Part shown: in pieces, positions 1 through 63,724 of the stretch
Numbering within the stretch: position 1 is the stretch's first letter
Layout of the letters: the number at the start of each line of letters is the position of its first letter
Assembly: GCA_021805825.1 (NCBI GenBank)
Contig: JAJZEC010000012.1
Coordinates: 1-63,724 of the forward strand
Direction of reading: 5' to 3'
DNA length: 63,724 nucleotides
From: Pseudomonadota bacterium
GTDB taxonomy: Bacteria; Pseudomonadota; Gammaproteobacteria; Burkholderiales; Burkholderiaceae_C
The notes under the pieces: generated by a model
Seen by the model: the letters and a program-made list of their open reading frames with translations, nothing else
Databases searched by the model: none
Told to the model about the DNA's origin: nothing
Program-made: the position numbers and the translations under genes

Positions 1-127
1 CGCCGGCCTTGGCCACGTCGAAGGCCCCGTCGCTGCCGTTCTGCACGTAGCGATAGGGATGGTTGATGTCCCCGGGCACCGCCGTCGCGTCGTTGCCGCT
101 GTGGCTGACGAACAGCATGCGCCCAGG
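1..127. repeat. Left copy of a 127-bp terminal inverted repeat
   Basis: Bases 1-127 are the exact reverse complement of bases 63598-63724; the next base inward differs on the two sides (128 versus 63597). The repeat lies inside coding sequence of two paralogous lipoprotein genes. An exact identity of 127 bases ending precisely at both window ends fits the overlap left by a de Bruijn assembler run at k=127, not a transposon end. This is an inference from length and position. Confidence 0.9.
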
Positions 128-568
128 ATTGGGGGTGAAGGTCAGGTTGGTATTCGACGCCACCCCGCCCACGGCGACCTCGATGGGCAGCGCAGTGCCT
201 TGCGCGGCCCCGCCCAGCGAGCCCACCTGCACCGTGAGTTGCTGCACGTCGGGGCGACCGCGCGAAGGACCCAGGTAGCGATAGCCGGCCACCGGATGCC
301 CGCCGATGGTGACCTGCACGGCGGAGAGATTCGAGCCGAAGTTCTTGCCGAAGATCGACAGGTACATGCCATCGTTGTTCTCGCCACCGCTGGTCGGACC
401 CGACAGCACGTCGGTGTACAGAACCTCGGGCGCACCGCTGACCAGGCCGGTTGTCGTCGCGCCGCTGCTGCCGCCGCCACCACCGCCACCGCCGCACGCG
501 GAAACAATGCAAGCGCCGATCGAGACGGTGACGAGCAACATGAATACGACAAATGCACTTCGCAACAT
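1..568 (-). CDS. Surface lipoprotein with IPT/TIG-like domain, 3' end missing
   Basis: Read on the minus strand from ATG at 568, 189 codons stay open to the window edge, so the C-terminus is missing. A GAGGGAG ribosome site sits about 7 bases before the ATG. The N-terminus has a hydrophobic segment and a lipobox-like VSAC (Cys25), followed by a run of glycines, then an IPT/TIG-like stretch containing YLSIFGKNFG and YRYLGPSRGRPDVQQ. The last part (GRMLFVSHSGNDATAVPGD) resembles the entry into a right-handed beta-helix. It is a close paralogue of the gene at the right end, but lacks that gene's Thr/Ser linker and Ig-like region and has no riboswitch in front. A secreted surface or matrix role is inferred. 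Confidence 0.8.
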   Translation of the reverse strand, partial: MLRSAFVVFMLLVTVSIGACIVSACGGGGGGGGSSGATTTGLVSGAPEVLYTDVLSGPTSGGENNDGMYLSIFGKNFGSNLSAVQVTIGGHPVAGYRYLGPSRGRPDVQQLTVQVGSLGGAAQGTALPIEVAVGGVASNTNLTFTPNPGRMLFVSHSGNDATAVPGDINHPYRYVQNGSDGAFDVAKAG

Positions 569-919
569 TTCGAACTCCCTCGCGTCACGACCGATTGCCG
601 CCGTGTCCGATGCACGGACATGCAGCATCCCGTCGCCCGCCCCGCCACCGTGTTTCGTCTGGAGCCCGTCGGGCTCACGCAGGCCTAATGGTAGTTGCAT
701 AGGCGACCCATGCCGCCATGCCCGCTTCCAGGGCAAGCGTCTCGGCGATGCTCGACCGTCGTGCAAGCGCGGATTGCGCCGATTCCCGCACCGGCGAGCG
801 GTTCCGTCGCCGTGTGAAGTGCGTATCATTGCCCGGCGGCAGATGGACGGCGCCGCCTGCGGCAGCGCCGTCCGGATCCGGCATCCCCCGTCCCTCGACA
901 AAGGCCCGGAGCACAAGAC
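569..919. other. Gene-free divergent region
   Basis: This stretch separates the minus-strand lipoprotein gene from the plus-strand O-antigen ligase gene and should hold promoters for both. A perfect 6-bp-stem hairpin lies at 662-676 (GAGCCC-gtc-GGGCTC) without a T-tract. I see no convincing -35/-10 pair, no GEMM aptamer like the one before the paralogue, and no ORF with credible codon use. Confidence 0.5.
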
Positions 920-2230
920 TTGCTGAGCTTCCTGTACCCGCTCCTGACGCTCCTGCAGCCGGGCGTGCTGTGGATCTGGCTCAACCCCTACAAGCCGATG
1001 CTCATCGTCTCGGCGATCGTGCTCGCGTGGGGCTTGTTTGCTCGTCGCGACGAGCCCCGAATCGCTGTGCTGTCGCCGACTCCGGTACGGTGGATGTTCG
1101 CCTTCGTGCTGATCCAGGCCATCTCGGTGCATTACTCGGGTTGGCTGGGGATGATCGGCATGGTCGGCCGCTGGTACGTGTACCCGGTCTTTGTCGTGCT
1201 GTCCCTGCTGATGATCCGGGACGAACGCGATCTGGAACGCTATATCTGGGGCATGCTGCTCGGAGCCCTGTTCGTGATCGGCTACGGAATATGGGCGAAA
1301 TATTCCGGCTGGAACAGCGTCTGGCATCCCGGGGAACACTGGGACATGGGCGGCAGGGCGGGCGCCTACGGCATGTACCACAACCAGAACGATTATTCGT
1401 TCATCATTATCCAGACCCTGCCGTTCTTCTATATGTACTGGCGTACCGAACGCCGATTCCTGCCGCGCTGGCTGCTGTTCGCATCCATCCTCACGAGCAT
1501 CCTGGGCATCCTGCTGTGCCTGTCGCGCGGCGGCATGCTGGCGCTGGTGCTGGAAGCCTTCCTGGCGCTGCTGCTGACCACCCGGCGCAATACCAAGATG
1601 CTGCTGCTACCGTTGTTCCTGGTGGTCGCGCTCGCGGGCATCAGCTACCAGTGGAAGATGCGCGCGGAAAACCAGGGAAGCCTGTACACCTACAAGGACG
1701 CCGAGGATACCCGCCTCGATCTCTGGCACGCCGGGGTCGTGATGTTCGCGCACAACCCGATTCTCGGAGTCGGCAGCCTGCGCTTCGGAGAATTCGCGAA
1801 CAGCTACGTGAATCTTCTGCCGGATGACATCGGAAAGAACGCCCACAACACCTACCTGGACGTGCTCGCGTGCTCCGGCCTGCTCGGCCTGAGCTGTTTC
1901 GTCGGCATGATTGTTTCGACGCTCAGGAAGTTGCGGCGGCGCATCGCCGATCCACCGCCCGGAGACCGTCTGGAGGCGGCGCGCATGGCGGTGCTCATCA
2001 GCCTGCTCAGCATCCTCTTCCGCGCGCTCATGGACGCCAAGGAGTACGACTGGAGCTTCTACATGCTGCCGACCCTGGCCATCGCCGTGCACTACCTCGG
2101 CGGATTGCGCAGCCAGGCCGCGGCGGCGGCGGGCGATGCCGTGAAGGCTCCGGTGCCGGCCCGCGATTCGCCACGGCATAGCCTGACCCCGGGACGCCCG
2201 CGGGCGCACCCGGCGGGCTCGAGCCCCTAG
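920..2230 (+). CDS. O-antigen ligase / Wzy-type polymerase family membrane protein
   Basis: A 436-aa polytopic inner-membrane protein with roughly a dozen hydrophobic segments. Family hallmarks visible are the SRGG motif (about residue 199) at the start of a membrane helix and, after the large periplasmic loop, the AHNTYLDVLACSGLLG segment (about residue 309), typical of the Wzy_C/RfaL (PF04932) superfamily. Such enzymes join or polymerise undecaprenyl-linked glycans at the periplasmic face. The start is TTG at 920, with GGAG 8-9 bases upstream and no better ATG in frame. It is the only polymerase-like gene in the window, so it may serve the exopolysaccharide locus 35 kb away even though it is not in that operon; ligase versus polymerase cannot be decided from sequence. 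Confidence 0.8.
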   Translation: MLSFLYPLLTLLQPGVLWIWLNPYKPMLIVSAIVLAWGLFARRDEPRIAVLSPTPVRWMFAFVLIQAISVHYSGWLGMIGMVGRWYVYPVFVVLSLLMIRDERDLERYIWGMLLGALFVIGYGIWAKYSGWNSVWHPGEHWDMGGRAGAYGMYHNQNDYSFIIIQTLPFFYMYWRTERRFLPRWLLFASILTSILGILLCLSRGGMLALVLEAFLALLLTTRRNTKMLLLPLFLVVALAGISYQWKMRAENQGSLYTYKDAEDTRLDLWHAGVVMFAHNPILGVGSLRFGEFANSYVNLLPDDIGKNAHNTYLDVLACSGLLGLSCFVGMIVSTLRKLRRRIADPPPGDRLEAARMAVLISLLSILFRALMDAKEYDWSFYMLPTLAIAVHYLGGLRSQAAAAAGDAVKAPVPARDSPRHSLTPGRPRAHPAGSSP

Positions 2231-2249
2231 CCGCAGCAGGCCCGCGATC

Positions 2250-3074
2250 ATGACCAGAACCTCCCACTACATCATCACGCGCTTCAACCTTCGGGGCGAT
2301 CCGGGGCGTCCGAGCCCGGCTCTCGACAGCGATTGGCTGAACATGCGCCTGGATCTGTTCGAGAAGTTCTGCCTGCCCACCGTGCGGGCGCAGACGCGAA
2401 CCGATTTCAGCTGGCTGTGGCTGTTCGACGTGGAAACCCCGGGCGAGGTGCGCGCGCGTATCGAGCGCATGGCATCGACCTGGGAGCCGATCCGCCCCCT
2501 CTTCCTGGAGCCGGGCAAGCCGCAGGGTGGCCGGCGCGCGGTGCTGATGGCCATGGACAGCGCTCCCGATCTTCTCGTGACCACGCGCCTGGACAACGAC
2601 GACGGGCTGGCGCGGAACTTCGTCGAGACCATCCGCAAGCACAGCGACGTGGACGAAGCGACGGTGCTCGAGTTCCCCGCCGGCTACATCTGGAACGCCG
2701 GCAAGCTGTACCGCGACTGGCAGCCCCGCAACGCCTTCGGCACCCTGGTGGAGCCGATGCGCGGGGACGCGAACTACCCCTTCCATACCATCTACAAGGG
2801 CTCGCACAGCGAGAACTACAAGCTCGGCCGCGTGGTCTGGGTCTCGCGCGAACCCGGATGGCTGCAGGTCGTGCACGGCAGCAATCTGGAGAACAACCGG
2901 CGCGGCATGCGCCAACCGATGAAGGTTCTTGCCGGAAACTTTGCACTCCCTGAGTCGGTCTACCAGGAGGACGAGGGAGGCATCGGGCTCGGTCTCGACA
3001 TGTTCCGCAGCGCGATGGCCTACGCAGCGCGCCGTACCGCCGGAAGTCTCAAGCGCCGGATCCTGGGAACCTGA
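2250..3074 (+). CDS. Putative rhamnosyltransferase-like glycosyltransferase (PF11316 type)
   Basis: A 274-aa soluble protein. It begins with YIITRFNLR and carries WLWLFDVET (about residue 53) and TTRLDNDDGL (about residue 114). The last supplies the acidic DxDD-type nucleotide-sugar/metal site of the putative rhamnosyl transferase family PF11316. It starts 19 bases after the ligase-like gene and its stop directly abuts a possible alternative queA start, so these genes are probably co-transcribed. The likely role is cytoplasmic transfer of a sugar to a lipid-linked or surface glycan; the rhamnose specificity in the family name is weakly established. Confidence 0.7.
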   Translation: MTRTSHYIITRFNLRGDPGRPSPALDSDWLNMRLDLFEKFCLPTVRAQTRTDFSWLWLFDVETPGEVRARIERMASTWEPIRPLFLEPGKPQGGRRAVLMAMDSAPDLLVTTRLDNDDGLARNFVETIRKHSDVDEATVLEFPAGYIWNAGKLYRDWQPRNAFGTLVEPMRGDANYPFHTIYKGSHSENYKLGRVVWVSREPGWLQVVHGSNLENNRRGMRQPMKVLAGNFALPESVYQEDEGGIGLGLDMFRSAMAYAARRTAGSLKRRILGT

Positions 3075-3122
3075 ATGCGCAACCCGCGCCGCGCCGCAGG
3101 GCCGGCGCGGCATGCACCCACG

Positions 3123-4205
3123 ATGCACGACTCGTCCCTGTCACCGCGGCCGCGGCAGTGGTCGTTGGCCGACTTCGATTTCGACCTCCCCGAACAGCTC
3201 ATCGCCCAGCATCCGAGCGCGGTGCGCAGCGCCAGCCGGCTGCTCGATGCGCGCGGCGTGCTGCACGACCGCGTGTTCTCCGAACTCCCCGAGCTTCTGC
3301 GCGAAGGCGATCTGCTGGTGTTCAACGACACCCGGGTGATCAAGGCGCGCCTGTTCGGCGCCAAGCCTTCGGGAGGCGCAGTGGAGTTGCTGGTCGAGCG
3401 CGTGCTCGACGGCCACGAAGTGATTGCCCACATGCGCGCCAGCCGCAAGCCGGCGCCGGGCACGCGGCTGGCGATGCACGGAGGCTTCGAAGCCGAGGTG
3501 CTGGGGCGCTGGCCCGATGCCGCCGGCGCGCTGTTCCGTCTGCGCCTGAGCGGCGAACCCCACGCATTGATGCAGCGCCACGGCCACGTGCCGCTGCCGC
3601 CCTACATCACCCACGCCGACGACGCCGACGACGAGCGGCGCTACCAGACCGTGTTCGCCCGCGTGCCCGGGTCGGTGGCGGCGCCCACCGCGGCGCTGCA
3701 CTTCGACCAGGCGCTGCTCGAGCGACTGCGCGAGCGCGGCGTGCGCAGCGCCAGCCTGACCCTGCACGTGGGCGCCGGCACCTTCCAGCCGGTGAAGGTC
3801 GACGACCCGGCGCTGCACCACATGCACAGCGAGCGCTTCGAAGTCCCCACGGGCACGCTGCAGGCGATCGCCGATACACGGGCCGCTGGCGGCCGGGTGG
3901 TCGCGGTGGGAACCACCACGGTGCGGGCGCTCGAATCGGTGGCGCGCGATGCCGGGCCGCAGGCGCTGCGCGCACCGACCCGGGACTGGAGCGGGGAGAC
4001 CGACATTTTCATCACCCCTGGGCACCGCTTCGCGTGGATCGACGTGCTGCTGACCAATTTCCACCTGCCCAGGTCGACCCTGCTGATGCTGGTCAGCGCC
4101 TTTGCCGGCATGCACACCGTCCGCGAGGCCTATGCCCATGCGGTGAAGCAGAGCTATCGCTTCTTCAGCTATGGGGATGCGATGCTGCTGCGGCGGGCCA
4201 GGTAG
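3123..4205 (+). CDS. queA: S-adenosylmethionine:tRNA ribosyltransferase-isomerase
   Basis: QueA transfers and isomerises the ribosyl part of AdoMet onto 7-aminomethyl-7-deazaguanine in tRNA, giving epoxyqueuosine. At 360 aa it matches the family (about 340-360). Conserved segments include LIAQHP near the start, [14 protein letters not shown] (about residue 61), [15 protein letters not shown] (about residue 216), the TTVRALES segment and the C-terminal [18 protein letters not shown] chose ATG 3123 because family similarity begins just after it; ATG 3075, abutting the previous stop, is in frame and would add 16 basic residues. Its usual neighbour tgt is 17 kb downstream on the same strand, beyond the NRPS/PKS island. 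Confidence 0.95.
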
Positions 4206-4245
4206 GCCGGGCGACCGGAGGTTTCGTGGGGCTTCAGGCCGAGTC

Positions 4246-4266
4246 GCCCCCCGGAGTGGGGGTTTG
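4246..4266 (+). terminator. Possible intrinsic terminator after queA
   Basis: C6 (4247-4252), a 5-base loop, then G5 (4258-4262) followed directly by TTT. The stem is strong but the T-tract is only three bases, so termination is plausible but unproven. Confidence 0.35.
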
Positions 4267-4292
4267 ACCAGATCATCTGGCACGCATAGTGT
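4264..4292 (+). promoter_or_regulatory. Candidate sigma70 promoter at the start of the island
   Basis: TTGACC (4264-4269, five of six to consensus), a 17-bp spacer, then TAGTGT (4287-4292, three of six). It lies just after the queA hairpin and about 60 bases before the methyltransferase start. The -10 match is weak. Confidence 0.35.
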
Positions 4293-4352
4293 TTGCGTCT
4301 ACGCGAAGGCTGGAAGGGGACGCCCTATGCGGACACTGGGAGTTCGCACGAT

Positions 4353-5171
4353 ATGGTGCTGATGAATAGGGCACACCACCTGCTGGATCGACTGGCGGAG
4401 ATGCCGGGAATGCGTGCCTGGATAGCGTCGCGGTATGAACGGCGCTTCGCTTCCAATACCGGCTCGAACCTTTTTCAAGGGGTATTCGAGACCTTCGATC
4501 AGGCTGCAGCCAGCGCACCTGCGAGTCGACCAATCGGCTACGACCACCCGAAACCGGCAGCCATGTATGGCGATCGCATGAGGCAAGTCTACGCCACAGA
4601 CTACCCCGTGCTGTTCTGGCTCAGCCAGTTGCTGCAGACCGGCGGACATGCGCTGTTCGAACTGGGCGGACATGTCGGCGTCAGCTATTACTCGTACCAG
4701 AAGGTTCTCTCATTCCCTTCCGATCTGCAATGGATAATTCACGATGTCCCGGCTGTCATGGAACGTGGTCGCGCACTCGCAAGCAATATCGACAGCTTGG
4801 GAAGGTTGCGTTTCACTCCGAATTTTTCGGAAGCGGCTGAGGCTGATATTTTTGTCGCCATGGGTGTCCTGCAATACCTTCCGGAAACTCTGGCGGATCG
4901 CTTGCGTTCTTTGTCAGCATTGCCCCAGGCGTTGCTCGTCAACTTGACACCATTGCATCCGGAAGCCTCGTATTTCACGTTGCAGAGCATAGGCACTGCG
5001 TTTTGCCCCTATCGCATCGATCGCGAGCAAGACTTTGTTGACTCGTTGCGTCGACTCGGCTACCGGGTGCGCGATGAGTGGGTCAACCCCGAAAAATCCT
5101 GCGAAATTCCATTTCATAAAAGCCGTAGCCTGAATCATTACAGAGGCTATTATTTCGAGCTTCAAGGCTAG
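4353..5171 (+). CDS. TIGR04325-type putative methyltransferase
   Basis: A 272-aa protein resembling the TIGR04325 (LIC12133-type) putative methyltransferases seen in surface-glycan loci. Visible features are YDHPKPAAMYGDRM (about residue 62), the LFELGGHVGVSYYSY region (about residue 100), equivalent to the glycine-rich AdoMet loop, and VAMGVLQYLPE (about residue 168). The ATG at 4353 follows GGGAG by about 12 bases; ATG 4362 is a close alternative. Third-codon positions are visibly more AT-rich here (many TTT, AAT, ATT codons) than in the flanking genes, which suggests acquisition by transfer. The substrate is unknown: it could modify a glycan or the NRPS/PKS product encoded next door. Confidence 0.7.
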   Translation: MVLMNRAHHLLDRLAEMPGMRAWIASRYERRFASNTGSNLFQGVFETFDQAAASAPASRPIGYDHPKPAAMYGDRMRQVYATDYPVLFWLSQLLQTGGHALFELGGHVGVSYYSYQKVLSFPSDLQWIIHDVPAVMERGRALASNIDSLGRLRFTPNFSEAAEADIFVAMGVLQYLPETLADRLRSLSALPQALLVNLTPLHPEASYFTLQSIGTAFCPYRIDREQDFVDSLRRLGYRVRDEWVNPEKSCEIPFHKSRSLNHYRGYYFELQG

Positions 5172-5979
5172 CGGGCTGTTGAAATACCGGAGAGGCCGCG
5201 CGACTGCGCCCCGATAGGGCCCAGCCTGAAGGGTTCGGCGCCTGCGGGCAGCCGCCGATCGCTCCCGCAGGCACACGAACGAAATGACAGTTATTAGCGG
5301 GACAGGACACTAGGTAGGCGTCGAGGTAGGGTAGCCGGCTGCCTTTCCAGTGCCCATCGCGCTCGAACTTGTATTAGTTCACGAATGCCGCTGTTTTGGC
5401 GATTCGCAAGCCGACCCCAAGGCAATGCCGCATCTACATTTTTCCGGAAATGCGCGGTCGAGTTGGGTGCTGCGGCCTAAGTTTCCGTCACGGCGTCGCG
5501 CAGCCGAATGGGGCCGTTGCGGCCACGCCTGAGCGACCCGGGCGCATTGCAGAGGATCCGGCGAAGTACATGGGACCCTTGTTCCGGGGGAAGCCTTGCG
5601 TCGGGCCGGGACTTAATATCGCGCCAACCATCTCGGCCGTAAGGGACGGCGCGGAATTTGTGGGGAGATTCGCCATCGCTGCATCAAGGACAACTCGATT
5701 CGTGCCACTTTTCTCACGCATGCCTGATGGCTGTGTGAGGATCTGCACACGCCTGGCGGTTCGCGATGGCCGGCGCTGATTTGCTCAACGTCGCTGCGGT
5801 GGCCGACCAACCGGTGTGGACGGCTCGCGCGCAGCAGCCCGCGGAGCTGGCGCATCTGGCCCAAGCACGACATTCGTCCGCACGGATCCGAACGCCAAGT
5901 CGGCCGGGTTCCATCTCGTTGACGCAGCGGACTAGGGCGTAATCCCCTCGTCGCGAACCACACAAAAGCAGATTTCCAA
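5172..5979. other. 808-bp stretch without a recognisable gene
   Basis: Short ORFs exist (for example 5396-5779 plus and 5613-6098 minus) but none resembles a family I know and their codon use is not like the real genes. The stretch begins with GGGCTGTTGAAAT (5173-5185), which resembles the ends of some insertion sequences, has a 9-bp-stem hairpin at 5240-5272, and contains GGGACAGGACAC near 5300. It may be the scar of an element or decayed coding DNA. The promoter for the NRPS-PKS operon should be in its right half; I see no clear -35/-10. Confidence 0.5.
5240..5272. repeat. Inverted repeat, 9-bp stem
   Basis: GCCTGCGGG (5240-5248) is complementary to CCCGCAGGC (5264-5272) with a 15-base loop. 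There is no T-tract, so it is either an element-end remnant or a factor-independent RNA hairpin after the methyltransferase gene. Confidence 0.5.
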
Positions 5980-8900
5980 ATGCAAGACTTCTCGCATCCA
6001 GCCGACGTTCCGGAAAAGGGGTTGACTCTCGAAGCTTCGCCCGTGTTCCAGGAGCGCGGACCCCTGTCCCCCGGACAGGAGGCGATGTGGTTTCGCAACC
6101 AGCTTTCCGGAGATCATCAGGCCTGCATCGTGCCTTCGACCTTTCGGGTCGAGGCAGGCCTGGAGCTTGACCGCCTCGAGGCCGCACTGCGCGCCCTGGT
6201 GCAGCGGCACGCGGCGCTGCGAACCCTGTTCGTCACCACCGACGAGGGGCCGGTGCAATGCGTGCTGGAGCCCGCGGCGGCCGCATCACGCTTCCAGTTG
6301 CTGCGCGTGGCCATGCCCGGCTCCCAGCCCGATGACCCGACTCTCGCGCGGCAGATCGCCGAACTGGTCGAACAGCCCTTCCGCGTCGATCGCGAATTGC
6401 CATTCCGCGTGTGCTGCATCGAGCTTGGCGATGGCGCGAGCATCATTGCGCTGCGCGTGCACCATCTTGTCTCGGACGGGCTGTCGATGGGCATCCTGCA
6501 CCGGGAACTGGCGTCGATCCTCGGCGCCGGCGGGGATGCGTCGGAATTGGCGCCCACTGGCGCCACTCTGCTGGACGCTGCGCGTCGGCAGCGCGCCCAG
6601 GCAGCCGGCGACGCCTGGGAGGCGCAGCGCCGGTATTGGCGCGACGAACTCGCGGGGGTGCAGGATCTGCAGATCGCGACGGATCGGCCACGCCCTGCGA
6701 GATCGGATTTCCAGGCTGGGTGCGTGCGCCTCGAGATCGACGCCGGGCCGGTCGAGGCCTTGCGTGGGCTGGCGCGCGCTGCCGGCACCAGCCGCTTTCG
6801 GGCCTGGTTGGCATTGTTCCAGGTGCTGTTGGCGCGCATGGCTTCGCAGTCCGATTTCGCGGTCGGGATCCCCGGGGGCGGGCGCCAGGATCCCGCGGTG
6901 CGCGACACCGTGGGCATGTTCACCAACACCCTGGCGATTCGACTGCCGCAGGGCACCGACGCCATGGGCTTCAATGCGCTCTTGCACGCGATCGACGCCA
7001 AGGTGCTTGCCGCGATCGAGCATTCGGACTGTCCCTTCGAAAGCGTCGTCGCCGATCTCACCACCGATCGCAGTCTCGAGCGAAATCCGGTGTACCAGGC
7101 CTATTTCTCCTTCGAGAACCTGCCGGATCACTGGAAGCTGGCGCTCCCCGGGCTCGAGGTCTCGGCGCTCATGCTGCCGCGCCTGCATATCAGCCTCGAC
7201 CTTTCGCTGAGCATCGAGGAGCACGCGCAAGGCGGCGCGACGGCGACCTGGCAGTACCGCGCGGATCTGTTCGACGAAGCGAGCGTGGAGCGCATGGCGC
7301 GACGCTTCGGGGTGCTGTTGCGCTCGGTGGTGGCGGCTCCCGAGGCGCCGCTCGGGGATCTGGCGTGGTACGACGAGGCGGAGCGCCGGCAGGTGCTGTC
7401 GACGTGGAGCGTCAACGAGGTGGACTACCGCATCAACGGAGGCGTCGCATCGTGGTTGCGTGCACGCGCCGATGCCATGCCGGAGGCGACGGCGCTGGTG
7501 TTCGGCGACGTATCGATGTCGTATCGCGAACTCGACCGCCTGTCGGAGCATTGGGCGGTGCGCCTGCGCGGGGCGGGCGTGGGGCCGGAGGTCATCGTCG
7601 GGTTGGGGATGCGGCGCAGCTTCGGGCTGGTGGTGGGGCTTCTCGCCATCGTGAAGGCGGGCGGGGCGTTCATGTCGCTGGATCCCGACTATCCGGCGCA
7701 GCGCCTGCGCCAGATGCTGGAGGACGCGGACGCGTCGGTGCTGCTGAGCGATGCGGGCAGTGCGCAGGTGTTCGCCGAGCTGGCGCCGGCCGCGCGGGTG
7801 CTGGTGGTCGAGGCCGACGGCGGCCCGGTGCCCGAAGGGGCGGCGCAGCGTCTGACCGACGAGGCGGGCCCGGAGGATCTGGCCTACGTGATCTTTACCT
7901 CGGGCTCGACAGGGCGGCCCAAGGGGGCGATGAATCTGCAGCGGGGCCTGGCCAACGATCTGCTCTGGTACCACCGCGTGCTGGGCTTCCGGCCCGAGGA
8001 TCGGGTGCTGCAGCTGACGTCGATCAGCTTCGACGCATCGATCTGGCAGATCCTGGCCACGCTGGCCTTTGGCGCTACGGTGGTGCTGCCGCCGCCGGGG
8101 TTGGCGCGCGATGTCGATGCGCTGGCGCGGGAGATCAGACGCAGCGGCATCACGCTTCTCTACCTCGTGCCGTCACAGCTGCGCGCGTTGCTGACGGTTC
8201 CCGGGTTCCAGGCGCCGGTTCCGCTGCGGTACATGCTGTGTGGAGGCGAGGCGCTGGAGAGCGAGTTGGCCGGCCAGTTCCTGCAGGCCTTCCCCGGCGT
8301 CGGTCTGGGCAATTTCTATGGTCCGAGCGAGGCGAGTTGCGACAGTGCGTGGCAGGACGTGAGCCTGCCGCTGGAGCCGCGGGCTATCGTGCCCATCGGG
8401 CGGCCGACGGCCAACGTGAAGTTGTACGTGCTGGACGAGGGGGGGCGGCCGCTGCCCAGCGGGGTGGCCGGAGAGCTGTATGTCGGCGGCGTCGGGGTGG
8501 GCCGAGGCTACCTCAAGCGCCCGGAACTGACGGCCGAGCGCTTCGTGAGCGATCCGTGGAGCGAGGGCGGGAGGCTGTACCGCACCGGCGACCGGGTGCG
8601 CTGGCTGGGCGACGGGCGCCTGGAATTCCTCGGGCGCCTGGACACGCAGGTCAAGCTGCGGGGTCAGCGCGTCGAGCTGGGGGAGATCGAAGCCGCGCTG
8701 CGTGCCTGCGCGGGGGTGCGCGAGGCGGCGGTGGTTGCGCACGGACAAGCGCAGGCCCTGGCGCTGGTGGCCTATGTGGTGGCCCCGGGGGTCGGGGTCA
8801 AGGCGGTACGCGACGAACTGGGGGCGGGGCTGCCCGCGTACATGGTGCCGCAGCATTTCGTGGAGCTGGATGCGTTGCCGCGCCTGCCCAACGGCAAGCT

Positions 8901-11900
8901 CGACCGGCGCGCGCTGCCTGACCCGGCTTCGCGCCGCGAGCGCGGCAGCGAGGGCTTCGAGCCGGCGCGCGACGATGCCGAGCGCCGGCTTTGCGAGGCC
9001 TTTGCCCAAGTGCTGGAACTCGACGAAGTCGGGCGAAACGACCATTTTTTCGAACTCGGCGGCCACTCCCTGCTGGTGCTCAAGACGCTGGCGCTGCTCG
9101 GCGGCGAAGCCAGCGGCATCGACGCGGCGGCATTCTTCAGCCTGCCCACTCCGGCCGCGCTGGCGCGGCGGCTGCGCGGGGAGCGCGAACCTGCTGCAAG
9201 CGACAGCGCTGCGCTGGCGGGTGGCGTCGATGCCGCGGCGCCGATCGCCATCATCGCGGTAGCTGGGCGCTTTCCGGGCGCCGCCGATGTCGACGCCTTC
9301 TGGGCCAACCTGCTGGCCGGGCGCGACGGCATCCGGCATTTCCGGGATTCCGAACTCGACCCTTCGCTGCCCCCCGAACTGCTGCGCGACCCCGACTACG
9401 TCAAGGCGCGCGGGGTGCTCGACGGGGTGGAGAACTTCGATTCGGCCTTTTTCGGCATCCCGGCGCGCGAAGCCACGCTGATGGATCCGCAGCAGCGGGT
9501 GTTCCTGGAGCTGTGCTGGCAATGCCTGGAGCGAGGGGGCTACGCCCCCGACGGCCAGCGCCAGCCGGTGGGGGTGTTCGCAGGCATGCACAACGCCACC
9601 TATTTCCGGCAGCATGTGCAGGTGCACCCCGAGCAGGTCGAGCGCCTGGGCGAATTCCAGGTCATGCTGGGCAATGAAAAGGACTACATCGCCACCCGCA
9701 CCGCCAACCGCCTGAACCTCACCGGGCCGGCGGTGAGCCTCAACACTGCCTGCTCGACCTCCCTGGTGGCCATCGCCCAGGCGGTGCTGGCCTTGCGCGC
9801 AGGGCAATGCGCGATGGCCCTGGCCGGAGGCAGCTCGATCCATTGCCCACCGAACAGCGGCTACCTTTACCAGGAAGGCGCGATGTTGTCGCCCGACGGC
9901 ACCACCCGCAGCTTCGACGCCCGTGGCGCCGGCACGGTGTTCTCCGACGGCGCGGCCGTGGTGCTTCTCAAGCCCCTGCAGCAGGCGCTGGACGACGGCG
10001 ACCCCTTGCTGGCGGTGATCCGCGGGGTAGCGGTGAACAACGACGGCCGCGACAAGGCCAGCTTCACCGCCCCCAGTATCGACGGCCAGTCCGCGGTGAT
10101 TTCAGCGGCGCTGCGCGATGCCGGTGTGGAGGCCTCGGACATCGGCTATGTGGAGGCCCACGGCACGGCCACCCCGCTGGGCGACCCGGTGGAAGTCCAG
10201 GCGCTGACCGGAGTGCTGCGCGCGGGCGGCGCGCAGCCGGGCTCGTGCCTGCTGGGCTCGGTCAAGAGCAACGTCGGCCACCTGGTGATCGCCGCCGGGG
10301 TCACCGGGGTGATCAAGACCGCGCTGGCGCTGGAACAGGAGCGAATTCCCGCGAGCATCCATTACGACACCCCCAACCCCCACGTCGATTTTGAACATTC
10401 GCCGCTCAAGGTGTGCAGCGAGGCCACCGCTTGGCCGCGCGGGCCGCGCCCCCGGCTGGCCGGGGTCAGCAGCTTCGGCGTGGGAGGCACCAACGCCCAT
10501 GTGGTGTTGCAGGAGGCACCGGCACGAACGCCATCCGGCCCCGCGCAGGGCGCGCAACTGCTGATGCTGTCGGCGCGCAGCGCGGCCGCACTGCAGCGCA
10601 TGGCGATCAACCTGGCGCAGCACCTGGACGACAACCCAAAGCTCAACCTGGCCGACGCCGCCCACACTCTGCAGCATGGGCGCAGCGCCTTCGACCATCG
10701 CCTGTGCGTGGTCGCCTCCGACGCCGGGCAGGCCGCGCAGGCGCTGCGAGACCCGGCTCATGCCTGGCGCAGCCAGCGCAAGGCGGCTGCTCCCAGGCCG
10801 GTGGTGTGGATGTTTACCGGCCAGGGTTCGCAATACCCCGGAATGGGCTCGGGGCTGTACTCCCGCGACGGGGATTTCGCCCGTGCCTTCGACGCAGCCT
10901 GCGCCGCGCTGGGGCCGCACTTGGCATTCGACCTGAAGCGGCGCATGTTTGATGGCAGCGACGACCTGTCGGCAACCTCGATCACCCAGCCGGCGCTGTT
11001 CGCGCTGGAATATGCCCTGGCGCAGATGTGGCTGGCGCGCGGCCTGCGGCCGGCTGCGCTCGTCGGGCACAGCGTGGGCGAATTCGTGTGCGCGGTGCTG
11101 GCACAGATTCTGAGCCTGCAGGACGCGGCCGCGCTGGTGGCGCGCCGCGGCGCGCTGATGCAGCAGCAACCCCCCGGGTCGATGCTGTCGGTGCGCCTGG
11201 GCGCGGAAGAGTTGCAGGCGCTGCTGCCCGAGGGCATCGTGCTGGCCGCCGACAACGGCCCGCGCGCCAGCGTGGCCGCGGGCTCCGGGCAGGCGCTGGA
11301 CGAATTGCAGCGCCTGCTCGAGCAACGCGGAGTGCAGGCTCGGCGCATTCCCACCTCCCACGCCTTCCACTCGCCGCTGATGGACGGCGCCCTGCCCGGC
11401 TTCGAAGCCGCGGTGTCGGCCGTGCGCCTTGCCCCCGCGCAGCTGCCGCTAGTGTCCACCTGCAGCGGTGACTGGATGAGCCCGGAGCAGGCTACCTCAC
11501 CCGAGTACTGGGTGCGCCAGTTGCGCGAGCCGGTGCGCTTCGCGCCAGCGCTGCACCGTGCCCTCGAACGCCACCCGGCAGCGCTGTTCCTGGAAGTCGG
11601 CCCGCGATCGGCTCTTTGCGAACTGGCGCGCCAGCAGGGCAGCGCCGGCATGGTGCTGGCCGTCCCCAGCCTCGGAGGCAACGACCCCGCGCTCGAGGCC
11701 GCGCACGTGCTGCTGGCCGCCGGTGCTCTGTGGAGCGCCGGAAGTGGCCCGCAAGTGGATGCGGCCAACCCGCCGCAGGGCCGCCGCCGGATCTGCCTGC
11801 CCGGCTATTCCTTCGAGCCCACCCGGCACTGGGTGGACGCGCGCAGCCAGACCGCCAGCGCGTCGGCGGCCGCACCCGCGCCCGCGCCCGTGACACCTCC

Positions 11901-14124
11901 CTCCCTTTCACCTGCCGAGCACTCCGCCATGTCCACCACAGCCCCCTCCCTGCCCGTCGCGCCCGCTGCCTCCGATGCGACTGCCCACGAGGCTCTGGTG
12001 CAGCGCTTGCGCCGCTTGTTCGAGGACGTGGCCGGCGACGACCTGCAGCAGGCCGATCCAGCGGTGGCCTTTGTCGCGCTCGGGATCGACTCCCTGACGC
12101 TGACCCAGGCGGCACTGCAGCTCAAAAAGGAATTCGGCGTTCCGGTGAGCTTCAGGCAGTTGATGCAAGAGCTGCGCAGCTTCGACGCCCTGGCCACCCA
12201 CCTGCAGGGCCTGCTGCCGCAGCCGGCGCAGGCCGTGGCGGCCCCTGCGGCGCCCCAGCCGCAGGTCGCGTCGGCGGCGCCACAACCGGCCGCACCGACC
12301 GCACCGACCGCCGCGACCGCGCAATCGGCGATTTCAGGAGCCGGCGGCGGAGCGGTGCAGCAACTGATCGAACAGCAGATGCGCCTGATGGCCCAGCAAC
12401 TCGAGGTGCTGGGAAACCTGGCGCGAGGCGGCGGCGGGCCTGCCACGGCGGCTGCGCCCGCAGCAATTCCCGCAGCTGTGGCGCCCGCGGCGGCGGCAGT
12501 GGCACCCGTGCCATCCCATCCGACGCAGGCTGCGGCGACGGTCGCGTCCGCACCGGCCGACGACGATACCCGGCGCTACGACGTCAAGAAGGCCTTCGGC
12601 GCGATCGCCCGTATCCACACCAGCCAGGCCGGCTCGCTGAGCGAGCGCCAGAAGGCCCGGCTGGCCGCGTTCATCCGGCGCTATGTCGAACGCACAGCCA
12701 GGAGCCGTGACTACACCACCGAATACCGCAACCACCTGGCCGACCCCCGGGTGGTCAACGGCTTCCGGCCGCTGACCAAGGAGATCACCTACCAGATCGT
12801 CGTCGAGCGCAGCAAGGGTTCGCATCTGTGGGATCTGGACGGCAATGAATACGTCGACGTGCTCAGCGGCTTCGGCATGAGCCTGTTCGGCTGGCAGCCC
12901 GATTTCGTGCTGGAGGCCGTTCGCAAGCAGCTCGACGCGGGCTACGACATCGGCCCGCAGCATCCGCTGGCCGGCCCGGTGGGCGACCTGGTGTGCGAAC
13001 TCACCGGATTCGACCGTGCGGGGCTGTGCAACACCGGTTCGGAAGCGGTGATGGCGGCGTTGCGCATCGCCCGCACCGTTACCGGGCGCGACACCGTGGT
13101 GCTGTTCACCGGCTCCTACCATGGCACCTTCGACGAGGTGGTGGTGCGCGCGGGCAGGGCGGCCAAGGGAATCCCCGGGGCGCCTGGAATCATGCGAGGA
13201 ATGTTCGGCGATGTCCGGGTGCTGGACTACGGCACCCCCGAGTCCCTGGCCTTCATCCGGGAGCACGCCGGCGAACTTGCCGCGGTGCTGGTCGAGCCGG
13301 TGCAAAGCCGCAGACCGGAATTCAGGCCGGTGGACTTCCTCAAGGATGTGCGCGCAGTCACCGAGCAGAACGGCTGCTGCCTGATTTTCGACGAAGTCAT
13401 CACCGGCTTCCGCTCTGCGCTCGGAGGCACCCAGGAACTGTTTGGAATCCGCGCCGACCTGGCCACCTACGGCAAGGTCATCGGCGGTGGAATGCCCATC
13501 GGAGTGGTGGCGGGCAAGCGCGCCTACATGGACGCCCTTGACGGCGGCGCCTGGCAATACGGCGACGACTCCATCCCCATTGCGGGTGTAACGTATTTCG
13601 CCGGCACCTTCGTGCGCCACCCGCTGGCGCTGGCCGCCGCGCATGCCAGCCTGCTGCACCTGAAGGAGCGCGGCCCGGCGTTGCAGCAGGAGCTCAACGC
13701 CCGCACCACCGCCCTGGCCGAGGAACTCAGCGCCTTCTGCCGCGAGGTCGGCGCGCCGCTGGAGGTGCGCCACTTCAGTTCGTTGTGGAGGGTGAGCTGG
13801 CTGGAGGATCACCCGTTGCAGGACTTGCTGTTCGCCATGATGCGAAGCCGGGGCGTGCATATCCTGGACAACTTCCCGTGCTTCCTGACCACCTCCCACA
13901 CCGAGGCCGACATCCGGCTGGTCGCCGAAGCGTTCAAGGAGTCGGTGCGCGAACTGCAGGAGTCGGAATTCCTGCCCAGGCGCAAATCCCCAGTGGCGGT
14001 GGTGTTCGACGCCAGCAAGCCGCCGGTGCCGGGAGCCCGCCTGGGCAAGGATGCCTCCGGCAAGCCGGCATGGTTCGTTCCCCACCCCGACAACCCTTCG
14101 AAGTACATGAAGGTCAGCGCCTGA
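5980..14124 (+). CDS. Hybrid NRPS-PKS with in-line aminotransferase (C-A-PCP-KS-AT-ACP-AMT)
   Basis: 2714 aa. Domains with approximate positions: condensation (20-450, active site HHLVSDG near 162); adenylation (480-980, TSGSTGRPKG near 640, LPNGKLDR at its end); carrier (GGHSLL, Ser near 1030); ketosynthase (1087-1510, TACSTSL near 1257, EAHGTATPLGDP, KSNVGH); acyltransferase (1600-1900, GHSVGE near 1697, HAFH near 1795, the malonyl-type signature); carrier (GIDSLTL, Ser near 2038); an Ala/Pro-rich linker with a QQLEVL coiled stretch; and a PLP aminotransferase of class III (2200-2690, NTGSEAVMAA, DEVITGF, catalytic Lys in TYGKVIGGG near 2499). There is no ketoreductase. By analogy with mycosubtilin MycA and microcystin McyE, the AMT should convert the beta-ketone to a beta-amine. 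The chain would pass to the next gene; there is no thioesterase. Confidence 0.95.
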   Translation: MQDFSHPADVPEKGLTLEASPVFQERGPLSPGQEAMWFRNQLSGDHQACIVPSTFRVEAGLELDRLEAALRALVQRHAALRTLFVTTDEGPVQCVLEPAAAASRFQLLRVAMPGSQPDDPTLARQIAELVEQPFRVDRELPFRVCCIELGDGASIIALRVHHLVSDGLSMGILHRELASILGAGGDASELAPTGATLLDAARRQRAQAAGDAWEAQRRYWRDELAGVQDLQIATDRPRPARSDFQAGCVRLEIDAGPVEALRGLARAAGTSRFRAWLALFQVLLARMASQSDFAVGIPGGGRQDPAVRDTVGMFTNTLAIRLPQGTDAMGFNALLHAIDAKVLAAIEHSDCPFESVVADLTTDRSLERNPVYQAYFSFENLPDHWKLALPGLEVSALMLPRLHISLDLSLSIEEHAQGGATATWQYRADLFDEASVERMARRFGVLLRSVVAAPEAPLGDLAWYDEAERRQVLSTWSVNEVDYRINGGVASWLRARADAMPEATALVFGDVSMSYRELDRLSEHWAVRLRGAGVGPEVIVGLGMRRSFGLVVGLLAIVKAGGAFMSLDPDYPAQRLRQMLEDADASVLLSDAGSAQVFAELAPAARVLVVEADGGPVPEGAAQRLTDEAGPEDLAYVIFTSGSTGRPKGAMNLQRGLANDLLWYHRVLGFRPEDRVLQLTSISFDASIWQILATLAFGATVVLPPPGLARDVDALAREIRRSGITLLYLVPSQLRALLTVPGFQAPVPLRYMLCGGEALESELAGQFLQAFPGVGLGNFYGPSEASCDSAWQDVSLPLEPRAIVPIGRPTANVKLYVLDEGGRPLPSGVAGELYVGGVGVGRGYLKRPELTAERFVSDPWSEGGRLYRTGDRVRWLGDGRLEFLGRLDTQVKLRGQRVELGEIEAALRACAGVREAAVVAHGQAQALALVAYVVAPGVGVKAVRDELGAGLPAYMVPQHFVELDALPRLPNGKLDRRALPDPASRRERGSEGFEPARDDAERRLCEAFAQVLELDEVGRNDHFFELGGHSLLVLKTLALLGGEASGIDAAAFFSLPTPAALARRLRGEREPAASDSAALAGGVDAAAPIAIIAVAGRFPGAADVDAFWANLLAGRDGIRHFRDSELDPSLPPELLRDPDYVKARGVLDGVENFDSAFFGIPAREATLMDPQQRVFLELCWQCLERGGYAPDGQRQPVGVFAGMHNATYFRQHVQVHPEQVERLGEFQVMLGNEKDYIATRTANRLNLTGPAVSLNTACSTSLVAIAQAVLALRAGQCAMALAGGSSIHCPPNSGYLYQEGAMLSPDGTTRSFDARGAGTVFSDGAAVVLLKPLQQALDDGDPLLAVIRGVAVNNDGRDKASFTAPSIDGQSAVISAALRDAGVEASDIGYVEAHGTATPLGDPVEVQALTGVLRAGGAQPGSCLLGSVKSNVGHLVIAAGVTGVIKTALALEQERIPASIHYDTPNPHVDFEHSPLKVCSEATAWPRGPRPRLAGVSSFGVGGTNAHVVLQEAPARTPSGPAQGAQLLMLSARSAAALQRMAINLAQHLDDNPKLNLADAAHTLQHGRSAFDHRLCVVASDAGQAAQALRDPAHAWRSQRKAAAPRPVVWMFTGQGSQYPGMGSGLYSRDGDFARAFDAACAALGPHLAFDLKRRMFDGSDDLSATSITQPALFALEYALAQMWLARGLRPAALVGHSVGEFVCAVLAQILSLQDAAALVARRGALMQQQPPGSMLSVRLGAEELQALLPEGIVLAADNGPRASVAAGSGQALDELQRLLEQRGVQARRIPTSHAFHSPLMDGALPGFEAAVSAVRLAPAQLPLVSTCSGDWMSPEQATSPEYWVRQLREPVRFAPALHRALERHPAALFLEVGPRSALCELARQQGSAGMVLAVPSLGGNDPALEAAHVLLAAGALWSAGSGPQVDAANPPQGRRRICLPGYSFEPTRHWVDARSQTASASAAAPAPAPVTPPSLSPAEHSAMSTTAPSLPVAPAASDATAHEALVQRLRRLFEDVAGDDLQQADPAVAFVALGIDSLTLTQAALQLKKEFGVPVSFRQLMQELRSFDALATHLQGLLPQPAQAVAAPAAPQPQVASAAPQPAAPTAPTAATAQSAISGAGGGAVQQLIEQQMRLMAQQLEVLGNLARGGGGPATAAAPAAIPAAVAPAAAAVAPVPSHPTQAAATVASAPADDDTRRYDVKKAFGAIARIHTSQAGSLSERQKARLAAFIRRYVERTARSRDYTTEYRNHLADPRVVNGFRPLTKEITYQIVVERSKGSHLWDLDGNEYVDVLSGFGMSLFGWQPDFVLEAVRKQLDAGYDIGPQHPLAGPVGDLVCELTGFDRAGLCNTGSEAVMAALRIARTVTGRDTVVLFTGSYHGTFDEVVVRAGRAAKGIPGAPGIMRGMFGDVRVLDYGTPESLAFIREHAGELAAVLVEPVQSRRPEFRPVDFLKDVRAVTEQNGCCLIFDEVITGFRSALGGTQELFGIRADLATYGKVIGGGMPIGVVAGKRAYMDALDGGAWQYGDDSIPIAGVTYFAGTFVRHPLALAAAHASLLHLKERGPALQQELNARTTALAEELSAFCREVGAPLEVRHFSSLWRVSWLEDHPLQDLLFAMMRSRGVHILDNFPCFLTTSHTEADIRLVAEAFKESVRELQESEFLPRRKSPVAVVFDASKPPVPGARLGKDASGKPAWFVPHPDNPSKYMKVSA

Positions 14125-14164
14125 GCCTGCCCTGCATCCGAGCCCCAGACATAGCACCAGATCG

Positions 14165-17100
14165 ATGAACGAAATCCAGCCCCACCCGTCCCCGTTCAGC
14201 CCGGTCGACTACGACCCTTTTGCCGATTCCACGCCACTGGCCGAGGTGGTGCCGAGTACCGAGGCGCAAAGGGAGATCTGGCTGGCCTGCCAGCTCGGCG
14301 GCGACGCCACGCTGGCGTACAACGAGTCGATCACCCTCGATCTGAAGGGATCGCTGGACATCGCAGCCCTGGGCACTGCGCTGCAGGCGTTGGTCGAGCG
14401 CCACGACGCGCTGCGCGCGACCTTCAGCGCAGATGGCGAGCAGATGCTTATCGCCGAGCACTTGCAGCTGGATTTGCCGGTGGACGACCTGCGCGCGCAG
14501 AGTCCGGCCATCCGCGAAGCCGCGCTGCAGGCTGCGGCGCAGCAAGCGGTATCGACCCCCTTCGACCTACGCAACGGCCCGCTGCTGCGCGCCCGTTTGC
14601 TGCGGCTGGCGGATGACCACGCGGCGCTGGTGCTCAGCGCCCACCACATGGTTTACGACGGCTGGTCGTTCGGGGTGCTGATGCGCGACCTGGGGCTGCT
14701 GCTGACCGGGCGACGGGACGAGCTGCCCGCGCCTGCAGGTTTCGCCGCCTTTGCGCGGGCACTGTCCGAGCGCAACGACTCGGCAGAAGCCGCCGCCGAC
14801 GAAAGTTACTGGCTCGGGCGCTTCGCCACCCTTCCGCCAGTACTGGAATTGCCCTTCGACCATCCGCGAGGCCGTTCCCGGGGCTTCGCGTCGCAACGCG
14901 TCGACCACCTCCTCCCGGCGGATCTGGTTGCCGCGCTGAGGCAGTACGGTGCGCGATGCGGGGCGACGTTGTTCTCCACCATGCTGGCAGGCTTCGGCGC
15001 GCTGATGCAACGCCTGTCGGGAAACGACGAGGTCGTCGTCGGAGTGCCTGCGGCAGGCCAGACGCTGCCGGGCTTTGAAGACACCGTCGGCCATGGAGTG
15101 AACCTGCTGCCGCTGCGCCTCGCCCCGGATCCGGCGGCGCCACTGGCGATGTCGCTTTCGCAAGTGCAGGCTTCGGTGCTCGACGCCTTCGAGCACCAGC
15201 ACTACACCTTCGGCACCTTGCTGCAGAAGCTGCTGGTCGAGCGCGATCCCTCGCGGATTCCGCTGGCCCCGGTCATGTTCAACCTCGACCAGGCGATGAA
15301 CCTCGACGACTTTGGCGCGTTGCAGATTCAGTTGCACTCCAACCCGCGCCGCGCCGAGAACTTCGAGCTCTTTGTCAATGCCGTGCCCCAGACCGGAGGA
15401 TCGTTGTTGCTGGAGTGCCAGTACGCAAGCTGGCTGTACGACGAGCAGACGGTGCTCCGCTGGCTGGCCTGCTTCGAAGCGCTGTTGCGCGGAATCTGCA
15501 CCCACTCCGACGCGCCGCTCGGGGACTTGCCGATCGTCACCGGCGAGGATCATTCCCGACTGCTGGAACTCAATTCCACCGAAATGCCCCTGCCGCAGGA
15601 CTTGCGCCTGCACGTCCTCCTCCAGGCACAGGCTGCGAGATCCCCGCAGGCCGTTGCGCTGCGCCATGGCGGGGACGAGCTGAGCTACGCGCAACTGTGG
15701 GCAAGGGCCCATCGGCTGGCGCATGCCTTGCGCGCCAGAGGCGTACAACGGGGAACCCGCGTCGGCCTGTGCCTGCCGCGCGACGCCGACATGCTGCCCG
15801 CGCTGCTCGCGGTGCTGGTGGCCGGAGCCGGCTATGTGCCGCTGGATCCGGGCTTCCCGGCCGCGCGCCTGCGGGACATGGCCGAGGATGCACAGCTCGC
15901 GCTGCTTCTGACCAAGGCCGAATGCGCCGAGGCCCTGCCGTGGCCGCGCGAACACAGCCTGTGGCTCGACGCCGACGTCGACGAGATCGAGCGCCACCCC
16001 GAAACGCCCCCCGGAGCTGACACCCGGCGGGACGCCACCGGCGATTCGCTGGCCTACATGATCTATACCTCCGGGTCGACCGGCAAGCCCAAGGGAGTGA
16101 TGCTGCCCCACAAGGCGGTGGTGAATTTTCTGCTCGCGGTGGCCAAGAGGCCAGGGCTCGCCCCGGGTGACTGCCTGCTGGCCGTGACAACCCTGTCCTT
16201 CGATATTGCGGTGCTCGAGCTGCTTTTCCCCCTGAGCGTCGGGGCGACGGTGGTGCTGGCCAGCCGCGAACAGGCGGCCGATGGCTTTGCACTGCGTGCC
16301 TTGCTCGAGGAGAGTGGTGCCAATGCCATGCAGGCCACCCCAAGCACATGGCGACTGCTTTTCGGCGCGGGCTGGGGCGGCACCCCTGGGCTGAAGGCCT
16401 TGGTGGGCGGAGAGCCCCTGCCGGTCGACCTGGCCGCGCAGTTGCGCCGCAGTTGCGGCAGCGTCTGGAATATGTACGGCCCGACCGAGACCACGGTCTG
16501 GTCGACCTGCTGGGAGCTTCCCGGCGACGGCACGCCCATGGCCATCGGCACTCCGTTGGCGAACACCCAGGTCTGGATCCTGGACTCTCGCGGCGGTCTT
16601 TGCCCCATCGGCGTCCCGGGAGAAATCCATATCGGCGGGGCGAGTGTCGCGCTGGGTTACTGGCAGCGCGAGCAACTCACGGCCGAGCGCTTCCTCCCCA
16701 ACACCTTCGCCGATGGAGACGGCAACCGCATGTATCGCACCGGCGACCGCGGACGTTGGCGCAACGATGGCCTGCTTGAACACCTCGGGCGGCTGGACTT
16801 TCAGGTGAAGTTGCGGGGCTTTCGCATCGAGCTGGGAGATGTCGAATCGCACCTCGCAGACCATCCACAAGTCGCGCAGGCGCTAGCAATGGTTCGCGAG
16901 GACGTTCCAGGGGATGCGCGCCTGGTGGCCTATGTCGTTGCGCGTGATCCGGCTTCGCCACCTGCCACCGGCGACCTGCGGGAGCATCTCAAGCAAGGCC
17001 TTCCCGCGTACATGATTCCCCAGCATGTCGTGCCGCTTCCGGCATTGCCGCTTTTGCCGAACGGAAAAATCGATCGCAAGCAGTTGCCCTCCCCGTTGGC

Positions 17101-19102
17101 TGCCCATGCAGTGCCGGCCGTGCGCCGCCGGTTGCCGCAGACGGCGACGCAGAAGATGGTGGCACAGACCATGGAGCAGGTGCTGCGCCTTCCCGGCCTG
17201 GCACTGGACGATGATTTCTTCGCCCTCGGCGGGCATTCGCTGGTCGCGGCGCAACTGGCGGCGCGCTTGCGCGAGCACACCGGCCTGGATGTGCAGATGC
17301 GCACCGTGTTCGACGCGCCCACCATCGAAGGGTTGACGCGTTGGATCGACACCCATGCCGGTGACGCCAGTGCGCAGGTCGGCAACATTGCCCGACGTGC
17401 CGATCCGCAGCGTGCGCCGGCCACGCTGCAGCAGGGGCGCATCTGGTTCCTAGAGCAACTCAACCCGGGGCTACCGACCTTCAATACTCCGTCGGCCCAC
17501 CGCCTGCGCGGCCCCCTGGATGCGCAGGCCCTGGAACGGGCGATCAATGCCATGGTGGCACGGCAGGAATCCCTGCGTACCGTCATCGTCGAGGAAGACG
17601 GCGTGCCGGTGCAGCGGGTGTTCCCGGAACTGCAGGTGCGCCTTGGCGCCGTGCAGGATCTGTCATCGCTTCCCCCGGCACAACGCGAAGTCGAACTGAT
17701 GGCCAGGCTGCAGGCACGCACCGCCGAGGTTTTCGATCTCTCCGAATCGCCGCTGTTCAAGATCGGGCTCTACCGCATGAGTGAGCAGTATCACGTGTTG
17801 TTCTTCATGCCCCACCACATCATCTGGGACGGTTGGTCCTTCGACCTCATTTACGACGAACTTGCCGCGCTGTACCCGGCCTGCGCCGAGCATCGATCGA
17901 TCGATCTGCCTCCGCTGGCCGTTGGCTACGGCGATTACGCAAGCTGGCAGCAGCAATGGCTGCAGAGCGACGAACTGCGCCGACAACTGGCCTACTGGCA
18001 GGCGCAGCTCACGCCGCTTCCAGCGCCGTTGAATCTGCCGCGCGACCATCCCCGTCCCAAAATGATGTCGGGCGGCGGCAACACGCATTGGTTTCGCTAC
18101 GATGCCGCATGGTTTGAAACCCTGCAGGCCTTTGCCCGCGCGCGGGATGCGACCCCGTTCATGCTGCTGCTGTCGGCCTTCGCCACCCTGCTGTGGCAGC
18201 AGTCGGGGCAAACAGACTTGATCATCGGCACGCCGGTACGCGGGCGCCCTTCGGTCGAACTGGAAAGGGTCATGGGCTTCTTCGTGAATGCCCTGCCGTT
18301 GCGTATCCGTGTCGATCCGGAAAAGCCCTTCGTTGATCTGCTGCGACAGGTGCGCACGGTGGTGCTGGATGCCTTCGCGGCGCAGGATGCACCGCTGGAG
18401 CAGATGGTGCAGTTCGCTTCGGTGGCTCGCGACGCCAGTCGCTCACCGATCTATCAATCCTTCTTTTCCTATCAGGATGTGCGTCAGCGCAACCAGCACT
18501 GGGGGCCACTCGAACAGGAGAATCTCGGCATCTACCAGCCCGCGGCGGTCGAGGACGTGCGTCTGTGGTTCATGGCACTGAACGACGGTGTCACCGGCGG
18601 CCTGACCTACAACACGGACATCTTCGAGGCGCCGCGCGTCGCGGGCTGGATGGAGCGCTACAGCCTGTTGCTGGATGAGGCCATGACCCACCCCCTGGTC
18701 GCGCTGCAGGCATTGCCATCGGTGCAGGCCGTGGGTGCCAGCACCCTTGCGGAGGCAACTGCACCAATGCAGTTGGAGGCTAACGTCAGTGCAACGCCCG
18801 CCCCCGGGGCGCCACCGCAGACGGAAAGCGAACGGCTGCTGGCTGGAATCTGGGCCGAGTTGCTGGGCACCGCCGACATCCAGACCGCGGATAATTTCTT
18901 CGACCTGGGCGGGCATTCGCTGCTGGTGATGGAGGCCCTTTCGCGCATGGAGCGCCTCACCAGCAAGAGAATCAGTCCGCGCCACTACATCGTCGGCTCG
19001 CTCGCGCAGGTTGCGCTGGCCTATGACGGCAGCAAGGCCGAGGGCAAGGGCCTGCTGCGCAGGCTGTTCGGCAAGCGCAACGACGCCGGCAGGCTGGCTT
19101 GA
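14165..19102 (+). CDS. NRPS, C-A-PCP-C-PCP
   Basis: 1645 aa, 40 bases after the hybrid gene and almost certainly in its operon. Order with approximate positions: condensation (HHMVYDG near 160), adenylation (TSGSTGKPKG near 635, WNMYGPTETTVWST, LPNGKIDR), carrier (GGHSLVAAQ, Ser near 1025), second condensation (from about 1086, HHIIWDG near 1218), terminal carrier (GGHSLLVME, Ser near 1585). All catalytic motifs look intact. The second condensation domain is followed directly by a carrier with no adenylation domain, so that last carrier must be loaded in trans or receive a finished chain. The protein ends about 40 residues after the carrier with a basic tail (LLRRLFGKR) and no thioesterase. 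Confidence 0.93.
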   Translation: MNEIQPHPSPFSPVDYDPFADSTPLAEVVPSTEAQREIWLACQLGGDATLAYNESITLDLKGSLDIAALGTALQALVERHDALRATFSADGEQMLIAEHLQLDLPVDDLRAQSPAIREAALQAAAQQAVSTPFDLRNGPLLRARLLRLADDHAALVLSAHHMVYDGWSFGVLMRDLGLLLTGRRDELPAPAGFAAFARALSERNDSAEAAADESYWLGRFATLPPVLELPFDHPRGRSRGFASQRVDHLLPADLVAALRQYGARCGATLFSTMLAGFGALMQRLSGNDEVVVGVPAAGQTLPGFEDTVGHGVNLLPLRLAPDPAAPLAMSLSQVQASVLDAFEHQHYTFGTLLQKLLVERDPSRIPLAPVMFNLDQAMNLDDFGALQIQLHSNPRRAENFELFVNAVPQTGGSLLLECQYASWLYDEQTVLRWLACFEALLRGICTHSDAPLGDLPIVTGEDHSRLLELNSTEMPLPQDLRLHVLLQAQAARSPQAVALRHGGDELSYAQLWARAHRLAHALRARGVQRGTRVGLCLPRDADMLPALLAVLVAGAGYVPLDPGFPAARLRDMAEDAQLALLLTKAECAEALPWPREHSLWLDADVDEIERHPETPPGADTRRDATGDSLAYMIYTSGSTGKPKGVMLPHKAVVNFLLAVAKRPGLAPGDCLLAVTTLSFDIAVLELLFPLSVGATVVLASREQAADGFALRALLEESGANAMQATPSTWRLLFGAGWGGTPGLKALVGGEPLPVDLAAQLRRSCGSVWNMYGPTETTVWSTCWELPGDGTPMAIGTPLANTQVWILDSRGGLCPIGVPGEIHIGGASVALGYWQREQLTAERFLPNTFADGDGNRMYRTGDRGRWRNDGLLEHLGRLDFQVKLRGFRIELGDVESHLADHPQVAQALAMVREDVPGDARLVAYVVARDPASPPATGDLREHLKQGLPAYMIPQHVVPLPALPLLPNGKIDRKQLPSPLAAHAVPAVRRRLPQTATQKMVAQTMEQVLRLPGLALDDDFFALGGHSLVAAQLAARLREHTGLDVQMRTVFDAPTIEGLTRWIDTHAGDASAQVGNIARRADPQRAPATLQQGRIWFLEQLNPGLPTFNTPSAHRLRGPLDAQALERAINAMVARQESLRTVIVEEDGVPVQRVFPELQVRLGAVQDLSSLPPAQREVELMARLQARTAEVFDLSESPLFKIGLYRMSEQYHVLFFMPHHIIWDGWSFDLIYDELAALYPACAEHRSIDLPPLAVGYGDYASWQQQWLQSDELRRQLAYWQAQLTPLPAPLNLPRDHPRPKMMSGGGNTHWFRYDAAWFETLQAFARARDATPFMLLLSAFATLLWQQSGQTDLIIGTPVRGRPSVELERVMGFFVNALPLRIRVDPEKPFVDLLRQVRTVVLDAFAAQDAPLEQMVQFASVARDASRSPIYQSFFSYQDVRQRNQHWGPLEQENLGIYQPAAVEDVRLWFMALNDGVTGGLTYNTDIFEAPRVAGWMERYSLLLDEAMTHPLVALQALPSVQAVGASTLAEATAPMQLEANVSATPAPGAPPQTESERLLAGIWAELLGTADIQTADNFFDLGGHSLLVMEALSRMERLTSKRISPRHYIVGSLAQVALAYDGSKAEGKGLLRRLFGKRNDAGRLA

Positions 19103-19142
19103 TGCCGGGGCCCGAGCAGATCGTTCCCGACAGGAGACATCG

Positions 19143-20189
19143 ATGATCCAGGACACCGCTTTGCCGGCCGGGCCGGCGGCCGGCGTCGTGCAGGCCCCGC
19201 TCAGCATGCGCGAACCGCTGCCCGTTCCAGTCGTTCGGGCCGAAGATCTTCCCTATGAGGCCTACCTGAGCCAATTCGTTCGCCGCAATCGCCCGGTCGT
19301 GATCGACGGTGCCGCGGCACGCTGGCCGGCGATGCAGCGCTGGAACCCTGACTACTTCCGTAGCCGTTTCGGGGATCAGACCGTCCAGGTGTCGTACAAG
19401 CAGCGCATGCGGATGGCCGAGTTCGTGGATGCCGTGCTGGCCTCGACGGCCGAGGTGCCGGGCCCCTACCTGTACCGAACCTTCCTGCACGAGCATATGC
19501 CGGCCTTGCTCCCAGATCTGATCCCCGAGAACCCCTACACCTTCGCTGCCCGCTACGGCAGTCCGCTGATGCCGCAACGGTGGTGGCGGCCGGATGGCTA
19601 CCTCAAACTGCTGATGGGCGGTGTTGGAAGCAGTTTCCCGGTGATGCACTATGACCTGGAGCACGCGCACGCACAGATCACCGAAATCTACGGTGACAAG
19701 GAGTTCTATCTGTTCAGCCCGGAGGATGGGCAACATCTGTATCCGCGGCCACTGCAAGTCAATTGGTCGCAGGTTGACAACCCGGCTGCCCCGGATCTGT
19801 CCCGGTTTCCTCAGATGGCTTCGGCGACCCCCTGGCGGGCGGTGCTCAAGCCCGGGCAGACGATTTTCGTACCCATGCTGTGGTGGCACGCGGCCCGACC
19901 GCTGTCGGTGTCGATATCGGTTTGCACGAACACGCTGGATCGCTCCAACTGGGCGGGATTTGTCGCCGACGTCTGCGCGAGCCCCGAGGGCCAACCCTTC
20001 AAGCGCCTGCTCAAGAGAGGCTACTTCAGTGGCGCTGGAGCCTTGATGCATGCCATGGAGGATTTCCAGAACCTCGCGCCCGGACTGGCCAGAGCCTTGA
20101 AATTCCCGGGCGCCGTGTCGGCGGCGGCGCCCGGTTGGCGCTCGGATCCCTCGACCCGGAAGCTGGAGTTTCGCATTCCTGTGGCCTGA
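19143..20189 (+). CDS. JmjC/cupin_8-type Fe(II)/2-oxoglutarate oxygenase
   Basis: 348 aa, with an AGGAG site just before ATG 19143 and 40 bases after the NRPS. RPVVIDGAAARWPA (about residue 51) is the usual opening of cupin_8 (PF13621) oxygenases. The metal site appears as HYD in VMHYDLEHAH (about residue 168) and the distal His in MLWWHAARPLS (about residue 250). Members hydroxylate protein or amino-acid side chains using 2-oxoglutarate. At the end of an NRPS operon, its likely role is hydroxylation of a carrier-bound or released amino acid of the product; this is inferred from context. Confidence 0.85.
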   Translation: MIQDTALPAGPAAGVVQAPLSMREPLPVPVVRAEDLPYEAYLSQFVRRNRPVVIDGAAARWPAMQRWNPDYFRSRFGDQTVQVSYKQRMRMAEFVDAVLASTAEVPGPYLYRTFLHEHMPALLPDLIPENPYTFAARYGSPLMPQRWWRPDGYLKLLMGGVGSSFPVMHYDLEHAHAQITEIYGDKEFYLFSPEDGQHLYPRPLQVNWSQVDNPAAPDLSRFPQMASATPWRAVLKPGQTIFVPMLWWHAARPLSVSISVCTNTLDRSNWAGFVADVCASPEGQPFKRLLKRGYFSGAGALMHAMEDFQNLAPGLARALKFPGAVSAAAPGWRSDPSTRKLEFRIPVA

Positions 20190-20413
20190 GCGACCTTGTC
20201 GGAAGCCAAGCTGTGCGCGGCAAGGGCAAGGACGGCTCCACGGCGCAGTGCGTAGGGGCGCAGGTATGATTTCGCTGCGCCTCGCCGGAGGTTCCGAAAG
20301 CCTGGGCATTGCACTGCCCGCATGCCTCAAGTCGGGGCTGGCCTGCGCCGAAGTGGCCGACAAAGCATTGCACAACACGCTTGTGCCATTGGGAAGCGTG
20401 CTCGGGGCGTGCG

Positions 20414-22554
<2,141 letters not shown>

Positions 22555-22575
22555 GCATCAGGCAGGCGCGAACCC

Positions 22576-23922
22576 TCAGCTGGCGGCCGGAGCGCGCCGC
22601 AGCAACCACCCCACGAAGCGCCGTCCATACACCGGCTGGCGCCACAGCAGCCACGCGCAGGCCACGGCGTTGAGCAGCGCCACGCTGAACAGCAGTTCCG
22701 GCACCGACACCCCGGCGGCCAGCAGCGCCGCGCAATAGCCGCTGCAGACGATCATGTACAGGGCGTTGAGGATGTTGTTCGCGGCGATCACCCGCGCGCG
22801 GTGGCTGGCGGGGGTGTGCTGCTGGATCAGGGCGTACAGCGGGACGCTGTAGACCCCGGCACTGGCCGACAGCAGCAGCAGGTCGGCCATCACCCTCCAG
22901 TGTGCCGCACGGCCCAGGAAGGCGGCGATGCCCTGCAGCGCCACCGGCTGCGCCAGCCCGCGCGTGGCCAGGTAGAGGTCGACGCCGAACAGGGTCATTC
23001 CGATCGCCCCCAGCGGCACCAGCCCGGGCTCGACCCGACCCCGCGCCAGCCAGGCACAGGCCAGCGAGCCCAGCCCCACACCGACGGAAAACACCGCCAG
23101 CAGCAGCGACGCCACCTGCTCGTCGCCGCCCAGGACATGCCGGGCGAACACCGGGAACTGGGTCAGGAACGCAACCCCGTAGAACCACATCCAGGAAATC
23201 GCGAGCAGGGCCTGCAGCAGCAGCGGATCGCGCGCCGCCAGGCGCAGGTTGGCCAGGGTCTCGCGCACCGGGTTCCAGCCCACGCGCAAGCCCGGATCCA
23301 GCGCCGGCGTGCGCGGAATGCGCAGCGAAGCCGCACAGCCCGCCAGCGCCACCAGCACACAGCTGAGCCCGACCAGCAGCGGGCCTTCGCGCAGGCCCAT
23401 CAGCAGCCCGCCGGCGAGATTGCCGAGCAGGATGGCGACGAAGGTCCCCATTTCGGTCATGCCGTTGCCCCCCGTCAGCTCGGAGCTGTCCAGGTGCTGC
23501 GGAAGGTAGGCGTACTTGGCCGGGCCGAACAGCGTCGAATGCAGGCCCATGCCGAAGGTGCAGGCGAGCAGGGCGGGGACGTTGGCCGTCGCGAAGCCCC
23601 ACAGCGCCAGCAGCATGATGGCGATCTCCAGCAGCTTCACCCCGCGCATCAGCCGCTCCTTGGGCCATTTGTCGGACAACTGCCCGCTGGTGGCCGAGAA
23701 CAGCACGAAGGGCAGGATGTACAGCGCGGCGATCAGGTTCACCATGAGCCCGGCGGGCAGCGCCGACGCCGCCTGCACCCGGTAGGCGATCATCACGGTG
23801 AAGCCGAACTTGAACAGGTTGTCGTTCGCCGCGCCTCCGAACTGGGTCCAGAAGAACGGGGCGAAGCGCCGCTGGCGCAGCAGCGCGAACTGGTGCGGGC
23901 GCTCCGCGGAAGGGTGCATCAT
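22576..23922 (-). CDS. MFS transporter, LplT/Aas-like lysophospholipid transporter family
   Basis: 448 aa with about 12 hydrophobic helices. The opening FAPFFWTQFGGAANDNLFK (about residue 20) and the GPAKYAYLPQHL segment (about residue 135) are hallmarks of the LplT branch of the major facilitator superfamily, which flips lysophospholipids inward. In many Proteobacteria this module is fused to acyltransferase and acyl-ACP synthetase domains (Aas); here it ends after the transporter and neither partner is adjacent. It is convergent with tgt and divergent from the arabinose-type operon. ATG 23922 and ATG 23919 are adjacent alternatives. Confidence 0.8.
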   Translation of the reverse strand: MMHPSAERPHQFALLRQRRFAPFFWTQFGGAANDNLFKFGFTVMIAYRVQAASALPAGLMVNLIAALYILPFVLFSATSGQLSDKWPKERLMRGVKLLEIAIMLLALWGFATANVPALLACTFGMGLHSTLFGPAKYAYLPQHLDSSELTGGNGMTEMGTFVAILLGNLAGGLLMGLREGPLLVGLSCVLVALAGCAASLRIPRTPALDPGLRVGWNPVRETLANLRLAARDPLLLQALLAISWMWFYGVAFLTQFPVFARHVLGGDEQVASLLLAVFSVGVGLGSLACAWLARGRVEPGLVPLGAIGMTLFGVDLYLATRGLAQPVALQGIAAFLGRAAHWRVMADLLLLSASAGVYSVPLYALIQQHTPASHRARVIAANNILNALYMIVCSGYCAALLAAGVSVPELLFSVALLNAVACAWLLWRQPVYGRRFVGWLLRRAPAAS

Positions 23923-24034
23923 CGCGACCTGCAGAAGTGGGAGTCAGGCCCGATCATGACACAATCCCGTACCACATTCGCCCGGCCGGGGCGCAGCGGA
24001 TGCGTCCCGCCGCGATCACTTCCCAGCACACCCC

Positions 24035-24907
24035 ATGCGCGCCATCGTCCGCCTGCTGCGACCGCATCAGTACATCAAGAACGGCTTTGTGCTCATCGGG
24101 CTGGTATTCGGACAGAGTCGCGACTGGCTCGATGCAGCCCATGCGGCCACGGCCTTCGCGGCCTTCTGCCTGGCCGCCAGCTGTGTGTACGTGGTCAATG
24201 ACGTCTTCGACCTGCAGGCCGACCGCATGCACCCGGTGAAGTGCCAGCGCCCGCTGGCCAGCGGGGCGGTTCAGCTGTCGACCGCGTGGTGGCTGGCCGC
24301 CATTCTGGCGGCGGGCGCGCTGGCGATGGCTGCGGCCGTGGGCTGGCTCGCCGCAGTGTTCATCCTGCTGTACCTGCTGCGCAACCTCGCCTATTCGGTG
24401 CGGCTCAAGCATGTGGTGCTCCTCGATGTGTTCATCATCTCGGCCGGATTCATGTTGCGCATCCTGATCGGCACCAGCGGCATCGGCATACCCCCGTCGC
24501 AATGGCTGCTGCTCACCGGGCTGATGCTGACCCTGTTCCTGGGTTTCGCCAAGCGACGCGCCGAACTCGTCGCACCGGATCGCGCCGGGTCGCTCCAGCC
24601 CGCGGCGGCGCGCCGCGTGCTCGACGACTACAGCCCGGCGCTGCTCGACCAGCTGACCGGGATCACCGCGGCCTGCACCATCCTCAGCTACGGCCTGTAC
24701 ACGGTCAGCCCTGTGACGGTGCGCATCCACGGCACCTATGCGCTGTTCTACACGCTGCCCTTTGTCATCTACGGCATCTTCCGCTACCTGTTCCTGCTGC
24801 ACCACCGGGCGCGCGGCAACGACACCGCGCGTGACCTGCTGGCCGATCGCCACCTGATCGCCGCCGCCTGCGGCTGGATGGCCACCAGCGCGATCATCCT
24901 GCGATGA
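24035..24907 (+). CDS. UbiA-family polyprenyl-phosphate phosphoribosyltransferase (DPPR synthase-like)
   Basis: A 290-aa inner-membrane protein of about eight helices. LLRPHQYIKNGFVLIG (about residue 7) and the metal-binding NDVFDLQADRMHP (about residue 55) identify the branch of the UbiA superfamily that includes mycobacterial Rv3806c, which transfers phosphoribosyl from PRPP to decaprenyl phosphate. It opens an operon of five overlapping genes followed by DprE1-like and DprE2-like enzymes, which supports this reading over ubiquinone or heme prenylation. The stop overlaps the next start as ATGA. In this organism the lipid is more likely undecaprenyl or octaprenyl phosphate. Confidence 0.82.
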   Translation: MRAIVRLLRPHQYIKNGFVLIGLVFGQSRDWLDAAHAATAFAAFCLAASCVYVVNDVFDLQADRMHPVKCQRPLASGAVQLSTAWWLAAILAAGALAMAAAVGWLAAVFILLYLLRNLAYSVRLKHVVLLDVFIISAGFMLRILIGTSGIGIPPSQWLLLTGLMLTLFLGFAKRRAELVAPDRAGSLQPAAARRVLDDYSPALLDQLTGITAACTILSYGLYTVSPVTVRIHGTYALFYTLPFVIYGIFRYLFLLHHRARGNDTARDLLADRHLIAAACGWMATSAIILR

Positions 24908-25095
24908 GCAAGGTCAACGTCGGCGGATCGCCGCTGCTCTCGAGCACGCGGATGATCGCGGTCGCGGCGTGGAACTGCCAGCGGCGGTTCGCCCGCTGCA
25001 ATCTGTACCTGCGCGCGATGATCCACCGCATCCGCGTTGTGCCCCATCTGCGCATCGACCTCGCCGGGCGCTGGATGCTGGGTGCCTCGGCATGA
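24904..25095 (+). CDS. Small 63-aa protein of unknown function
   Basis: An ATG at 24904 overlaps the stop of the UbiA-type gene (ATGA), and its own stop overlaps the ATG of the DprE1-like gene at 25092 (again ATGA). Third-codon positions are almost all G or C, as in the real genes around it. The product is arginine-rich, with motifs SKVNVGGSPLLSSTRMI and a central CQRRFARCNLYLRAM holding two cysteines; I see no membrane helix. I do not recognise a family. The double coupling argues that it is translated and works with its neighbours, possibly as an accessory subunit, but it could merely be a translational bridge. Confidence 0.5.
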   Translation: MSKVNVGGSPLLSSTRMIAVAAWNCQRRFARCNLYLRAMIHRIRVVPHLRIDLAGRWMLGASA

Positions 25096-26390
25096 ACCGC
25101 TGGCCCGGCTGGGGACGCCTTCCGGCGCCGGGCCCGGCGCGGGTGCTCCGACCCGAACTGCGATCGGCGCCGATCGACCTCGCGGGCGCGGCGCCGGTGC
25201 TGGCCTTCGGGCGCGGGCGCAGCTATGGTGACGTCTGCCAGAACAGCGGCGGGGTGCTGGTGGATACCTCGGGCCTCGACCGCTGGATGGATTTCGACCC
25301 GCACAGCGGCGTGCTGCGCTGCGAAGCCGGCGTGCGGCTGCGCGACATCCTGCAACTGGCCGTGCCGCGTGGCTGGTTCCTGCCGGTGACTCCGGGGACG
25401 CGCGAGGTCACGGTGGGCGGGGCCATCGCCAACGATGTGCACGGCAAGAACCACCACGATGCCGGCAGCTTCGGCCACCACCTGCGCTGCTTCGAGCTGT
25501 TGCGCAGCAGCGGCGAGCGCATGCTGTGCAGCCCGCGCCACAACCCTGCATGGTTCGCGGCCACGATCGGCGGCCTCGGACTGACCGGGCTGCTGACCTG
25601 GGCCGAGCTGCAACTGGCGCCGGTGTGCAACGACTTCATGCTTGTCCACACCCGGCGCTTCCGCTCGCTCGAGGAATTCTGGGAGATCAACGACGCCTGC
25701 ATGGCGCAGTGGCCCTACACGGTGGCCTGGGTCGATTGCGTTGCCCGCGGTGCCGCACAAGGCCGTGGGGTCTACATGGCGGCGCGCCACGCGCCGCCCC
25801 AGGAGCGCCTGCCGCCTTGGCGCGAACGCCGGCGCAGCATGCCCCTGGTGCCTCCGCTGTCGCTCGTCAACGCCGTCTCGCTGCGCGCCTTCAACACCCT
25901 GTACTGGCACCGCTCGCGCACGCAGGACGAGTTGCTGCACTATGTGGCCTATTTCCATCCGCTGGACTCGATCGCGCACTGGAACCGCATCTACGGCCCG
26001 CGTGGCTTCTACCAGTACCAGTGCGTGGTGCCCCCGCCGTCGATGCGCGAGGCGGTCGCCGAACTGCTGCGGCGCATCGCGCGCAGCGGGCAGGGCTCCT
26101 TCCTCGCCGTGCTGAAGACCTTCGGCGAGCGGCCGAGCCTGGGCATGCTGTCCTTCCCGCGCCCGGGAGCGACCCTGGCGCTGGATTTCCCCAACCGCGG
26201 GCAAGCCACCACCCGGCTGTTCGAGGATCTCGACGCCGTGGTGCGCCAGGCCGGCGGCGCGCTGTACCCGGCGAAGGACGCGCGCATGCCGGCTGCGATG
26301 TTCGCCGCCGGCTATCCTCAGGCGCAGCGCTTCGAGGGCTACCTCGATCCTGCGTTCGGCTCGGACTTCTGGAGGCGCGTGCGCGCCTGA
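25092..26390 (+). CDS. DprE1-like FAD-dependent decaprenylphosphoryl-ribose 2-oxidase
   Basis: 432 aa. GRGRSYGDVCQNSGG (about residue 38) and the VTPGTREVTVGGAIANDVHG segment (about residue 95), including the NDVHGKNHH histidine-rich loop, are the FAD/PP-loop signatures of DprE1, which oxidises the 2'-OH of polyprenylphosphoryl-ribose. ALYPAKDARMP near the C-terminus carries the Lys conserved in the family. The start is the ATG overlapping the stop of the 63-aa ORF; an in-frame upstream ATG (24969) would add unconserved residues. With the next gene it forms the two-step epimerase that makes polyprenylphosphoryl-arabinose. Confidence 0.87.
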   Translation: MNRWPGWGRLPAPGPARVLRPELRSAPIDLAGAAPVLAFGRGRSYGDVCQNSGGVLVDTSGLDRWMDFDPHSGVLRCEAGVRLRDILQLAVPRGWFLPVTPGTREVTVGGAIANDVHGKNHHDAGSFGHHLRCFELLRSSGERMLCSPRHNPAWFAATIGGLGLTGLLTWAELQLAPVCNDFMLVHTRRFRSLEEFWEINDACMAQWPYTVAWVDCVARGAAQGRGVYMAARHAPPQERLPPWRERRRSMPLVPPLSLVNAVSLRAFNTLYWHRSRTQDELLHYVAYFHPLDSIAHWNRIYGPRGFYQYQCVVPPPSMREAVAELLRRIARSGQGSFLAVLKTFGERPSLGMLSFPRPGATLALDFPNRGQATTRLFEDLDAVVRQAGGALYPAKDARMPAAMFAAGYPQAQRFEGYLDPAFGSDFWRRVRA

Positions 26391-26395
26391 ACCCC

Positions 26396-27136
26396 ATGCG
26401 CAATGTTCTGATCTTCGGCGCGACCTCGGCCATCGCCCACGCCACCGCGCGCCGGATGGTCGCCCGTGGCTGCCACGTGTTCGCCGTCGGACGCAACCCG
26501 GACAAGCTCGACGCGCTGCTGGCCGACCTGCGCGTGCGCGCGGGCCCGCAACAGATCATCGCCGGCGCGCAGGCCGACCTCGACCGTATCGACGGTCATC
26601 GGGCGCTCTTCGATGCCGCCATGCAGGCGCTGGGCGGCATCGACACCGTGCTCATCGCGCATGGCGTGCTGCCCGAGCAGTCCGCGTGCGAGCAGTCGGT
26701 GGAGGCACTGCTGGCCGCGCTGCACACCAACGGCAGCAGCGCCATCGCGCTGGCCGCCGAGGCAGCGCGGCGGCTGTCCAGCCCGGGAACCATCGCGGCC
26801 ATCGGCTCGGTCGCCGGTGACCGCGGGCGGCAGAGCAACTATGCCTACGGCGCGGCCAAGGGCATGCTCGATCGCTACCTGCAGGGCCTGCGCAACCGCC
26901 TGCGTGCGCGCTCCATCCAGGTGCTGATGGTCAAGCCCGGCTTCGTCGATACGCCGATGACCGCCGGCTTCGCCCGCAAGGGCCCGCTGTGGGCAAGCGC
27001 GGATCGCATCGCCGGGGGCATTGTCGCGGCCATCGAGCGGCGACGGGATGTCGTCTACCTCCCCTGGTTCTGGAGGCCGATCATGCTGATCGTCCAGCAT
27101 ATTCCGGAGCGCGTGTTCAAGAGGCTGTCGCTGTGA
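26396..27136 (+). CDS. DprE2-like short-chain dehydrogenase (2-keto-ribose reductase)
   Basis: A 246-aa short-chain dehydrogenase/reductase. It has a cofactor loop like GATSAIAHATA (residues 7-17), the catalytic Ser region IAAIGSVAGDRG (about residue 140) and YAYGAAKG with the YxxxK pair (about residue 156). The C-terminal hydrophobic segment (WFWRPIMLIVQHIP) is typical of DprE2 enzymes, which work at the membrane with DprE1. It begins five bases after the DprE1-like gene and its stop overlaps the next start. It reduces the keto intermediate to the arabinose epimer; the assignment rests on family and operon context. Confidence 0.85.
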   Translation: MRNVLIFGATSAIAHATARRMVARGCHVFAVGRNPDKLDALLADLRVRAGPQQIIAGAQADLDRIDGHRALFDAAMQALGGIDTVLIAHGVLPEQSACEQSVEALLAALHTNGSSAIALAAEAARRLSSPGTIAAIGSVAGDRGRQSNYAYGAAKGMLDRYLQGLRNRLRARSIQVLMVKPGFVDTPMTAGFARKGPLWASADRIAGGIVAAIERRRDVVYLPWFWRPIMLIVQHIPERVFKRLSL

Positions 27137-27753
27137 GCAGCCCCTGCGCTCCACGGGGAAGCTGGATCGCCTTCGACTTCGATGGCACCCTGACCCGCCG
27201 CGACAGCCTGCTGCCCTTCCTGCACATGGTGCTGGGTGGCGCGCGGCTGGCCGCCGCGCTGGCGCTGGAATCGCCCTGGCTGGCCGCCTATGCCAGCGGA
27301 CTGCTGGACAACGAGCGGACGAAGGTGCATGTGCTGCGGCGCACCCTCGGCGGGCGCCGGCGGGAGGATCTGCAGGATCAGGGCCGGCGCTTCGCCGAGG
27401 ACCATGTGCAAGCGCTGCTCCGGCCGGGCTCCATGCAGCGCCTGCGACACCATCTGGAAGCTGGCCACCGCTGCGTGCTGGTGACGGCCTCGCTGACCCT
27501 GTACACCCGTCCCTGGGGGCTGGCGCAGGGATTTGTCGAGGTGCTGGGCAGCGAACTCGATTTCGACGCCGACGGGATCGCCAGCGGCGCATTGCGCGGC
27601 GCCAACTGCTACGGCCCGGAAAAGCTGCGCAGGTTGCGTGCCTTGCTCGACGGGCAGGCGCTGGCCGCAGCCTACGGGGATAGCCGGGGAGATCGCGAGA
27701 TGCTGAGCATCGCGGCGCAGCCGCACTGGATCGGCAGGCCGCACAGCGGCTGA
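27133..27753 (+). CDS. HAD-family phosphatase (HAD-IB type)
   Basis: 206 aa from GTG 27133, which overlaps the DprE2-like stop as GTGA. Motif I is FDFDGTLTRRDS (about residue 14), motif II is VTASLTLY (about residue 117), and motif IV is AYGDSRGDREML (about residue 182). This is a complete HAD catalytic set of the HAD-IB/SerB-like type. In mycobacteria the 5-phosphate of decaprenyl-phosphoribose is thought to be removed by a separate phosphatase; the position here suggests this HAD enzyme does that step. This is an inference from the operon. Confidence 0.8.
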   Translation: MSSPCAPRGSWIAFDFDGTLTRRDSLLPFLHMVLGGARLAAALALESPWLAAYASGLLDNERTKVHVLRRTLGGRRREDLQDQGRRFAEDHVQALLRPGSMQRLRHHLEAGHRCVLVTASLTLYTRPWGLAQGFVEVLGSELDFDADGIASGALRGANCYGPEKLRRLRALLDGQALAAAYGDSRGDREMLSIAAQPHWIGRPHSG

Positions 27754-27793
27754 GCCGGCCACGTGGCTTGCCGGCGCAGCCTACACTGGGCAT

Positions 27794-28450
27794 GTGCCCT
27801 CCGCAGCCAGCCAGTCACCGTCCGGGCCGCCGGAACATGCCGCGGCCAGCCGGGTGTTCTTCGCCGTCGAGCCCTCGCCGGCGCTGGTGCGCCGGCTGCA
27901 GGCGCACGCCGCGCGGTGGAACTGGGACGCCCAGGCCCGCCGGTCGCCGCCGCACAAGCTGCACCTGACCCTGGTGTTCGTGGCTGCCGCCGATCCCGAG
28001 CAGGTGCAGGCCTTGCTGCGCCTGGGCGCGCGGGTGGCGGCAACGCATCGCGGCTGCCGGCTGGTGCTGGATCGGGCTTCGGTGTGGCCGCAGGGCGGCA
28101 TCGCCCATCTCGCGCCCTCCGCGGTGCCGGACGCGCTGCGCGCGTTGCAGCAGGCCTTGCACGCCGGAGCCCGCGCGGCGGGCGCCCACCCGGACCAGCG
28201 CACGTGGCGCCCGCACCTGACCCTGGCCCGGCGCGCGCAGCCCGGGCAGGCGCCGCGTGAGGTCGCGCCGCTGGATTGGCAGGTGCGCAGCTTCTCCCTG
28301 CAGCGCTCTTTGCCCGGCGCCGCCCGCTATCAGACGCTGGGGCGCTGGGTGCTCGGCGGCAGCGGGACGGGAGCCGTCGGCACGAAAGGCTCGAGCGCGA
28401 AGCTGTGCACCGTGCCCAGCCCGCCGACTGCGGCCAGCGCGGCGCAATAG
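27794..28450 (+). CDS. thpR: RNA 2',3'-cyclic phosphodiesterase (2'-5' RNA ligase family)
   Basis: 218 aa from GTG 27794. The two HxTx motifs of the 2H phosphoesterase family are present as HLTLVFV (about residue 56) and HLTLARR (about residue 141), with RVFFAVEPSP at the start of the fold. The family hydrolyses RNA 2',3'-cyclic phosphates and can ligate 2'-5' ends. It is about 35 residues longer than usual: the extra C-terminal tail reads antisense through the end of the phosphopantetheinyl transferase gene, giving a 121-bp convergent overlap. Confidence 0.85.
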   Translation: MPSAASQSPSGPPEHAAASRVFFAVEPSPALVRRLQAHAARWNWDAQARRSPPHKLHLTLVFVAAADPEQVQALLRLGARVAATHRGCRLVLDRASVWPQGGIAHLAPSAVPDALRALQQALHAGARAAGAHPDQRTWRPHLTLARRAQPGQAPREVAPLDWQVRSFSLQRSLPGAARYQTLGRWVLGGSGTGAVGTKGSSAKLCTVPSPPTAASAAQ

Positions 28451-29103
28451 CCCGCCGGCGCGGGCAGGGGCATGAGCTCCAGCAGCTGATCGCCGACCTG
28501 CAGTTGCTGGCGCCGCGATTGCAGCCCCACATGCAGGCTGCGCGGTGGCAGGTTCAGCCCCAGACCGAGGGCCTTCAGGCAGGCTTCCTTGCGCGCCCAG
28601 CAGGCGACGAAGGGGGTTGCCTGCCGCCCCTCCGGGTAGGCCGCGAGCTGTTCGAGTTCCTCGGCGCACAACACCGCGGCGGCGAGCTCGGAACCCGGAA
28701 GATCCTCGCGCACGGCCTCGATGTCCACGCCGAGTTCGCCCGCGGTACCCAGCGCGACCAGCGCCATGTCCTTGCTGTGGCTGAGATTGAACTCGAGCCC
28801 GGCACCTTCGCCGAGCAACCGTGGCTTGCCCTGCGCCTGCGCGGCGAAACGCAGCCGCGAAGGGTCGCTGCCGAGATAGGAAGCCAGGATCGCGCGCAGC
28901 CCCAGATGCGCGCGCACATAGCGGCTGGCGTCCTCGGCATAGACGAAGCGCTGCGCGCGTTCGCGCTCGCCCTCGTCCAGGCAGTCCCGCGGCAGGGTCG
29001 CCGCCGCGCTCAGATCGATGCTCCACAGATGGACGTCACGACCCTGCGGCCAGACACGCGGCACCGGTGGTTGCGGAAGGTACATGGGTGTCGACAGAAT
29101 CAT
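28330..29103 (-). CDS. Sfp-type 4'-phosphopantetheinyl transferase
   Basis: 257 aa from ATG 29103 (ATG 29133 in frame would overlap the apt stop). Family motifs: FNLSHSKDMALVALG (about residue 106), GVDIEAVRED (about residue 123, Mg-binding Asp and Glu) and WARKEACLKALG (about residue 173). Sfp-type enzymes move phosphopantetheine from CoA to the serine of carrier domains. The window holds six such serines in three synthetases, two of them upstream and one 3 kb downstream, so this is the likely activator. It runs opposite to thpR and is probably co-transcribed with apt. Confidence 0.9.
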   Translation of the reverse strand: MILSTPMYLPQPPVPRVWPQGRDVHLWSIDLSAAATLPRDCLDEGERERAQRFVYAEDASRYVRAHLGLRAILASYLGSDPSRLRFAAQAQGKPRLLGEGAGLEFNLSHSKDMALVALGTAGELGVDIEAVREDLPGSELAAAVLCAEELEQLAAYPEGRQATPFVACWARKEACLKALGLGLNLPPRSLHVGLQSRRQQLQVGDQLLELMPLPAPAGYCAALAAVGGLGTVHSFALEPFVPTAPVPLPPSTQRPSV

Positions 29104-29119
29104 CGGGCCCGCGGCGCCG

Positions 29120-29668
29120 TCAATCGGCGGCATGGAAGGCCATCAGGCTGAACACGGGCAGCCCCTGGGTACGCAGCGCCGCGGCGCCGCCAAGATCGGG
29201 CAGGTCGACGATCGCCGCGCCTTCGACGACCTGCGCGCCGAGCTTGTGCAGCAGGCGGTACGCGGCCAGCATCGTGCCGCCGGTGGCGATCAGGTCGTCG
29301 ACCAGCAGCACGCGCTGCCCCGCGCGCAACGCGTCGGTATGCACCTCGACGGTGGCGCTGCCGTATTCCAGGCTGTAGCTCTCGGCCACGGTATCGAAGG
29401 GCAGCTTGCCCTGCTTGCGCACCGGGATGAACCCCACGCCGAGCTCGAAGGCCAGCACCGAGCCGAGGATGAAGCCCCGCGCGTCGATTCCGGCGACCAG
29501 ATCCGGACGCAGCGCGCCGTCCATGTAGCGCCAGACGAACTGGTCGACCAGCACCCGCATCGCCCGCGGGTCGAGCAGCAGCGGCGTGATGTCGCGAAAG
29601 CGCACCCCCGGCTGCGGCCAGTCGGCCACGGTGCGGATGCGCGCGCGCAGGTAGGCGGTGACGTCCAT
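29120..29668 (-). CDS. apt: Adenine phosphoribosyltransferase
   Basis: A 182-aa purine salvage enzyme converting adenine and PRPP to AMP. Seen: [14 protein letters not shown] near the N-terminus, [10 protein letters not shown] (about residue 61), VRKQGKLPF, and the PRPP-binding loop [14 protein letters not shown] (about residue 121). The ATG at 29668 gives the normal family length. It lies between a membrane-protein gene and the phosphopantetheinyl transferase gene on the same strand with only short gaps. Confidence 0.95.
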
Positions 29669-29676
29669 TGCCGGGC

Positions 29677-30492
29677 TCAGGCGTCGGCGCGCGCGCCGTC
29701 GAACACTTCGGCGTAGGAAGCGTAGGAGGCGCCGGACAGGACCGGCAGCAGGATCAGCAGTCCGAGACCCATCGGAATCATGGCCAGGATGGTCAGGGGA
29801 ATCAGCAGGATGGTGAACAGCAGCAGCGCACCCAGGTTGCCGTAGGCGGCGCGCAGCGACAGCTTGACGGCCGTCCACGCGTCGGCCCCGCCGAGCGACA
29901 CCAGGGTTCCGACGAACCAGAAGCCCACGCTGCACACCAGCAGTACCAGCAGCAACAGCAGCGCCGCGACCAGCAGCAGGCCGGCGCCGCCGGCGACCAG
30001 CTCCCCGGGCGAAGACTGCATCATATGGCCGATGGACTCCAGCCTCAGCAGCCCGATGCCGAACAGGCCGGCCAGCGCGGCTCCGAGGAGCACCAGCAAC
30101 GCGAAGGCCATGCCCAGCACGAGCAGCGAGGCCAGCAGCAACTGCCCGAAGCGCGCGCCCCACTGGCGCGACGACTCGCCGAGGGCGCCCTCGTTGTCGG
30201 CTTCGGCCGCCAGGCCCTGCGGGGTGATGTCCCGCGCGCGCTTCCAGCGCCTGCGCAGCACCGACGCGAACACGGCCCCCAGCGTGAACAGGGGCATCGA
30301 CAGCGCCTGCGCCACGACGGCGCCCAGCGGCAGCAGGTGCAGCAGCATGCTGCCGAGCAGCAGGGCCAGGGTCATGCCGACCCAGGCCCAGGGAGCGCGC
30401 AGGAAGCTGCTCCAGCCCTGGCCCCACCAGGCGAGGCCGCGGGCGGCGGGGACATGGGCGAACACGACGTCGCCGGAAGGAGCGTGGATCAT
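29677..30492 (-). CDS. BPSS1780-family membrane protein
   Basis: 271 aa. After an N-terminal soluble stretch ([17 protein letters not shown]), it has about six hydrophobic segments, including a long leucine run near residue 165, and a conserved end ([21 protein letters not shown]). This matches the BPSS1780 family of uncharacterised inner-membrane proteins common in Burkholderiales. It is eight bases upstream of apt on the same strand. The function is unknown. Confidence 0.8.
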
Positions 30493-30854
30493 CGCGGTGG
30501 ATCTCCCGTACAGAGTCAGCGCAGATTATCCTCGCGCCGCCGATAAGGAACCGTGGCATCGAGGAATCCGGCGATGCATGCACGGCAGGCCGGGCCTGGT
30601 CGGCAAAGGCTGGCAAGGTGCACCGGCATGCGCAACAACTTGCAAAAGAGGGCGCTACTTGCTGCGGAATCGCAGGGTTTGTGTCTAACATCCTCCGCAG
30701 TGCGCGTGTCAGCCTCGTACCTTCAAACCCTGCAAGCCCTATGGGGTCGGCGTTCAGAGGTTCCACGAAGCCGCGGGAAGAACGCCCGTCAGGAGCCATG
30801 CAGCGTCCGCGCCGCACTGCTGACCTCGTGCCTGATCGTGCAGACACTCCCGAC
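30493..30854. other. Divergent intergenic region
   Basis: This stretch lies between the membrane-protein gene (minus) and the second hydrolase gene (plus). An in-frame extension of the hydrolase from ATG 30798 is possible; AGGAG sits only two bases before that ATG. A minus-strand GATAAT about 35 bases before the membrane-protein ATG could be a -10 box, but no good -35 accompanies it. Nothing else is recognised. Confidence 0.4.
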
Positions 30855-31661
30855 ATGAACCCGACCCCCCTGCGCTTCCGGCGTGGATTGCGCGAGCTCT
30901 ATGCGCTGCTCACCATGCCCTCGACGGCCAAGCCGCCTTCGCATGGCGTCGTGTTCTGCAACCCGCTGGGGCAGGAGGCCATCCGCACGCACCGGATGTA
31001 CCGTGTGCTGGCCGATCGGCTCGCCGCGGCCGGTCTGGCCGTGTTGCGTTTCGACTACTACGGCACCGGCGACTCGGCCGGCAGCGACAGCGACGGCGAG
31101 CCCTCGGGCTGGGTCGAGGACAGCCTGGCCGCCTGCGAACTGCTGCAATCGCGCACTGGCTGCACGGCGCTGTCGTTGTTCGGCATGCGCCTGGGCGCCA
31201 ACCTGGCGCTGCGCGCCGCGACCCGCATGCCCACGCCCCCACGTGCGGTGCTGCTGTGGGATCCGATTGTCGACGGCAGGCGCTATCTGGAGCAATTGCG
31301 ACGGGCGCACGAATGCGCGCTGGCCACAGCCTACGGTGCGCGCTGGACGACCGAGCCCGCGTTGCGCGCCTTCCATGCTCCGGCCGGCCATTCCGAGGTG
31401 CTGGGCTTTGTGCTGAGCGTGGATCTCGAGCGCGGGCTGACAGGCATCCGCCTCGACGAGGAACTGGATCGGGCTGCGGCGCTGCTGCCCAGGCTGCATG
31501 TCTGGTGCGATCCCGCAGCGCTGCAGGGGTCATTCCCCACGCTGCGCATCCATCCCCCGGGGATCCCCATCGACTGGATGGCGGACGAAGCGCTCAACAC
31601 CCCGATCGCCCCGGTGGAAATCGTGCGTGGCGTCATCGACGCCCTGGAAGCCGCGCGTTGA
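30855..31661 (+). CDS. Alpha/beta hydrolase-fold protein resembling XrtA-associated hydrolase 2
   Basis: 268 aa. [12 protein letters not shown] at the N-terminus, [23 protein letters not shown] (about residues 31-53) and [13 protein letters not shown] are typical of the exosortase-A-system hydrolase 2 group (TIGR03101). The nucleophile elbow reads FGMRLGAN (about residue 104), with Arg where serine hydrolases have Ser, so classical esterase chemistry is doubtful. It precedes the third NRPS by 244 bases on the same strand. An in-frame start at 30798 is possible. Confidence 0.72.
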
Positions 31662-31905
31662 TGGCCGCACGGCCCGTCGCCTTCGGTGGCGACCGCGTCC
31701 TGCCGGGCACGCTCATTCGGCGCGCGCGAGGTGTGTTTGAGCCGTGCCGCAGAGCACGCTCCACAACACATCGACAAAAGCACTTGCAGTTTTCGTGAAA
31801 TTGTTCCGGGCCCCCGGTTTTGCCGGGCATGTCCTCCTGAGAGAATGCCTCGGCGCCCTGTACCAAAGGGATCCGAACCCCTTGCACGTGCCCTGACCCA
31901 TTGCC

Positions 31906-34900
31906 ATGCAGCCAGAACCACAGCCGGAATCGGATGAGGCCACCGACCCCGCGTGCATGCTCCCGGAAGCCACGCTGCAGGCTGCGCGCACCTACCCTAT
32001 CGAGCGCCCGCTGAGCGACTGGATTTCGGCGCGGGCCGCGGTTCATCCGGACGCGGTGGCCCTGCAGGCAGGCGCACGCACGATGAGCTATGCCCGTCTC
32101 GAACAGCTGTCGCAGGCGTGGGCAGCGCAGTTGCTCGAAGCCGGCGTCGGCCCGGATACGCTGGTCGCGGTGTGCATGCAGCGCGACTTCGCGCTGGTCG
32201 TCGCGGTGCTGGCCATCGCCAAGGCGGGAGGCGCCTTCCTGCTGCTCGACCCCCAACACCCTCAGCCCCGGCTGCGCGCCATCCTGGACGATGCGCGTCC
32301 TCTGGTGCTGCTCACCGAGGCGCCACTGCGTGCGCAACTGGAGGCGCTGCGGGCGGTGCAGCAAGTGTTCGTGATGCCCGTGGACGGCGAGGCGCCGACG
32401 CTTCCGCAGCGGCCGCGTGCAGCCCAACCCGCTGACCCATCGCACCTGGCCTATGTCGTCTACACCTCGGGGTCGACCGGGACGCCCAAGGGGGTTTTGA
32501 TCGAGCAACGTGGTCTGCGCAATCTGGTGCATTCGCTGCTGGAAATCCTCTCGGTGCGATCCGACGATGTCTTCCTGCTGAGCGGATCGGTAGCCTTCGA
32601 TGCCTCGCTGTGGCGCTTCTTCGTGCCCTTGATCGCGGGGGCGCGGCTGGTTCTGGGAGCGCCCGGCCTGCAGGCCGACATGCCGGCGCTGCTCGACACC
32701 ATCTGCCGCCAGCGCGTGAGCATCGCCGGCTTCGTTCCCAGCGTACTGCGTGCCCTGCTCGACCAGACCGACGCGGTCGAGCCGACCTGCCTGCGCCATA
32801 TCATTTGCGGCGGCGAGGTTCTGGACGCCGAGCTCGCGCGGCGCGTGCGCCAACGCTTTCCCGGAGCCGCGCTGAGCAACTCCTACGGCCCCAGCGAGGC
32901 CAGCATCGCGTGCAGCTGGCAGCATGTCGATGACGCCTTGCTCGAGACGCGAGAGCGCATCGTGCCCATTGGCGTGGCGATGCCCAACGTCGTCCTGTAT
33001 GTGTTGGATGAGGCGGGACGCCCGTCGCCCGCCGGCGTTCCCGGCGAACTCTACATCGGTGGCGCAGGAGTCGGGCGCGGCTACCTGCGGCGCGCCGAAC
33101 TCACGACCCTGCGCTTCCTGCCCGATCCCTTCCGGCCGGGCGAGCGCATGTACCGAAGCGGCGATTTCGTGCGCTGGAACGCCAGCGGCAAGCTGGAGTT
33201 CCTCGGGCGTGTCGACGAGCAGATCAAGCTGCGCGGCTTGCGCATCGAACTCGGCGAGATCGAGTCCGCCTTGCTGCTCTTGCCTGGCGTGCGCGAAGCC
33301 GCGGTCGTGCTGCGCAGCGACGCCGCACATATTCCCCGTCTGGTGGCCTACGTCGTGGCCACCGGCCTGCAGGCCGCCGGGCTGCGTCAAGCGCTGCGCG
33401 AGAATCTGCCCGAGTACATGGTGCCGCAGCAGTTCCAGCTGCTCGACGCGCTGCCGCACCTGCCCAGCGGGAAGATCGACCGGTCGTCCCTGGCGGCCCC
33501 GGACGAGACCCGGCAGCAGACCATGCCGGCCATGCCGCGTTCGCCGCTGGAGTCGGCGGTACTCGAGATCTGGCAACGCGTGCTGCGCCGACAGCAGATC
33601 GGTGTGCATGACGACTTCTTCAGCATGGGCGGGCACTCGCTGGTCGCCACCCAGGTCTTCTCCCAACTGCGCGCGGCGATGGGAGTCGATCTGCCGCTGC
33701 GTGCGTTGTTCGAGCACCGCACCATCGCGGAACTGGCGCAGCTGGTGGAGTCGTGCCTGGCACGACGGGCCGAGGGACCGGCGGCGCCCGCGCAGCCCAT
33801 CCCCCGCATCCCGCGTCAGGGCCCGCTGCCCGTGTCGTTCTCCCAGCGCCGCATGTGGCTGCTGCATCAGCTCGACCCCGAGGGCGCGGCCTACAACATT
33901 CGCATGTCGCTGCGCATGCGGGGGGCGCTGGATCGCCACGCCCTGCAAAGCGCGCTCGACGACCTGGTGCTCCGGCACGAGGTCTTCCGCACACGCTACG
34001 CCTTCGTGGGAGGCGAGCCGGTGGCCCACGTCGACGCCGAGGGCAGTGCGGCGTTGCAGGATCTGCTTGCGGGCGCCGGGCAAGATGCGCCGGCGGTGCC
34101 GGAAGACGCGGTCTTGCAGGCTGCGGCGCAGCGCGCGGCCGAGCCCTTCGATCTCGAGCGCGGGCCGGTGCATCGATTCCTGCTGGGACGCATCGCCGAG
34201 GACGACCACCTGCTGGTGGTGGTCATGCACCATATCGTCGCCGACGACTGGACTTTCGCGCTGCTGGCCACCGAGTTCAACACCCTGTACGAGGCCCATG
34301 CCCGGAACCGGCCGCCGCGGCTTGCGGCGCGGCCGATCGATTTCGCGGACTACGCGGCCTGGCAGCGGCGCCAGCTGTCGCGCGACGCGCTCGAGCCCTC
34401 GCTGCGCTACTGGATGCATCGCCTGTCCGGCCTGCGGCCCCTGGATCTGCCTACCGAGAAGGGCGCCGGGCGCCGCTCCGGCAGCACGGGCGGGCGGGTG
34501 CGTGTGCCTCTGTCGCAGGAATGGCTGCAAGCGATGCAGTCCTTCAGCGCAGGACTGGGGGTCACGCCCTTCATGACCCTCCTGGCGACTTTTGCATCCC
34601 TGCTCGGGCGCTGGTGCTCGCAGCGCGACGTATGCATCGCCTTCCCGGTTGCCGGGCGCAGCCGCATCGAGTCGGAGACCCTGGCGGGATCGCTGGTCAA
34701 TACCCTGTTGCTGCGCACGCAGGTCGATGCCGAACGCAACTTCCGCGACTTCCTGAGGGAGGAGATGCGCGAGACCGTCCTCGGCGCCTTCACCCACCAG
34801 GATCTGCCCTTCGATTATCTGGTCGAACACCTGCGCGCGGCCGGCGCCAAGGATCAGGACGTGCAGCCGCGGGTGCTGTTCAACGTGCTCAACAGCCCGC

Positions 34901-37011
34901 GATCACCGCTGCGCTTCGAAGGGCTGGAGGTCGAATACCAGGCGCTGGCCTGGTCCAGCACCCAGTTCGACCTGTCGCTGAGCGTGAGCACCGAGGCTCT
35001 GCCGGCGCTGGTCATCGATTACTCCACCGAACTGTTCGACAGCTCGAGCATCGAGGCGCTTGCGCAGTTGTATCTGGTCGGTACGCGGCGCGTGCTGTCG
35101 GATCCCCTGCGAAGCCTGCACTCCCTTTGGGAAGCGCCCGAGGCGCAGCTGCAGGCCATGGCCGGCTGGAATGCCACGGCGGCTCCCCTGGCCGCAACGC
35201 TGAACGTCGCCAGGTTCCTGCGCCAGCGGCCGGCTCAGGCCGGAGTCGCCCTCGCCGATGCGACGGGCTCCGAGCTGGATCATCGGCAGCTGTGGCGTGC
35301 CGTCGATCATCTGAGCGCGCTGCTGCGCGCGCAGGGAATCGGCCGCGGCCAGTTCGTCGGCCTGGGCATGCGGCGCGGCGTGGGCATGGTGGTCGCCCAG
35401 CTCGCGGTGCTGGAGTCCGGCGCCGCCTACCTGCCGCTGGATCCCGAGTTCCCGCAGGCACGCCTGCGGGCGATGATCGAAGACGCCTGTCCGACGCTGC
35501 TGCTGAGCGACGACGAACTGCAGGCGACATGGGCCGGGGTGCAGGTGCCCCTGCTCGTTCCCCCGGATCCCATGCTGGCCGCGACGCGCGGCGGGCTCGC
35601 GACGGCGGTCGAATCCGGGCTCGATGCGGGTGCCGACGACCCGGCCTATGTGATCTACACCTCCGGATCGACCGGAAGGCCCAAGGGCGTGCTGGTGCCC
35701 CACAGGGCCGTGGTGAACTTCCTGCAGTCGATGGCCCACGAGCCCGGCATGCGGCCCGACGATGTGCTGCTCGCGGTCACCACCCTGAGTTTCGATATCG
35801 CGGTGCTCGAGCTGCTGCTGGGCCTCTGCGCGGGTGCCAGGGTCTGCATCGCCTCGCGCGAGGAGGCCGCCGACGGCACGGCCCTGCAGGCGCGCCTGCG
35901 CGCCTGCAGGGCGACCATGATGCAGGCCACGCCGGCGACCTGGCAGATGCTGCTCGACGACGGGTGGCAGCCCCCGGAGGGCTTCAAGGTGCTGGTGGGC
36001 GGCGAGGCCTTGCGCCCTGAGCTCGCGCGGCGCCTGCAGGTGCTGGGCGCTGAAGTCTGGAACCTGTACGGCCCCACCGAGACCACCGTGTGGTCGACCT
36101 GCTGGAGGGTACGACCGGGTGCCGAGCGCATCAGCATCGGCTCGCCGATTGCCAACACCCAGGTGCATGTACTCGACGCCCATGGACGACCGTGCCCGAT
36201 CGGCTTCAGCGGCGAGATCCACATCGGCGGCGAGGGCGTGGCCCTCGGCTACCATCGGCGGCCCGAACTGGACGCCGAACGATTCCTGCCCGATCCCGAG
36301 GATCCCTCCGGACAGCGGCGCATGTACCGGACCGGAGACCGCGGACGCTGGCGGCATGACGGCCTGCTCGAGCACCAGGGCCGCCTCGATTTCCAGGTCA
36401 AGCTGCGCGGCTACCGCATCGAGACCGGGGACATCGAATCCTGCCTGCTCGCGCAACCCGGAGTCGCCGAGGCCGTGGTGGTGCTGCGCGAGGACACCCC
36501 GGGGGATGCGCGTCTGGTCGCCTACGTGCTGGCCGCGGCCGGGCTTGCCCCCACGCCTGAAGCATTGCGTGAGGCGCTGCGCGACAAGCTGCCCGCCTAC
36601 ATGATTCCCCAGCATCTGGAGGTGCTGGCATCGCTGCCTCGACTGCCCAACGGGAAGATCGACCGGCAGGCGCTCCCGGCTCCGCACGCGCCCTCCGAGC
36701 GGCACGGCGAGCAGCCGGAGGGGTCCATCGAAACCCTGCTGGCCGGGATCTGGAGCGAGATGCTCGGCGTACAGGACATCCGCCGCAGCGACAACTTCTT
36801 CGACCTCGGCGGCCATTCGCTGCTGGCCAACCGCGTGGTCGTCGCGCTGGAGGCGGCCACCGGGCAGCGCATCGCGCTGCGGAGGCTGATCGTCGAGAAC
36901 CTGGCCCAGCTGGCCGCGGGAATCCAACCCTTGCCGCGGCAGCCGCAGGCCGCGCCGACTCGCCGTGGGAGCTGGCTGCAGCGCCTGCGCCTTCATCTGG
37001 GCGGGCGCTGA
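31906..37011 (+). CDS. NRPS, A-PCP-C-A-PCP
   Basis: 1701 aa. Order with approximate positions: adenylation (YTSGSTGTPKG near 187, LPSGKIDR), carrier (GGHSLVATQ, Ser near 577), condensation (from about 640, HHIVADD near 775), second adenylation (YTSGSTGRPKG near 1252, WNLYGPTETTVWST, LPNGKIDR), terminal carrier (GGHSLLANR, Ser near 1637). It starts with an adenylation domain, as loading modules do, or could supply the missing adenylation partner of the C-PCP pair that ends the second synthetase. The condensation motif has Asp in place of the usual Gly after HHxxxD. There is no thioesterase; the protein ends with a short basic tail (SWLQRLRLHLGGR), like that of the second synthetase. The second adenylation domain resembles that of the 14165 gene. 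Confidence 0.93.
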   Translation: MQPEPQPESDEATDPACMLPEATLQAARTYPIERPLSDWISARAAVHPDAVALQAGARTMSYARLEQLSQAWAAQLLEAGVGPDTLVAVCMQRDFALVVAVLAIAKAGGAFLLLDPQHPQPRLRAILDDARPLVLLTEAPLRAQLEALRAVQQVFVMPVDGEAPTLPQRPRAAQPADPSHLAYVVYTSGSTGTPKGVLIEQRGLRNLVHSLLEILSVRSDDVFLLSGSVAFDASLWRFFVPLIAGARLVLGAPGLQADMPALLDTICRQRVSIAGFVPSVLRALLDQTDAVEPTCLRHIICGGEVLDAELARRVRQRFPGAALSNSYGPSEASIACSWQHVDDALLETRERIVPIGVAMPNVVLYVLDEAGRPSPAGVPGELYIGGAGVGRGYLRRAELTTLRFLPDPFRPGERMYRSGDFVRWNASGKLEFLGRVDEQIKLRGLRIELGEIESALLLLPGVREAAVVLRSDAAHIPRLVAYVVATGLQAAGLRQALRENLPEYMVPQQFQLLDALPHLPSGKIDRSSLAAPDETRQQTMPAMPRSPLESAVLEIWQRVLRRQQIGVHDDFFSMGGHSLVATQVFSQLRAAMGVDLPLRALFEHRTIAELAQLVESCLARRAEGPAAPAQPIPRIPRQGPLPVSFSQRRMWLLHQLDPEGAAYNIRMSLRMRGALDRHALQSALDDLVLRHEVFRTRYAFVGGEPVAHVDAEGSAALQDLLAGAGQDAPAVPEDAVLQAAAQRAAEPFDLERGPVHRFLLGRIAEDDHLLVVVMHHIVADDWTFALLATEFNTLYEAHARNRPPRLAARPIDFADYAAWQRRQLSRDALEPSLRYWMHRLSGLRPLDLPTEKGAGRRSGSTGGRVRVPLSQEWLQAMQSFSAGLGVTPFMTLLATFASLLGRWCSQRDVCIAFPVAGRSRIESETLAGSLVNTLLLRTQVDAERNFRDFLREEMRETVLGAFTHQDLPFDYLVEHLRAAGAKDQDVQPRVLFNVLNSPRSPLRFEGLEVEYQALAWSSTQFDLSLSVSTEALPALVIDYSTELFDSSSIEALAQLYLVGTRRVLSDPLRSLHSLWEAPEAQLQAMAGWNATAAPLAATLNVARFLRQRPAQAGVALADATGSELDHRQLWRAVDHLSALLRAQGIGRGQFVGLGMRRGVGMVVAQLAVLESGAAYLPLDPEFPQARLRAMIEDACPTLLLSDDELQATWAGVQVPLLVPPDPMLAATRGGLATAVESGLDAGADDPAYVIYTSGSTGRPKGVLVPHRAVVNFLQSMAHEPGMRPDDVLLAVTTLSFDIAVLELLLGLCAGARVCIASREEAADGTALQARLRACRATMMQATPATWQMLLDDGWQPPEGFKVLVGGEALRPELARRLQVLGAEVWNLYGPTETTVWSTCWRVRPGAERISIGSPIANTQVHVLDAHGRPCPIGFSGEIHIGGEGVALGYHRRPELDAERFLPDPEDPSGQRRMYRTGDRGRWRHDGLLEHQGRLDFQVKLRGYRIETGDIESCLLAQPGVAEAVVVLREDTPGDARLVAYVLAAAGLAPTPEALREALRDKLPAYMIPQHLEVLASLPRLPNGKIDRQALPAPHAPSERHGEQPEGSIETLLAGIWSEMLGVQDIRRSDNFFDLGGHSLLANRVVVALEAATGQRIALRRLIVENLAQLAAGIQPLPRQPQAAPTRRGSWLQRLRLHLGGR

Positions 37012-37163
37012 CCCACAACTGCGGGCGCGAAGCTTGCGGCGCCGCATTTATCATCGAAACCCTTCTTCTGCGCAATCCGCTGGGAAGGCCGTGTCGTCAC
37101 AGGGATTTCGCAGCCATGGGGCATGCTGTGGGCGCGAGCCTGCCTTTGCCGTGGGGTACATGC

Positions 37164-38060
37164 ATGAAGCCATCCGAGCCAGCCGTACAGAATGCCCTGA
37201 CTGTCGATGTCGAGGACTACTACCAGGTCTCGGCCCTGGCACCCTACGTCCCCCGCAGCGCGTGGGGGGGCATGCCCTCGCGGGTCGAGGCCAATGTCGA
37301 CCGCCTGTTGCAGATGTTCGAGGAACACGCGGCCAAGGCGACCTTCTTCACCCTGGGTTGCGTGGCCGAGCGACACCCGGAGATGGTGCGCCGCATCGTC
37401 GCGCAGGGGCATGAACTGGCCAGCCATGGCTTCGCGCACCTGCGCGCGACGGAGCAGAGTCCGGCCGAGTTCGCCGCGGACATCGGCAGGGCCCGCAAGC
37501 TGCTGGAAGACGTTTCCGGTGTCACGGTGAAGGGTTATCGCGCGCCGAGTTTTTCCATCGGCGCGAGCAATCTCTGGGCCTTCGACGCCATCCGCGAGCA
37601 GGGCTACACCTACAGTTCCAGCGTCTACCCGGTGCGCCACGATCACTACGGCATGCCCGACGCGCCCCGTTTCCCCTACGAGGCGGTACCGGGCCTGACC
37701 GAGATCCCGATGTCCACGGTACGCCTGGGAGGTCGTAACCTACCGGCAGGAGGCGGAGGCTTCTTCCGCCTGCTGCCCTATGCCGTCTCGCGCGCCGCCA
37801 TGCGGCGCATCAACCGCCATGACGCGCGGCCCGCGATGTTCTACATGCACCCGTGGGAGATCGACCCGGGACAGCCACGCATCGCCGGGGTCGACCCCAA
37901 GAGCCGCTTCCGACATTACGTCAACCTGCGGCACACCGAGCGCAAGCTCCGGCAATTGCTGCGGGATTTCCGCTGGAACCGCATCGACTGCGTGCTGCTG
38001 CAGCGATGGGCGGCCGACGCGGGTGCGATGATCCCGGCGCAACTGGCGCAGGAGCGATGA
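37164..38060 (+). CDS. XrtA-locus polysaccharide deacetylase (NodB fold)
   Basis: 298 aa. ALTVDVEDYYQV (about residue 11) with the catalytic-type Asp pair, ATFFTLGCVAERHPE (about residue 59), HELASHGFAH (about residue 84, the metal-binding H-x(3-4)-H site), GYRAPSFSIG and FYMHPWEIDP (about residue 230) match the PEP-CTERM-locus deacetylase family TIGR03006. It removes acetyl groups from N-acetylated sugars, here probably the exported glycan. The start is the second of two close ATGs. Its stop overlaps the next gene (ATGA), opening a four-gene plus-strand run. Confidence 0.85.
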   Translation: MKPSEPAVQNALTVDVEDYYQVSALAPYVPRSAWGGMPSRVEANVDRLLQMFEEHAAKATFFTLGCVAERHPEMVRRIVAQGHELASHGFAHLRATEQSPAEFAADIGRARKLLEDVSGVTVKGYRAPSFSIGASNLWAFDAIREQGYTYSSSVYPVRHDHYGMPDAPRFPYEAVPGLTEIPMSTVRLGGRNLPAGGGGFFRLLPYAVSRAAMRRINRHDARPAMFYMHPWEIDPGQPRIAGVDPKSRFRHYVNLRHTERKLRQLLRDFRWNRIDCVLLQRWAADAGAMIPAQLAQER

Positions 38061-39235
38061 GAATCCTCTACCACCACCGCACCCAGGGCGAGGAGCCCGA
38101 GTCGGTGCACATCGACGCCATCGTCGAGGCGCTGCGCGGCATGGGGCATGAAGTTCGGGTGGTCGGCCCGGCCGCGGGCCGCGCGAAGGCGGCGAGCTCC
38201 GCGCGCAGTCGGCCCTCGATCCTCGGGCGCATCAAGGCCGCAGTGCCGGGCGCGGTGTTCGAGGTGCTGCAGATCGGCTACAACGCCGTCGTCTGGCTGC
38301 GCCTGCTGCGCGCCATACGCGGCTTCCGCCCGCATCTGGTGTACGAGCGCTACGCCCTGTACATGTTCGGCGGGGTGGCTGCGGCGCGGCTGGCACGCGT
38401 GCCGCTCGTGCTGGAGGTCAACACAGCCTATGCCCAATCCTGGGCGCGCTATTTCTCGCTGCGCTTCCAGGGCATCGCACGGCGCATCGAGCGCTCGACC
38501 CTGGTCTCGGCGGATCACGTGATCACGGTCAGTGGCGTGATGCGCGCCAAGATCGAGGCCATCGGCGTGCCGGCCGATCGCGTCAGCGTGTGCCACAACG
38601 CCGTCGACCCGGCGGCGATGGATCCGGCCCGCTTCGAGGCCGCGCCACTGCGCCAGGCTCTCGGGCTGGACGGATTCACCCTGGGCTTTGTCGGTACCAT
38701 GAATCGCTGGCAAGGCATCGCGCGCTACTTCGAGGTCTTCGAGCAATCCTTCGCCCGCGTGCCGGATCTCAACTTCCTGATGGTTGGCGACGGAGAGTTC
38801 CGCGCCGAACTGCAGGCGCGCTGCGCCGAGCGGCCATGGGCACGGCGCGTCGTGTTCACCGGGCGCAAGAGCCATGCCGAAGTGCCCGAGCACATCGCGG
38901 CGATGGATGCCTGCCTGCTGCTGGATTCCAACGACTACGGTTCACCGATGAAAGTGTTTGAATATCTGGCGCTGGGCAAGCCTGTGGTGGCACCGCGCGT
39001 GGACCCGGTGCTGGAAGTGCTTCGCGACCGCGAAACCGCGCTGCTGATCGAACCGGGAGACGTGGATCAGATGGTGCGGGCGATCGTCGACCTGCATGCC
39101 GATCCCGGATTGCGCGCGCGCCTGGCGCACGCCGGGCGCGCGCAGGTGTTGCGTCACCACACATGGAGGGGCAACGCGGGCGAGATCGTGCGTGTCGCTG
39201 GCCGACTCGGCGCGCAGGGAGTCGCCGCATGCTGA
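38057..39235 (+). CDS. GT4-type glycosyltransferase
   Basis: 392 aa, GT-B fold. The N-terminal lobe begins MRILYHHRTQGEEPESVH; the C-terminal lobe has GFVGTMNRWQGI (about residue 215) and the GT4 catalytic/donor segment GSPMKVFEYLALGKPVV (about residue 295, E-x7-E type). A GGAG site precedes the ATG that overlaps the deacetylase stop. It is a cytoplasmic enzyme adding one sugar of the repeat unit; donor unknown. Confidence 0.85.
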   Translation: MRILYHHRTQGEEPESVHIDAIVEALRGMGHEVRVVGPAAGRAKAASSARSRPSILGRIKAAVPGAVFEVLQIGYNAVVWLRLLRAIRGFRPHLVYERYALYMFGGVAAARLARVPLVLEVNTAYAQSWARYFSLRFQGIARRIERSTLVSADHVITVSGVMRAKIEAIGVPADRVSVCHNAVDPAAMDPARFEAAPLRQALGLDGFTLGFVGTMNRWQGIARYFEVFEQSFARVPDLNFLMVGDGEFRAELQARCAERPWARRVVFTGRKSHAEVPEHIAAMDACLLLDSNDYGSPMKVFEYLALGKPVVAPRVDPVLEVLRDRETALLIEPGDVDQMVRAIVDLHADPGLRARLAHAGRAQVLRHHTWRGNAGEIVRVAGRLGAQGVAAC

Positions 39236-40725
39236 CGCCCTGGGAACGCGTGCGGAGGCGGGGCCTGCAACGCTGGCTGCCCACCTACCTGTGGCAGGCC
39301 CCGCAGCGCCGTGCCGCGCGCGCGGCAAGGCGCGGGCGCACGACGCACCTGATGTTCCTGGTCTGCGACCATTTCGAGCCGCGCCATGGGGCGCAGGACG
39401 AGGCCCAGGTCGACGCGCGGCTGCGCCAGTGGTCGCAAGGCTATGCCGAACTGCAGCAGTGGTGCCTCGAGGCCTTCGGCACGCGCCCGCTGCACAGCTG
39501 GTTCTATCCGCCCCACCATGGCGAGCGGGCGCTGCCGCACCTGGCGGACTGGGTGCATCGCGGCCTCGGCGAGGTGGAACTGCACTACCACCATGCCGAC
39601 GATACCGAGGCCACCCTGCGTGCCGGGCTGCGCGATTGCCTGCAGCGCTACGCGCAGTGGGGGCTTCTGCTGGAGTCCGGCGAGGCACCGCGCACCCGCT
39701 TTGGCTTCGTGCACGGGGACTGGGCGCTCGACAACTCCTGCGGCGGGCGCTTCTGCGGCGTCAACGGCGAACTCAGCATCCTCGCCGAGCACGGCTGCTG
39801 GGGCGATTTCACGATGCCCTCGGCGAATGAGTGCCAGACGCGCAAGATCAATTCCGTCTACTACGCCGTCGACAGCCCCGAGCGTTCGCGTTCGCACGAC
39901 TGGGGGCGCGACGCTCGTGTTGGCGAACCCGACGCGGCGGGCTTCTTTCTGATGCAGGGGCCGCTCGGCATGCGCCTGGGCCGCCCCTGGCGACCGCGTA
40001 TCGAGAATGCGAGCCTGACCAGCGAGAACTGGGGCAGCCGCGAGCGCATCGCCTCGTGGATCGACTGCAACGTGCATGTGCAGGGCAGGCCCGAGTGGTT
40101 GTTCATCAAGCTGCACACCCATGGAGCGATCGAGCGCGACTTCGACGCGCTGTTCGGTGAGCGCGCGCGCACCATGCATCGTGTGCTGAACACCGAGTAC
40201 AACGACGGTCGCCGCTACCAGTTGCATTACGTCACCGCGCGACAGGCCTACAACATCGCCAGGGCTGCCGAGCACGGCATGAGCGGTGACCCGCGCGAGT
40301 TCCTGGACTTCGCGATCCAGGCTCCGGCGCTTCGGCACTACGCACTCGACGTGCCCCATCAATTGCTGCGCTGCACGCCTGGACAGTTGCGCGTGCAGGT
40401 CGCGGACGGCGTCGGCGCAGCGCGTCTGCGCATGCATGCGGGCCCGCTGCGCGCCGTCGAGGGTCGGTGGAGCGCCTGCGCGATGGATGCCGCCGCAGGG
40501 CGCGTGCGCATCCTGGGCACGGGCCAGGCCGGCGGGCCGCGACTGCGTCTGGAGCCGGCCGACGGGCTGTGCTTCGCCGGCGTCGACGGCAGCCGGCTGC
40601 AGCCCGATGGAGCCTGCGAAGTCGACTTTGACCCCACGCAGGAGGTGCTGGTCGAGCGCGACGCCTCGGGACGGCTGCTCCTTCGCCGCACGCAGACCGC
40701 GGAGGTGCTTCGTGAAAATGCTTGA
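39229..40725 (+). CDS. Conserved protein of unknown function in the exopolysaccharide locus
   Basis: 498 aa, overlapping the preceding stop (ATGCTGA). I do not recognise a named family. The N-terminal two thirds contain THLMFLVCDHFEPRHG (about residue 40), SWFYPPHHGE (about residue 93), VELHYHHADD (about residue 117) and FGFVHGDWALDNS (about residue 158). This spacing of Asp and His pairs recalls metal-dependent polysaccharide deacetylases, and KLHTHGAIERDFDALFG (about residue 296) recalls their C-terminal His motif. The last 120 residues look beta-rich. A deacetylase-like role is suggested by these motifs and by the neighbours only. Confidence 0.55.
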   Translation: MLTPWERVRRRGLQRWLPTYLWQAPQRRAARAARRGRTTHLMFLVCDHFEPRHGAQDEAQVDARLRQWSQGYAELQQWCLEAFGTRPLHSWFYPPHHGERALPHLADWVHRGLGEVELHYHHADDTEATLRAGLRDCLQRYAQWGLLLESGEAPRTRFGFVHGDWALDNSCGGRFCGVNGELSILAEHGCWGDFTMPSANECQTRKINSVYYAVDSPERSRSHDWGRDARVGEPDAAGFFLMQGPLGMRLGRPWRPRIENASLTSENWGSRERIASWIDCNVHVQGRPEWLFIKLHTHGAIERDFDALFGERARTMHRVLNTEYNDGRRYQLHYVTARQAYNIARAAEHGMSGDPREFLDFAIQAPALRHYALDVPHQLLRCTPGQLRVQVADGVGAARLRMHAGPLRAVEGRWSACAMDAAAGRVRILGTGQAGGPRLRLEPADGLCFAGVDGSRLQPDGACEVDFDPTQEVLVERDASGRLLLRRTQTAEVLRENA

Positions 40726-41863
40726 GGGGGTCTTCTGGGCAGCGCTGCTGCTGTACCTGTACCCGTATACGATCTACCCGCTGCTCATCATGCTGCTCGG
40801 ACTCGGGCGGCGTGGGCAGGCCGTCGAAACAGGCGACGCCACCCCCTGCGTGACCGTGCTGGTTCCGGCCTACAACGAAGCGGAGGTGATCGGCCGCACC
40901 CTGGAGTGCCTGCTTGCGCAGGATTATCCCCGCGACCGCCTGCAGATTATCGTCGCCTCGGATGGCTCGACCGACGGCACCGACGCCATCGTGAAGGGAT
41001 TCAGCTCGCGCGGCGTGGAGTTGCACCGGGCCGAGCCACGGCGCGGCAAGGCCGCGGTGCTCAACGCGGCCGTAGCGCTTGCGCGCGGCGAGGTGCTGGT
41101 GTTCTGCGATGCCAACGCCATGTTCGCGCCCGACGCGGTACGCAGGCTGGCCGCGAACTTCCGCGACCCGCGCATCGGCTACGTCACCGGCTCGCTGTCG
41201 CCGCAGCCGCGGGGTGGGGGGCCGGCAGGAAGCGGCAACAGCCTGTTCACGCGCTATGAGAACTGGTTGCGCGTCCAGGAGACCGCCGCCGGATCGATCA
41301 TCGGCTCCAACGGCGGCGTGGACGCCGTGCGCCGCGCGCTGTACTGGCCGATTCCCGAGCAACTGATCACCGACCTCGTGCTGCCGTTGAGCGTGCTCGA
41401 ACGCGGATACCGGGTGATCTACGACCCGAGCGCGAAGTCGGTCGAGTGGACCAACGCGGATGCTCGCTCGGAATTCCGCATGCGGGTGCGGGTTGCGCTG
41501 CGCGCGATGCAGGGCCTGTGGGCTGTGCGTGGGCTGCTCAACCCCGTCCGCCATCCCTATGCCGCGTTCAGCATCGTCTCGCACAAGATCATTCGCTACG
41601 CCGGCTTCGTGTTCATGATCCTGGCGCTGCTGAGCAACGCCTTGCTCGCACCAGCCTCGCCGCTGTATGCGAGCCTGCTGGTCCTGCAGGCGCTGGCCTA
41701 CGGCATGGCCTTGCTCGGATTCGTGCACGCCCTGCCGGGCTGGCTCCGGCGGCTGACCACGCTGCCCAGTTATCTGCTGTTGAGCTACAGCGCGTTCGCG
41801 CTGGCCGCGCTAAAGTTCGTGCGTGGGCAGTCGATGGCGGTATGGTGGCCGCGCTCGGGTTGA
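40712..41863 (+). CDS. Membrane GT2-family glycosyltransferase
   Basis: 383 aa from GTG 40712, which has GGAGG six bases upstream; ATG 40718 is the alternative. After one N-terminal helix come VTVLVPAYNEAEVIGRTL (about residue 46), ASDGSTDGTDAIV (about residue 84), the DxD-like VFCDANAMF (about residue 130), and three or more C-terminal helices. This is the layout of processive or inverting GT2 enzymes such as those of the NodC/BcsA group, although the QxxRW motif is not obvious. It probably elongates the glycan at the inner membrane. Confidence 0.85.
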   Translation: MKMLEGVFWAALLLYLYPYTIYPLLIMLLGLGRRGQAVETGDATPCVTVLVPAYNEAEVIGRTLECLLAQDYPRDRLQIIVASDGSTDGTDAIVKGFSSRGVELHRAEPRRGKAAVLNAAVALARGEVLVFCDANAMFAPDAVRRLAANFRDPRIGYVTGSLSPQPRGGGPAGSGNSLFTRYENWLRVQETAAGSIIGSNGGVDAVRRALYWPIPEQLITDLVLPLSVLERGYRVIYDPSAKSVEWTNADARSEFRMRVRVALRAMQGLWAVRGLLNPVRHPYAAFSIVSHKIIRYAGFVFMILALLSNALLAPASPLYASLLVLQALAYGMALLGFVHALPGWLRRLTTLPSYLLLSYSAFALAALKFVRGQSMAVWWPRSG

Positions 41864-41894
41864 ACCCGGCCGCGCGCATCCATTCCGGTATCGA

Positions 41895-42491
41895 TCATTC
41901 AGGGGCGGGCGTGGAGGCCGGCCTCGGCAGGGGATAGCCCGGGCGAAAAGCCTCGCTGATGCCATGGTCGGTCACGTGCGGCAGCGCGATCAGATGAAAA
42001 TGCAGGTACCGCACATCCTGCTGATCCGGCCCGTTGGTGTAGACGCGATAGTCGCGGTAGCCTTGATCGCGGATGATCTCCCCCAGCAGCCGGATGCAGT
42101 CGGCGGCATCCGCAGCGTTCTCCGGGCGTGCGAGGTCGGCGATGTCGAGGATGTCGCGCTGGGGAAAGGCCACGTAGTGGCGCAGCAGCCCGGGCTGGGG
42201 CAGTCGTACCACCAGGCAGCGCGCGTCGCGCGCGGCAATCCAGGGGATGGCTCCCGGGGCATGCTGGATTCCAGCCGAGGCCAGCAGTCCGAGCACATCC
42301 TTGCGCGACAGGTGGGGCAGACCGCGCCCCTGCGGTGTGCGGATCCACAGCGCGCGCGGCTGCACATCGTGGAACAGCCAGGCTCCGAGGAGGCAGCCCA
42401 GCAGCAGCGTCAGCAACAAGGCCGCTACGCGAGCGAGCACCGCACGCCAGCGTCGATGCCGGCGCGGAGGGTCGACAGCGCCGAACCTCAT
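41895..42491 (-). CDS. Membrane-anchored HIT-like protein
   Basis: 198 aa with one N-terminal helix (about residues 20-42) and a soluble domain. YVAFPQRDILDIADLARPE (about residue 107) followed by TNGPDQQDVRYLHFHLI (about residue 152) is the order seen in histidine-triad (HIT) nucleotide hydrolases. The first His of the triad is Tyr here, while the middle (nucleophile) and third His are kept. Its ATG overlaps the stop of the upstream glycosyltransferase. It may hydrolyse a nucleotide-sugar or lipid-linked phosphate at the membrane; this is inferred. Confidence 0.6.
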   Translation of the reverse strand: MRFGAVDPPRRHRRWRAVLARVAALLLTLLLGCLLGAWLFHDVQPRALWIRTPQGRGLPHLSRKDVLGLLASAGIQHAPGAIPWIAARDARCLVVRLPQPGLLRHYVAFPQRDILDIADLARPENAADAADCIRLLGEIIRDQGYRDYRVYTNGPDQQDVRYLHFHLIALPHVTDHGISEAFRPGYPLPRPASTPAPE

Positions 42492-43714
42492 CGGCTGCAA
42501 CCCGCGGCAGCGCGCAGCACAACGGCGTTGGCCTGCGCGATATGCTGCCAGGAATACTGCGCGACGGAGTCCGCCATGTCCCGCTCGGGCCACGACCGAC
42601 CCAATGCGTGCTCCAGGGCCTCGGCGAGTTGCACCGCATCGCCCGGCTGCACCAGCAATCCGCTCGACCCCTCGCGCACGAACTCCGGCACGGCTCCGAC
42701 CCGACTGGCCACCACGGGCCGGCCGCTGGCCAAGGCCTCGATGACCACGTTGGGGGTGCCTTCGTTCAGACTGGGCAGGCACAGCAGATCGGCTGCGCGC
42801 AACCAGTCCGCCAACTCCACCTGCCCCAAGGGCCCGAGGAAGCGGATCGGTGCGGCGCTGGATTCGGCCATGCGGCGCAACCGGGGTCCTTCCGGGCCGG
42901 TGCCGATGATCAGCAGGGCATCATCGGCACCGACGCGGCCTCGCGCGCCGAGCGCGGACCAGGCCTGGATGAGCAGGGGCAGACCCTTGATCGGGACGAG
43001 CTTGCCGATCGACACCACGATCTTCGCCTCGAGCGGCACGCCGAGCCGCCGGCGCAGGCCGTCGCGATCGGGGTCGACATGGAACACCTCGGGATCGACG
43101 GCCGCGCAAGGAATCACGCTGCAGTGTGCGTCGGCGCCGCTGCCCAGCAACTGGAGAACGCGCTGCCGCAACGGCGAGCTGACCGCGATCACATGGGCTG
43201 CCTGGCGCAGTGCCCAGCGCATCTGGGGACGCAAACCCAGGCGGTGCGAATAGACGTTCAGGTCGCTGCCATGGCAGGTGACCACGTAGCGCAGCCCGAG
43301 CAAGCGCGAGGCGAGACCGACACCCACTGCATCGGGATATCCACAATGGGCATGCACGAGCAGGCCTGGGTGGCGCCGGGCCAGTCGTGCGAGGGGCCGG
43401 AGCACGGCCAGGGCGAAGCTCAGGCCGCTCAGCCAGCCCATGCGCGGAACGACCACGTAGCGCGGATGTTCGACCGTGATGCCATGGCGGCGTTCGATGC
43501 GGGCAACGCCCCGCAGCTTGCTCCAGCGCTGCAAGGGCGGCGCATAGGGAACCGGAGCGATCACCCGCAGCGCAAGCTGCGCGCGCAGCGCGCGCGCCAG
43601 GTTCTCGACGAATACGGTACGGGTCGGATCCTGTGCATTGGGATAGAAGGTGGTCACGAACACCACCCGCGGGTTCGCGGCCTCAGCGTTCCCAGGCTTG
43701 TGCGGCAAGCTCAC
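42488..43714 (-). CDS. GT4-type glycosyltransferase
   Basis: 408 aa from GTG 43714, which overlaps the upstream stop (GTGA). RVVFVTTFYPNAQDP at the N-terminus, HAHCGYPDAVG (about residue 120), VSIGKLVPIKGLPLLI (about residue 235) and the donor-site segment PSLNEGTPNVVIEALASG (about residue 310, E-x7-E) define a GT4 retaining glycosyltransferase. Middle gene of a coupled minus-strand run with the ATP-grasp/phosphatase fusion and the HIT-like protein. Confidence 0.87.
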   Translation of the reverse strand: MSLPHKPGNAEAANPRVVFVTTFYPNAQDPTRTVFVENLARALRAQLALRVIAPVPYAPPLQRWSKLRGVARIERRHGITVEHPRYVVVPRMGWLSGLSFALAVLRPLARLARRHPGLLVHAHCGYPDAVGVGLASRLLGLRYVVTCHGSDLNVYSHRLGLRPQMRWALRQAAHVIAVSSPLRQRVLQLLGSGADAHCSVIPCAAVDPEVFHVDPDRDGLRRRLGVPLEAKIVVSIGKLVPIKGLPLLIQAWSALGARGRVGADDALLIIGTGPEGPRLRRMAESSAAPIRFLGPLGQVELADWLRAADLLCLPSLNEGTPNVVIEALASGRPVVASRVGAVPEFVREGSSGLLVQPGDAVQLAEALEHALGRSWPERDMADSVAQYSWQHIAQANAVVLRAAAGCSR

Positions 43715-45468
43715 CGCCGCAGGCCGGCAACCGCCGGCTTGGCGCGGCCGGGCCATTGCTCGAGTCGCTCCGCGAGCGCCTCGACCGCGCGGTGCAGAAC
43801 CTGCAACACCCGACGCGTGGCGGCTGGATCCATTTCGTAGGGATCCTCGATGTCACCGCCCTCCGGGCCGAAGAATCCAAGCTGGGTGCTCTTGCTCCAT
43901 GCGTCGGGATACTCGCGCGCCAGTCGCTCGAGGTTCGATCCGTCCATGACCAGGATGAGGTCGGCGTTGTCGATCTGCTGTCGATCCAGCGTGTGCGAGG
44001 ACCAGCCGTCCAGCTCCACACCGAAGTCGCGCGCGGCATGCGCCACATGCGCCGGGGAGGCGCGCCCCGGCACCGGATGGAATCCCGCGCTGCTGACCTC
44101 CAGCGTCGGGTCGCGATGCCGCAGCGCAAGCTCCGCGAAGGGGCTGCGGCAGATGTTCCCGTAGCACAGCATCAGAATGCGCCGGGGTGCCTGCGCTGCG
44201 GATTCGACGCGCCGCATCACCGAGCGGTGGTGATCGCGTCTGCGCCAACGGAGCACCAGGCGCGCCGCCATGCGCAGCACTCCGCCTGGCAGCACGGCGA
44301 GCAGTTGCAAGGCCTTGTGCGCCAACAGGCGACGGTCGTCCCACGACCATCCGTCCCACACCTCGCGCCCGACCAGCGCACCCAGCCAGCCGATCGCTGC
44401 GTGTGTCACCGGTTCGGTCAGCAGCATCGGGTCGCCGCGCTCGGCGCGCAGGTTGTCCACGAACCAGCGCAGATCAGCCTCCGGATTGCGCGCCACGACC
44501 CCGACCCGGTACGGCCCAGGCTCGCCAAGGGTTTCCCCCAGCGCCATGCGCAGCAGATCGAGCGGAGCGTTGCGTCCGGCGGCGATGGTCAGCGGCAACG
44601 AGCCCCAGAACCGAGGATTGATTTCCATCAGCCAGGGCCCGCGGCCTGGCGCCATGCGCCACTCGACCATCGCCACCCCGTGCCACTGCAGGTGCTCGAG
44701 CAGCTGGCGTGACCACCCGATCAGGCGCTGGTCGGGCGCGGCCGCGCGCCGAAGCGTGCTGGCGCCGCCCGTCAGCGGGCGTTCATGCAGTCGTTCGTGC
44801 AGGAAACTCCAAACCAAGCGGCCCCGATCGAAGAGCATCTCCACGCCGAAGCCATGGCCGGGAACCCATTGCTGCTCCTGGACATCGGTGAAGGGAAGCC
44901 AGGCCTGGAGGATGGCGTCTCGCTCGGCAGGGTCTCGCACGAGGGCCACCGACAGCGATTGCAGGCGCTGGCCGACCAGCACCTTGCTGCGCGCAGGTTT
45001 GAGCACGGCCGGGAAACCCAGGGGCTGCGGGCTTGCCGCTCCCGCGGGGATGCGCTGGGAAGCAGGCACCGGGATGCCCAGCTGCCTGGCCGTCTCCGTG
45101 GTGCGCACCTTGTCCAGCGCGATGTCCAGGGCCGCGTCGCCGGCCAACTGGGATCGGCGCCGCAGCGGATCGGACTCCCCAAGAGCATGCAGCCAGCGCA
45201 GCGATCCTTCGGTGCTGGGAATCACCAGGTCGAAGGATTGCGTGGCATCCAGCTCCGACAGCCATGCCAGCGCAGCATCAGCCGGCTCGAAGGGAGGCTG
45301 CGCATGCCGCCGGGCCGCCCAGCGGGTGTATTCGGTAGGCGAACCGGGGCGCCGAAAGGCGGCATCCACTGCGGCTCCTGCGCGCCCGAGCGACTGCACG
45401 CAAGCCAGTCCGGCCGGCGCGTCGGCGTCGAGCACGAGCACCCGTGGAGACGGAACGGGCAGCCTCAT
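43711..45468 (-). CDS. ATP-grasp ligase fused to low-molecular-weight protein tyrosine phosphatase
   Basis: 585 aa. Residues 1 to about 420 are an ATP-grasp domain: PAVLKPARSKVLVG (about residue 153, ATP-binding Lys), a central VEMLFDRGRLVW strand and the metal-binding WLMEINPRFWGSLPL (about residue 268). From about residue 432 a complete LMW-PTP follows: ILMLCYGNICRSPFAELAL holds the CX5R(S) active site, and GGDIEDPYEMD near 555 holds the general-acid DP. Phosphatases of this kind dephosphorylate the bacterial tyrosine kinases of capsule export; a kinase is encoded at 51362-52252 and no separate phosphatase is present. The ATP-grasp half resembles carbamoyl-phosphate-synthase-like ligases; its substrate is unknown. 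Confidence 0.87.
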   Translation of the reverse strand: MRLPVPSPRVLVLDADAPAGLACVQSLGRAGAAVDAAFRRPGSPTEYTRWAARRHAQPPFEPADAALAWLSELDATQSFDLVIPSTEGSLRWLHALGESDPLRRRSQLAGDAALDIALDKVRTTETARQLGIPVPASQRIPAGAASPQPLGFPAVLKPARSKVLVGQRLQSLSVALVRDPAERDAILQAWLPFTDVQEQQWVPGHGFGVEMLFDRGRLVWSFLHERLHERPLTGGASTLRRAAAPDQRLIGWSRQLLEHLQWHGVAMVEWRMAPGRGPWLMEINPRFWGSLPLTIAAGRNAPLDLLRMALGETLGEPGPYRVGVVARNPEADLRWFVDNLRAERGDPMLLTEPVTHAAIGWLGALVGREVWDGWSWDDRRLLAHKALQLLAVLPGGVLRMAARLVLRWRRRDHHRSVMRRVESAAQAPRRILMLCYGNICRSPFAELALRHRDPTLEVSSAGFHPVPGRASPAHVAHAARDFGVELDGWSSHTLDRQQIDNADLILVMDGSNLERLAREYPDAWSKSTQLGFFGPEGGDIEDPYEMDPAATRRVLQVLHRAVEALAERLEQWPGRAKPAVAGLRR

Positions 45469-45598
45469 CGGTCGACACCGTGAAGACAGGGCAGGTACGG
45501 CGTGATCCGGGGATGTGCCATGACAACCATGTGGCAAATGTTAGCTGGCAAAGTGCGCGCTCGACGTTTCTGCGACTGCGCCGGGTGTGCGCCCGATT

Positions 45599-46543
45599 TC
45601 AGCGCGGGCAGCGCAGCATCCGCCACGCGACATGCGAACGCGGAAGATCCATCGCCATGCGCGGGATCGCGAGACGATCGACACCGAGCTCCACCCGGGC
45701 CGCATGGGTGGTCACGGCGGCGCGGTAGTTGCGGGCCACTGCCTGTTGCACCCGCGCGTCGGTCGCACCATTCGGGTAGCAGAACAGGTCGACCGTGCGC
45801 CCCAGCCGCGCCTCGAGCATCTGCCGACTCGCATGGATCTCGCTTTCCAGTTCCTCGTCGTCGAGTTGCGGCAGGATCGGGTGCGACATGGTGTGCGACC
45901 CGATGGTGATCCATTCCGGATCCAGGCCCTGGAGTTCGTCCCACGACATCGGGTCGTTGGCCGCGCGATCCGCCGCCGCCGGCACGAAGCCGGGCGTGGC
46001 CGCCTGGATTTCCTGGTGCAACGCTCGTCGCCTGGCCACAGGCAAGGCTTTCATCGCCTCGACGAGATCGTGCGGGGTGGCGCTCGCGCTGCCCGCACGC
46101 TGCGCGAACGGCTGGCGCTGCGTGGCCGGCAGGGCTTCAAGGCGGGCTCGAGCATCGTGGTTCCACATCCAGGCCTGCTGCTCGATCAGCCCCGGACAGA
46201 CGAAGATGGTGGCCGGAACCGCGAATTCCCGTAGCAGCGGGTAAGCCAGCACGGCCTGGTTGCGCAGGCCGTCGTCGAAGGTGACGGCGACTTCGCCGCC
46301 CGGCGCCGCCGGCCGGCGCTGCTCGACGGCGTCGATCAGCGCGCCGAGGGGGACGACCGTGAAGGTGTCCCGCAGCCACTGCAGGCCGGCGCGAAAATCA
46401 GCAAGCGCAAGCCCACCCGCGCCGACGCCGTGCAGCATCATCACCCACCGATCGGCGCCGCGGCGCACGAAGCGCGAGGAAAACCCGGTCGCCCAGGCGA
46501 GATCGCGAACAGCGCCTGAGAGGATCCGCTTGGCCGATGACAT
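45599..46543 (-). CDS. Polysaccharide deacetylase (NodB fold)
   Basis: 314 aa. VAVTFDDGLRNQAVLAYPLL (about residue 85) carries the catalytic/metal Asp pair, PATIFVCPGLIE follows, ITIGSHTMSHPILPQL (about residue 212) carries the metal-binding histidines, and FCYPNGA (about residue 255) is motif 3. This is a distinct subgroup from the other two deacetylases in the locus. MSSAKRI at 46543 is the start that fits the fold. Likely substrate: an N- or O-acetylated sugar of the exopolysaccharide. Confidence 0.85.
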   Translation of the reverse strand: MSSAKRILSGAVRDLAWATGFSSRFVRRGADRWVMMLHGVGAGGLALADFRAGLQWLRDTFTVVPLGALIDAVEQRRPAAPGGEVAVTFDDGLRNQAVLAYPLLREFAVPATIFVCPGLIEQQAWMWNHDARARLEALPATQRQPFAQRAGSASATPHDLVEAMKALPVARRRALHQEIQAATPGFVPAAADRAANDPMSWDELQGLDPEWITIGSHTMSHPILPQLDDEELESEIHASRQMLEARLGRTVDLFCYPNGATDARVQQAVARNYRAAVTTHAARVELGVDRLAIPRMAMDLPRSHVAWRMLRCPR

Positions 46544-46622
46544 GATGGGCTGCTTCCTGAGGGTGTGTGCGAGTGTAAGGGAAGGCTTCAGACGGGATCG
46601 GAACCGGAGCATCCGAGCGTGC

Positions 46623-47771
46623 TCAGGCTGGAATGCGCGCTCCTGCTCGGGAGCGACGATGGTGCGCCAGGTAGTACTCGGCATAGCGCCGCACCATGGC
46701 CTGCATGCTGAATTCCTGCAGAACCCGCTGCCGTGCCTGCTCCCCCATCTCCCGTCGCATGTCGGGGGCGGATCCCAGATCCCGCAACGCCGCGGCCAGG
46801 CCCGGCTGGTCGTCGTCGGCAACGAGGCGGCCATCCACGCCGTCGCGCAGGATTTCGGGGTTGCCTCCGACCCCGGTGGCTATGGCCGGCAATCCCGCGG
46901 CCATGGCCTCGAGCAGGGTGTTGGACATTCCTTCGCTGCGCGAGCACAGCACGAACACGTCGAGCGCACCGAGGATCGCGGGAATGTCGTCCCGGTGCCC
47001 CAGCAGGCGCACGCGCGCAGCAATGCCGAGCTGCTCGGACAGAGCGCTCAGCGCGGCATGCTCGGGGCCATCGCCCGCCAGCACCAGGTAGGCGTTGGGG
47101 TCGCTCTGCGCCGCGAAGGCGCGCAGCAGCAGGGGGTAGTTCTTGACCGCGACCAGGCGTCCGATGCTGCCGACGACGTAGGCCTCGCCAGGGAGATCCA
47201 GCTGCAAGCGTGCGCTGCGGCGGTCGACCGTGGTGAAGCGCGCGGTATCCACGCCGTTGTACAGGACGTCGATACGCTCGCGGCGCAGTCCGATGTGCCG
47301 GATCAGTTGCTCGCGCAGCTCGGCCGATACCGCGAACATGCCGTCGGCCAGGCCGCTGAGCAGGCGCTGGGCGTGCAAGCGCAGGCGGCGGTCGGCGAAG
47401 GTGCGCCCATGTTCGCTGTGGATCAGCACCGGCACCCCGGCCAGGCGCGCCCCGATGGCCGCGTAGAAGAACGACTCCGCGTTCCTCGTATGCACGATGT
47501 CGCTGCGCGTGCTGCGGAACAGCCGCGCCAGACGCAGTGGAAGGCCCCAGTCGTTGCCCGGCCGCAGACCCATGCTGTGAATCGGCACTTGCGCGTTGCG
47601 AATGCGCGCGGCGAAGGCGCCGCTGCCCTTGAGGCAGCAGATCGATGATCGGAACTCGGCTTCGTCCAGGCCGTTGACGACGTTGACCACGCCGTTCTCC
47701 AGCCCCCCGGGCTCCAGGCTCAGCAACACGTGGTGGACGTGGATCGGCATGACCTCGCAGTTCCTTCCCAT
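46623..47771 (-). CDS. XrtA/EpsH1-associated GT4 glycosyltransferase (TIGR03088 type)
   Basis: 382 aa. HHVLLSLEPGGLENGVVNVV (about residue 13) is the distinctive opening of the TIGR03088 sugar transferases of exosortase-A type loci; GSIGRLVAVKNYPLLLRAF (about residue 200) and SRSEGMSNTLLEAMAAG (about residue 282) are the GT4 donor-site segments. The ATG at 47771 overlaps the flippase stop (TGATG); ATG 47750 is an in-frame alternative that sits closer to the conserved region. It adds a sugar to the lipid-linked repeat in the cytoplasm. Confidence 0.87.
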   Translation of the reverse strand: MGRNCEVMPIHVHHVLLSLEPGGLENGVVNVVNGLDEAEFRSSICCLKGSGAFAARIRNAQVPIHSMGLRPGNDWGLPLRLARLFRSTRSDIVHTRNAESFFYAAIGARLAGVPVLIHSEHGRTFADRRLRLHAQRLLSGLADGMFAVSAELREQLIRHIGLRRERIDVLYNGVDTARFTTVDRRSARLQLDLPGEAYVVGSIGRLVAVKNYPLLLRAFAAQSDPNAYLVLAGDGPEHAALSALSEQLGIAARVRLLGHRDDIPAILGALDVFVLCSRSEGMSNTLLEAMAAGLPAIATGVGGNPEILRDGVDGRLVADDDQPGLAAALRDLGSAPDMRREMGEQARQRVLQEFSMQAMVRRYAEYYLAHHRRSRAGARIPA

Positions 47772-49240
47772 CAGCGCAGGCGCAGGCGCGCGGCCGCGCT
47801 CCAGAGCAGCCTGCGATCACCGGGAGTGAGCGCCCCCAGCGCCCAGGCCGCGCCTAGATAGCCCAGGCTGAACACCAACCCTGCCAGCACGAGGTGGATC
47901 AGCCGCCACGACGGCGCAAGCACCAGGAAATGCGCAGCCGCCGCGCCCGCCACGCAGGCCAGCAGGGTGCGCAGCAGTGCGCCGAAGGGCACGATCTGCG
48001 ACAGGCGCGAACGCGTCAGACGCAGATTGGCCCAAGCGAACAGCCCCGAGCGCAGGTATGCGGAGAGCACTCCCGAGATGGCGGGGCCGTAGAAGCCGAT
48101 CCATTTGAGCAGCGCAAGACTCAGCACCGCGTGCACCGCCGATACGAAGCTCGCGATGCGGAAGTTCACGCGCGTCTCTCCATAGGCTTGCGGCACCATG
48201 CTGAGCACGAACATATGCAGGGGCAACAGCAGCAGATAGATGCGGAACACATGAACGCTCTGCAGGTACCGGGTGGTGAACAGTACGGTGATGAATGGGC
48301 GCGCGAACAGCCACAGGAAGACGAAGGAGGGCAGCACGATCAGCGCCAGCTTGCGCACCGCCTCGCTGAGCAGGCGGCGGATCTCCGCGTCCTTGCCTTC
48401 GGCGATCAGGCGTGGCAGGGTGGCGCGCATGACGTCGGCGACCGAGGCCTGGAAGATCACGTCGAGGGGAATCTCCAGGGCTCCGACGGTATAGATGGCG
48501 AAGTCCACGGTGGAGAAGAACATGGCGATGATCGTGCGATCGAGCATCCCGGCGACCACCGATACCCAGCTGGTCGCTGCCAGCGGCATGCTGTAGGCCA
48601 GTTGCTCACGCGCGAACAGCAGCTTGCGCCACCCCCTCGCGGCGCGGTCGCGCAATGCATACAGCGTGCCGATGCGGCCGAGGTAGCGCAGCGCGGCATA
48701 CACCAGCAACGCAACGACCAGGCCGCGAAGACCGTAGCCCAGCAGCAGCGGGGTGATCATCAGCAGCACCCGCAACACGGTTTCCCCGACCTCGAAGCCC
48801 AGCGCCAGACGGTAACGGTCACCGACGATCAGGAAGGAGATGAAGCCCTCGGATCCCATGGTCAAGGCCCCGGCCAAGGCGACCACCGGCAGCAGCGGGA
48901 CGATCTCGGGGTTGTGCAGGATGTGGCTGATGGGCCAGGCACCGACGATCAGCACCACGGCGCCCAGCAACCCGAGCATTCCCAGCATGGACATGGTCTG
49001 CACCTGCAGGGAGGTGCGCCGTGCTCCATCGACCCTGGCGTGGAAATAGAAGATCGAAGTCGGCAAGCCCAGCAGCAGAACCGCGGCAGTCAGCGAATTC
49101 GCCAGCGCCAGTTGCTGGTAGGTGCCGTAATCGTGGGCGCTGAGCAGCCGCACCAGCAGCATCGGCAGCACGAAACCAACACCATACTTGAGCAGGTTGG
49201 CGACAATCAGTATGCCGGCCTTGTCGGACAATGAGGCCAT
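47771..49240 (-). CDS. Wzx-type oligosaccharide flippase (polysaccharide biosynthesis protein)
   Basis: 489 aa with 12-14 hydrophobic segments spread evenly, beginning AGILIVANLLKYGVGFVLP. The MATE/Wzx superfamily (polysaccharide biosynthesis protein, PF01943/PF13440) has this length and layout; LVRLLSAHDYGTYQQL (about residue 29) is the usual motif after helix 1. It moves undecaprenyl-linked repeat units to the periplasmic face for polymerisation. It is the only flippase in the window and leads a minus-strand operon with the TIGR03088-type glycosyltransferase. Confidence 0.87.
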   Translation of the reverse strand: MASLSDKAGILIVANLLKYGVGFVLPMLLVRLLSAHDYGTYQQLALANSLTAAVLLLGLPTSIFYFHARVDGARRTSLQVQTMSMLGMLGLLGAVVLIVGAWPISHILHNPEIVPLLPVVALAGALTMGSEGFISFLIVGDRYRLALGFEVGETVLRVLLMITPLLLGYGLRGLVVALLVYAALRYLGRIGTLYALRDRAARGWRKLLFAREQLAYSMPLAATSWVSVVAGMLDRTIIAMFFSTVDFAIYTVGALEIPLDVIFQASVADVMRATLPRLIAEGKDAEIRRLLSEAVRKLALIVLPSFVFLWLFARPFITVLFTTRYLQSVHVFRIYLLLLPLHMFVLSMVPQAYGETRVNFRIASFVSAVHAVLSLALLKWIGFYGPAISGVLSAYLRSGLFAWANLRLTRSRLSQIVPFGALLRTLLACVAGAAAAHFLVLAPSWRLIHLVLAGLVFSLGYLGAAWALGALTPGDRRLLWSAAARLRLR

Positions 49241-49419
49241 CGCAGGCTCGCTTGGACGATTCGTCGAGGGGTAATCGCGGGTTGGGCGGCCCGGGCGGGA
49301 ATGACTGTAGCATTGACATGTTGATCAACGGTTGCGTGCGGCGACGGCCGTTTCTGCCCGTCGCAAGATCTTTTCCGCAGATCCGCTGAAACACGCCTGC
49401 ATGCAAACCGGGAGGCACC

Positions 49420-50052
49420 GTGCGCGAATTGGTGCGAAATTTCGCAAAAGACCTTCTCCAGCATGCCCTGATACCCCGAAGTTTCCTCTGGCGAATGCCG
49501 CGCGAGGCGGGCGTCGCGTTGACTTTCGACGACGGGCCCGATCCGGAGTTCACCCCGGCGTTGCTCGACCTGCTGCGCGAGGCGAGGGTTCGGGCGACGT
49601 TTTTCCTGATCGGCAGAAAGGTGGAGGCGCACCCGACGCTCGCGGCGCGCATCGCTGCCGAAGGACATAGCCTTGGCGGCCACAGTTTCGACCATCAGGT
49701 CATCACCTCGATGTCGCGCGCTGCATTGGGCGCCGATCTGCAGCGCTGCCGCGCCGCCATCCGCGCAGCGACCGGCGTCGACACCCGGCTGTTCCGGCCA
49801 CCCAAGGGAGAGGTGAATCTGGCGTCCATCCACGGCGTGCACAGCCACGGATACCGTCTCGTGCATTGGAGCCTGACCTACAGCGATTACCGGCGCGACG
49901 GCCTCGAAGCCCTGCTCGGCCGCATGGCGTCACGGCCGCCACGCCCTGGAGAAGTCATTCTTCTGCACGACGACAACCCCTACACTCTGCAGGCCCTGTC
50001 GGATGTCCTTCCCCGGTGGAAAGATGCTGGGCTGGAGTTTGCGGCCCTCTGA
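49420..50052 (+). CDS. Polysaccharide deacetylase (NodB fold), short
   Basis: 210 aa from GTG 49420, with GGGAGG about five bases upstream. VALTFDDGPDPEFTPALLDLL (about residues 32-52, TFDDGPDP motif 1), ATFFLIGRKVEAHP, HSLGGHSFDHQVIT (motif 2, about residue 83), RLFRPPKGEV (motif 3) and VILLHDDN (motif 5) make a complete canonical NodB set, so this is the most likely active enzyme of the three deacetylases. It is divergent from the flippase gene and 63 bases before a glycosyltransferase. Confidence 0.9.
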   Translation: MRELVRNFAKDLLQHALIPRSFLWRMPREAGVALTFDDGPDPEFTPALLDLLREARVRATFFLIGRKVEAHPTLAARIAAEGHSLGGHSFDHQVITSMSRAALGADLQRCRAAIRAATGVDTRLFRPPKGEVNLASIHGVHSHGYRLVHWSLTYSDYRRDGLEALLGRMASRPPRPGEVILLHDDNPYTLQALSDVLPRWKDAGLEFAAL

Positions 50053-50115
50053 AGTCTCGCGCAGGCATCGGCGCGGCCTGTTGGTCGGCCTGGCCGCTGT
50101 ACGCAACCCCTTCGA

Positions 50116-51342
50116 ATGCCCATGAACCAGCAATCCCAGCCGCCCGACGCCATGGCAGGCGACGCAGGCTGCGCGCCGAACCGTCGATTGCGCGCAGTGC
50201 TCTTCGGCAGTGGCCGCGGAATCTTTCCCCCGCTGGCCGAGCGCTTCGCTCAGGAATTCGAAATCGTCCATCTGCCGGAGATTCGCTACCCGCGCATGCT
50301 GCTGGGATGGTTCCTGCTGATTTCCTTTCATCCTTCGAGAAAGACCTGGTACCGCCGCTGGCGCCACTGGGTGGAGCATTCGCCCCTTTCGTTCCGGGTC
50401 GTCACCCGTGCCCTCGGCCGCGCATTGCAGCGCCACCGCGAGGAGTACGACCTCGTGCTGCATTTCGGCGCGCAATGCGCTCCCGGACGCGATCTGGACA
50501 AACCCTACTTCGTCTTCACGGACTCTTGCCGCCTGCTGTCGTCGAGAAACCCGCACGACGAAGTCTGCCACTTCCGCAGCCAGGGCGAGGAGCGGCAATG
50601 GCTGGCCCTGGAGGCAGAGGTCTACCGCAAGGCCCAGCGGGTGTTCGTCGGAAGCCGGTTCGTCAAGGATGCCATCACCTCCGGCTACGGCGTCCCGGAA
50701 CGCCAGGTGATCGCGACCGGTTTTGGTGCTGGACTGGGTTTTGGCGAAGCCTTCACGAAACACTATGACGGCCGAACCATCCTTTATATCGGCAAGGGAG
50801 ATTTTGAAAAGAAGGGCGGCATGGTATTGCTGCGCGCCTTCGAGGAAGTGCGCCGGCAGCGCCCCGACGCCGTGTTGCACATCGTCGGCCAACCCGATCT
50901 CGCACCCATGCCCGGTGTCGTCTCCCACGGATTCGTGACCGACCGGGAGAAAGTCCTGACCTTGATGCGCCAGGCGCATATCCTGACCCTGCCTTCGCTG
51001 GTCGACCGTTTCGGGATCGTGCTGGTGGAGGCCATGGCATGCTGGACACCCTGTGTTTCGTCCGACTACGGCGCCATGCCGGAGGTGGTGGGAAACGCAG
51101 GTCTGGTCGTGCCCTGTGGCGACAGCGCCGCGCTGGCCTCGGCGTTGCTGGCGCTGCTGAACGATCCGCAACGATCCCGGGAGTTGGGTGTGCTGGGCCG
51201 CGAGCGCTACGAGACTCGATACAACTGGGGGACGATCTGGCAGACCATCCGCTCCGAGATTCGCCTCGCGCTCGGGGACGTCGCAGCGACCCGTCAGGCT
51301 CGGTCGGAGCAAGCTCCGGCGCCTTTCGGTCGCGTCTCCTGA
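50116..51342 (+). CDS. GT4-type glycosyltransferase
   Basis: 408 aa. The N-terminal lobe includes RAVLFGSGRGIFPPLAERF (about residue 26); the C-terminal lobe has ILYIGKGDFEKKGGMVLLRA (about residue 218) and LPSLVDRFGIVLVEAMAC (about residue 295, E-x7-E donor site). ATG 50116 is followed by a second in-frame ATG two codons later. Convergent with the tyrosine kinase gene, which ends 20 bases downstream on the other strand. Donor and acceptor unknown. Confidence 0.85.
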   Translation: MPMNQQSQPPDAMAGDAGCAPNRRLRAVLFGSGRGIFPPLAERFAQEFEIVHLPEIRYPRMLLGWFLLISFHPSRKTWYRRWRHWVEHSPLSFRVVTRALGRALQRHREEYDLVLHFGAQCAPGRDLDKPYFVFTDSCRLLSSRNPHDEVCHFRSQGEERQWLALEAEVYRKAQRVFVGSRFVKDAITSGYGVPERQVIATGFGAGLGFGEAFTKHYDGRTILYIGKGDFEKKGGMVLLRAFEEVRRQRPDAVLHIVGQPDLAPMPGVVSHGFVTDREKVLTLMRQAHILTLPSLVDRFGIVLVEAMACWTPCVSSDYGAMPEVVGNAGLVVPCGDSAALASALLALLNDPQRSRELGVLGRERYETRYNWGTIWQTIRSEIRLALGDVAATRQARSEQAPAPFGRVS

Positions 51343-51361
51343 AGGGCAAGCGCAGGAAACC

Positions 51362-52252
51362 TTAATAGGCGTAATAGCCGTAGGGCGATGACGGCGCCGG
51401 AGTGCGCGCCTGATTGAGTACCGTCATCACCAACGGGCACTCCTCGATCAGATCCAGTGCGTGGCCCACGGTGCCGCGCTGGGTTCTGCCAGCCTGGACC
51501 ACGAGCAGCACCTGCCCCATCTGGGGCGCCAAGGCCCTGGCCTCCGCCGCGTGCAACAACGGTGGAGAGTCGAAAATCACCAGGCGGCGTTGCCCATCGG
51601 CCGCCAGGCGTTCCAGCAGCGCACCAGCCTCGCGGCTGGCGAACAGTTCGGTGGCCAGTGCATCGCCTGCTCCCGCGGGCAGGAACGACAGGCGCTCGAT
51701 ATTGGTAGCCAGTTCGACATCGGCGAGGTCGATCGACGGGTCGCGCAGCAGATCCATCAGCCCGGCTCGCTCGGAGCCGATGCCCAGGCGCTCCGTGACG
51801 GCTCTGCGCGTCGAATCCGCGTCGACCAGCAGCACCCGGTAGTGCGGCTCCATGGCCAGGCTCATGGCCAGGTTCAGCGAGAGAAAGGTCTTGCCCTCGC
51901 CGGGCAGACTGCTGGTGAGCATGATCAGGTTGCCGCGCGCGACCGGTTCGCGCGCGCGATCCCCCAGCGCATTGACCAGCAGCGGTCGCTTGAGTGCGCG
52001 AAGTTCGTCCATCAGGCGGCTGCGCGGAGCGCCGGGAACCAGGTTGCCGCCCGCAGCCAGCGCAGCCAGGTCGATCTGCACGGTCTGCCTGGGTTCCTCG
52101 AGGGGTTGCGGACGGGCTGCGATCTGCTGCAGCGATCCCGCCAGCGCCGACGGCTGGGCAGAGGTCTCCGGCGGCTTGCCGCTCCAGGGCATCGCGACCC
52201 CGGCACGGCTGAGTTGCTCGAGACGCTTGCTGGCTTGTTCAATGATTCCCAT
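51362..52252 (-). CDS. XrtA-associated BY-type tyrosine autokinase
   Basis: 296 aa. The P-loop is TSSLPGEGKTFLSLNLAMSL (about residue 112), Walker A' is VLLVDADSTRR (about residue 140) and Walker B is LVIFDSPPLL (about residue 222). The C-terminus ends SPYGYYAY, a tyrosine cluster typical of autophosphorylating CpsD/Wzc kinase domains. It matches the cytoplasmic kinase of PEP-CTERM loci (TIGR03018). It lies 10 bases after its membrane partner, the chain-length protein. The opposing phosphatase is probably the fusion at 43711-45468. Confidence 0.9.
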   Translation of the reverse strand: MGIIEQASKRLEQLSRAGVAMPWSGKPPETSAQPSALAGSLQQIAARPQPLEEPRQTVQIDLAALAAGGNLVPGAPRSRLMDELRALKRPLLVNALGDRAREPVARGNLIMLTSSLPGEGKTFLSLNLAMSLAMEPHYRVLLVDADSTRRAVTERLGIGSERAGLMDLLRDPSIDLADVELATNIERLSFLPAGAGDALATELFASREAGALLERLAADGQRRLVIFDSPPLLHAAEARALAPQMGQVLLVVQAGRTQRGTVGHALDLIEECPLVMTVLNQARTPAPSSPYGYYAY

Positions 52253-52262
52253 GGGCGCGGAC

Positions 52263-53825
52263 TCAGTGAATGAATTGCAGCTTGACGGCCAGGATCACGG
52301 CAAGGAACAGCACCAGGAACAACGCGCTCGAGGTGATGAACAACCGCCGATCCCGGCGTTCGTGCGCGGCCAGGCCGGGCGTGGCGACCAGGGTGACGGT
52401 ACCGAGCACCGGGCGCGAGGAGGCCTCGCGCAGCTGGCGCGCCGTGTGGTAGGCGGGCAGCAGCAGCGACCAACCGATCGTGGTTCCGACCCCCGCGCCC
52501 AACGCAAGCAGGAACACCAGCACGATCAGCATCTTGCGCTGCGGGAACAAGGGCGACGGGGCCAGCCGTGGCGGATCGACGATGCGGAAGTAGTCCTTGC
52601 GCTGGCTGGCGTCCTGGTTGCGCGACAGCATTGCGGTCTCGCGGCGTTGCACGAGCTGCTGGTAGCTCTGGTTCAGGACGCTGTAGTCCCTGGTCAATTC
52701 GACGTACTGCTCGTCGAGTCCGGGCAAGCGCCGCTGCTGCTGCTGCAGTTGCTCCAGGCGCGTACGCAGATCGGCGATCTGGCTTTGCAGCGATGCGACG
52801 TTCGCGCTGGCCTGCGCCAGGCTGATGCGCAACTGCTGGTACACCGGGTTGGTTCCCTGCGAGTAACGCTGCGGCTGTTGCACGCTGCCGGTCGCACGCC
52901 GGCTGCGCTCACGGGCTCGCTGCGCCTCCAGGCGCGCCAGGGTGCCGCGCGTCTGCACGACATCCGGGTAGGCGTCGGTGTAGCGCTGCAGCAGGGCATC
53001 GAGTCGCGCCTGCTCGGCCGCGATGCGTTCGTCCAGTCCACTGGGGGCAGCGGCGGTGGCGCCACCGCCCATCGCCACCTGGGGCGCAAGCGCCTGCGGA
53101 ACCTCGGCCAGCTGGGCCTCCAGGGCGCTGCGCGAACTCTGCGCCGCCGCCAGCTGCCCCTGCAGGTTCAGCAGCTGATCCTGCAGCGCGCCCTCGCGCG
53201 CCACCACATCGCTCGCTCCGGGGGTGGAGTAGCCGGGATGCTCGCTGCGGAACGCGCGCAGGCGATTTTCCGCGGTCTTGAGCTTGGCGTCGTACAGCGC
53301 GATCTGACTGTCGATGAAGCGCAGCGCCTGCGCGGACTCGCGTTCGTTGCCGGCCAGCCCCTGCTTGACGAACAGCGCCATCAGCGTCCGGACGATCCCG
53401 AGGGTCTTCGCGGGATCGTGGCCGATGTAGCTCAGTTTGTAGATGTTGTCGTGGCTGCTGATCTCGAGCTTGATGCCGTTGCCGAGTTCTTGCACCAGGA
53501 GGGCCCGCTGCTGGGCGCTGGCTTGCGCGGGAAGCAGGTGGTTGTCATCGATCACTGCTTCCAGGTTCTCCCGCGACAGCAGCGTGCGCGCCAGCATATG
53601 CACCTGTTCCCCGACGTCCGGTTGCACGGACAGCCCATGCAGCAGCGGCTGCAGCATCGACTGGGTATCGACGTACATGGTGGCGCTGGCCTGGTAGCGA
53701 TCCTTGAACAGGAGCGCGCCCGACAGGCCGACGATCGCGATCGCCCAGGCCACGCCCAGGGCCAACCAGCGCCTGGACCACAGCGCGGGCAGCAGGTTCA
53801 GCAGCGGAACAAGGAAATCATTCAT
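52263..53825 (-). CDS. XrtA-associated chain-length determinant (Wzz/PCP-2a-like)
   Basis: 520 aa. It has an N-terminal helix (about residues 18-37), a long periplasmic coiled-coil region (residues about 150-400, rich in Gln and Leu), and two C-terminal helices ending VILAVKLQFIH. The layout and the PLLNLLPALWSRRWLALGVAW start match the PEP-CTERM locus chain-length family TIGR03007. It governs polymer length and couples the periplasmic polymerase to the OPX exporter and the cytosolic kinase. ATG 53825 is four bases after the ATPase stop. Confidence 0.88.
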   Translation of the reverse strand: MNDFLVPLLNLLPALWSRRWLALGVAWAIAIVGLSGALLFKDRYQASATMYVDTQSMLQPLLHGLSVQPDVGEQVHMLARTLLSRENLEAVIDDNHLLPAQASAQQRALLVQELGNGIKLEISSHDNIYKLSYIGHDPAKTLGIVRTLMALFVKQGLAGNERESAQALRFIDSQIALYDAKLKTAENRLRAFRSEHPGYSTPGASDVVAREGALQDQLLNLQGQLAAAQSSRSALEAQLAEVPQALAPQVAMGGGATAAAPSGLDERIAAEQARLDALLQRYTDAYPDVVQTRGTLARLEAQRARERSRRATGSVQQPQRYSQGTNPVYQQLRISLAQASANVASLQSQIADLRTRLEQLQQQQRRLPGLDEQYVELTRDYSVLNQSYQQLVQRRETAMLSRNQDASQRKDYFRIVDPPRLAPSPLFPQRKMLIVLVFLLALGAGVGTTIGWSLLLPAYHTARQLREASSRPVLGTVTLVATPGLAAHERRDRRLFITSSALFLVLFLAVILAVKLQFIH

Positions 53826-53829
53826 GGTT

Positions 53830-55821
53830 TCAGGCCTGCTGCAGGAATCGCCGGTAGTCGGGATCCTGATGGCCGAGCAGCCAGTCGGAGAGCCCGGCGG
53901 CGATGCGGTCGCAGGCACGACCGTCGTACAGCGCGGGCGCCTGCACGCCACGGGAAGCCGCGGCGATGATATCCGACAAGTCACGCGCCAGGCGTGACAG
54001 ATCCTTGCGGATCCCGCGACGCTGCTGCGCGCTGGGCACGGCGACGGGAAGATCCAGGCACGGCATGCCCAAGGCGATGGCCTGGGCGCGCAGCCATGCG
54101 TCGTCCGTCACCACGCAGCGGGCGCGGCGCAGCAGCCCGAGCCGCTCGGGCAGCGCCGGCGCGCGGATGATCCGCAGGTCGGTGGCCATCGCCTGTGCGC
54201 AGGCCTGGGCCAACGGCGCTTGCAGCGGCGCGGGTACCGGGCAGATCAGTGGCACGCGCCACCCCAGCCCGCGCAGCAGCAGGTCGAGATCGACCAGCGT
54301 CTCGCCCAGCGCACCATGCTCCGCATCGCGCGGCGCGACGACGACGTAACCCGCGGGATCCATCAGCAGGGATGCAGCCAGCCCTTCCCGACGAAACAGC
54401 GCGTCGGTGCCGGCGCTCGCCCCCAGCGCCAGACGCGCGACGTCGACCGCGATGTTGCCCACTGCTTGTACCGAGTCCGCCGCGGCGCCTTGGGCGATCA
54501 GGCGCTCGCGTGTCGCCTCGTCAGCCGTGAACGCAAGAGTCGAGGCACACTCCAGCATGGAGCGGCGTCGCCTTGCGCCTGCCCCGCCGGAATGCCCGAC
54601 GTCGATGCGAACCAGCAGGCGCCGATCGCCCAGGGCCGCCACCGCAGCCAGCAGCTCGACCATTCCGTCATCCGCGATGATCAGCGCCGCGGGCTCCTGC
54701 AGCAGCATCTGCGCGGCCAGCGCCTGTGTCACTTGTGCGGCACGTTGCGCGGGCGTGCCCGGCTCCAGCAGAACCGCCATTCCCGGATCGTCGACGCCGA
54801 GTGTGCGCAGGTCGGAGGCGGCCTGCGCGTCATCGCGAATGGCGTCCTGGCCCACCACGCGCAGGATGCGCACCGGCGGAAGATCCTCGCGTTGCGCGAA
54901 TGCGCGCTGCAGCGCGGCAAGGCCCCACAGGCCCTGCGTCGAGCCGGACACGCACAGCAGCGGAGCGGCATCCGGATTCGCGCTGCGGCTCTGTTGCAGG
55001 CTTGCGCCGCTGACCTCGGCACGCATCTCCCGCTCGACACGCCGCACGCGCTCGCAGTCGATGTGCTGGACTTCGTCCAGGAAGGCCGACAGCAGCAGCC
55101 GGTTGCACAACATGTTGATGCGACGCGGAACCCCGCCGCTGGCTTCATGGATGAGCTCGAAGGCTCGGTTGTCGAAGCTCGGGCGCTGCTGCCAACCGAC
55201 ATGCCGCAGTCGATGCTCGATGTAGCCCCTCGTCTCCGTCGCCTCCATCGGCCCCAGGTGGCAACTGGCCAGCACGCGCTGGCGCAACTGCTCCATCCGC
55301 GGCTGACGCAGCATCTCGCGCAGTTCGGGTTGCCCGACCAGGAAACTCTGCAGCAGCGCCTGGTTGCCGAACTGGAAGTTCGACAGCATCCGCAGTTCCT
55401 CGATCGACTCCGCGCTGAGATTCTGTGCCTCGTCGACGATCAGCAGTGCCCGACGCCGGGACGTGGCGAGCGTCGCCAGGAAGGCCTCCAGGGTGACCAG
55501 CAGCTTGGCCTTGCCCAGCCCTTCCGCGGACAGTCCGAAAGCCAGCGCCACCGCGGACAACAGGTCATCGGCGCCGAGTTGGGTGCTGACGATCTGCGCA
55601 GCCACGACCCGCGCCGGATCGAGTTCTTCGAGCAGCGCGCGGAGCAGGGTGGTCTTGCCGGCTCCGATCTCGCCGGTGACGACGATGAAGCCTTCGCCCT
55701 GGAAGGCTCCGAATCGCAGGTATTGGTAGGTGCTGCCGTGCCCCTTGCTTTCGAAATAGAAGCCCGGATCCGGATGAATCTGGAAGGGAGACGCGCTCAG
55801 GCCGAAGTACTCCTCGTACAT
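53830..55821 (-). CDS. XrtA-associated AAA ATPase fused to a UDP-GlcNAc 2-epimerase-like domain
   Basis: 663 aa, about twice the usual length. Residues 1-275 are an ExeA/GspA-like ATPase of the TIGR03015 type: MYEEYFGLSASPFQIHPD, Walker A GEIGAGKTTLL (about residue 50), Walker B LLIVDEAQNLS (about residue 128), GVPRRINMLC (about residue 239). After a linker, residues about 290-640 resemble a WecB-type 2-epimerase GT-B fold: AVGNIAVDVARLAL (about residue 454) parallels the GNxxxD motif, and CVVTDDAWLRAQAIALGMPCL (about residues 572-592) parallels the C-terminal donor loop. Several expected catalytic residues are not evident, so the second half may be a binding domain. Confidence 0.83.
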   Translation of the reverse strand: MYEEYFGLSASPFQIHPDPGFYFESKGHGSTYQYLRFGAFQGEGFIVVTGEIGAGKTTLLRALLEELDPARVVAAQIVSTQLGADDLLSAVALAFGLSAEGLGKAKLLVTLEAFLATLATSRRRALLIVDEAQNLSAESIEELRMLSNFQFGNQALLQSFLVGQPELREMLRQPRMEQLRQRVLASCHLGPMEATETRGYIEHRLRHVGWQQRPSFDNRAFELIHEASGGVPRRINMLCNRLLLSAFLDEVQHIDCERVRRVEREMRAEVSGASLQQSRSANPDAAPLLCVSGSTQGLWGLAALQRAFAQREDLPPVRILRVVGQDAIRDDAQAASDLRTLGVDDPGMAVLLEPGTPAQRAAQVTQALAAQMLLQEPAALIIADDGMVELLAAVAALGDRRLLVRIDVGHSGGAGARRRRSMLECASTLAFTADEATRERLIAQGAAADSVQAVGNIAVDVARLALGASAGTDALFRREGLAASLLMDPAGYVVVAPRDAEHGALGETLVDLDLLLRGLGWRVPLICPVPAPLQAPLAQACAQAMATDLRIIRAPALPERLGLLRRARCVVTDDAWLRAQAIALGMPCLDLPVAVPSAQQRRGIRKDLSRLARDLSDIIAAASRGVQAPALYDGRACDRIAAGLSDWLLGHQDPDYRRFLQQA

Positions 55822-55836
55822 GGTTTCCCGGTGCCC

Positions 55837-57477
55837 TCAGAAACGATGTACGAGGCCTGCGAACACTGCGGTCTCGGTGCCACCGAGCACGAGCGTCGAG
55901 CTCAGCAGTTGTCTGCGCAGTCCCACCAGGGCCGTGGTGCGCGGAGACATCCTGTGGTCGATCTGCACGATGAGCGACCTCTGGCGAGCGCTCCGCCCCT
56001 GGTTGGGCCCGAAGCCGCTGTCGAGTTCATCCTGCAACGTCAGGTTCAGGTTGTCCAGCGGAGACAGCCGATGTCCGTAGTTGAACGCGGCACCGGTCTG
56101 CACGTTGTCGTTGGAGGTGAGCTGCAACAGGCGCAGCACGCCCTGCCCCGGCAGGAAAAGATCCTGCACGCGGCTGCGATACAGCGACAGCGCGAAACTG
56201 TCGCGCACGCGAAGCAAGGCCGCCGTCAGCACCAGATCGTTGCGCAGGATCGATGATGAGGTGTAGTAGCCGCCGGCGGTCTGCAGGCCGGCCGGCAGGC
56301 CGGCCTCGCCAAGCAACTGCTGCACCATGCGTGCCCTCTGCAGCGGATCCGGGATCTGTGCCGCCAGAAGCCCGTCCAGCAGCGTACCGAGATTCGACTG
56401 CGCGGTCTGTCCGCTGCCCAACGGCGCCAGCCCGCTGGTGGCATCGCGGCTCCAGCGCAGACTCAGGCGCGCGCGCGGCCCGCCGCCGTGCAACCGAAGC
56501 AGCCAGCCGGTGCCGAAGAATCGATGCTCGACCGTGGCATCCAGGTGCGTGACCGGCGATGGCCGCCATTGGGCGCGAACACCGTAGAGGGTGTCCGACT
56601 GCTGCGCGGTGTAGGCCTGCACCTTTTCGTGACCGGCGATCACGCTGAGCACCAGGTGTGGAGCCACGGCGACGCCCGCGCTGGCGCGCAAGGTCGTGTC
56701 GCGCAACCACGCGTAGGGTTCATTGTCGTAGGTCGAGTACAGCTGGCGCAGATCGAGTCCGTAGCCGATCGGGGTCGGCGCGCGCTCCAACAACAGGCGC
56801 TGATCCAGGTAGCGTCCGCCCGAGACCGTGCTCTGCGACGGGGTGTTGCTGGTGTGCGTCCACGTATCGTCGCTGCGCACGAGCAGGCGCAGCCCCGGTT
56901 CCAGCATGCGTTCGATGTAGGGAGCCACATGCCACTGCGTGGTCGTGTAGCGCGACCCCTGCACCGGCCCGCCCGCTCCCTGGTAGGGGCTGACCGACTG
57001 CTGCGATGCACCGAAACCGGCGTCCACGAACAGCAGGTTCTTCACCCATTCGCTGTGCAGGCGGGCGTTGCCGTCGGGAGTGACCAGGTTCGGTTCGACC
57101 CCGGCGGCGTAGTAGGTTCCGCTCAACCCGAGGTTGCCATCAAGCCGCCAGCGCGCGTGACTGGACTGCAGGAACAGGCGCGGCAGCACTTGAAGCACGG
57201 TATCGGAACGCGCCGGCGAACCTGTCCCAAGGGTGGCGTTGCTGGTCTGCGTGGCCAACACCGCGACCGAGGGCACCACATAGGTGCCCGTGCGCGGCGC
57301 CACCTGCGCGGCGCCGAGCAACTGAGCCGGCACGCCGGCGACCGGCGCCGAGGCCGCGGTGGACGGCAGCAGTCCGGACGGCACCGCTGGCAGGGTCTGC
57401 GCCTGAGCCGCGCAGACCGCCGTCAGCGCAGCGCAAGCCGCCAGCAACTGCGGCTTGCGTAGTTTCAGGTTGGGCAT
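55837..57477 (-). CDS. XrtA/PEP-CTERM-locus outer-membrane beta-barrel protein
   Basis: 546 aa with a Sec signal peptide (AACAALTAVCAAQAQ, cleavage near residue 27), an Ala/Pro-rich linker, then alternating strands rich in aromatic girdle residues and ending in a terminal Phe (FAGLVHRF), as outer-membrane barrels do. It fits the TIGR03016 family found beside the OPX exporter in these loci, and is thought to help secrete the polysaccharide across the outer membrane. It begins one base after the exporter gene's stop. Confidence 0.82.
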   Translation of the reverse strand: MPNLKLRKPQLLAACAALTAVCAAQAQTLPAVPSGLLPSTAASAPVAGVPAQLLGAAQVAPRTGTYVVPSVAVLATQTSNATLGTGSPARSDTVLQVLPRLFLQSSHARWRLDGNLGLSGTYYAAGVEPNLVTPDGNARLHSEWVKNLLFVDAGFGASQQSVSPYQGAGGPVQGSRYTTTQWHVAPYIERMLEPGLRLLVRSDDTWTHTSNTPSQSTVSGGRYLDQRLLLERAPTPIGYGLDLRQLYSTYDNEPYAWLRDTTLRASAGVAVAPHLVLSVIAGHEKVQAYTAQQSDTLYGVRAQWRPSPVTHLDATVEHRFFGTGWLLRLHGGGPRARLSLRWSRDATSGLAPLGSGQTAQSNLGTLLDGLLAAQIPDPLQRARMVQQLLGEAGLPAGLQTAGGYYTSSSILRNDLVLTAALLRVRDSFALSLYRSRVQDLFLPGQGVLRLLQLTSNDNVQTGAAFNYGHRLSPLDNLNLTLQDELDSGFGPNQGRSARQRSLIVQIDHRMSPRTTALVGLRRQLLSSTLVLGGTETAVFAGLVHRF

Positions 57478-57478
57478 T

Positions 57479-58108
57479 TCAGAACCAGCTCTGCGGAATG
57501 ACAATGGTGTCACCGGGCAGCAAGGGCACGTTGTCCGCCATGACGCCGCGGTGCAGAAGGTCGCCCAGATGCAGCGCATAGCGCTTGCCGCCACGGATCA
57601 GTACCGCCGCGTCGCCATCGGCGTAGGGATTGAGGCCGCCGACGGCGATCATCGCGTCGAGCACCGTCATTTTCTCCTTGTAGGGCAGGCTCTGGGGCTT
57701 TGCCGCGGCGCCGACGATCGACACCTGCTGGCTCAGCGCGCCATGGAAATTGGTCACGACCACGGTGACGACCGGATCGCGGACGTATTGGGCCATGCGC
57801 TGCCTGATGCGCGCGGCCAGGGCGTCCGGCGTGCGTCCGGCCGCACGCATGCCACTGACCAGCGGAGCGGAAATGCGGCCATCCGGACGTACCTGGACAT
57901 CGGACGACAGGTCAGGGTTCTGCCACACGCCGATATGCAAGGTGTCACCCGGCCCGATGACGTAGTGGTAATTCGACAACGAAACCTGTGCGGGCGCCGG
58001 CGGAAGCGAGTTGGCGGCACAGCCTGCCAGGCTGAGCGCGAGCGCCGCCGCAGCCAGACCCCAGGTTGCCATGCGGTTCACGAAACACCGTGCAAGAGTC
58101 TGATTCAT
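57479..58108 (-). CDS. XrtA-associated OPX (Wza-like) export lipoprotein
   Basis: 209 aa with a lipoprotein signal (ALSLAGCAAN, Cys near residue 30). The poly_export domain opens YHYVIGPGDTLHIGVWQNPD (about residue 47), followed by VQVRPDGRISAPLV, and a SLBB domain with VDAMIAVGG-like MTVLDAMIAVGGL (about residue 147). It matches TIGR03027 of PEP-CTERM loci. The short length is normal for this subfamily, which leaves the barrel to a partner. It is first in a five-gene minus-strand export operon ending with the kinase. ATG 58108 has GGGG five bases before it. Confidence 0.9.
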   Translation of the reverse strand: MNQTLARCFVNRMATWGLAAAALALSLAGCAANSLPPAPAQVSLSNYHYVIGPGDTLHIGVWQNPDLSSDVQVRPDGRISAPLVSGMRAAGRTPDALAARIRQRMAQYVRDPVVTVVVTNFHGALSQQVSIVGAAAKPQSLPYKEKMTVLDAMIAVGGLNPYADGDAAVLIRGGKRYALHLGDLLHRGVMADNVPLLPGDTIVIPQSWF

Positions 58109-58121
58109 AACAGCCCCATTC

Positions 58122-58135
58122 GTGAAAAATTTCAC
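58122..58135. promoter_or_regulatory. Candidate operator, GTGAAA-N2-TTTCAC
   Basis: A dyad with 6-bp arms, 14 bases upstream of the ATG of the export lipoprotein gene. Its symmetry and place suggest a regulator or RNA hairpin site; no experimental match is known to me. Confidence 0.3.
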
Positions 58136-58295
58136 CATTCGACCGGAAAATGATTGGGCGATCGGGCCGTCGCCGTGCCGAAACAAGGCAAGGTACGCCC
58201 ACTGGACATGTGTTCCCAACTCGAGTCTAAAGGCTTGCAGCCACACCGGATGCACCCCGGGTCGGGGGATGGAGGTCTTGCGCCGCCCTCACAAC

Positions 58296-58314
58296 AATCA
58301 TTCATCAATCATTC
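58296..58314. promoter_or_regulatory. Candidate operator, tandem AATCATTC with 11-bp period
   Basis: AATCATTC occurs at 58296-58303 and again at 58307-58314, one helical turn apart, just upstream of the TAAGAT box for the priming glycosyltransferase gene. Such direct repeats are typical of activator sites; the binding protein is unknown. Confidence 0.35.
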
Positions 58315-58443
58315 GTAGCATAAGATCTATCCCTTGCGCGCGTGGCCGGTCTTCTGCGCGCGGCGCCGCCGGTGCGGAACGGCCAGGCGCATGAATTCGC
58401 CGCATTCCCGCATCCAACAGCAAACGGTTCATCCGGTTCTGCG

Positions 58444-59850
58444 ATGATTCGCGTGTTTGATCACTACGTGCCGATTCGAACTCTGCTGGAGGTCGGCACG
58501 GATTTTCTGCTGATGCTGCTCGCCGCGATGTCGGCCAGCGCCATCATTGCCTTTCGGCCTGGCCTGGTCAGCCTTGGTGCGAACTGGCTGCAGTCGCTGA
58601 TGCCGGGCCTGCTGTTCGCCGCTGCCAATCTCCTCCTGCTCTCGGCCTTCGGCGCCTACCAGCGCGATCGCACGGGTTCCTTGCGTTTCCTGCTGGTGCG
58701 CGCCCTCCTGGCCTTCCTCGTGGGCGCGGTTCCGCTGTTCCTGGCACTCGTGGTGTTCTCCGCTACCCGGCACGGCGCGCTGCAGTTCCTGGGCTACGCG
58801 TATCTCAATCTGTTCCTTGCCCTGGCGCTGATCCGGCGCCCGCTTCTCGGCATCTACGCCGGCCGACTCTGGGTGCACAACGTGCTCATCGTCGGCTGCG
58901 GCAGCGACGCCGCCTCGGTGGCCGAGGATCTGCGCGATCGTGGCGTCGGCAGCTACCACCTCGTGGGCTTCTACCCCTCGAATCAGGAGGAGCCGCGGGC
59001 TTCGGCGCTCCCAGCCCCGCTGCTTGACGCTTCGCGCTCCTTGCCGGCGGTCGTCGAGCAGCACGGAATCAACGAAATCGTGGTGGCCGTGCGCGAGCAG
59101 CGCGGCGGTGTGCTGCCGCTGCGCCAACTGCTTGACTGCCGCATAGTCGGCGTGCGCGTGCATTCGATGGCCACCTTCAGCGAGCGCCTGAAGGGTGAAG
59201 TTCCCTTGAGCAGCGTGAAGGCGAGCTGGCTGATCTACGGTAACGGTTTTGCACAAGGCTGGTGGCGCACGATCATCAAGCGCGGCTTCGACATTGCGGT
59301 TTCTCTCGTGTTGCTGCTGGCGACCTGGTGGATCATGGCACTGACAGCGTTGGCGATCCTGCTGGAGGACGGTGGGCCGGTGCTGTTCCGTCAGGAACGG
59401 GTCGGCCACTTCGGGCGCAGTTTTCAGGTGCTGAAGTTCCGCAGCATGCGTACCGACGCGGAAAGGGATGGCATCGCACGCTGGGCGCAGGCGAACGACA
59501 CAAGGATCACGCGTGTAGGGCGCTTCATCCGCAAGACACGCATCGATGAACTCCCGCAACTGCTCAACGTACTGCGGGGGGAAATGAGCATGGTCGGGCC
59601 GCGGCCCGAGCGCCCGAGCTTCGTCGAGGAACTCACCGAGCAGATCCCCTTCTATGCTGTGCGCCACAGCGTCAAACCCGGTCTCACCGGGTGGGCGCAG
59701 GTTCGCTTCAGCTATGGCGCATCCCTGGCAGATGCGCGGCGCAAACTCCAGTTCGACCTCTACTACGTGAAGAACAACTCCCTCCTGCTCGACCTGCAGA
59801 TCATCCTCGAGACGGTACGCGTGGTTCTGTTCGGCGAGGGTGCGCGCTGA
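58444..59850 (+). CDS. XrtA-associated priming glycosyltransferase (polyisoprenyl-phosphate hexose-1-phosphate transferase)
   Basis: 468 aa. About four N-terminal helices, a CoA-binding-like domain ([19 protein letters not shown], about residue 149), then a fifth helix and the catalytic C-terminal domain: [14 protein letters not shown] (about residue 279), [20 protein letters not shown] (about residue 312), [31 protein letters not shown] (about residue 362) and GPRPERP. This is the bacterial sugar transferase family, TIGR03013 type. It moves a sugar-1-phosphate to undecaprenyl phosphate and so starts each repeat unit. It is divergent from the export operon and first in a three-gene run with two nucleotide-sugar enzymes. 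Confidence 0.92.
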
Positions 59851-59919
59851 TATCGTCTCGTCTTCGGTCGCCGCAGCAGCGGCCGCCGATCCATCCGTGG
59901 CATCCCCCTGAGGAAGCAA

Positions 59920-61200
59920 ATGACTATCGTCGCTGTCGTCGGCCTGGGCTATGTCGGCCTGCCCCTGGCGGTTGCATTCGGCAAGCAATACCGCACCATC
60001 GGCCTGGATCTGTCGCAGGCCAAGATCGACGCCTACCGCCAGGGCTTCGATCCGACCGGCGAGGTCGCAGCCGAGGAATTCCAGGCCTCGCGGATGTTCG
60101 AACCGACCACCGACGCGGCGGCGCTGCGTGAAGCGCAGTTCATCATCGTCGCCGTCCCTACCCCGGTCGACATCGCACACAACCCGGATTTCGGCGCGCT
60201 GCAGGCGGCGAGCGAGATCGTTGGAAAAAACCTGCGTCCGGGTGCGACCGTCGTCTTCGAGTCCACCGTGTACCCGGGGGCCACGGAAGAGGTTTGTGTC
60301 CCCATCATCGAACACCACTCGGGCATGGCCTGGAAGCGGGACTTCCACGTCGGCTATTCGCCCGAGCGCATCAACCCGGGGGATCGCGAACACACGCTGA
60401 CACGCATTGTCAAAGTGGTATCGGGCGACGAGCCGCAGACCCTGGAACTCGTGGCCCGGATGTATGGCTCGGTCATCTCGGCGGGTGTTTACAAGGCATC
60501 GAGCATCAAGGTTGCGGAAGCGGCGAAGGTCATCGAGAACACCCAGCGCGACCTGAATATCGCGCTCATGAACGAACTGTCATTGATTTTTCATCGAGTT
60601 GGCATCGATACCGCTGAGGTACTGGCCGCGGCGGGAACGAAGTGGAATTTCCTACCCTTTCGCCCCGGACTTGTCGGCGGGCATTGCATCGGCGTGGATC
60701 CTTACTACCTGACGCATAAGGCTGAGTCTCTCGGCTACCACCCGGAAGTCATCCTCGCCGGTCGGCGGATCAATGACAGCATGGGCAAGTACATCGCCGA
60801 GCAGACGGTGAAGGAAATCAGTCGTGCCGGTTTTCCGATCCGCGGTGCCAAGGTCGTGGTGCTCGGCCTGACCTTCAAGGAAAACTGCCCGGATCTGCGC
60901 AATTCCAAGGTGATCGACGTCATCGACGAATTGCGCAGCTACGGCGCCGACGTGCTCGTGCATGACCCCATCGCCTCCGCCGAGGAGGCGCAGCATGAAT
61001 ACGGAGTGCAACTCTCGGCATGGGAGGAGCTTCCCCGCGCGGCGGCCATCGTGGCAGCGGTCGCGCATGAGCCCTACCGCCGCCGCGCGGTTCAGGAGTA
61101 CGTCGATCTGCTGCAACCCGGCGGTGTGCTGGTGGACGTCAAGGGCATTTTCGACGCTGCGCGCCTGCGTGCGCTGGGCGTTCCGGTCTGGCGTCTCTGA
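59920..61200 (+). CDS. UDP-N-acetylhexosamine 6-dehydrogenase (WbpO/TviB-like)
   Basis: 426 aa, UDP-glucose/GDP-mannose dehydrogenase superfamily. Seen: [16 protein letters not shown] (residues 6-21, NAD site), [32 protein letters not shown] (about residue 145), [18 protein letters not shown] (about residue 202) and [16 protein letters not shown] with the catalytic Cys (about residue 254). The sequence pattern is that of the WbpO/TviB branch, which oxidises UDP-GlcNAc or UDP-GalNAc to the uronate, rather than UDP-glucose dehydrogenase. The neighbouring WbpP/TviC-like epimerase supports UDP-GalNAcA as product. Confidence 0.87.
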
Positions 61201-61211
61201 TCTTTCGGGAC

Positions 61212-62297
61212 ATGCGCGAATTCACCCTTGACCCGCTGCCTCCGGAGTTCGATCCGGCCGCAGCGCTGCGCCAACCCCGACGCTGGTTGATCACCGGCAG
61301 CGCCGGATTCATCGGATCCCATCTGCTGCAGGCGCTGCTGGAGGCGGGGCAGTACGTCGTCAGCCTGGACAACTTCGCCACCGGCTACCAGGGCAACCTG
61401 GATGCGGTGCGGGCCAGCGTCGGCGAGTCGGCCTGGGCGCGTCATCGCTTCCTGGAAGCCGACATCACGGACCTCCAGGCCTGCCATGCTGCCTGCGCGG
61501 GCGTGGACATCGTGTTGCACCAGGCCGCGCTGGGTTCGGTGCCGCGTTCGCTGGAAGACCCGCTGCGCACCCACGCCGTCAACTGCACCGGCTTTCTCAA
61601 CATGCTGGTGGCCGCGCGTGACGCACGCTGCGCGCGCTTCGTGTTCGCGGCGTCGAGTTCGACCTACGGTGACCACCCGGGACTGCCGAAGGTCGAAGAT
61701 CGCATCGGCAACCCCCTTTCACCCTATGCGGTGACCAAGTACGCCGATGAGTTGTACGCGGCTGTGTTCACGCGCAACTATGGCATGCAGACCCTCGGTC
61801 TGCGCTACTTCAATGTCTTCGGGCCGCGCCAGGATCCGCAAGGAGCCTACGCGGCGGTCATCCCGAACTGGGCGAGCCGCATCGTGCGCGGAGAACCTTG
61901 CATGATCAACGGCGACGGCCAGACGACGCGCGACTTCTGCTTTGTCTCCAACGTCGTGCAGGCCAACCTGCGCGCGGCGCTGGTAGCCGCAGACGGGCCG
62001 CGCCACGAGATCTTCAATGTCGCGGTGGGGCAGCGAACCTCCCTGCTGCAACTGCACGAACTCCTCGTCGAGAATCTGCGCGGCCTGCTGCCGGGGTTGC
62101 AGCCAGTGCCGCCGTTGCACAGGGAATTCCGTGATGGGGACGTACGCCATTCGTTGGCCGACGTTTCGAAGGCGCGTCGACTGCTGGGCTACGACCCCGA
62201 GTACGACGTCCGCAGCGGCCTGCGCCTGAGCATGCCCTGGTATGTAGAGCAGGCGAATGCCGACGTCGGCGGCCTTGCCGGCAAGGCACCGCGCTGA
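61212..62297 (+). CDS. UDP-N-acetylhexosamine 4-epimerase (WbpP/TviC-like)
   Basis: 361 aa, extended SDR. The N-terminal 20-residue lead-in precedes [19 protein letters not shown] (NAD site, about residue 25), typical of Wbp[20 protein letters not shown] (catalytic Ser, about residue 142), [13 protein letters not shown] (YxxxK, about residue 169), [19 protein letters not shown] and [11 protein letters not shown] follow. It interconverts UDP-GlcNAc and UDP-GalNAc or their uronates. It starts 11 bases after the dehydrogenase; together they supply an acidic sugar for the polymer. Confidence 0.9.
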
Positions 62298-62464
62298 GGC
62301 CTGCGACGCAACACGGCGCATGCAGTCTGCGTGCAACATCTTTGTCGTTGAATGACCCGGGAAAGGACAGACATGGGGTGCTTCCCGGTGCCTTGCAGCG
62401 AAACAGCGTGAGATTTTTGTGAGGTCTGTGGAAAAAGCGCGTTTTGGACTAGCATTCGTGATGT

Positions 62465-62544
62465 TTTGGCAAACCCGTTGAAAGGCGGGGACGCAAAGCC
62501 TCCGGTCTAAAGGCTCCTTGGCCTATGACAGCGGGGTTGCCGGC
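62465..62544 (+). promoter_or_regulatory. Cyclic-di-GMP-I (GEMM-I) riboswitch aptamer
   Basis: The stretch has the class I consensus in order: GGCAAACC opening, a GAAA tetraloop on a GC stem, the core GGGACGCAAAGCCTCCGG, the CTAAAGG tetraloop receptor, then AGCGGGGTTGCC closing. GGCAA (62468-62472) pairs with TTGCC (62537-62541) as P1. It lies 120 bases upstream of the lipoprotein start on the same strand. Class I aptamers bind c-di-GMP, the biofilm second messenger, and control surface and matrix genes in many Proteobacteria. Confidence 0.93.
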
Positions 62545-62645
62545 GCGGTTGCGCGTCGTGACTTCTCGGTTCGTCAGAAGCTTCTGTCGCCTGGGCCATG
62601 TACAGGCCCTGCTGCCACGCGGCGCCGATCGGCGCCAGGCATGCA

Positions 62646-62656
62646 GGCCAGGGAGC
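62646..62656 (+). promoter_or_regulatory. Ribosome site complementary to the riboswitch
   Basis: GGCCAGGGAGC (62646-62656), which contains the AGGGAG ribosome site of the lipoprotein gene, can pair with GCTCCTTGGCC (62513-62523) inside the aptamer: 11 pairs, one of them G-U. The two structures should exclude each other, so ligand binding would free the ribosome site. Two local hairpins lie between them (62592-62609 and the perfect GGCGCC-GATC-GGCGCC at 62621-62636). No T-tract is present, which favours control of translation. Confidence 0.55.
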
Positions 62657-62664
62657 GATCGAAC

Positions 62665-63724
62665 ATGACGAACCAGCGACATTTCCCAGCGCATCTGCGC
62701 CTGTTTTTCCCCCTGGGCCTTGCCTGTCTTCTTCTCGCCGGATGCGGTGGAGGGGGTGGTGGTGGCCCTGTCGGTGCCGTCGCCAGCGTAGGCACGGGTG
62801 GCAGCGGCGCAGCAGCCGCAACGCCGACGCTTTCGACGACCAGCGCGGTCGCGACCCCAGCTGGCAATCCCTCCGCTGTGACCGTCTCGGGAAACAGCGG
62901 AACGTCCACCGGTACGACCACTGGATCGAGCAGCGGAACGTCCACCGGATCGAGCAGCGGAACGACCACCGGTACGACGGCAACCCCCCAGTCGACTGCG
63001 AGCCTTTCCGGCAGCCCGGCCACCACGGCAGTGGCCAAGACCGCCTACGCCTTCACCCCGACGGCCAGCGGATTTGACGGGCAGCCCTTGGTGTTCTCGA
63101 TTTCCAACAAGCCGGCCTGGGCGAGTTTCGACCCCTCCACCGGCACCTTGAGCGGTACGCCGACCAGCAGCGATGCCGGGAGCTACAGCGGAATCGTGAT
63201 CTCGGCCAGTGACGGCGCGCAGAGCGCATCCCTGGCGTCGTTCTCCATCCTCGTGCAGGCAGTCGCGCCCGCGCTGGCCGCAGGCGCGCCCGACGTGCTC
63301 TACACCGACGTGACTTCGGGCCCGAACTCCGGTGGCGAGAACAACGAGGGTGCCTACCTGTCGATCTTCGGCCAGAACTTCGGCAGCAGCGGGCTGGGCA
63401 CGACGGTGAAGGTCACCATCGGCGGGGTTGCGGTGAGCAACTATCGCTACCTCGGACCTTCGCGCGGGCGCCCGGACGTGCAGCAGATCACCGTCCAGGT
63501 GGGCAGCCTGGGCAATCCCACTCCGGGGGTGCCGCTGCCGATCCAGGTGGTGGTCAACGGCGTGGCTTCCAACGTCGACCATGACTTCACGGTGAACCCT
63601 GGGCGCATGCTGTTCGTCAGCCACAGCGGCAACGACGCGACGGCGGTGCCCGGGGACATCAACCATCCCTATCGCTACGTGCAGAACGGCAGCGACGGGG
63701 CCTTCGACGTGGCCAAGGCCGGCG
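62665..63724 (+). CDS. c-di-GMP-controlled surface lipoprotein, 3' end missing
   Basis: 353 codons open from ATG 62665 to the window edge. There is a lipoprotein signal with LLAGC (Cys27), a glycine run, then a Thr/Ser/Gly-rich spacer (about residues 75-110). A putative Ig-like (He_PIG) domain follows, with FDPSTGTLSGTPTSSDAGSY (about residue 153). An IPT/TIG-like domain comes next (YLSIFGQNFGSSGLG near 230, YRYLGPSRGRPDVQQ), then GRMLFVSHSGNDATAVPGD as in the left-end paralogue. AGGGAG precedes the ATG by nine bases. The layout suggests a long, stalked outer-surface protein whose missing C-terminus may be a beta-helix; a role in matrix or glycan binding is inferred. Confidence 0.85.
   Translation, partial: MTNQRHFPAHLRLFFPLGLACLLLAGCGGGGGGGPVGAVASVGTGGSGAAAATPTLSTTSAVATPAGNPSAVTVSGNSGTSTGTTTGSSSGTSTGSSSGTTTGTTATPQSTASLSGSPATTAVAKTAYAFTPTASGFDGQPLVFSISNKPAWASFDPSTGTLSGTPTSSDAGSYSGIVISASDGAQSASLASFSILVQAVAPALAAGAPDVLYTDVTSGPNSGGENNEGAYLSIFGQNFGSSGLGTTVKVTIGGVAVSNYRYLGPSRGRPDVQQITVQVGSLGNPTPGVPLPIQVVVNGVASNVDHDFTVNPGRMLFVSHSGNDATAVPGDINHPYRYVQNGSDGAFDVAKAG
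62895..62980 (+). repeat. Imperfect coding tandem repeat (Thr/Ser/Gly linker)
   Basis: Three imperfect units built on AGCGGAACG(T/A)CCACCGG, interleaved with GGATCGAGC, encode the (S/T)G-rich spacer of the lipoprotein. Repeats of this kind can change copy number by slippage, altering stalk length. Confidence 0.7.
63598..63724. repeat. Right copy of the 127-bp terminal inverted repeat
   Basis: Exact reverse complement of bases 1-127. It encodes the GRMLFVSHSGNDATAVPGD region and what follows in the right-hand lipoprotein gene, so the nucleotide identity of the two paralogues extends at least to both window ends. Confidence 0.9.

Follow-up and report, generated by a model that had tools for sequence, protein, structure and literature searches.

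The window, by which we mean the whole stretch of DNA that was analysed (63,724 nucleotides), is contig JAJZEC010000012.1, positions 1-63,724 of the forward strand (GCA_021805825.1). It carries a c-di-GMP-I riboswitch aptamer in the leader of a surface lipoprotein gene (Table 1). This gene is incomplete, as contig and window end together inside it. On the plus strand, 5' of the riboswitch, models scoring above their cut-offs identify an XrtA/PEP-CTERM glycosyltransferase (TIGR03013) and a nucleotide sugar dehydrogenase (TIGR03026). The TviB model also matches the dehydrogenase, at a score below its own cut-off, and a TviC-like epimerase is likewise matched below the cut-off of its model. The opposite strand encodes an XrtA export protein and an ATPase, both above cut-off. 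The locus adds a clear example of a c-di-GMP-I riboswitch that precedes a surface lipoprotein, here with an XrtA/PEP-CTERM exopolysaccharide locus alongside. The neighbourhood is partly shared with related loci, because tblastn detected every neighbour protein but the ATPase (four of five) in L049 and L050; the 12-18 kb stretches L045-L048 and the 11 kb stretch L051 gave no match to any of the five.

Table 1. Features of the riboswitch leader and lipoprotein gene in the window, and lipoprotein genes of related loci.
Feature	Position	Strand	Basis or remark
c-di-GMP-I (GEMM-I) riboswitch aptamer	62458..62544	+	RF01051, 80.9 bits, model 1-87 (cmscan)
Distal P3 hairpin of the aptamer, GGCU-CCUU-GGCC	62512..62523	+	cmscan alignment
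Post-aptamer hairpin, CGGCGCG-GUUG-CGCGUCG	62541..62558	+	seven genus leader sequences; predicted in folds
GUCGUGACUUCUC	62555..62567	+	identical in 7/7 genus leaders (alignment)
Start-codon stem, 5' arm, GGUUCGUCA	62568..62576	+	9 perfect pairs with 62666-62674
Local anti-SD, GCUUCU	62580..62585	+	predicted partner of 62651-62656, full-length fold
SD-containing strand, AGGCCAGGGAGC	62645..62656	+	complementary to aptamer 62513-62524
Lipoprotein gene, signal peptide ending LLLAGC, one He_PIG domain	62665..63724	+	Pfam PF05345, 39.6 bits
Start-codon stem, 3' arm, UGACGAACC	62666..62674	+	overlaps start codon
Lipoprotein gene, L045	3627-5174
Lipoprotein gene, L046	7822-10128
Lipoprotein gene, L047	8277-10421
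Lipoprotein gene, L048	8367-10553
Lipoprotein gene, L049	7685-9742
Lipoprotein gene, L050	7054-9120
Lipoprotein gene, L051	3627-7586

An Infernal search agrees with the riboswitch class proposed in the initial annotation: the aptamer matches the full RF01051 model (E 2.4e-14) at more than twice the gathering cut-off of 35 bits, and it is the sole RF01051 match in the window's genome. The cmscan alignment places a GAAA in P2 and UCUAAA/CUAUGA in P3, which correspond to the tetraloop and its receptor, and a G at 62468 (model position 11 of RF01051). This is the ligand-contacting position before P1 (G20 of Vc2), where G and not A is expected for c-di-GMP over cGAMP. With its full-length covariance-model match and its leader position 5' of a surface-protein gene, the window aptamer shares what is common in RF01051 (GEMM-I) and shows no departure from the family. 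Judged by these sequence features, it is a real, ordinary and well-formed c-di-GMP-I riboswitch, which is predicted to bind its ligand.

The leader between the aptamer and the gene contains several elements shared with six genus orthologs, which are six loci in five other genomes of the genus (L002, L003, L004, L005, L007 and L013), each with an equivalent leader 5' of the lipoprotein signal peptide. A hairpin (GGCRCG...CGYGUC), in which one pair varies between G-C, G-U and A-U among the relatives, directly follows the aptamer in all seven genus leaders, and is itself followed by GUCGUGACUUCUC, which overlaps the hairpin end. The segment GUGACUUC (62558-62565) can pair weakly with the 3' strand of aptamer P1 (8 pairs, 4 of them G·U). 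Further downstream, GCUUCU is predicted to pair with part of the ribosome site, with a pair probability of about 0.4-0.45 for most bases in the full-length fold. A terminator scan found no terminator-like site between the aptamer and the start codon, and terminator-based control was rejected on this ground; the single terminator-like match, at 62714-62726, is inside the lipoprotein gene (one found, 0.6 in shuffles). No sigma-70-type promoter was found in a scan of 62300-62900, so that a transcription start directly 5' of the aptamer is putative.

According to the initial annotation, 11 bases of the aptamer (62513-62523) are complementary to the ribosome site of the lipoprotein gene (62646-62656). 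This complementarity is present, and it is one pair longer than described (62524:62645), giving a helix of 12 pairs with one G·U in which the strand able to pair with the ribosome site is the distal hairpin region of P3. The start ATG at 62665 and the SD-like AGGGAG at 62650-62655 also lie where they had been placed. In dinucleotide-shuffled aptamers (2000 trials) the score of the helix was reached at a frequency of 0.0005 and its length at 0.0035, and in whole-leader shuffles (500) the corresponding frequencies were 0.006 and 0.02. The aptamer can form an equally good helix at 2 of the 402 RGGRG sites on both strands of the window, the real site counted. Such complementarity would be uncommon for a single riboswitch, yet it is to be expected somewhere when many windows are scanned. 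Of the 22 pairs in the aptamer model, 4 use bases that the helix also needs, and these belong to the P3 tip; 10 others would be crossed by the helix in a pseudoknot. The claim that aptamer and helix are mutually exclusive is thus borne out for the P3 tip; there exclusion is certain, and it is not so for the whole aptamer because the folding programs used cannot represent a pseudoknot.

The window leader was folded with four parameter sets (ViennaRNA default, Turner 1999, Andronescu 2007 and Langdon 2018), which describe secondary structure only, without tertiary contacts, pseudoknots or ligand, and with energies that are uncertain by several kcal/mol for a long GC-rich RNA. In a transcript that stops just before the start codon, the pairs of the 12-pair helix have probabilities near 1 (0.60 for the last pair), and the helix is prolonged by pairing of 62503-62507 with 62657-62661. 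With no coding bases, all four sets put the helix no more than 0.1 kcal/mol from their best fold. At this length an energy penalty of 12.7 kcal/mol is paid for keeping the aptamer folded, and the ribosome site then becomes easier to open, at 5.6 instead of 12.4 kcal/mol in the free RNA. As coding bases are added, structures with the helix lie above the best fold by 0.6-2.6 (12 bases), 1.8-4.4 (20 bases) and 8.1-10.3 kcal/mol (40 bases) across the four sets, and the best fold at these three lengths contains the start-codon stem in every set. The opening costs, free versus aptamer held, are then 10.4 versus 10.3 kcal/mol with 12 coding bases and 10.3 versus 10.3 kcal/mol with 20 and with 40. The predicted freeing of the ribosome site by the aptamer therefore appears in folds with 0-9 coding bases and is lost with 12 or more, where the site is equally closed in both states. 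At equilibrium this is the outcome that the initial annotation had named as refuting its model (a site paired in both states); early in transcription that outcome is not seen. In full-length leaders the opening costs with the aptamer held and free are within 0.2 kcal/mol of each other in five of the seven genus leaders, the window among them, and holding the aptamer makes the ribosome sites of L007 and L013 harder to open (by 1.9 and 0.9 kcal/mol, respectively). The window's ribosome site is 0.6 kcal/mol more open with the aptamer than in the anti-aptamer state. Because full-length leaders show no ligand-dependent opening, the folds leave the coupling between aptamer and ribosome site unexplained.

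RF01051 is present in 12 of the 28 genomes of the genus, the window's own counted. The six orthologs were compared with the window together with L051, a more distant relative with a similar architecture and 68% identity in the best protein segment. The P3 loop of the window aptamer (CCUU) is unlike those of its six genus orthologs, five of which have GAAA; L002 and L051 carry other sequences. In the six orthologs and in L051 the longest uninterrupted pairing of the P3 tip with the ribosome-site region is 3-6 pairs, compared with 12 in the window, and the duplex energies range from -6.2 to -11.5 kcal/mol versus -25.9 kcal/mol in the window. The 12-pair helix is thus not conserved: none of the six orthologs has it, nor does L051, and among the leaders examined it is private to the window's species. 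A start-codon stem is found at the matching place in seven of these eight leaders, comprising all seven genus leaders; L051 lacks it by that criterion. The paired strands are GGUUCGUCA:UGACGAACC in the window, where the stem sits in a shifted register, CUGUAGAU:GUCUACAG in L003, CUGUAGAC:GUCUACAG in L004 and L005, UGUAGACG:CGUCUACA in L007 and L013, and UGCAGAUGC:GUAUCUGCA in L002. Two pairs are changed on both sides between L002 and L004 (C-G versus U-A, and U-A versus C-G). Single stems are modest against shuffles, with p 0.013-0.049 for six leaders, 0.25 for L003 and 0.43-0.46 for L051. The case for the stem is its recurrence in seven of the eight, which is weakened by the kinship of the leaders.

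In the family, RF01051 is present in 116 of 399 genomes. We read 103 leaders, comprising 15 genus loci (L001-L015), 28 family loci and 60 further matches taken in order of score from those listed, with lower-scoring ones left aside; L016, which is below the cut-off, was excluded, and L155 was kept despite failing the orientation motif check. Start codons were assigned by rule to 92 of the 103 leaders, 11 having no accepted start, and the rule-chosen starts look wrong in some (e.g., L021, L025, L147 and L158). The tests treat related leaders as independent. In these 92 leaders the ribosome-binding site (RBS) pairs with its own platform better than with permuted ones (mean -18.43 versus -17.04 kcal/mol, with none of 5000 permutations as low) and only slightly better with its own aptamer, positions 35-90 (-17.76 versus -17.31 kcal/mol, p 0.043). 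No enrichment was detected for pairing of the RBS with its own P3 tip (92 leaders, p 0.25). A general anti-SD role of P3 tips is not supported, as anti-SD pieces occur in 4 of 103 tips versus 3.0 in shuffles. The pairing in the window is the strongest between P3 tip and RBS among the 92 leaders, and it ranks first in its row and in its column of the matrix of all swaps, in which 16 of the 8464 tip-RBS combinations are as good or better.

Two 7-mers recur in the family platforms (GGCCCTC in 16 and GGCCTCG in 14 of 92); across 20 shuffled sets the most frequent 7-mer reached a count of 7-12. The 3' strand of P1 finds a downstream partner more often than it does in shuffles (0.75 versus 0.64, Wilcoxon p 2e-7, uncorrected for kinship) in the 68 of 92 leaders that could be used, 24 having been dropped for lack of a recognised P1 or for a short platform; taken one by one, none of the seven genus leaders reaches significance for it (p 0.15-0.40). 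One strand is both anti-aptamer and anti-RBS in 33 of 64 leaders, where 26.4 would be expected (p 0.037), and the window is not among them, so that a single strand serving both functions in all leaders is only weakly supported and was set aside. By sequence statistics of this kind, the family signals point towards a platform-based masking similar to that of Vc2. Further platform features were noted in the family. Nine leaders (L143, L144, L151, L164, L165, L166, L171, L172 and L199) have a second platform, TGGCCTCG ... CGAGGC, directly 5' of the start codon, which resembles by eye an SD-masking hairpin. The platforms of L038, L042 and L176 contain a near-perfect complement of the P1 3' strand (e.g., CGGCAACCCCT), an explicit anti-P1 element.

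Taken together, we favour, with a probability of roughly 0.7, the reading that the 5' leader of this surface lipoprotein gene holds a canonical c-di-GMP-I riboswitch, which most likely controls translation initiation, since there is no terminator-like site between the aptamer and the gene. The 33 GGDEF matches in the window's genome count in favour of this reading. Binding of c-di-GMP would stabilise the aptamer, and the ribosome site, about 105 bases past it, is predicted to lie within a hairpin domain whose closing stem joins the platform to the first codons. The 12-pair helix could form during transcription of the start region, before the start-codon stem can, and could therefore bias folding towards sequestration when no ligand is bound. 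We infer both the translational control and any co-transcriptional role of the 12-pair helix. For the helix itself, the best reading is that it is species-specific and would act at most co-transcriptionally.

How ligand binding would be transmitted to the ribosome site can be read in several ways. The initial annotation proposed an ON switch, in which 62513-62524 blocks the ribosome site without c-di-GMP, and the ligand, by holding P3, frees it. The low shuffle frequencies of the helix (0.0005-0.02, by measure and control), its first rank among the 92 leaders and in its own row and column of the swap matrix, its probability near 1 before the start codon and its position within 0.1 kcal/mol of the best fold in four parameter sets are in line with this proposal. 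However, the P3 tips of all six genus orthologs and of L051 reach only 3-6 contiguous pairs at most, the 92 leaders lack enrichment for P3-tip:RBS pairing (p 0.25; anti-SD pieces in 4 of 103 tips versus 3.0), and with 12-40 coding bases the helix is 0.6-10.3 kcal/mol above the best fold with equal opening costs, which makes the proposed switch unlikely. The initial annotation is supported in part: its riboswitch class is right, and its 12-pair switch is disfavoured, the pairing being absent from six of six orthologs and from L051 and the site being equally closed once 12 or more coding bases are present; the ON direction is without support beyond the window's species. A narrower version, in which a recent change in the P3-tip loop made a 12-pair anti-SD lock that acts only co-transcriptionally, before about a dozen coding bases emerge, would make the decision kinetic and rewired relative to the orthologs. 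We consider it rather unlikely too; if such a species-specific lock were functional, an expression platform would have been rewired rapidly while its aptamer stayed nearly the same.

A translational OFF switch similar to Vc2 is a more serious candidate, although we regard it as tentative. Without ligand, the 3' strand of P1 would pair downstream, with GGCCCUCG in the family and perhaps with GUGACUUC in the window, where it would extend the post-aptamer hairpin; the ligand would restore P1 and free a masking anti-SD. The excess of downstream P1 pairing over shuffles (0.75 versus 0.64 in 68 leaders) and the recurrent 7-mers (16 and 14 of 92 platforms versus 7-12 in shuffled sets) agree with such a switch, as do the Vc2 precedent in PMC9262584, the aptamer minus anti-aptamer energies of -0.8 to +4.7 kcal/mol in six of seven genus leaders (9.8 kcal/mol in L013) and the more closed sites predicted for L007 and L013 with the aptamer held. 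Within the genus, however, the P1 pairing has p 0.15-0.40 in the seven leaders and includes four G·U pairs, the aptamer leaves the opening cost unchanged in five of the seven, and the shared anti-aptamer/anti-RBS strand is found in just 33 of 64 leaders (26.4 expected, p 0.037), the window not being one of them. An OFF switch of this kind fits the family about as well as an ON switch does. Another route to an ON switch would pair the P1 3' strand GGUUGC, without ligand, with GCRAYC between the SD and the start codon. Each of the seven genus leaders can form six such pairs and L051 five, and G/A and C/U differences among them preserve the pairing, but the helix is short, contains two G·U pairs in the window and is absent from the best folds examined, and the GCRAYC bases also match the P3 5' strand in six of eight leaders; we consider this route very unlikely. 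The comparison shows that a striking match between aptamer and ribosome site in one genome does not alone reveal the platform, as the relatives keep the leader without the match.

In PMC11218506, c-di-GMP-I riboswitches are described as generally controlling termination or translation, via terminators or via sequesters and anti-sequesters. PMC9262584 describes Vc2 as a translational OFF switch with P1 as the key element, and considers two aptamers that are close relatives yet serve as ON and OFF switches. The window resembles the Vc2 riboswitch of Vibrio cholerae (Inuzuka et al. 2018, as cited in PMC9262584) in having its ribosome site far from the aptamer and presumably in being controlled at translation; the likeness is one of arrangement. 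It shares with the Bc1 riboswitch of Bacillus thuringiensis, as described in PMC11218506, a long expression platform and a ribosome site and AUG that are trapped in structure in one state, whereas Bc1 has two intrinsic terminators and none was found between aptamer and gene in the window. Among papers judged by title or the start of the abstract, none dealt with such a platform in this group, which is not proof of absence.

Similar riboswitch leaders and lipoprotein signal peptides precede differing mature proteins in the window and in L045-L051. The passengers include proteins of 515 amino acids in L045 and 685 amino acids in L049, both without a Pfam match, proteins with beta-helix matches in L046 (below the Pfam cut-off) and L047 (above it), and He_PIG stretches, one in the incomplete protein of the window and eight in L051. 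The leader and signal peptide look like a module that is reused with swapped passengers. L049 (G012:C63) and L050 (G012:C81) are two similar riboswitch-lipoprotein-XrtA exopolysaccharide loci on separate contigs of one genome, reflecting either a duplication or a mixed assembly.

Of the 70 loci retrieved with the lipoprotein, 14 match a one-strand c-di-GMP-I core pattern, at 18 places in total (L051, L061, L064, L070, L079, L086, L090, L092, L093, L096, L101, L105, L109 and L113), and an Rfam scan of 10 of those 70 loci gave 7 with a c-di-GMP-I or c-di-GMP-I-GGC match. It seems that c-di-GMP-I riboswitches are repeatedly found close to such surface proteins in distant lineages, the distance to the gene having been checked for some loci. 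In L061, candidate ATG codons lie about 10-13 bases past the end of a c-di-GMP-I aptamer (3614-3720), and a second riboswitch and lipoprotein gene are found 1 kb downstream of the first.
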